Below, piece by piece: positions 1 through 22,523 of a stretch of 22,523 bases of DNA; the first letter of the stretch is position 1, and each line of letters begins with the position of its first letter. A program made the translations under genes and the position numbers. Source of the stretch: a virus. Below the pieces are notes generated by a model. The model was given only the letters and a program-made list of their open reading frames with translations, did not search any database and was not told the DNA's origin. The stretch lies in the IMG/VR virus record IMGVR_UViG_3300017756_000127, positions 1 through 22,523 of that record; one strand, given 5' to 3'.

Positions 1-93
1 GACCAAGGAACTCTAAACACTCTTGGATTCCTTACGCCTTTTAGAAATCACCCAGCGGCAGACCCGTTTTTTGACAAGCTCTATAACCAGTAA
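1..93 (+). CDS. C-terminal end of an upstream protein (partial)
   Basis: Frame 1 is open from the window edge and stops with TAA at 91-93, giving the last 30 residues of a protein ending in PFFDKLYNQ. The tail fibre gene follows 41 bases later on the same strand. In T7-like phages the gene before the fibre is usually a large internal virion protein, so that is the best guess from position, but nothing in these 30 residues identifies it. Confidence 0.6.
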   Translation, partial: DQGTLNTLGFLTPFRNHPAADPFFDKLYNQ

Positions 94-134
94 TGTGAAT
101 AGACAACCTAAACCAAATGAAGGATAGGTAAAAT

Positions 135-2492
135 ATGGCTACTATATCGATTGCAGACAATGACGCTAGAGTCCAATACACACAAGCCGTAACTGCTGAC
201 ACAACGCAGTTGACGATTGATTTCCCATTCTTTGAATTGGACAATATCAATGTCATTGCAACAACGGATGCTGGCGTTGATACAGTGCTTACAAGAGGTA
301 CTGGCAATGGAACATTTGCTGTTGTTGGAACTGCTGTAGATGATGGTTTTTCTGGTGGTTATGTAACTTTAGGCGATGATTACGCTAATACATTTACATT
401 TACTATATTTAGAGACATTGCGGTATCAAGAACTACAGACTTTCCAACGTCTGGGCCGTTTAACGTATCCTCACTAAATACTGAGCTTGATAGAATTACT
501 GCTATTGAGCAAGAGCTTGAGACAAAGATTAGCAGAACAATGGGTCTTGCTGACTCAGATGCTAGTGCTGCTTTAAAGCTTCCTAACCTTAATACACGTA
601 AAGGTACTGTGTTGGCTTTTAATGCCACAAGCGGATTACCTGAAGCTGGACCTAGTATTGGTTCTGTAACTACTGTTTCAGCTCAATCAGCAAATATAAA
701 CACTGTAGCTGGTATAGCCGCAAACGTAACTACTGTAGCTGGAATACAAGGTAATGTAACAACTGTTGCTGATATTAGCACTAACGTCAGTACGGTTGCT
801 GGAATACAAGCTAATGTAACAACTGTAGCTGGCATTGACACAGACGTAACGACTGTTGCTGGCAAAGATACTGAAATAGGCTTACTTGGCACTGCTGATG
901 CAGTAGCGGATATGAATATTCTAGCTACTGCTGACATAGTATCGGACATGAATACGTTAGCTACTGCATCTAATGTAACAAACATGGATACTTTAGCTAA
1001 TATTAGCGGTGACATAACTACACTTTCAGCTTTCAATTCGGCTCATATTACTACTGTTGCTGGCATAGGAGCTAACGTAACTACAGTTGCTAGTAATGAC
1101 GCAAATATTACGGCTGTTGCTGATAATGCCACAAATATCAACACTGTTGCTGGTCAGGCTACTAACTTACAGAACGTAACTGACAACTTATCAGATATTC
1201 AAAATGCTGACACACATGCTATTGCGGCGGCGGCTTCTCAAGTTGCTGCGGCGGCTAGTGCGGCGGCTTTGGCTGGTGCGCTTGATAACTTTGCTGACAC
1301 TTACCTTGGCACAATGACAGATACAGATACTGCGTCTAGTGCATCCACAACATCTACATTCGTTCTAGGTAGTTCTGCTTTAACGGTTGCTGATGCAACT
1401 GGTATTGAGATTGGTCAAAATGTATCTGCAACAGGCATACCTTCTAATGCAAATGTTATCTCTATTGATGGTACTACAGTCACACTATCCCATGTATCTA
1501 CTGCGGCTGGCAGTAGTGTAGCTACAACATTCCAAGGATACGGAGTGTTTGGTGCTTTCGATTCTAATATTGATGGCCCAAATAAGGATAACGACAATGG
1601 CAATCTTGTTACTGGCGCATTGTACTATAATTCAACAGATGGCGAGATGCGGGTTTATGATGGTGCAAACTGGATAGCGGCATCTGCGGCTGGTTCTGCT
1701 TCTATGATAGTGTATGAATACACAGCAACTGCTGGTCAAGATACATTCACTGGCTCTGACGATAATAGCGCATCACTGTCATATGTTGCTGGTAACATAC
1801 AAGTAGTAATGAACGGTATTGTTTTAGACCCTGATGACTTTACAGCAACCAATGGCACAAGCGTTGTGCTGACTTCTGGTGCCTCACTTAATGATGTTGT
1901 AAACATTTACGCTTTTAAATCATTCACTGTGGCTGACACTGTGTCTGCATCTGCTGGCGGTACATTCGTTGGTAACGTAGACTTTAATTCTGGCATTGAT
2001 GTTACTGGCACAGTAAACGCGACTAGCTTTGTTGGAAGTGGTGCATCTCTTACAGGTGTCGAGGCTTTTCCTGCTGGCACAAAGATGCTGTTTGGACAAA
2101 CTGCGGCACCTACAGGTTGGACAAAGATAACTACTGATGATGATGCGGCTTTACGAATAGTAAGCGGTACTGTCGGAACTGGTGGTTCTGTTGGTTTATC
2201 TACAGCACTAGCAACGCCTACTGTAACAGGCACAATCTCTGGCTCTACAGGAAATCACACGCTGACTATAGCACAGATGCCTGCTCACAGTCACAGCGTT
2301 AGTAATCCCCACAAAGCAAATAATAATGGTAATAAACATGGTGCTTTGCCGAATTATAATGGTCTTACTTGGAACACAAATAGCACGGGTGGCGGTGGTT
2401 CCCACTCTCACTCATTAAGCGCAACATTCTCAAGTGGAACAGCCACAATTAACGTCAAATATGTTGATGCTATCATGGCGAGTAAAGACTGA
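135..2492 (+). CDS. tail fibre protein, T7-type N-terminus with tail-collar-like tip
   Basis: 785-residue adhesin that should attach to the tail and bind the host surface. Residues 1-135 (NDARVQYTQAV, then TQLTIDFPFFELDNINV-like strands, then a helix near 115-135) match the T7 tail-fibre anchor domain. Residues 188-345 carry degenerate 10-residue repeats of the form N-V-T-T-V-A-G-I, a likely beta or coiled trimeric shaft, followed by an Ala-rich helix (361-382). Residues about 640-785 look like a tail-collar tip: FGQTAAPTGW, then two HSHS motifs (about 718-721 and 757-760), ending KYVDAIMASKD. HxH motifs in T4-type fibre tips bind metal, so these may too. The start follows a weak purine-rich site (AAGGATAGG). 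The stop overlaps the next ATG by one base. Confidence 0.9.
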   Translation: MATISIADNDARVQYTQAVTADTTQLTIDFPFFELDNINVIATTDAGVDTVLTRGTGNGTFAVVGTAVDDGFSGGYVTLGDDYANTFTFTIFRDIAVSRTTDFPTSGPFNVSSLNTELDRITAIEQELETKISRTMGLADSDASAALKLPNLNTRKGTVLAFNATSGLPEAGPSIGSVTTVSAQSANINTVAGIAANVTTVAGIQGNVTTVADISTNVSTVAGIQANVTTVAGIDTDVTTVAGKDTEIGLLGTADAVADMNILATADIVSDMNTLATASNVTNMDTLANISGDITTLSAFNSAHITTVAGIGANVTTVASNDANITAVADNATNINTVAGQATNLQNVTDNLSDIQNADTHAIAAAASQVAAAASAAALAGALDNFADTYLGTMTDTDTASSASTTSTFVLGSSALTVADATGIEIGQNVSATGIPSNANVISIDGTTVTLSHVSTAAGSSVATTFQGYGVFGAFDSNIDGPNKDNDNGNLVTGALYYNSTDGEMRVYDGANWIAASAAGSASMIVYEYTATAGQDTFTGSDDNSASLSYVAGNIQVVMNGIVLDPDDFTATNGTSVVLTSGASLNDVVNIYAFKSFTVADTVSASAGGTFVGNVDFNSGIDVTGTVNATSFVGSGASLTGVEAFPAGTKMLFGQTAAPTGWTKITTDDDAALRIVSGTVGTGGSVGLSTALATPTVTGTISGSTGNHTLTIAQMPAHSHSVSNPHKANNNGNKHGALPNYNGLTWNTNSTGGGGSHSHSLSATFSSGTATINVKYVDAIMASKD
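696..875 (+). repeat. 30-bp degenerate tandem repeat in the fibre shaft
   Basis: Six successive 10-codon units (residues 188-247) share the pattern NVTTVAGI plus two variable residues. At DNA level the core is GTAACNACTGTWGCTGG. A second block of four units lies at about 1047-1166 (residues 305-344). Identity is clear in protein but degenerate in DNA, so this is an old repeat under protein selection. Confidence 0.8.
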
Positions 2493-2797
2493 TGCAGATT
2501 GAAGTTAAACATAACTGCCCACTCAATAACTTTGAGCCTTGTAGACAATTTGAATGTTCTTGGTTTATCAAGCTGGCTGGCAAAGACAGCAACACAGGTA
2601 AAGATGTTGATGAGTATGGCTGTGCTATTGCGTGGATGCCAATGCTTCTCATAGAGAATGCACAACAGTCACGACAGACTGGTGCGGCAGTTGAGAGTTT
2701 TAGAAATGAAATGGTAAAGCAAAACTCACAGAGCCATGAGCTTTTAGAGCGTATGAACAACACCGCTCTTATAGATATGTCAGAGGTAAAACAATGA
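2492..2797 (+). CDS. small Cys-rich protein next to the tail fibre, unknown function
   Basis: 101 residues, translationally coupled to the fibre (TGATG) and to the next gene (ATGA). Four cysteines sit in the N-terminal half at 9, 17, 22 and 44 (spacing x7, x4, x21), with CSWF at 22-25 and a GCAIAWMPML segment at 43-52. The second half is helical and polar (QQSRQTGAAVESFRNEMV). The cysteine layout suggests metal or Fe-S binding, but no known family motif is complete. Similar proteins are, from memory, frequent in marine phages as hypotheticals. Its position between fibre genes suggests a tail-related or accessory role, which is inference. Confidence 0.75.
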   Translation: MQIEVKHNCPLNNFEPCRQFECSWFIKLAGKDSNTGKDVDEYGCAIAWMPMLLIENAQQSRQTGAAVESFRNEMVKQNSQSHELLERMNNTALIDMSEVKQ

Positions 2798-3072
2798 GAC
2801 TAACAATAGTAAAAGATGATTCAACAGTCATAAAAGATGGTGTTTCCATTGAAGGAATTAACTTAGCTAATCTTCCTAATAACTTTCACGCACTGCAATG
2901 GGATGATGCTTCTGGCGACCTTGAAACTAAAGACGCTGAAGGCAAACCAGCTAATCAAATCATTACAGATTTAACGCCTTATCAATGGTGTGTCGATGCT
3001 TGGCAAAATGCATTTGATGCACAGCAAGCGGCAATAGCGCAAGAAGAAGCGCAAGAAGGAGCAACGCCATGA
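2794..3072 (+). CDS. small tail-fibre-associated protein (HALQW type)
   Basis: 92 residues, overlapping both neighbours by ATGA. The order MRLTIVKDDS, then a short strand, NFHALQWDDASGDLE, then ITDLTPYQWCVDAWQNA and a helical Ala/Gln/Glu-rich tail recurs in small phage proteins found beside tail fibres. A role as fibre chaperone or accessory is plausible from position, but there is no catalytic motif and I do not assign one. Confidence 0.7.
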   Translation: MRLTIVKDDSTVIKDGVSIEGINLANLPNNFHALQWDDASGDLETKDAEGKPANQIITDLTPYQWCVDAWQNAFDAQQAAIAQEEAQEGATP

Positions 3073-4211
3073 CAAAAGCAAGAGATATGGCAGACATCGT
3101 AGGCGGTGGCTTTGCTATTCCGTCAAGCTCACTAACTAACGTCATAGGCAAGAACCTCATAATCAACGGAAATATGGCTATTGCACAGCGTGGTACTTCA
3201 GTCACAGGAGTTGATGGTGGTGGTTATGAAACTGTTGACAGATTTAGAACTGCGTATAATGGCCCACCGGACCAACTACGGGTTACACATGCACAGGTTG
3301 CGGATGCACCAGCAGGATTGACAAATTCGTTTAAGCTGACTGTAACAACTGAAGAAAGTACACTTGCGTCTGACGAAAGAGTGCGCTTTCAACAACGTAT
3401 AGAAGCATTTAATCTACAACATTTAGCCTTTGGCACGAGTAGTGCATCACCTATCACTTTGTCTTTTTACGTTAAGTCTTCTATTGCTGGAACCTACGGC
3501 GTTGAGCTGCATATTGAGGATGCAAGTAGGTCAGCGGCGCAAAGCTACACGATTTCAAGTGCCAATACTTGGGAAAAGAAAACCCTGACTTTTGCTGGTG
3601 ACACAACGGGTGTCATCAATAATGACAACGGTGAAGGTTTGCAGGTAAGCTGGGTTTTAGCAGCTGGTGATGACTATACCACTGGAACATTAGCCACTGC
3701 ATTTGCCGCCACAACTAGCGCAAACCTTGCTCCGTCTGGTCAGGAAAACTTAATTGGTACTGATAACGCTACGTGGCAACTTACTGGCGTACAGCTTGAG
3801 GTAGGTAATGTAGCCACGCCGTTTGAACACGAAAGCTATGCGGCTACTTTGCAGAAGTGTCAGCGGTACTTCTACCGCATTGGTGGAGACTTTGAGACTG
3901 CCGCAACAAACACTCAGGTAGGTCGTTTGGTTTCTGGTGTTATGACGGGTTCAACCGCTTCGGTTTTAATGCGGCCTAATCCTGTTACAATGCGTGACGC
4001 ACCCGATGTTACATTTGATGATGCGGTTGGAAATTATACTTTGATGACCAGCAGAACGACAAACGCAGTAACCGCATTCGGGGATAATCAATCAACAGCT
4101 AGTACAATAGCGTTTGGTCTTACCTCTGGTGCGTCAAGCAATGATGGCGATGGTGCCCTTTTAAGAAGTACAAGAGCGCAGTCAACTATTTCCATTAGTG
4201 CGGAGTTATAA
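3069..4211 (+). CDS. putative receptor-binding / second tail fibre protein
   Basis: 380 residues. After a short helix come KNLIINGNMAIAQRG (about 28-42) and GGYETVDRF, a pattern common in phage tail proteins with a carbohydrate-binding-like beta sandwich. The centre (110-250) is beta-rich (ITLSFYVKSS, TWEKKTLTFAGD, WQLTGVQLEVG), resembling a CBM-like jelly roll. FEHESYAATLQKCQRYFYR (about 257-275) is typical of the segment that follows that fold, then comes a variable tip. No signal peptide or catalytic site is seen. The overlap with the gene before it places it in the fibre operon. It probably sits distally on the fibre, or is an alternative adhesin. Confidence 0.75.
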   Translation: MTKARDMADIVGGGFAIPSSSLTNVIGKNLIINGNMAIAQRGTSVTGVDGGGYETVDRFRTAYNGPPDQLRVTHAQVADAPAGLTNSFKLTVTTEESTLASDERVRFQQRIEAFNLQHLAFGTSSASPITLSFYVKSSIAGTYGVELHIEDASRSAAQSYTISSANTWEKKTLTFAGDTTGVINNDNGEGLQVSWVLAAGDDYTTGTLATAFAATTSANLAPSGQENLIGTDNATWQLTGVQLEVGNVATPFEHESYAATLQKCQRYFYRIGGDFETAATNTQVGRLVSGVMTGSTASVLMRPNPVTMRDAPDVTFDDAVGNYTLMTSRTTNAVTAFGDNQSTASTIAFGLTSGASSNDGDGALLRSTRAQSTISISAEL

Positions 4212-4212
4212 A

Positions 4213-4395
4213 ATGAGTGAAATTACTTTTTCAAGTGTTAAGCATATAGCGGATGAAGATGGAAACAATGTTGGTCTAGTCGCTGTTCATAACGGGAAGA
4301 CCACGAGTGTCGCTATGCGGGTCGGCAGTTATATGTATGACGAAATCATGCGTCAGGTAGAAGCTGGCACTTTGACCATTGCGGATGCTGACTGA
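4213..4395 (+). CDS. hypothetical protein, 60 aa
   Basis: The ATG at 4213 is chosen because GGAG (4202-4205) lies seven bases upstream; an in-frame ATG at 4198 has no such site. The protein (MSEITFSSVKHIADEDG...) is acidic and soluble, with two probable beta strands and a helix, ending TLTIADAD. It is coupled to the next small gene (stop TGA 4393-4395 overlaps ATG 4395). It lies between fibre and lysis genes; no function is recognisable. Confidence 0.7.
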   Translation: MSEITFSSVKHIADEDGNNVGLVAVHNGKTTSVAMRVGSYMYDEIMRQVEAGTLTIADAD

Positions 4396-4559
4396 TGAGG
4401 GATGTACATACAGACATAGCGATTATTGGCGGCGGCATTACTGCTCCACTGTGGGTCAATGCGCTTACAGGCTGGTTTGCCTTGGCGACTGCTGTTGTAT
4501 CATTTGTCGTGGTGTGTGGCAGGGCTTACTCAATGTATCGGAAGCGAAATGATAGCTGA
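4395..4559 (+). CDS. small one-helix membrane protein, holin-like (54 aa)
   Basis: 54 codons from ATG 4395 (TGATG overlap with the gene before) to TGA 4557-4559. The N-terminus is short and polar (MRDVHTD) and is followed by a Gly-rich stretch (IIGGGITAP). One strong membrane segment lies at about residues 24-43 (LTGWFALATAVVSFVVVCG), and the C-terminus is basic (YRKRNDS). Short size, one or two hydrophobic segments and a charged tail fit a small holin or holin-like lysis protein. It is the first of a run of membrane proteins. The next gene starts inside it, at 4549. Confidence 0.7.
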   Translation: MRDVHTDIAIIGGGITAPLWVNALTGWFALATAVVSFVVVCGRAYSMYRKRNDS

Positions 4560-5019
4560 AACCCTTGCGGGTATAGCTCTTGTTAAGTCTGCTGTTGATG
4601 GCATTAAGTCTGCTATTGGTACAGCTAATGATATTAGCGAGATAGCTGGACATATAGACAATCTGTTTCTTGGTGAGCAACAAGCTCAGAAAGCCAGGAA
4701 CAAGAAGGCTGGTGCTAGTCAGTTTAACGTCAACACTGTAGCTAAAGAAACTATTGATGCAAAGCTGGCGGCTGAGAAGTTGTATGAAGTATCTGTAATG
4801 GTAGACCAGAGATTTGGTCACGGCACTTGGCAAAGTATTGTTAATGAACGTGCTAGACGCATACAGGAAGCCAAGCAGCAAGCAAGGCAACAACAGATAG
4901 AACAAAACCGTAAGAACCATGAGTTGATGGAGGTTGCTAAGACAGTTGGTATATCTCTTCTTGCTTTAATTTTTGTGGTTGCATGTATTACTTTTTCAAT
5001 AATATTTGCGAGTAACTGA
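4549..5019 (+). CDS. membrane-anchored helical protein of the lysis cassette, 156 aa
   Basis: The start ATG at 4549 (MIAETLAGIALVKSA) is preferred: a longer reading from 4426 would run through the previous membrane gene in another frame, and GGAAG lies just before 4549. The chain is nearly all helical. A mild hydrophobic N-terminal helix is followed by a basic linker, a charged coiled region (NERARRIQEAKQQARQQQIE, about 98-117) and a strong C-terminal membrane segment (about 129-152) ending IIFASN. The architecture suggests a cytoplasmic or periplasmic rod tethered at its C-terminus. It could be spanin-like or a phage membrane regulator; the family is not identified. Confidence 0.7.
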   Translation: MIAETLAGIALVKSAVDGIKSAIGTANDISEIAGHIDNLFLGEQQAQKARNKKAGASQFNVNTVAKETIDAKLAAEKLYEVSVMVDQRFGHGTWQSIVNERARRIQEAKQQARQQQIEQNRKNHELMEVAKTVGISLLALIFVVACITFSIIFASN

Positions 5020-5213
5020 TGAGTGCTGAACAGTTAGTAGAATGGAAGATTATCCCACGCCTTATGATGCTGGTGATGACGCTGATGTATATCAGGGTTA
5101 TTGAGTGGGGGATTAGCCTTGATGATTTGTCCACACAACAAAGTGCTATGATTAGCGTTGTGTCTGGTGCAATGACAGGGGCATTTGCAGTCTGGTTAGG
5201 TAGCGAGAAATGA
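5019..5213 (+). CDS. putative holin, two membrane helices, 64 aa
   Basis: Begins in a TGATG overlap. Hydrophobic segments at about residues 11-29 (IIPRLMMLVMTLMYIRVIEW) and 42-60 (SAMISVVSGAMTGAFAVWLG) are joined by a short polar loop (GISLDDLSTQQ), and the protein ends SEK. Size and topology match class II holins, which form the membrane lesion at lysis. It is one of several holin candidates in this cassette, so which one triggers lysis cannot be read from sequence. Confidence 0.7.
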   Translation: MSAEQLVEWKIIPRLMMLVMTLMYIRVIEWGISLDDLSTQQSAMISVVSGAMTGAFAVWLGSEK

Positions 5214-5503
5214 AACAAGCTGCAACTAAACTAAATGAAGCAAGCGAGATAACTATTCCTTTGCGGAATCTTATCAGCATGATTGCTTTTACAGCAGTAT
5301 CAGTTTGGGTCTACTTCGGTTTGACAGAACGTATATCTTTTTTAGAACACAATCTTGAGCTTACTATGGAAGAGGTTGAAGAAAACGACAACTGGATAGA
5401 CGAGTTTGAGCCGCCTCAGTCTGTGCAAAACACAGTTACTAGGGTTCATCAGCTTGAGATTGAACTAGCTAAGTTAAAATTATTGATGGAGTTGGGTGAA
5501 TGA
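5210..5503 (+). CDS. membrane protein with C-terminal coiled coil, lysis cassette, 97 aa
   Basis: ATGA overlap with the gene before and with the next. A polar N-terminus precedes one membrane helix (about 22-39, LISMIAFTAVSVWVYFGL), then an acidic, heptad-like helical domain (FLEHNLELTMEEVEENDNW and VHQLEIELAKLKLLMEL). One N-terminal helix plus a coiled coil resembles i-spanins of the Rz type, but those are usually longer and have an o-spanin lipoprotein partner, and no lipobox gene is seen here. Spanin-like or holin-regulator role is inference. Confidence 0.65.
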   Translation: MKQAATKLNEASEITIPLRNLISMIAFTAVSVWVYFGLTERISFLEHNLELTMEEVEENDNWIDEFEPPQSVQNTVTRVHQLEIELAKLKLLMELGE

Positions 5504-5871
5504 TTCAAGCATTGATTGGTCCTATAGCTTCTTTAGCTGGCTCATGGATGGAAAAGAAAGTAACAGAGCAGAAAGGTAAATCTGCTGTTGCTATGGCTAA
5601 AGCTGAGGCAGAGGCAGAGGTAATGAAGGTTGCCGCTACCCATGAGGCTGGCTGGGAAAAGATAATGGCTAAGTCTTCAGACAATAGCTGGAAGGATGAA
5701 GCATGGACTGTTCTTTTTATTGTTATCATTGGGATGTGCTTTATCCCGCCTTTACAACCCTTTGTAGAGCGTGGGTTTGATGCTCTTAATAGGACGCCAG
5801 AATGGTTTCAGTGGGCAATGTACGCCTCAATCGGTGCATCTTTTGGTATAAGGGCGTTTGGCAAAAGGTAG
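5500..5871 (+). CDS. holin, GTA-type three-transmembrane family
   Basis: 123 residues. The sequence order matches the 3TM holin family known from gene transfer agents and many phages: N-terminal MIQALIGPIASLAGSW, a charged Lys/Ala/Glu helix (KGKSAVAMAKAEAEAEVMK), the family hallmark SWKDEAWTVLF (about 64-74), a hydrophobic helix ending CFIPPL, then TPEWFQWAMYASIGASFGIRAF. These proteins permeabilise the inner membrane so that endolysin can reach the wall. It is the last gene of the plus-strand lysis operon, and its 3' 45 bases overlap the convergent gene on the minus strand. Confidence 0.8.
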   Translation: MIQALIGPIASLAGSWMEKKVTEQKGKSAVAMAKAEAEAEVMKVAATHEAGWEKIMAKSSDNSWKDEAWTVLFIVIIGMCFIPPLQPFVERGFDALNRTPEWFQWAMYASIGASFGIRAFGKR

Positions 5872-6138
5872 CTCTTCTATGTCTACAACCTCATAGGTTA
5901 GAGGCTTTAGCTTAGCGTTCACAAGAAACTTAGAGTGGTTTTTTATTCTGTTTATAGCTAATTGCTCTGCGTCTTCTTTGGTTCCAGCTAATATATTGAG
6001 TTTCTTCTCTACAGTAATTTCTATATACACATCAAACTTTGATGATTGTGACCTTGAATAAGAGGTGACTATATTGTCTGTAGGTTTAGGCTCTTCACCT
6101 GTTGAGTAGAATGGTTTAGCTTTGCTTTCTGTTGCCAT
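5827..6138 (-). CDS. hypothetical protein, 103 aa, convergent with the holin
   Basis: The start at 6138 is set by GGAG six bases upstream; that site lies inside a longer in-frame reading from 6150. The first 33 residues are polar and likely disordered. Then come a strand-rich stretch (FDVYIEITVEKKLNILAG), a helix (KEDAEQLAINRIKNHSKF) and TYEVVDIEELP. It resembles small beta-alpha phage proteins of unknown role. The tail-to-tail overlap of 45 bases with the holin gene leaves no room for a separate terminator. It is the last gene of the minus-strand recombination operon. Confidence 0.65.
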   Translation of the reverse strand: MATESKAKPFYSTGEEPKPTDNIVTSYSRSQSSKFDVYIEITVEKKLNILAGTKEDAEQLAINRIKNHSKFLVNAKLKPLTYEVVDIEELPFAKRPYTKRCTD

Positions 6139-6233
6139 TGCAATCTCCATTTGATAGTCTTTGCAAATACACTGTCCGACTCGGCGGTTGTATGGGAAGG
6201 TGAGGGGGAGTTTAGGTATTAACTAACTCTCCT

Positions 6234-6623
6234 TCATTTCCCATGAACGGATACACGCTCACCGCCACCGTCTATTATATCTTGTATTAAGATAAGAAGC
6301 ATTTGTGTGATGATAGGCTTGTTGTCTAAATCACCATATCCCCACAGCAAATCATTTGTACTTCCAGTATCATCGTCAGTTATTGTTACTGATATTCCTA
6401 TCTGGTCAAAACTTTCTTGAGTAAGAGATACAAACATACTGCGCTCAGAAGAGAATACACCAGTGCCAGTTAGCCAGAGGCAACCGTCATAGCAGGTAGA
6501 TGTAGGGGAATATATAACAGCTTTTCTAGCTAATATAGCTTGGAAGCTACTATCCATTAGTATCTGATGGGTCATTTTTAAAACGCTGTCTGGGAAGTGT
6601 TCTTCCCTCTGAATAGTTTTCAT
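6234..6623 (-). CDS. hypothetical protein, 129 aa
   Basis: Soluble mixed alpha/beta protein with TSTCYDGCLWLTGTG near the middle, an acidic stretch (ITDDDTGSTND) and a hydrophobic C-terminal helix (PIITQMLLILIQDII). The start at 6623 overlaps the upstream zinc-finger gene by 74 bases, which is long; a start at 6575 or 6557 is possible but none has a good ribosome site (AGAGA precedes 6623). No family is recognised. An 83-base gap follows before the next gene, with only a bulged hairpin and no T-run. Confidence 0.55.
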   Translation of the reverse strand: MKTIQREEHFPDSVLKMTHQILMDSSFQAILARKAVIYSPTSTCYDGCLWLTGTGVFSSERSMFVSLTQESFDQIGISVTITDDDTGSTNDLLWGYGDLDNKPIITQMLLILIQDIIDGGGERVSVHGK

Positions 6624-6816
6624 ATGGTTTCTCTAGGTTTTGCCACCCCTTGCCATGATAGCAGGGGTCGCAAAACGTATCCCTTGCGGCTGTGATAATA
6701 AAGAACTCTATCTTTGTGTTTATCATCTTGCCACACTCTCTACACCTAGAAAATACGATAACAGGTTCAGATTTACTCTTTCGCTTTGAGTTTGTCTTTT
6801 TGTTTCTTAAACTCAT
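6550..6816 (-). CDS. small zinc-finger protein, 88 aa
   Basis: A basic N-terminus (RNKKTNSKRKSK) is followed by CRECGK (residues 25-30) and CDPCYHGKGW (about 49-58): two CxxC pairs about 21 residues apart, the layout of a treble-clef or ribbon zinc site. The start overlaps the annealing-protein gene by 44 bases; no strong ribosome site is seen, so translation may be coupled. Location beside recombination genes and the basic arm suggest nucleic-acid binding, which is inference. Confidence 0.6.
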   Translation of the reverse strand: MSLRNKKTNSKRKSKSEPVIVFSRCRECGKMINTKIEFFIITAARDTFCDPCYHGKGWQNLEKPYENYSEGRTLPRQRFKNDPSDTNG

Positions 6817-7363
6817 TGGTTACTTGTGCCTTTGCAACTTTGCCAAGAGTACCGATTGCTGCTGAATGCTTGCGCCACATAGCATCAATTTGCTCGGTAG
6901 ACTTTATATCAGGATGATTGAAGTCCTCAATGATAAGCGAACTGTCTTGCTCGTCAAGGTCCATAGGCAAGTCCTCACCAGCATAGACATTGAGGCCAAG
7001 GCCGTGAAAGGCAATAGCTTTGACAAGGCAACGCTGTAACGCTTTGTTGACTTGACCACCATCAGGATGAGCAATGGACTGGTTCTTGTGGTCCATAACG
7101 TAGTGAATCTCTGTGTGAGATATACCTGAGATGGTAACAGTCACAGCAACATATGTATGACCTTTGGTGTCACGCATAAACGGCAATGGATTGTCTTGAT
7201 TGTCACGGAAGATGTGCTTCTCAAACGTGGAGTCTGGGTACTTCTCCTTGACGTAAGCCCATGCCCAAGCCCATGACAGATAGTCAAAGCGACCTTTTTG
7301 CTGGACTTCTGCTGATACGTCAAAACGTGATAGAGTGTTCCATACTGAATCTTTAGTCATCAT
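6773..7363 (-). CDS. single-strand annealing protein, DUF1071 / Sak3 type
   Basis: 196 residues. DUF1071 hallmarks are clear: RFDYLSWAWAWAYVK (25-39), then GGQVNKALQRCLVKAIAFHG (102-121) and LGLNVYAGEDLP (122-133). Members of this family are phage recombinases that bind single-stranded DNA and anneal complementary strands, working with a 5'-3' exonuclease. The exonuclease gene lies one small gene upstream and SSB is also in the window, giving a full annealing module. The start at 7363 (MM) follows GGGG six bases upstream. It overlaps the 41-aa gene by 11 bases, indicating coupled translation. Confidence 0.88.
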   Translation of the reverse strand: MMTKDSVWNTLSRFDVSAEVQQKGRFDYLSWAWAWAYVKEKYPDSTFEKHIFRDNQDNPLPFMRDTKGHTYVAVTVTISGISHTEIHYVMDHKNQSIAHPDGGQVNKALQRCLVKAIAFHGLGLNVYAGEDLPMDLDEQDSSLIIEDFNHPDIKSTEQIDAMWRKHSAAIGTLGKVAKAQVTNEFKKQKDKLKAKE

Positions 7364-7478
7364 CTTTTTCCCCTTTTACTGTAAAGTGCAAATCTTGCCC
7401 TAGTTCGTTTATATAATCCAATACATCTTGAGTTGTTGGCTTATCATTGTAATGTAGAATGATTTGTATTTCATACAT
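7353..7478 (-). CDS. small hypothetical protein, 41 aa, between exonuclease and annealing protein
   Basis: Starts at ATG 7478 (MYEIQIILHYNDKP) behind AAGGAGAAGG, 8 bases inside the end of the exonuclease gene, and stops 11 bases inside the annealing-protein gene. Predicted one strand, one helix (QDVLDYINELGQDLHF) and an acidic end (KGEKDDD). Tight coupling on both sides suggests a partner or regulator of the recombination pair. No known family. Confidence 0.6.
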   Translation of the reverse strand: MYEIQIILHYNDKPTTQDVLDYINELGQDLHFTVKGEKDDD

Positions 7479-8340
7479 TTTCCTTCTCCTTAGGTGCAAT
7501 GTGTGTACAGGTGAGTGTGCCAGCACGAGAACGTGTGACACGAATCTTATGGCCTTTAAGATTACCTACAAGGTCGTAGTCCATTCTACGACATTTAGCT
7601 GGTATTTTCTTCTTGAACATAGCCTTGGCTTCATCACCGATTGCCACGGCTTGCTTTGCGTCCATGATATGCTGTGCTTGAAAGCCGAACAGGTGGTCAT
7701 CTTCCTCTGACCAGCCATCTAGCTCTGTCATGTTCATGGTAAACATATCTGAGTAATCGACAGGAGGCAGTGATGATTGTTGTGATTCATCCCACTCACC
7801 AGACTCATACATTGACCAGAACTTTTTGGTGTTCTCAAGATACTGAGCGCACCATGAATCGTCCTTGCGAATCATACGCCACTCTAATCTGCAACGTACT
7901 CCAAATAGGGCAACGAGATAGCAACGGTCTGAGCCAGAAACAAGCATATGATGTTGGCATTGCGGTGCGTAAAATTCACACAACTCCTCCATATCCTTGA
8001 ACCCAAAATGAGCTTTAATTTCCAGTGGAGCATTATCGCCAACAACACGACCATCGAAGGTAGAATGCATAGGGATAGAGTTAATAAGAATAGTTTTGCC
8101 ACCCCCACGGAAGTTGACCTGTCGCTTTTCTTGTTCGGCCCATTTGTCGATGATGTATGGCTCGAGGTATGAGCCTGTGTCCATGAGTAGCTGGGTTTGT
8201 TTGTTGGGTTTCCAGACATCTTCACCTGTCTTCCTCCTTGCTAGGGTCATCCATTCTGTAATGTCGCCGTAAGCAATAGTCTTAGCGTCTGATGAACCAA
8301 TATAGGTGGCTCGTTCCTTGATTTGTGCTTCTGTAAGCAT
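7471..8340 (-). CDS. YqaJ-like exonuclease (PD-(D/E)XK), recombination
   Basis: 289 residues from ATG 8340, chosen because AAGGAG lies seven bases upstream; a longer frame to 8430 has no site. Motifs of the YqaJ/lambda-exonuclease fold: YIGSSDAKTI (13-22), GSYLEPYIIDKW (56-67, Glu 60), then STFDGRV (Asp 96) and LEIKAH (Glu 107, Lys 109), the D-x(n)-E-x-K catalytic set. These enzymes resect double-stranded ends 5' to 3' and hand single strands to an annealing protein, here encoded just downstream. Likely needed for recombination-dependent replication and concatemer formation. Confidence 0.88.
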   Translation of the reverse strand: MLTEAQIKERATYIGSSDAKTIAYGDITEWMTLARRKTGEDVWKPNKQTQLLMDTGSYLEPYIIDKWAEQEKRQVNFRGGGKTILINSIPMHSTFDGRVVGDNAPLEIKAHFGFKDMEELCEFYAPQCQHHMLVSGSDRCYLVALFGVRCRLEWRMIRKDDSWCAQYLENTKKFWSMYESGEWDESQQSSLPPVDYSDMFTMNMTELDGWSEEDDHLFGFQAQHIMDAKQAVAIGDEAKAMFKKKIPAKCRRMDYDLVGNLKGHKIRVTRSRAGTLTCTHIAPKEKENV

Positions 8341-8350
8341 GTTAGTCTCC

Positions 8351-8560
8351 TTAGTAATCGGCTTGCTTATATAAGTCAGGCCCGCATTCTTGAGATTCTT
8401 TATCTGCAAATGCATCGTAAACAGCGTCACGAAATTTGTATGAGCAGAAGTTTCTGTTTGTATTGAAAGACTGAACCTTACTGATGAAGGCTTCAGCGTT
8501 GTTAGTCATTGGTGCTATTTCCGTTGCCAACCAACGAAATTCTTTGCGTGTAAGTGCCAA
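8351..8560 (-). CDS. hypothetical protein, 69 aa, TTG start
   Basis: The best start is TTG at 8560, with GGGAGG ending seven bases upstream; there is no ATG in the right place, and a TTG at 8584 would lie at the edge of the dyad operator with no ribosome site. Sequence (MALTRKEFRWLATEIAP...) is helical and soluble, with KVQSFNTNRNFCSYKFRDAVYDAF in the middle and an acidic end. It opens the minus-strand recombination operon, directly under the divergent control region. Unknown family; DNA-binding or exonuclease-modulating roles are possible but unsupported. Confidence 0.65.
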   Translation of the reverse strand: MALTRKEFRWLATEIAPMTNNAEAFISKVQSFNTNRNFCSYKFRDAVYDAFADKESQECGPDLYKQADY

Positions 8561-8583
8561 TGGTATTCCTCCCTTGTATAACA

Positions 8584-8616
8584 ATTCACATTACCATATA
8601 TTTGGCTTATGTGAAT
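8584..8616. promoter_or_regulatory. dyad operator in a divergent control region
   Basis: Perfect 8-bp inverted repeat ATTCACAT (8584-8591) and ATGTGAAT (8609-8616), centred at 8600, with an inner near-palindrome CCATATATTTGG (8594-8605, 10 of 12 positions symmetric). It lies between the divergent genes at 8560 (minus) and 8627 (plus), the latter encoding an XRE-type regulator, so autorepression and control of the recombination operon are likely. A TTATAC box on the minus strand near 8575-8580 could be a -10 element; no good -35 is seen. Confidence 0.6.
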
Positions 8617-8626
8617 GGTGGTTTTA

Positions 8627-8854
8627 ATGAACGAAAAGCTTTTTACGTCAAATTTAATCAAGCAATTCCAGAGCCGTAGGTATCAACTTGGACTTACGCA
8701 ACCAGAAATTGACCAAAAAATTGGAGTCGGAACTGGACTCTGTGCTAAGTGGGAAACTGGTAACAGAAAGCCAACATTGTTTAATGCATATTGCTGGGCA
8801 GAGGTGCTTGGTTGCGAAATTAAATTGGAGGTAAGTAATGATATGCGGGATTGA
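8627..8854 (+). CDS. XRE/Cro-CI type helix-turn-helix regulator, 75 aa
   Basis: Single HTH domain with almost nothing else. The stretch YQLGLTQPEIDQKIGVG (about 19-35), followed by LCAKWETGNRKPT (38-50), is the standard HTH_3 pattern including the recognition helix and the W-E-x-G-x-R-x-P turn. Small size is typical of Cro-like repressors. Start 8627 is preferred over ATG 8615, which overlaps the right half of the operator; GGTGG lies five bases before 8627. It overlaps the resolvase gene by 17 bases. Target is probably the adjacent dyad; whether it serves lysogeny or lytic timing is unknown, as no integrase is present here. Confidence 0.8.
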   Translation: MNEKLFTSNLIKQFQSRRYQLGLTQPEIDQKIGVGTGLCAKWETGNRKPTLFNAYCWAEVLGCEIKLEVSNDMRD

Positions 8855-9293
8855 CCCTGGACTTACAGGAGGCATTTCATTCATTCACGGTGTTGATATT
8901 GTTGCTAGTAGAGTTCCTGTCACCAGTGTAGGCGGCAAGAAATTTTTAAACCTAGTAGAGATAATAAAGCTGTTAGATTTATATAAGCCTACTATGGTGT
9001 TTATAGAAAAGCAGCAGTCGATGCCAAACCAAGGCGTAGCATCTACATTTAAAACTGGCTTTAACTACGGTATTTACATAGGTTTGTTTACTGCTTTAGG
9101 CATTACCTATGCTGAAGTATCTCCCAGAAAATGGAAGAAAGAGCTTGAGGTTCCTGCTGATAAGAATCTAGCAAGAGACAAAGCGTCTGAGCTTATGCCT
9201 CAAGCGGCTAATAGTTGGCTATTGAAGTGTGAAGACGGTGTAGCCGAATCTGCAATGATTGCATATTGGGGCATACATAAGTCTCTTTATTAG
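8838..9293 (+). CDS. RuvC-like Holliday junction resolvase
   Basis: 151 residues, starting behind GGAGG six bases upstream. RNase-H-fold motifs in the right order: GIDPGLTGG (4-12, Asp 6), VFIEKQQSMPNQG (54-66, Glu 57), NYGIYIGLFTALG, VSPRKWKK (94-101), and CEDGVAESAMIAYWG (131-145, Asp 133 and Glu 137). This full acidic tetrad is that of active phage and bacterial RuvC enzymes. It would resolve branched intermediates made by the annealing pathway before packaging. It forms a two-gene unit with the HTH regulator and ends in a 4-base tail-to-tail overlap with the gene at 9290. Confidence 0.85.
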   Translation: MICGIDPGLTGGISFIHGVDIVASRVPVTSVGGKKFLNLVEIIKLLDLYKPTMVFIEKQQSMPNQGVASTFKTGFNYGIYIGLFTALGITYAEVSPRKWKKELEVPADKNLARDKASELMPQAANSWLLKCEDGVAESAMIAYWGIHKSLY

Positions 9294-9904
9294 TCGTATA
9301 TATCCGTTCCCCAAGATTTATCGCCGTAAATTTGGACTGCTAGTTGCATCATTTTGGTTAGTTCTTTAATAGAACAATCAACTGCATCTGCTTGAGATGT
9401 ACCGTCTGGGGCTAAGCACCATTCTAACTCTCTACCAAGATAATGTTGACACGACTTAACAAAGTCTTTGTATTTAGGAATTTGCTGTAAAAATTCATCC
9501 TCATTCCAAAGGTATTCATTGTCATCTTTGTCTGTGGCATCTTCATCCCATCCGTGGTCTTGTGGACTGAACCCATTACCAACACACACAATTTCTTCCC
9601 AGAAAAAAGCTATAGACTCTTTTGCTTCTTCTGCGTATTTATGCTCAACGACAATTTCAGCATCATCAGCTTGATATACTTCGCACAAGTCAACGCTTTT
9701 GCTGTGTTTTAAAATTGCTGGCATACATACCTTTTCGTATTCTGGTAAATAGAATGTGGCAATGCTATCTCTGTCGGCTTGATTTGCTTGCACAGCATCA
9801 TCCCAGCCAAGTAGGTCTGGTTTGCCTTTGCTGTCAAACTCTGGAAGTACAACATTGCTGTATTCTATATAAACTTCTGTGCATTTATATTTTCTTTTAG
9901 TCAT
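9290..9904 (-). CDS. hypothetical acidic protein, 204 aa
   Basis: Start ATG 9904 (MTKRKYKCTEVY) is supported by GGGAG seven bases upstream. After a short basic start the protein is strongly acidic, with patches such as DEDATDKDDNEYLWNEDEF, and carries five or more cysteines with no regular spacing. It follows the ParB-like gene by 20 bases and converges on the resolvase gene with a 4-base overlap. Its acidity could suit a DNA-mimic or protein-binding role, but that is speculation. No known family. Confidence 0.65.
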   Translation of the reverse strand: MTKRKYKCTEVYIEYSNVVLPEFDSKGKPDLLGWDDAVQANQADRDSIATFYLPEYEKVCMPAILKHSKSVDLCEVYQADDAEIVVEHKYAEEAKESIAFFWEEIVCVGNGFSPQDHGWDEDATDKDDNEYLWNEDEFLQQIPKYKDFVKSCQHYLGRELEWCLAPDGTSQADAVDCSIKELTKMMQLAVQIYGDKSWGTDIYD

Positions 9905-9924
9905 TACCTTACTCCCTATATTGA

Positions 9925-11541
9925 TTACTTGTACTGAGGCCAAGTACCAAAGGGATTAAACACAGGGTTCTCACCTAGTTCTTTGGATATGGCTTTTGTT
10001 CTTGCGGTACGAGATGCGTTAGACACCTTACCGAACAAGAAATCCTCCACCATAGACAGTTGGTCTGCCTTCCACTTGTTCACCCATGTGGAGTCTGGCT
10101 TGAACCAGTGGTGTCCTGCTGGTGTGTAATTAAATATGTTTTCTTGAACGACATCGGTGAGCATGTCATTGCGTGATATAGCCGTGATGCAACACGCCAT
10201 AAAGAAGTCATCAAGCTCTTCAGCTTCAAGAGACATACAGTAAGACATAGGAGAAGTTCCTGAGTCATTAAAAGCAGTGAGAGCATTTTCTTTGTGGTCA
10301 GCAATAATTTGCTCATATACAGGGACAGTATAGTCATCTGGAAACTCATCCTTTGGAAATGGGGCTTGTGCTTCTGCGTACAGATGGCCCACACGGTTGA
10401 TTGTTGAGTAGCTGTAGCCTAATGCTCTGTGGCATAGAAGAGACTTGAAGAAGCGAGTAATGCCCTTGTCACCTTCCTTGTAGTCATCCCACATCTGGCT
10501 TTTAACGTAGTCTGTGTAATAACCCTTAACCAAATCTTTTTGAGGTTTAGACATAGTAAGAGGCGTCACTTCTTCTACTTCGGCCTCTGGCTCGTTAGCC
10601 GCATCCTCAGCCTCCTTGATAGCAGATGGTATGAGATGCATTTCCTCAAGCTTGTAGTTGTAAGTGTTATAGGTAATGACCATAATCAAGTCTGCTTTGG
10701 GGCGTTCCGTATCATCCCAACTGCGTACAGGCTCTAAGCCACGGCATGCTGGGCTTGAGTAATAGTATTCGTCCTTGAGGTAAACGACATCAAAGTATTC
10801 TTGTGTGTAAAGAGCAACTAAATCGAGTATGTAAGCCTCTTGATATTCGTCAAACTTCTCCCGATTGGTAATGAACTCTTGGTTGCTGAATAGGTCTGAT
10901 TCAATCTGTAGGTCATCTCTAATCTTGGGCGTAATCTCAAACAGGCAGTTTTCTGTGCTTATCTTGCTGTCGAGCATGTGGCGTTTGACACCATCGGCAT
11001 TGAATGGCGGGTCAAACTCTTCACAATAGCTGTCCTGCTTCTCGGCAGTACCAAGCGTAAAAGCCTGTGCAACGCTCAAGTTAATCTTAGAGTCACGGAA
11101 CAACGCTCTGGCTGTATCAGATAGCTCAGAGAGGCTGACACGCTGTTTAACCCACTTGTCAGTGCGTCCAAATCGTACGGCAACTGAGTCGTAATCTTCA
11201 GTGCCATCAGCAACAAGAGCTTGGATAACATCACACTCATCGAGAGGGTGCATATCTTCACGCATCATGTTTGCATGGAGGCCAACTTCACCATCGTCTG
11301 AGTCAAGAACAATACAAGATACAAGGTCATTGCCTTGGTATAATTCTTTGAGTGCATCAAGCCTACGGTTGCCATCAATTACTTCGTATGAGTTGTCACC
11401 TTGGACAACAACAAGATTGTGTAGCATACCCTTAGATTGGATTGAGGCTTTTAGCTGGTCGATGCTATCTTTACTGGATTTTACTTTGCGTACATTGTTT
11501 GGGGAGTGTACAAGCTCCTCTAATTTAATTTGCTGTTGCAT
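9925..11541 (-). CDS. ParB-like CTPase/DNA-binding protein, 538 aa
   Basis: Residues 1-110 hold a canonical ParB N-terminal domain: NVRK (16-19), LKASIQSKGMLHNLVV (30-45), YEVIDGNRRLDALK (52-65) and NMMREDMHPLDE (91-102). The last two correspond to the GxRR and ENxxRxDLxPxE CTP-binding boxes. An HTH follows (about 116-140, YDSVAVRFGRTDKWVKQRV). Residues 200-538 form a long C-terminal part with no recognised domain, making it nearly twice the length of a chromosomal ParB. GGGAG precedes the start by eight bases. No ParA is in the window. It could segregate a plasmid-like form, act as a KorB-like regulator, or organise replication. Family clear, role open. Confidence 0.85.
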   Translation of the reverse strand: MQQQIKLEELVHSPNNVRKVKSSKDSIDQLKASIQSKGMLHNLVVVQGDNSYEVIDGNRRLDALKELYQGNDLVSCIVLDSDDGEVGLHANMMREDMHPLDECDVIQALVADGTEDYDSVAVRFGRTDKWVKQRVSLSELSDTARALFRDSKINLSVAQAFTLGTAEKQDSYCEEFDPPFNADGVKRHMLDSKISTENCLFEITPKIRDDLQIESDLFSNQEFITNREKFDEYQEAYILDLVALYTQEYFDVVYLKDEYYYSSPACRGLEPVRSWDDTERPKADLIMVITYNTYNYKLEEMHLIPSAIKEAEDAANEPEAEVEEVTPLTMSKPQKDLVKGYYTDYVKSQMWDDYKEGDKGITRFFKSLLCHRALGYSYSTINRVGHLYAEAQAPFPKDEFPDDYTVPVYEQIIADHKENALTAFNDSGTSPMSYCMSLEAEELDDFFMACCITAISRNDMLTDVVQENIFNYTPAGHHWFKPDSTWVNKWKADQLSMVEDFLFGKVSNASRTARTKAISKELGENPVFNPFGTWPQYK

Positions 11542-11792
11542 TATTGTGGCTCCCTGATTGCGCTTAATAACTCAAAGCTGTCACCCATTTCTAACTTGCC
11601 ATTGAACATTTCAAATGGAGAGTCAGTAAATGAATGTAAGTACACGGTATGTACTAATTTTTCTCTTGAGCGTTCATGGTCTCTTGTATAGATTTCAATG
11701 CTAACCATATTTGAAGCAACATCACCATCATACTCTGCATTTAAGACAACTTTAGTTGAATCAATAGACACGCTTGAATTGATGTATCCCAT
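11541..11792 (-). CDS. hypothetical protein, 83 aa
   Basis: Begins behind a strong GGAGG and stops in TAATG overlap with the ParB-like gene. Mostly beta: STKVVLNAEYDGD, MVSIEIYTRDHERSREKLVHTVYLHS, then SFELLSAIREPQ. It looks like a small compact soluble domain. Coupling to the ParB-like gene suggests co-regulation; function not recognised. Confidence 0.65.
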   Translation of the reverse strand: MGYINSSVSIDSTKVVLNAEYDGDVASNMVSIEIYTRDHERSREKLVHTVYLHSFTDSPFEMFNGKLEMGDSFELLSAIREPQ

Positions 11793-12004
11793 TATTTAGT
11801 CCTCCAAACTCTTACTTGTTCACTGCCGACAACCTTGCGCTGTACGGCACGTTTGTTACGTCTGAATAGCGAAGAGCAAAGCCGTTGTGCTTCTGTGGCG
11901 TTACTACATAAGACGCTATCATCTACTTCCATTTGGCTTGCAATCTTGCTCGTATGAGTCTCCCAAGCTGCATTCCAGATAGGAACATTTTTATCAATCT
12001 CCAT
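11792..12004 (-). CDS. hypothetical basic protein, 70 aa
   Basis: Starts at ATG 12004 behind GGAGG with a five-base spacer, immediately after the stop of the upstream membrane gene, and overlaps the next start by one base. The N-terminal half is helical and neutral; the C-terminal half is basic (SSLFRRNKRAVQRKVVGSEQVRVWRTK), hinting at nucleic-acid contact. Unknown family. Confidence 0.6.
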   Translation of the reverse strand: MEIDKNVPIWNAAWETHTSKIASQMEVDDSVLCSNATEAQRLCSSLFRRNKRAVQRKVVGSEQVRVWRTK

Positions 12005-12223
12005 CTAATCCTCCATTATCTTGGCAGTTATCTCTTTCGAGGCAAAGGCTACACCAATCCACAGGGGCGCACCAAGCACCGAAACAAGTAGAGTCGGATT
12101 GATTCCCACAGCCATTAAAAGTACTAGAATCGAGAACGATAATGTCATATGCACAGTGACGAACCACCCAATCCATCGGGTTTTGTCGTTTATACTCTGC
12201 CACTTGCGGATGTAATTTAGCAT
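12005..12223 (-). CDS. small two-helix membrane protein, 72 aa
   Basis: Two hydrophobic segments, at about residues 17-40 (WIGWFVTVHMTLSFSILVLLMAV) and 43-62 (PTLLVSVLGAPLWIGVAFA), between a basic N-terminus and the end KEITAKIMED. GGAG lies seven bases before the start; the stop TAG abuts the next ATG. A competing frame over the same bases is rejected. It is one of four small membrane proteins in this minus-strand operon, perhaps host-membrane takeover or superinfection functions (inference). Confidence 0.65.
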   Translation of the reverse strand: MLNYIRKWQSINDKTRWIGWFVTVHMTLSFSILVLLMAVGINPTLLVSVLGAPLWIGVAFASKEITAKIMED

Positions 12224-12225
12224 TT

Positions 12226-12411
12226 TTAATCTCCGTCATTGCAAATAATCTCTGTACCTTCACCGAGGCACTTCTGGCATGTAAGTAGCCTATCTTCTAT
12301 GTAACCACCGTGGTCATAGTCAGGGACACCAACCTCATAAAGAGTGGCTCCCTTGCCATCACATTCATCGCATTCGATTACATGTTCCAATTCGACATGA
12401 GGTAATACCAT
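12226..12411 (-). CDS. mini-protein with two DnaJ-type CxxCxGxG zinc motifs, 61 aa
   Basis: CDECDGKG (14-21) and CQKCLGEG (about 45-52) are two CxxCxGxG repeats, together able to make one DnaJ-like zinc centre; there is no J domain. Similar stand-alone zinc ribbons are common in phages and in small anti-TRAP-like proteins. The start lies behind GGAG with a five-base spacer, inside the end of the preceding 39-aa gene. Function unknown, probably protein or RNA binding. Confidence 0.7.
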   Translation of the reverse strand: MVLPHVELEHVIECDECDGKGATLYEVGVPDYDHGGYIEDRLLTCQKCLGEGTEIICNDGD

Positions 12412-12497
12412 GTGTACTCCTTCCCAAACAAATCTAAGAAACCTGCAATTATGATTGATATAAAAGCGTATAGAATAAGTGTTACTGCGGCGTTCAT
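12378..12497 (-). CDS. membrane microprotein, 39 aa
   Basis: ATG at 12497 follows GGAGG with a six-base spacer; the preceding gene's stop TAA is one base upstream. The first 22 residues form one hydrophobic helix (AAVTLILYAFISIIIAGFL), then DLFGKEYTWYYLMSNWNM. It overlaps the zinc-motif gene by 34 bases in another frame. The tail after residue 28 could be incidental to the overlap. Good ribosome site and coupling argue for a real gene; function unknown. Confidence 0.6.
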   Translation of the reverse strand: MNAAVTLILYAFISIIIAGFLDLFGKEYTWYYLMSNWNM

Positions 12498-12498
12498 G

Positions 12499-12918
12499 TT
12501 AAGCCTCCGTAAAGAATAGTGGTCTATAGTCTTCATTATTAATATCATCTGCGCTTCTAATTTTAAGCCATAGCTCCATTCGTGAACCTATAAATACAAC
12601 GTCTTTATTGAACTGAGTCAAGCTTGTTTTTGGGGGAATAACATCCCCATTTTCATCAACGCCAAGGAATATACCTCTGCCGCAAAGAGGCGATGGATAA
12701 TTTCTGTGAATCCAGAAGTATTGGTCTTCTTTGTAAAGACCTTCATCATCTATATAAACAGCATCGCCATTTTCATAGACTCTAACTGCTGTAAAGATTG
12801 TTGAGCCAATAAGCTCGTTGTAACCTTCATAACGTCCATTGGCTGTATTAGCTGGTGATATGGATATTGTCTGAGTGAAAGGGTCAATTACCGTTTCAAC
12901 TGATGTGAACTCTTGCAT
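12499..12918 (-). CDS. DUF3846-like protein, 139 aa
   Basis: Start at 12918 is set by AGGAGG five bases upstream. The segment from YNELIGSTIFTAVRV through GDAVYIDDEGLYKEDQ, then N-x-P-x-P-L-CGRGIFLGVDENGDV, to KDVVFIGSR follows the pattern of DUF3846, a small beta domain frequent on phages and plasmids (assignment from memory of the pattern). A C-terminal extension (MELWLKIRSADDINNEDYRPLFF) follows. Role unknown. An intrinsic terminator sits immediately upstream of its ribosome site, so its expression needs read-through or a promoter inside the 24-base gap. Confidence 0.65.
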   Translation of the reverse strand: MQEFTSVETVIDPFTQTISISPANTANGRYEGYNELIGSTIFTAVRVYENGDAVYIDDEGLYKEDQYFWIHRNYPSPLCGRGIFLGVDENGDVIPPKTSLTQFNKDVVFIGSRMELWLKIRSADDINNEDYRPLFFTEA

Positions 12919-12928
12919 GTGAACCTCC

Positions 12929-12943
12929 TGTGAATTGTTCACA
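12929..12943. promoter_or_regulatory. 15-bp palindrome TGTGAATTGTTCACA, candidate operator
   Basis: Perfect 6-bp arms (TGTGAA / TTCACA) around TTG. Two more TGTGAAC half-sites lie at 12904-12910 and 12918-12924. The arms share TTCACA/TGTGAA with the dyad at 8584-8616. The site sits between the T-run of a terminator and the ribosome site of the gene at 12918. Candidate binders are the XRE regulator and the ParB-like protein. Confidence 0.45.
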
Positions 12944-12978
12944 AAAAAAGGGTAGAGGCCATGAGGAACCCCTACCCT
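12943..12978 (-). terminator. intrinsic terminator after SSB
   Basis: On the minus strand AGGGTAGGGG and CCTCTACCCT form a 10-bp stem with one G-T pair and a 10-base loop (stem arms 12969-12978 and 12949-12958), followed directly by a run of seven T. It lies 26 bases past the SSB stop. Confidence 0.85.
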
Positions 12979-13004
12979 CTCATTCTATTCTAGGTTGGAG
13001 GCTC

Positions 13005-13436
13005 CTAGAACGGAATATCGTCTACAGGCTCACTGGTTGTACCGCCAGCCTGTGATGGACGAGATGCTGGTGCACCATCGTCTGATGACTTTGAGGCAAG
13101 ACGGAATGTGCTACCTGCACCTGCCAGCTTGACCTTGAAGGAACGTTGTTTAACACCGTCCTTCTCGTACTCCTCGATGATGGGGAAGCCCTGAACAAAG
13201 ACAGTCGTGCCTTTTGTTGCGTACTTCTCAATGACGTTGGATACGAGGCCCTTGCCATTGCTACCATCCCAGGCTTCTACACGATACCAGTGGGTCTTCT
13301 CCACCTTGTCGCCAGCTTTGGTAGTGTAGCCTTCATTGACTGCAACAGAGAAGTTAGCAACCTTAGTACCGTTTACGTCACGGATTTCTGGGTCAACACC
13401 AATGTTACCTGAGATAGTGATTTGTGCGAAGTTCAT
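13005..13436 (-). CDS. ssb: single-stranded DNA-binding protein (SSB)
   Basis: 143 residues from ATG 13436, chosen because AAGGA lies eight bases upstream; a frame from 13460 has no site. OB-fold SSB pattern: FAQITISGNIGVDPEIR (3-19), KVANFSVAVNEGY, KTHWYRVEAWDG (about 48-59), KGTTVFVQGFPIIEEYEKDG and RSFKVKLAGAG. The tail (about 118-143) is Pro/Ser/Gly-rich and ends DDIPF, the acidic tip through which bacterial SSBs recruit partners. It protects single strands made by the exonuclease and would work with the DUF1071 annealing protein. It has its own terminator downstream. Confidence 0.9.
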   Translation of the reverse strand: MNFAQITISGNIGVDPEIRDVNGTKVANFSVAVNEGYTTKAGDKVEKTHWYRVEAWDGSNGKGLVSNVIEKYATKGTTVFVQGFPIIEEYEKDGVKQRSFKVKLAGAGSTFRLASKSSDDGAPASRPSQAGGTTSEPVDDIPF

Positions 13437-13530
13437 GTCATTTTCCTTTACGTTAGACATTTGAGGGATGGGGGCATCACGTCTACACCCCCTGTCACGG
13501 CATTACGACCATCGTACGCTGGTATCCGTG

Positions 13531-13830
13531 TCAATTCTGTGATTTAGAATGAGGCGAAACATCCACCCATTCATAACCAAAACGATTCCACTTTGGCTTT
13601 TTATAACCTGCAATGCGTTTAGATACATACAGGACTGCGGATATGATACAGCCGCCTATGACAGCAGCCATCATGCCAGCGAATGTGCCAGCGAACATAA
13701 CAATGAGTAGCACCGTGGCACCTATGTCAATCGGTATGTCCCAAAAAAGCACTTTCTTAAAATCGAATTTGGCTAACAAAAATATTATTGCGAACGCCGA
13801 GAATACACCAGCGATGAAATAGAAGACCAT
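13531..13830 (-). CDS. small membrane protein, 99 aa
   Basis: Start ATG 13830 has GGAG six bases upstream. Hydrophobic segments at about 2-20 (VFYFIAGVFSAFAIIFLLA), 35-52 and 53-71 (GMMAAVIGGCIISAVLYVS) suggest three helices; the C-terminus is polar with KKPKWNRFGYEWVDVSP. It overlaps the end of the preceding membrane gene by 46 bases. Unknown family; the pair may act together in the host membrane. Confidence 0.65.
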   Translation of the reverse strand: MVFYFIAGVFSAFAIIFLLAKFDFKKVLFWDIPIDIGATVLLIVMFAGTFAGMMAAVIGGCIISAVLYVSKRIAGYKKPKWNRFGYEWVDVSPHSKSQN

Positions 13831-14027
13831 AATTTTCTCCATTGAATTTTGCCCAGCAACTCTAATGAGTCAACAACCCAAACGTGGGCCATGCCGAATA
13901 GAACTAAGCCAAGTACTTTGAGGAATACAGCCATAGCCGCTACTATACCTGATTTGAAAATCATGTAGGCGTAAAAGACTATAAGTGTGATTGCAATTAC
14001 ATATTTAATTAGCTTATCGTTTTCCAT
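13785..14027 (-). CDS. small membrane protein, 80 aa
   Basis: Starts at 14027 behind GGAG with an eight-base spacer. Two or three hydrophobic segments span about residues 8-52 (YVIAITLIVFYAYMIF, then GIVAAMAVFLKVLGLVLFGMAHVWVV), with a basic C-terminus (QWRKLWSSISSLVYSRRSQ). It is the first gene after the terminator at 14123-14160. Function unknown. Confidence 0.65.
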   Translation of the reverse strand: MENDKLIKYVIAITLIVFYAYMIFKSGIVAAMAVFLKVLGLVLFGMAHVWVVDSLELLGKIQWRKLWSSISSLVYSRRSQ

Positions 14028-14122
14028 TTGAGGCGCTCCATAGGTTTGTGACTTGCCTCCGGCTGTAAGTGATGCGTCTTTCTGACAAGAACCTCCGGAG
14101 GATAACCCTGTCTATTGCATAC
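14028..14122. promoter_or_regulatory. gap with a 10-bp palindrome and repeated CCTCCGG
   Basis: Between the terminator and the next minus-strand start. CCTCCGGAGG (14092-14101) is a perfect palindrome, and CCTCCGG recurs at 14056-14062 and at 14156-14162. A promoter for the downstream genes would be expected here, but I see no convincing -35/-10 pair. Confidence 0.35.
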
Positions 14123-14160
14123 AAAAAAAGGGAGAGTAGAGCTGTGAAGCCCCACCCTCC
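14123..14160 (-). terminator. intrinsic terminator after the 200-aa gene
   Basis: On the minus strand GGAGGGTGGGGCT and AGCTCTACTCTCC form a 13-bp stem (arms 14148-14160 and 14131-14143) with several G-T pairs and a TCAC loop, then C and seven T. The G-T pairs become A-C mismatches on the plus strand, so the signal is strand-specific. The stem starts six bases past the stop of the gene ending at 14167. Confidence 0.85.
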
Positions 14161-14166
14161 GGTCTG

Positions 14167-14769
14167 CTATTCTAAAGTGAAATCCTTAGAACCATAATCA
14201 TAATCGCTTGGCTTTTCTACCAAGCCTGTATCTCTGGCAAAATCCCAGAAGTGATGCTGGTTAGCCATATAGGTCTCCATGGTCAGTTGATTCTTACGCA
14301 TCTTGACCCGTTGCATTCTCGGTAGTTCTGCCAGTGTCTGATACGAGCCGAAGCTGATACCAGATTGAGAAGCGGCATGAGTGCGTGTCTTGTCTCTGGC
14401 AACCTTGAATGATTCGTTAAGTGTCCAGTATTGAACCCGAAGACGTTCCAACTTCTCGTCAAGGTCATCGATAGTGTTTTGTGTTATCTCAATGCCAACA
14501 TCATTACGGATAGCAGAAGCACGCTCACGCCTGACCTTCTGTCCCTGATTTCCTACGTTATCACGCATCTTCTCGAACATGCGAGGTAGCTGGTCGCCCA
14601 ACTTGGCTTGGATGATGACATCGTTACCGTCCTCAAAGTGGTCGATAAGCTGACACATGAGCATGTTGAGACGCTCACACCATGCCTTGTGATAGTCAGG
14701 TTGTGGTTTAAGGTCGTCCTGTAGTGCTTTAGCTACACGGTCTAGGTTTTCTGTTGTCATGTCGTTCAT
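14167..14769 (-). CDS. hypothetical protein with central coiled coil, 200 aa
   Basis: Start ATG 14769 (MNDMTTENLDRVAKAL) follows GAGGAG with a six-base spacer. All-helical, charged; residues about 60-140 include FEDGNDVIIQAKLGDQLPRMFEK and a heptad-like stretch IDDLDEKLERLRVQYWTLNESF. The C-terminal part (METYMANQHHFWDFARDTGL) is conserved-looking but unassigned. No catalytic motif. Its 16-base leader is identical to that of the gene at 15007, hinting at shared translational control or duplication. Confidence 0.7.
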   Translation of the reverse strand: MNDMTTENLDRVAKALQDDLKPQPDYHKAWCERLNMLMCQLIDHFEDGNDVIIQAKLGDQLPRMFEKMRDNVGNQGQKVRRERASAIRNDVGIEITQNTIDDLDEKLERLRVQYWTLNESFKVARDKTRTHAASQSGISFGSYQTLAELPRMQRVKMRKNQLTMETYMANQHHFWDFARDTGLVEKPSDYDYGSKDFTLE

Positions 14770-14791
14770 AAGATTCTCCTCACGTTGTTTG

Positions 14792-15007
14792 TTATTTGCT
14801 GTAATTGAAACCATGTATTGTGTAATGGTCATCATATGCTGTATCAATGCGTTGCCTCAAGTCTTGAAACTTAGAATATTTCAGTTGGTAAACTAAATGA
14901 TGTTCTTCTGAAATCAAATCACGAAGCAATTCTCCGTACCTTTCCCAAAGAAAGTCGATATATTCAGCTTGTGTATTCCGTGATGTGTCAAAGTATTCCT
15001 TAATCAT
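14792..15007 (-). CDS. hypothetical protein, 71 aa
   Basis: ATG 15007 follows AGAGGAG with a six-base spacer, itself just after the T-run of a terminator. Helical, mixed charge (AEYIDFLWERYGELLRDLI, SKFQDLRQRIDTAYDD). No family recognised. Expression would require read-through of the terminator at 15025-15051, because only 17 bases separate the T-run from its start. Confidence 0.65.
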   Translation of the reverse strand: MIKEYFDTSRNTQAEYIDFLWERYGELLRDLISEEHHLVYQLKYSKFQDLRQRIDTAYDDHYTIHGFNYSK

Positions 15008-15024
15008 AAGATTCTCCTCTAGTT

Positions 15025-15051
15025 AAAAAGGGGTGACAATATCGCCACCCC
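15025..15051 (-). terminator. intrinsic terminator after the first minus-strand gene
   Basis: On the minus strand GGGGTGGCG and TGTCACCCC form a 9-bp stem (arms 15043-15051 and 15030-15038) with two G-T pairs and an ATAT loop, followed by five T. The ribosome site of the next gene begins a few bases after the T-run. Confidence 0.8.
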
Positions 15052-15060
15052 ATATTTGGC

Positions 15061-15282
15061 TTACATCCAGTCGGTTGTGCCAAGGTTGTCAATCAAAGCA
15101 AATGCTCTGTCTGTATCGCCAGACTCTAATGCTTGGCGTACCTCGTAGTCATCCCAGATAGATGACCCTGCTATAATCATGTCACCTGCCATATCGTCAA
15201 CCATCTGGTCGTAAGCCTCTAGCTCGTCCAGTGTAGACTGTGTGATTGGAAGGATGTTTGAAGTGTTGATAGATGTAGTCAT
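15061..15282 (-). CDS. small acidic protein, first gene of the minus-strand operon, 73 aa
   Basis: Start ATG 15282 has AAGGAG six bases upstream. Strongly acidic (LDELEAYDQMVDDMAGDM, ALESGDTDRAFALIDNLG) with one or two helices. As promoter-proximal gene of the early-type operon and a small acidic protein, a host-takeover role is conceivable, as in other phages, but there is no direct evidence. The leader is 16 of 18 bases identical to that of ssb. Confidence 0.65.
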   Translation of the reverse strand: MTTSINTSNILPITQSTLDELEAYDQMVDDMAGDMIIAGSSIWDDYEVRQALESGDTDRAFALIDNLGTTDWM

Positions 15283-15358
15283 GTCATTCTCCTTGACGTT
15301 ATGTTTAACACTCACGCAATGCGGTGTTTATGGTTCACTACGACTTCCTCTGTTGCGG

Positions 15359-15387
15359 ATAGTCAATAGCTTTAGCCGAGGTGACAA
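15359..15387 (-). promoter_or_regulatory. possible promoter for the minus-strand operon
   Basis: On the minus strand TTGTCA (15382-15387) is followed after 17 bases by GACTAT (15359-15364). The -35 is close to consensus, the -10 weak. An overlapping TTGACT lies just downstream. It is placed correctly for the gene starting at 15282, but support is weak. Confidence 0.25.
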
Positions 15388-15401
15388 CATTCATATGATG
15401 G

Positions 15402-15447
15402 TTGGAAGGAACCGATTTGCGCCCTATAGCAAATTGGAAGGAACCGA
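15402..15447. repeat. 14-bp direct repeat flanking a small hairpin
   Basis: TTGGAAGGAACCGA occurs at 15402-15415 and again at 15434-15447 (32-base period). Between them ATTTGC (15415-15420) and GCAAAT (15429-15434) form a perfect 6-bp inverted repeat. This is the kind of arrangement seen in iterons or protein-binding arrays. Confidence 0.75.
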
Positions 15448-15850
15448 CCTTCTTATGCACTGAGTTAGAAGATTGCTATTTACTCTCCGTGTGCAAGGGA
15501 GTCATCATTCCATGATAAACTAACGGTTTGTGTGTGTGTTCCTCCCCCTAACCTCCGAAGAAGTTCTGAAGAGGATTGGATGCTACCCCTCGAAGGGGTG
15601 TGCATTCAATTTCTTGAAGTAACGCCTCTGGCAACGTCCCTCTTGATGCGAAGAGTAACGGCATGGAGCGTAGTGGTAATTCATCTACTTCAGATGAATA
15701 ACGAAGTGGAATGGCTTTACGTTATCAGAGAGAGGAAACGGCCCAGAAGTGTAGCGTGATTGACCTGACAAGGACAGGTCAGCCTGTCTGGCAAGACAAT
15801 GCGTAAGCAATCTAACGGACGGCAAAGCCCTCATTTCGTAAATTAGGGTA

Positions 15851-15881
15851 TTGACAGCTAGTGCGTTTTGCTTTGTATAAT
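15851..15881 (+). promoter_or_regulatory. sigma-70 promoter for the terminase operon
   Basis: TTGACA (15851-15856) and TATAAT (15876-15881), both full consensus, with a 19-base spacer, longer than the optimal 17. Transcription would begin near 15888, about 20 bases before the terminase small subunit start. Confidence 0.75.
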
Positions 15882-15908
15882 ACGTCCGTAACCAATTGGG
15901 TCTCGGAA

Positions 15909-16343
15909 ATGACAACAGCAAACGAACAACAACAAGAGCGTTATAAAAGCGGATTGGTTCCGATGGATGACATTGAGAAACATGCTCCGATGGCTAAAGC
16001 TGTGAATCAGCAGATAACAGAAACACAGCAGGAATTAGTGCATGCTATCTTGCATAATGGTTGCAACCCAGCAGAAGCAGCGGAGACGTTGGGTAGAAAC
16101 AAGAGCTGGGCTTATAATACACTGAAGAAACAACATGTTATCGAGTATAGACAACAGTTGGCTATGATGACTTTGGGGTGGGACGCTACACAAGCGATGG
16201 CGACAATGCGTGAACTGCTAAACAGTAAGTCACAGCATGTACGTCTCGAAGCGGCTAGAGACTTGATGGATAGAGCAGGATTCAGACAGGATGCAGTCAG
16301 GGCTCCCTCTACCGCAGTACAGATTAATTTCAACGTTGACTAG
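15909..16343 (+). CDS. terminase small subunit
   Basis: 144 residues from ATG 15909; upstream in-frame GTG at 15861 would place the start inside the promoter, so it is rejected. The ribosome site is weak (CGGA). A disordered N-terminus is followed by a helix-turn-helix-like region (about 38-75: ETQQELVHAILHNG, NPAEAAETLGRNKSWAYNTLKK), then QATQAMATMRELL-type helices and LEAARDLMDRAGF, a segment common near the end of phage small terminases. It would recognise packaging DNA and load the large subunit encoded one gene downstream. Its stop runs directly into GGGGCCCC (16344-16351). Confidence 0.78.
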   Translation: MTTANEQQQERYKSGLVPMDDIEKHAPMAKAVNQQITETQQELVHAILHNGCNPAEAAETLGRNKSWAYNTLKKQHVIEYRQQLAMMTLGWDATQAMATMRELLNSKSQHVRLEAARDLMDRAGFRQDAVRAPSTAVQINFNVD

Positions 16344-16484
16344 GGGGCCCCACGGTCAAAGCGGTGTCTACAGAAGGTGCCTTTAAAATTGGGAGCGTGA
16401 TATATATAAAGGTCAATCACACACACAATAGACTTAAATAACCCAACTATTAATTATATTTTTTTTTACAGAAGGAGTTTTGAT
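16344..16484 (+). promoter_or_regulatory. 141-base gap with GGGGCCCC palindrome and possible promoter
   Basis: Begins with GGGGCCCC (16344-16351). TTTAAA (16382-16387), a 17-base spacer and TATAAA (16405-16410) could be a sigma-70 promoter. GTGAT (16397-16401) and ATCAC (16416-16420) form an inverted repeat across its -10 box. A nine-base T-run precedes AAGGAG, the ribosome site of the next gene. No terminator-type hairpin is seen. Confidence 0.4.
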
Positions 16485-17189
16485 ATGGGCGATGGTGGTG
16501 GCGGTGGCGGCGGAAATTCAGGTGGCTATGATGCGGCTCCCGGCGATTACGCACAAAGGCAAAGAGAGAAAAAGCAGGAAGAGCAGCGTCTTGAAAGGGC
16601 GTCTAATGTTACTGGCAAGTCTTCTTATGTAAGGGGTGGAAAGAAAGACGGTAAAAAGGGTAACATAGTTAGGTCTTCTGACGGTACGGGTGTTGTTACT
16701 TCTGCTGGTCAATCTCGGCGTGATGCATCCCGTGAAGAAGACTTTATGAACACTAACAGCGGAAGTAAGACTGCAAAGCAGACAATCCGTGAAGGTGCTA
16801 TTTTTGAGTTAGAAAAGAGAATGAAGAGTACCTTGCCCGGAATGATGGGTGTTATTTCTAAGGCAAATCTTCAGAAACAGATTGACGTATTGAAGGCTGG
16901 TGGAGACCCTACAAAGGCAAGAACAGGTAGTGGTTATGTTACTGTTGGCGTTACTGGAAAAGACGGACAGACTTACGGAAGAGCCTCTGCTGGCGGCACA
17001 ATGGCTAAAACATTTTCTGATGAAGGCGGTGAAGGTGGGGATAATTCTGCAACAAGTCCTGTAGCTGGTGGTGGTTCTGCTCCTGCTCCTAGCAAGCCCG
17101 TTTCTGGTGCGGCTACTAGAAGGCTTCTTCAAACAAGTGCCGAGAAGGGTGCTAAGAGAAGAATGCTTATTGGAAGACCATCTGTCTAA
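16485..17189 (+). CDS. Gly-rich virion-associated candidate, 234 aa
   Basis: Starts behind AAGGAG with a seven-base spacer. The N-terminus is MGDGG followed by a run of Gly, then a highly charged Lys/Arg/Glu/Gln segment (about 25-60). A middle helical portion (TIREGAIFELEKRMKST, about 99-115) and a low-complexity Gly/Ser/Pro/Ala stretch lead to a basic end TRRLLQTSAEKGAKRRML. Low complexity and position between terminase genes suggest a structural or head-completion protein, but no family is recognised. It overlaps the large terminase start by one base (TAATG). Confidence 0.65.
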   Translation: MGDGGGGGGGNSGGYDAAPGDYAQRQREKKQEEQRLERASNVTGKSSYVRGGKKDGKKGNIVRSSDGTGVVTSAGQSRRDASREEDFMNTNSGSKTAKQTIREGAIFELEKRMKSTLPGMMGVISKANLQKQIDVLKAGGDPTKARTGSGYVTVGVTGKDGQTYGRASAGGTMAKTFSDEGGEGGDNSATSPVAGGGSAPAPSKPVSGAATRRLLQTSAEKGAKRRMLIGRPSV

Positions 17190-18733
17190 TGAAGTTAGAC
17201 TTTAAGCCTGCTGGTCCCGTTGCCAAAGCATTTATGCGTGACGAATCTTTTGTCAGAGGTATTCGGGGTCCAGTTGGTTCTGGCAAGTCAGTTACTTGTT
17301 GCATGGAGATAATGCGAAAGGCTGTCACTCAAGCCCCTAATTCTGCTGGGGTACGCAGAACGAGATGGGCAGTCATTCGTAATACCAATCCTCAGTTAAA
17401 AACTACGACTATTAAGACGTGGCGGGATTGGTTCTCGGACGAGGTTGGCAGGTTTGTGTGGAGTCCTCCCTACACGCATCTTGTCAACTTCGCCTTGGGA
17501 GATAAAACGACAGTTGAGTGCGAGGTAATCTTCTTGGCTTTGGATAAGCAGGAAGATGTGAAGAAACTACTCTCCCTTGAGCTAACTGGCGCATGGATTA
17601 ACGAAGCAAGAGAAATACCCAAATCTATTGTTGATGCGGCTACCATGCGTTGCGGTAGATTCCCTTCTATGAGAGATGGCGGCCCATCTTGGTTTGGCGT
17701 CATCATGGACACAAACGCACCTGATGAAACTCATTGGTGGGGTATAATGTCCGGTGAGGTGCCTGCTCCTGAGTACATGTTATCAGAGGAAAAGCTTTTA
17801 CTTGTTAAGCCTGATGATTGGACATTCTTCTCACAGGCAGGAGCTTTAAAAGAGATACGTGGTGAAGGTGGTGCCTTAGAAGGATACGACAAGAACCCGA
17901 AAGCTGAGAACTCAGAAAACATACAGCCCGACTATTATACTAAGATTATTGCAGGTAAAACGCCTCAATGGGTGAAGGTGTATGTACTAAATGAGTATCA
18001 AGCACTTATGGACGGTAAACCTGTCTATGCTGCTTTTAGGAAGGAGACTCACGTTGCTACATCGCCAATCGAACCGCTTGATGGGCTTGAAGTTATTGTC
18101 GGCATCGATTTCGGCAGGACGCCATCGGCAATCTTCTGCCAACAGCTACACTCAGGGAAATGGACCATCTTCCATGAAATCATCGGAAACGACATGGGAG
18201 CAGGAAGATTTGCTGAAGTCCTCAAAAGAGAAATTACCAAGAACGATTGGGACAGGCACTACTTCAAGTTCGTAGGAGACCCCGCTGGCAATCAGATGGC
18301 TCAGACATCAGAGCAAACGCCGTTTATGATATTAAGAGCCGCAGGTATTAATGCACACCCAGCCCCTAGTAACGATGTTATTATGAGGGTTGAAAGTGTA
18401 GAAGGTGCGCTAAACCGCATGACTGATGGTTATCCTGCTGTTTCTATTAGTCCTAACTGTACTGTTCTAATTGCAGGGTTTGAAGGCGGCTATCAATACA
18501 AACGCCATTATCACATGGGTAACGAGAAGTACGAAGAACGGCCTTCCAAGAATAGATTCTCTCATATACATGACGCTCTTCAGTATGCGTTCTTAGGGGG
18601 TGGTGAAGGACGGAGAGTTATTTTCGGTGGGAATAGGCCAGCTTCCCATACAACCGTGGAGAGGGTTAGTAGCCCATTTGCGAGACAAAAATCAAGAAAC
18701 AGCAGACTAGCGAGAAGGACTGCTGGTATATGA
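17189..18733 (+). CDS. terL: terminase large subunit (ATPase and nuclease)
   Basis: 514 residues. The ATPase domain has Walker A GPVGSGKS (27-34), an Arg-rich Q-like region before it, and Walker B ending TGAWINEA (133-140, catalytic Glu 139). The RNase-H-like nuclease follows: VGIDFGRTPSA (304-314, Asp 307), FVGDPAGNQ (361-369, Asp 364) and RFSHIHDALQYAF (456-468, Asp 462). This is the packaging motor that cuts concatemers and translocates DNA through the portal. Length and motifs are complete. The nuclease part (about 18050-18300) uses many ATC and TTC codons, unlike the ATT/TTT-rich flanks. The stop overlaps the next ATG (ATGA). Confidence 0.93.
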   Translation: MKLDFKPAGPVAKAFMRDESFVRGIRGPVGSGKSVTCCMEIMRKAVTQAPNSAGVRRTRWAVIRNTNPQLKTTTIKTWRDWFSDEVGRFVWSPPYTHLVNFALGDKTTVECEVIFLALDKQEDVKKLLSLELTGAWINEAREIPKSIVDAATMRCGRFPSMRDGGPSWFGVIMDTNAPDETHWWGIMSGEVPAPEYMLSEEKLLLVKPDDWTFFSQAGALKEIRGEGGALEGYDKNPKAENSENIQPDYYTKIIAGKTPQWVKVYVLNEYQALMDGKPVYAAFRKETHVATSPIEPLDGLEVIVGIDFGRTPSAIFCQQLHSGKWTIFHEIIGNDMGAGRFAEVLKREITKNDWDRHYFKFVGDPAGNQMAQTSEQTPFMILRAAGINAHPAPSNDVIMRVESVEGALNRMTDGYPAVSISPNCTVLIAGFEGGYQYKRHYHMGNEKYEERPSKNRFSHIHDALQYAFLGGGEGRRVIFGGNRPASHTTVERVSSPFARQKSRNSRLARRTAGI

Positions 18734-19128
18734 AATGGATAATTGTATTCTCCAAAGCCAAGAACATTGGCATTTGGAAGTGGTTTACAATGGGCAGAGA
18801 AGACTACAGCCACGTGTTTGCCATTAGATATGATGTTGATTTAGACTGTTGGTTCCGCCTTGAGTTTGCTAGTGAAAGAATGAACTTTGAAGCAATCCGT
18901 GGTGATGAAGCAGACTTGTTATTTGCACATATGATGAATAATTGCATATGTGTAGAGGTAGAAGTAGGGGCAGATAGCATATATTTCCCACGTTGGCTTT
19001 ACTGTGTGAGCTTTGTAAAACACATTGTAGGCTGTAATAAGTGGTGGATATTGACTCCGTACCAGCTTTATTGTGAATTGATTAAAAATAATGGACAGAT
19101 ATTGTTCTCAGAGAAACAGGAGACCTAA
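18730..19128 (+). CDS. putative permuted papain-like (NlpC/P60-type) protein, 132 aa
   Basis: Coupled to terL by ATGA. The layout is MKWIIVFSKA strand, a conserved-looking SHVFAI with His 28, a polar/acidic centre, then RWLYCVSFVKHIVG with Cys 92 and WILTPYQLYCEL (106-117). A His early and a Cys at the start of a helix followed by TPxxLY is the order of circularly permuted NlpC/P60 enzymes, which cleave peptides or amides. If active it could be a peptidoglycan or protein hydrolase. The identification is by pattern only; the acidic third residue is not certain. It may instead be a structural relic. Confidence 0.55.
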   Translation: MKWIIVFSKAKNIGIWKWFTMGREDYSHVFAIRYDVDLDCWFRLEFASERMNFEAIRGDEADLLFAHMMNNCICVEVEVGADSIYFPRWLYCVSFVKHIVGCNKWWILTPYQLYCELIKNNGQILFSEKQET

Positions 19129-19371
19129 ATGGGAAGTTTACTTAGCAAGCCAAAAGCACCGCCAATAGACCCAGAGCTTATAAAACAGCGTAAAGCAGAA
19201 GAATTACGCCTAAAAGAAGAAGCTGAAGCAGAAAAAAGACGCAAAAAGAACTCTGATAGGGTCAGAACAGCTAATCTTATAGGTTCTCGCTCAACTCAAA
19301 GTGAAGATATTGAGGGTTTTACTGGATTTCGCAGAAAACAGCTGGGAACTACCCAGAACGATATATCATAA
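19129..19371 (+). CDS. small charged coiled protein before the portal, 80 aa
   Basis: GGAG lies six bases before the ATG, which abuts the previous stop. MGSLLSKPKAPPIDPE leads into a long Lys/Glu helix (KQRKAEELRLKEEAEAEKRRKK), then a polar tail with GFTGFRRKQLG. Small proteins of this build beside portal genes occur in many podoviruses; a head-assembly role is likely but undefined. The N-terminal MGSLLSKP could be myristoylation-like only by coincidence. Confidence 0.65.
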   Translation: MGSLLSKPKAPPIDPELIKQRKAEELRLKEEAEAEKRRKKNSDRVRTANLIGSRSTQSEDIEGFTGFRRKQLGTTQNDIS

Positions 19372-19380
19372 GGGGCTAAT

Positions 19381-20961
19381 ATGTACGGTGCAGGACAAGG
19401 TGACGGACAGCCAACAGTAGGCAGTAACGGCACAAGCAATAAAGAAGAACTTAAACGTATTATGACCAGATATAAGAAAGCTAAGGGTCGCTGGAACTCT
19501 TGGACTGACTTATGGGAGGAAATATATGATTACGTTATTCCTCATCGTGAGAGCTTCTTTCAGGAAAGCCAAGCACAGCGTAGAACAGAAAATATCTATG
19601 ACGAAACTGCTGTTGTCGGTCTTCCTAAGTTTGCTAGTCGTTTACAACTTGGTTTTTTTCCACCAAATGGTCGTGCATTCCGCCTTGCCGCTGGTCCGGA
19701 TTTCCCTCAAGAGATGATGACCAAGGACTTACAAAAAGAACTCGATAAAATTACAGACATGATTCACGAGGGATTGCGTAACTCTAACTTTAATTCTGAA
19801 CTGCACGAAGGCTTGCAAGACTTAGGCATAGGTACAATGAATATGCTAGTCGAAGAAGGCAGGTTCCAAGGTGATTTGCACTTCACTGCTGTGCCGCCAA
19901 CAAACCTAGCTCTAACTGCTGGGCGTATGGACGGTGTATCTGACTGGTTCAGATGGAACAACAACATGGACATCACTGAGGTGAAGCATCGCTATCCTAA
20001 AGCGAAGTACACCGACAAGATGTTGCAAGAGCAGAAGAAGAACCCAACTCGCAAAATGAAGATTGTAGAAGCAACTCTTTATGACGAGAACAATAGATTT
20101 AAAGATGAGTACACATATTATCTAATATCTGAGACTGACAATGAAATTCTTCTTAAAGAAGTAATGACAGGTCGTGGTTCTATTCCTTGGATTACTACAC
20201 GTTGGTCTAAGTCTGGTTTTGAAGTATGGGGCCGTGGCCCTGTATTACAAGCAATGCCAGCTATTAAGACTGTGAATCTAACAGTACAGCTTATTCTTGA
20301 AAATGCTGAGATGGCAATCGCTGGTTCATACGTTTATGATGATGATGGTGTGTTTAATCCTGATAACATAACTATACAGCCCGGAACATTCATACCTAGA
20401 AGTCCTGGCTCTACTATTGATACACTGCAAAACGCTGGACGTTTTGATGTAGGACAACTTGTTCTTGACGATATGCGTAGAAATATTGCCAAGGCACTGT
20501 TTATTGACGAGCTTGATTCAAGACCTAATGCAAGAACACCATTATCTGCGACTGAAGTATCAGAAAGACTAGCTGACGTTGCCAGAGACATGGGTGCTGT
20601 TGCAGGACGTATGCAAAAAGAGTTCCTTCAGCCCTTGGTTGAGAGAATTATCTATATCTATACGAAGCAAGGTCTTCTTGACATCCCGAAGGTAGATGGT
20701 CGTGAACTGCGAATTGTGCCAGTTTCTCCCCTGCTCAGAGCGCAAGACCAACAAGACGTTTCCGACTTTGTTAGATTCCAACAAACTGTTGCATCTACTT
20801 TCGGGCCAGAGATAACACCAGCTTTGTATGAGCAGGAAAAGGTTGTTCAGTTTCTTGCTAGAAAGTTTGGTATAGCAGAAGAGCTTCTTGCTAGTCAGGA
20901 ACAAGTTCAAGGTAATGTTCAGATGATTCAGCAGTTAATGCAAGTTCAGCAAGGACAATAG
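19381..20961 (+). CDS. portal protein (head-to-tail connector, T7-like)
   Basis: 526 residues matching the T7 gp8-type connector family. Early region KGRWNSWTDLWEEIYDYVIPH (about 33-53), then YDETAVVGLPKFASRLQLGFFPPNGRAF, GLQDLGIGTMNMLVEEG, and the stem/crown helices VQLILENAEMAIAG. DELDSRPNARTPLSATEVSERLADVARDMGAVAGRMQKEFLQPLVERI (about 380-427) is the family's best conserved stretch. The tail is Gln-rich. It forms the dodecameric ring through which DNA enters and leaves. GGGG precedes the start. It confirms podovirus-type morphology. Confidence 0.92.
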   Translation: MYGAGQGDGQPTVGSNGTSNKEELKRIMTRYKKAKGRWNSWTDLWEEIYDYVIPHRESFFQESQAQRRTENIYDETAVVGLPKFASRLQLGFFPPNGRAFRLAAGPDFPQEMMTKDLQKELDKITDMIHEGLRNSNFNSELHEGLQDLGIGTMNMLVEEGRFQGDLHFTAVPPTNLALTAGRMDGVSDWFRWNNNMDITEVKHRYPKAKYTDKMLQEQKKNPTRKMKIVEATLYDENNRFKDEYTYYLISETDNEILLKEVMTGRGSIPWITTRWSKSGFEVWGRGPVLQAMPAIKTVNLTVQLILENAEMAIAGSYVYDDDGVFNPDNITIQPGTFIPRSPGSTIDTLQNAGRFDVGQLVLDDMRRNIAKALFIDELDSRPNARTPLSATEVSERLADVARDMGAVAGRMQKEFLQPLVERIIYIYTKQGLLDIPKVDGRELRIVPVSPLLRAQDQQDVSDFVRFQQTVASTFGPEITPALYEQEKVVQFLARKFGIAEELLASQEQVQGNVQMIQQLMQVQQGQ

Positions 20962-20970
20962 GGAAGAATT

Positions 20971-21228
20971 ATGAAGGAAAAGATTAATGCGTCAATTGAT
21001 GGCAGAATGTACCCCAAGGAAGTTGATAAAGACCTTAATAGTAAGGCCAATGGTTTATTTGGCGGTGGGATTGGAAAAGATTTCCTACAATATTTGGAGT
21101 CGCTCACAACGAATAGCATACACCCTGCAGGCACTGGAATCGAGACTTTAGCTCATGCAGAGGGTGCTAGATGGATAGTTGCAGTTATTAAGAAAAGAAA
21201 TGAGTTAGGAAGGAAGCAAAGTGAGTAA
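20971..21228 (+). CDS. small protein after the portal, 85 aa
   Basis: Polar N-terminus with GRMYPKEVDKD, a Gly-rich loop (GLFGGGIGKD), then FLQYLESLTTNSIHPAGTG and EGARWIVAVIKKRNELGRK. The C-terminal EGAR-W-x-VA-x-IKKR pattern resembles the small Bbp19-like proteins found beside portal genes in podoviruses, though the match is from memory. Probably a head-completion or assembly factor. It overlaps the next gene by eight bases. Confidence 0.7.
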   Translation: MKEKINASIDGRMYPKEVDKDLNSKANGLFGGGIGKDFLQYLESLTTNSIHPAGTGIETLAHAEGARWIVAVIKKRNELGRKQSE

Positions 21229-21361
21229 ACCATCCAATCCAAAGCTATATGCCAAAGCCAGAGCTATTGTTAAGGCCAGAGTAAAGAAGTGGCCTAGTGC
21301 TTATGCATCAGGTCAGTTAGTGCAACAGTACAAGAAAATGGGCGGTAAGTATTCTTCATGA
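21221..21361 (+). CDS. small basic protein with GTG start, 46 aa
   Basis: GTG at 21221 inside the end of the previous gene, with AGGAAG four bases upstream, and an ATGA overlap with the next gene. The sequence MSKPSNPKLYAKARAIVKARV, then KKWPSAYASGQLVQQYKKMGGKY matches a small basic protein type frequent in marine phages and giant viruses (KPxNPxLY ... WPSAYAS ... YKxxGGxY). Very basic, probably DNA- or scaffold-associated. Function unknown. Confidence 0.75.
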   Translation: MSKPSNPKLYAKARAIVKARVKKWPSAYASGQLVQQYKKMGGKYSS

Positions 21362-21558
21362 AGCAGGTTCCAAAATTAAACAAGACTATGGGTAAAGCTA
21401 AAAATGTAGCAAGTGATTTGGATTGGGAAAACTTTTCTATTTTTTTAAAATCCAAAGGTTTAAGTTCTCAGGATTATAAAGAAGGCTCTAATGCTGGGAA
21501 AACAAGAATTATAAGGCAGTTTCATAAATCAAAAAGAGAAGGGGATTTACCGTTCTAA
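21358..21558 (+). CDS. hypothetical basic protein, 66 aa
   Basis: Coupled on both sides (ATGA, then TAATG). Residues 1-20 are basic, followed by DLDWENFSIFLKSKGLSSQDYKEG and the basic stretch KTRIIRQFHKSKREGDLPF. The middle looks like a single compact helical domain. No family known. Context suggests a role in head assembly or DNA packaging. Confidence 0.65.
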   Translation: MKQVPKLNKTMGKAKNVASDLDWENFSIFLKSKGLSSQDYKEGSNAGKTRIIRQFHKSKREGDLPF

Positions 21559-21788
21559 TGAGCTTAGACAAATGGTTTAATGAAAAGTGGGTTGATATAT
21601 CCACAACAAAAGATGGCAAACATCCTCCTTGCGGTCGCAAGATGGGTGATGGTCGCAAGTATCCTAAATGCGTTCCTTCAGCTAAAGCATCTTCTATGAG
21701 TAAGTCTGAAAAGAAGACAGCTACAGCAAATAAACGCAAGACTAACCCTAGTGGTGGTGGCAAGAAACCTACATATGCGAGGACGTAA
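21558..21788 (+). CDS. small basic Cys-containing protein, KWVDI type, 76 aa
   Basis: MSLDKWFNEKWVDISTTKDG, PCGRKMGDGRKYPKCVPSAKA and MSKSEKKTATANKRK are in the order seen in a conserved hypothetical family of cyanophages and other marine phages (from memory numbered around DUF5872; not verified). Two cysteines flank a Gly/Arg/Lys loop. Strongly basic tail. Coupled to both neighbours by TAATG. Likely nucleic-acid or capsid-associated; no activity known. Confidence 0.75.
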   Translation: MSLDKWFNEKWVDISTTKDGKHPPCGRKMGDGRKYPKCVPSAKASSMSKSEKKTATANKRKTNPSGGGKKPTYART

Positions 21789-22045
21789 TGAGCGAAGCTT
21801 GGACAAGAAAAGAAGGCAAGAATCCAGAAGGCGGCCTAAACGCTAAAGGTAGAGCTTCCTACAAAAAAGGTAAATTAAAGCCTCCTGTTTCTCGTAAACA
21901 AGCAAAGAAGTCTCCAAAAGCAGCGGCTAGACGCAAAAGTTTTTGTAAGCGGATGATGGGTATGAAAAAGAAGCTTACATCTAAAAAAACGGCTAATGAC
22001 CCTAACAGCCGTATCAACAAAGCACTAAGGAAGTGGGATTGTTAA
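21788..22045 (+). CDS. small basic protein, RRKSFCKRM type, 85 aa
   Basis: GLNAKGRASYKKGKLKPPVS, then KKSPKAAARRKSFCKRMMGM and DPNSRINKALRKWDC. This pattern is a widely conserved phage and large-virus hypothetical (from memory similar to DUF6321). More than a quarter of residues are Lys or Arg. It lies directly before the scaffold gene (TAATG) and after another protein of the same style, so the pair travels as a cassette. Role unknown; histone-like DNA condensation during packaging is one idea. Confidence 0.75.
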   Translation: MSEAWTRKEGKNPEGGLNAKGRASYKKGKLKPPVSRKQAKKSPKAAARRKSFCKRMMGMKKKLTSKKTANDPNSRINKALRKWDC

Positions 22046-22523
22046 TGTCAGAAGAAATGCAGAGTGAACAAGTAGCTACCAATGAGGTTCCGTCTGGAGA
22101 GTCGGAGCAACCTTTGGAAACTACTCAAGAAAGACCTGATTGGCTTCCAGAGAAGTTCGATAGACCAGAAGAATTAGCGAATAGCTATGGTGAACTTGAA
22201 AGAGCTTTTTATTCACGCAAAGAAGATTTGCGGAATCAGATTGTTGGTGAGCTTAATGAAGAAGCTCAAGGCAACGCCCCAATTAGTCCAGCAGATTACG
22301 AACTATCAATAGAATCACCAGATGGTTTAGAATTAACTATATCAGACGATGACCCTATGGTTGATTGGTTCCGTAGCACAGCACATAGCTATGGGTTATC
22401 TCAAGAAGAGTTTACTGGCTTAATTGGTGAGTATGCACAGATTGATGCTCAACGTGGTCCCAATTGGAATGTTGAGTCTGAGAAACTAGGGGAATATGCA
22501 GACAAGCGACTTGAGAGAGTCGA
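22045..22523 (+). CDS. scaffold (capsid assembly) protein, N-terminal part
   Basis: Open from ATG 22045 to the window edge, 159 codons so far. A Glu/Gln/Ser-rich disordered start leads to RPDWLPEKFDRPEELANSYG (residues 31-50) and ELERAFYSRKEDLRNQI, the signature of podovirus scaffold proteins. ADYELSIESPDG and WFRSTAHSYGLSQEEF follow, as usual for this family. Acidic and helical throughout. It would shape the prohead before DNA entry and then leave. The major capsid gene is expected just beyond the window. Confidence 0.85.
   Translation, partial: MSEEMQSEQVATNEVPSGESEQPLETTQERPDWLPEKFDRPEELANSYGELERAFYSRKEDLRNQIVGELNEEAQGNAPISPADYELSIESPDGLELTISDDDPMVDWFRSTAHSYGLSQEEFTGLIGEYAQIDAQRGPNWNVESEKLGEYADKRLERV

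Follow-up and report, generated by a model that had tools for sequence, protein, structure and literature searches.

A large structured RNA encoded beside the terminase small subunit gene in uncultured aquatic phages

Results

The locus and its borders

We studied positions 15283-15850 (568 bases) of IMG/VR record IMGVR_UViG_3300017756_000127, which derives from an uncultured aquatic phage and of which positions 1-22,523 were analysed (hereafter "the window", 22,523 nucleotides). The region lies just ahead of the DNA-packaging genes, between a divergent small gene and the terminase operon, and holds the following features.

15061..15282, minus strand: divergent small gene (73 aa), with its ATG at 15282 and a ribosome-binding site at 15287-15292; left border
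15306..15848, plus strand: the whole structured RNA, domain 1 and domain 2, about 540 nt; delimited by covariation and a covariance model match over domain 1 and by the fold of domain 2 (z about -4), and bounded only as far as possible, the true 5' and 3' ends being undetermined
15306..15539, plus strand: domain 1 (234 nt), closed by the long-range helix P1
15542..15848, plus strand: domain 2, the variable hairpin-rich 3' part, reaching up to the terS promoter (z = -4.08, 0 of 100 shuffles)
15851..15881, plus strand: terminase-operon promoter, TTGACA, a 19-nt spacer and TATAAT; the top-scoring site in the clusters scored, and visible in the alignment
15909..16343, plus strand: terS, the terminase small subunit (144 aa; PHROG 2538, E = 3e-9), with its ATG at 15909; right border

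An original prediction, made from the letters alone, had called this region gene-free, and we likewise find no supported gene between the minus-strand start codon at 15282 and the terS promoter. Two small open reading frames (15532-15759 on the plus strand and 15685-15921 on the minus strand) were considered as coding and rejected, as both run through predicted helices, and entire hairpins differ between relatives at these places.

Hairpin density and fold energy

Perfect hairpins (arms of at least 5, loops of 3-8) number nine in 15283-15850, against 2.6 in dinucleotide shuffles (0 of 200 reach nine), and none of the 74 same-size windows elsewhere on the contig reaches that count; with arms of at least 6 there are four, against 0.66 in shuffles. 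The claim of at least six perfect inverted repeats is thereby borne out, and the two hairpins that had been named (15679-15699 and 15761-15781) and the 14-bp direct repeat TTGGAAGGAACCGA (15402-15415 and 15434-15447) are present as described. What does not hold is the view that the hairpins are spaced like independent elements, since those in the left 235 nt are nested within long-range helices and the copies of the direct repeat are the two halves of one internal loop.

On the plus strand the region folds to -180.4 kcal/mol (z = -3.7; none of 100 shuffles matches it), whereas the minus strand is not much better than its shuffles (z = -1.2). Folded separately, domain 1 reaches z = -5.1 and domain 2 about -4 (-3.9 to -4.08; 0 of 100 shuffles). 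Two minus-strand stretches elsewhere in the window, 12536-13080 and 6541-7085, also fold unusually well (z about -5.5 and -5.0, from only 15 shuffles each); both are mostly coding.

Conservation beside terS

Relatives were gathered through terS (15909-16343), giving 80 IMG/VR loci, and those with enough upstream sequence, together with the window, formed 47 clusters at 92% identity. Judged by sequence alone, similarity across the region is patchy, with islands such as 15402-15457 and 15488-15540 recurring and the rest differing, because structure is kept and sequence is not. Short-pattern scans added distant relatives that carry the same RNA with a terS only 34-38% identical to that of the window. 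In the records checked the RNA occupies one place per record, and terS adjoins it wherever the contig extends far enough to tell. The upstream gene belongs to one small-protein family in most of these phages and is replaced by a different protein of 176-184 aa in the distant RNA-bearing ones; with terS as the constant neighbour, the RNA travels with terS. A direct DNA search of annotated phages with the region gave no match, and a genome scan with terL returned 15 MAG contigs with 0 matches to the RNA model, so that no host was learned.

Covariation and strand assignment

We combined an L-INS-i/MAFFT alignment, RNAalifold and a covariance model. In the alignment (A2; 14 sequences including the window, 75 pairs, 1023 cells scored), 92.2% of cells are standard pairs, and both-sided changes occur in 35 of the 75 pairs (107 cells). 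None of 500 shuffles reaches any of these measures, and pairing falls to 30-43% when the partner is slid by 1-3 columns. As the structure had come from these same 14 sequences, a covariance model (R1) built from the 14 was searched over 92 sources as a second test. Besides the window (15303-15543, 147.7 bits) it matches L154 and 25 further sequences outside the training set, which lie beside terS at the same place and have E values from 1e-6 to 1e-19; it matches none of 44 control loci (15 MAG loci and 29 GGAAGGA-pattern loci). In the 25 non-training members alone, 85.5% of cells pair and 40 of the 75 pairs show both-sided changes (162 cells; 0 of 500 shuffles). This second alignment was fitted to R1, which favours the structure; the sequences themselves are new. 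Many more diverged relatives (e.g. L020, L055 and L003) carry P1 yet fall below the reach of R1.

The G-U excess over A-C assigns the RNA to the plus strand: read on that strand, G-U and A-C cells number 96 and 11 in the first alignment and 119 and 38 in the 25 independent members. At the same places model scores are about 250 bits on the plus strand against 52-61 on the minus strand. Neither a DNA palindrome nor a minus-strand RNA would give such counts and scores; a minus-strand RNA, considered separately, is rejected by the fold z-scores and the G-U/A-C counts.

The region therefore encodes one large structured RNA, and covariation is the decisive evidence. A structured noncoding RNA was among the options first proposed for the region, with a search for compensatory changes as its check; that search, now run, found them abundant in old and new members alike, on the plus strand. 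A fold conserved despite changing sequence across dozens of related viruses almost certainly means that the RNA does a job.

Anatomy of domain 1

The elements of domain 1 are as follows.

15306..15325, plus strand: P1 5' strand, TAACACTCACGCAATGCGGT; pairs with 15520-15539 (helix 1, 90.9% of cells paired)
15520..15539, plus strand: P1 3' strand, the near-universal TGTGTGTGT; in 43 of 47 sequence clusters
15343..15357, plus strand: 5' side of helices H3/H4; pairs with 15488-15502
15361..15371, plus strand: 5' side of helix H5, AGTCAATAGCT; pairs with 15474-15485; conserved GUCAA/UUUAC core, 6 of 11 pairs changing on both sides
15393..15456, plus strand: twin-GGAAGGA module, inside P1 after H3, H4 and H5; outer stem, symmetric internal loop and inner stem
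15393-15405/15444-15456, plus strand: stem H8 (helix 8), 9 of 12 pairs changing on both sides, 97% paired
15406-15411/15438-15443, plus strand: conserved symmetric internal loop AAGGAA/AAGGAA, made by the 14-bp direct repeat
15412-15420/15429-15437, plus strand: inner stem H9 of the twin-GGAAGGA module
15402..15415 and 15434..15447, plus strand: copies 1 and 2 of the direct repeat
15500..15517, plus strand: hairpin Pz, TCATCAT-TCC-ATGATA, just 5' of the P1 3' strand

The 5' partner in P1 varies, mostly by changes that preserve pairing through G-U. When the upstream stretch is shuffled 60 times, no more than one shuffle equals the real pairing in 34 of 43 clusters. For the window the count is 2 of 60, and the partner was not found in L019, L032 and L047, so that P1 rests on the family and not on the window alone. 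Since TGTGTGTGT hardly ever changes although its partner does, this strand seems constrained beyond pairing.

The twin-GGAAGGA module occurs in 12 distinct versions, all 83-91 nt before the P1 3' strand, and its flanking stems change in concert (e.g. CCGATTTGC/GCAAATTGG against CCGCTAC/GTAGCGG). In the corresponding part of domain 1, other phages carry another hairpin, GCCGCACCACTGTACGGC; a scan of the collection for it returned contigs of the same phage family, as far as checked. At the place of Pz, unrelated perfect stems stand in L003, L009, L060 and L067. The least certain part of the model is H2, a short helix drawn by RNAalifold, which would overlap and compete with Pz. AAGGA, which is part of both AAGGAA loops, is complementary to the UCCUU with which 16S rRNA ends (3' end); there are no data on ribosome contact.

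Domain 2 and the exchange of modules

Domain 2 contains the following hairpins, with their counterparts in relatives.

15578..15607, plus strand: GGATGCTACCCCTCGAAGGGGTGTGCATTC; in L003, the nearest relative, this part has a hairpin that differs in sequence, GGAAGAAAAGCCCTCGATGGGCGTTCTTC
15679..15699, plus strand: ATTCATCT-ACTTC-AGATGAAT; from the perfect-hairpin count and the domain 2 fold
15761..15781, plus strand: TGACCTG...CAGGTCA; CAAACTG...CAGTTTG at the matching place in L019
15785..15798, plus strand: TGTCTGGCAAGACA; CATCTGGTAAGATG in L055

Single hairpins of this domain recur elsewhere with compensatory changes (TGACCTG/CAGGTCA against CAAACTG/CAGTTTG; GTCTGGCAAGAC against ATCTGGTAAGAT); beyond these recurring hairpins, the detailed fold of domain 2 in the window is a prediction. 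From about 15619 onwards domain 2 is almost unchanged (about 91%) in the nearest relatives, L003 and L004, whose domain 1 differs entirely, which indicates that the domains have been exchanged as cassettes at the P1 boundary. Elsewhere among the clusters, constant stems such as GCAAG...CTTGC carry what look like inserted hairpins.

Comparison with known RNA families

Searches against Rfam 15 gave no match for the window even at E = 10, nor for nine relatives at E = 1; there is no tRNA or tmRNA in the window, and we found no description of such an RNA in the open-licence literature. GOLLD and ROOL are ornate phage RNAs thought to act as stand-alone RNAs (PMC12286853). Like the RNA described here, GOLLD is large, phage-encoded and aquatic, with an elaborate covarying fold, a conserved and a less conserved part, and an unknown biochemical role (PMC12286853). 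It differs in that its conserved part is 3' rather than 5', in length (often more than 800 nt against about 540 nt), and in being often found near tRNA islands, whereas the RNA of the window is fixed at terS with no tRNA in the window. GOLLD forms a homo-oligomeric nanocage, and for our RNA there are no data on oligomerisation. The Rfam covariance model of GOLLD matches neither the window, at the gathering threshold or up to E = 10, nor the nine relatives, searched up to E = 1. A tRNA gene (Rfam, 37.9 bits) lies at 708-780 on the minus strand of one relative, L005.

ROOL (Rumen-Originating, Ornate, Large; 659 nt in one example) is likewise a phage-encoded ornate RNA of similar size (PMC12286853); it occupies a different genomic site, and neither its sequence nor its Rfam model matches the window or the nine relatives. 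With phi29 pRNA our RNA shares being phage-encoded and structured, and it adjoins terminase genes; no Rfam model match or homology to pRNA was found in the window. The phi29 pRNA is small and is a required part of a motor without terS. The lambdoid antitermination leaders (put, nut and qut) are also RNA or DNA elements near the start of a phage operon; they are short, and each follows the promoter that it serves, whereas the RNA of the window lies upstream of the conserved late promoter. Large ornate phage RNAs are a known kind of molecule; what appears new, as judged from Rfam 15 and the open literature, is the family, together with its site and the exchange of its modules.

Possible functions

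The fold, its strand, its fixed place beside terS, its conservation across diverged phages and its absence from Rfam are observed; what the RNA does has to be inferred. The region encodes a single plus-strand RNA in which a compact domain 1, closed end to end by P1, is followed by a variable 3' domain of exchangeable hairpins. It would be made during infection and act mainly on its own, as in GOLLD and ROOL, an inference made without transcript data. The folded object itself would then be the product, possibly as an oligomer and possibly holding protein, ribosome or terminase parts. By analogy with these families, and in the absence of transcript, partner, oligomer or phenotype data, we give a stand-alone ornate RNA about an even chance and no more, because the site by the late promoter and terS leaves room for a cis-acting leader or a packaging role. 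Its locked position there suggests involvement in packaging or in the switch to late functions, and being tied to one genomic site, unlike GOLLD and ROOL, could equally mean that it acts in cis or in packaging. An origin, a packaging site and an antitermination leader, all raised in the original prediction, are not excluded as the job of the RNA; they are now rivals about its function and no longer about what the sequence is.

A long late transcript could begin upstream of P1 and continue into terS, with the RNA as its 5' part and the fold controlling late transcription by antitermination, or terS translation. The RNA lies on the same strand as the late operon, directly upstream and always beside terS, and no intrinsic terminator was found at its 3' end before terS, so read-through into terS, and with it a role in cis, is possible. 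However, nearly all clusters have TTGACA-N19-TATAAT after the RNA and before terS, its spacer nearly always 19 nt, and scans of both strands in the sequence clusters found no other conserved sigma-70-type site. With the only conserved promoter downstream of the RNA, late mRNA from it lacks the RNA, making a simple 5' leader of that transcript unlikely. No conserved promoter was recognised upstream of P1 on the plus strand in the cluster scans, which does not exclude an upstream promoter of unknown type, and the fold in the window is, to our knowledge, far larger than known antitermination leaders. We consider a cis-acting leader unlikely, while keeping it in play. A search for a phage RNA polymerase (PF00940) gave no match in 12 relatives, but its control matched nowhere either, so that the result carries no weight. 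The 19-nt spacer exceeds the usual 17, which often means a need for an activator or for DNA twisting.

Alternatively, the RNA may serve packaging, as part of the packaging machine or as a regulator of terS, or the locus may be a DNA pac site. That the RNA stays locked to terS across 34-38% terS identity is in keeping with this, as is the different long hairpin that a cultured relative (Hodr, see below) carries at the same place. The terL and terS of the window nevertheless belong to ordinary families, we know of no contact between terminase and RNA in phages with terS and terL, and covariation with a G-U excess speaks for RNA and against a pac site acting as DNA only; the packaging explanation as a whole remains doubtful. 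A narrower proposal, that this is a new ornate RNA class working directly with the terS/terL terminase as scaffold, regulator or packaging component, its hairpin cassettes exchanged on a constant P1-closed core, is speculative and at present improbable; if true, packaging machines other than the phi29 type would have their first RNA component.

A replication primer or origin RNA, in which a folded pre-primer like ColE1 RNA II is transcribed towards an origin and the divergent early leader serves as its antisense partner, would draw on the turn of GC skew at about 15 kb and on the minus-strand gene, which starts within about 30 nt of P1, so that its early leader necessarily runs across P1 on the opposite strand. 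Gene direction changes where the skew turns, which by itself explains the turn, and no iterons or replication gene lie beside the region, which leaves this role very unlikely. Finally, that the region has no function as RNA and holds only chance or DNA-level palindromes, such as recombination or protein sites, would fit the exchange of modules between phages, but is scarcely tenable, since the helices are long-range, imperfect and covarying, with many more G-U than A-C cells, and already contradict it.

Very large structured RNAs known from bacteria and phages are few, and most are of open function. The family described here is spread over many uncultured aquatic phages; its alignment is deep, its core is defined and its modules have been swapped in nature, and its fixed place between early and packaging genes makes the purpose of ornate phage RNAs testable in any cultured member.

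The best cultured terminase relative is Pelagibacter phage EXVC031P Hodr (OQ414635.1; terL 55.6%, terS 33%), in which a 326-nt gap at the same place holds a single long near-perfect hairpin (about 125 nt), which does not belong to the RNA family described here. This hairpin (L082, 3665-3790: TTGCCAATGTAATAACTAG ... CTAGTTATATTGGCAA) lies in the divergent gap before the terS homologue and is followed by its own TTGACA promoter-like site, with a fold z of about -3.4 on the plus strand and -4.3 on the minus strand.
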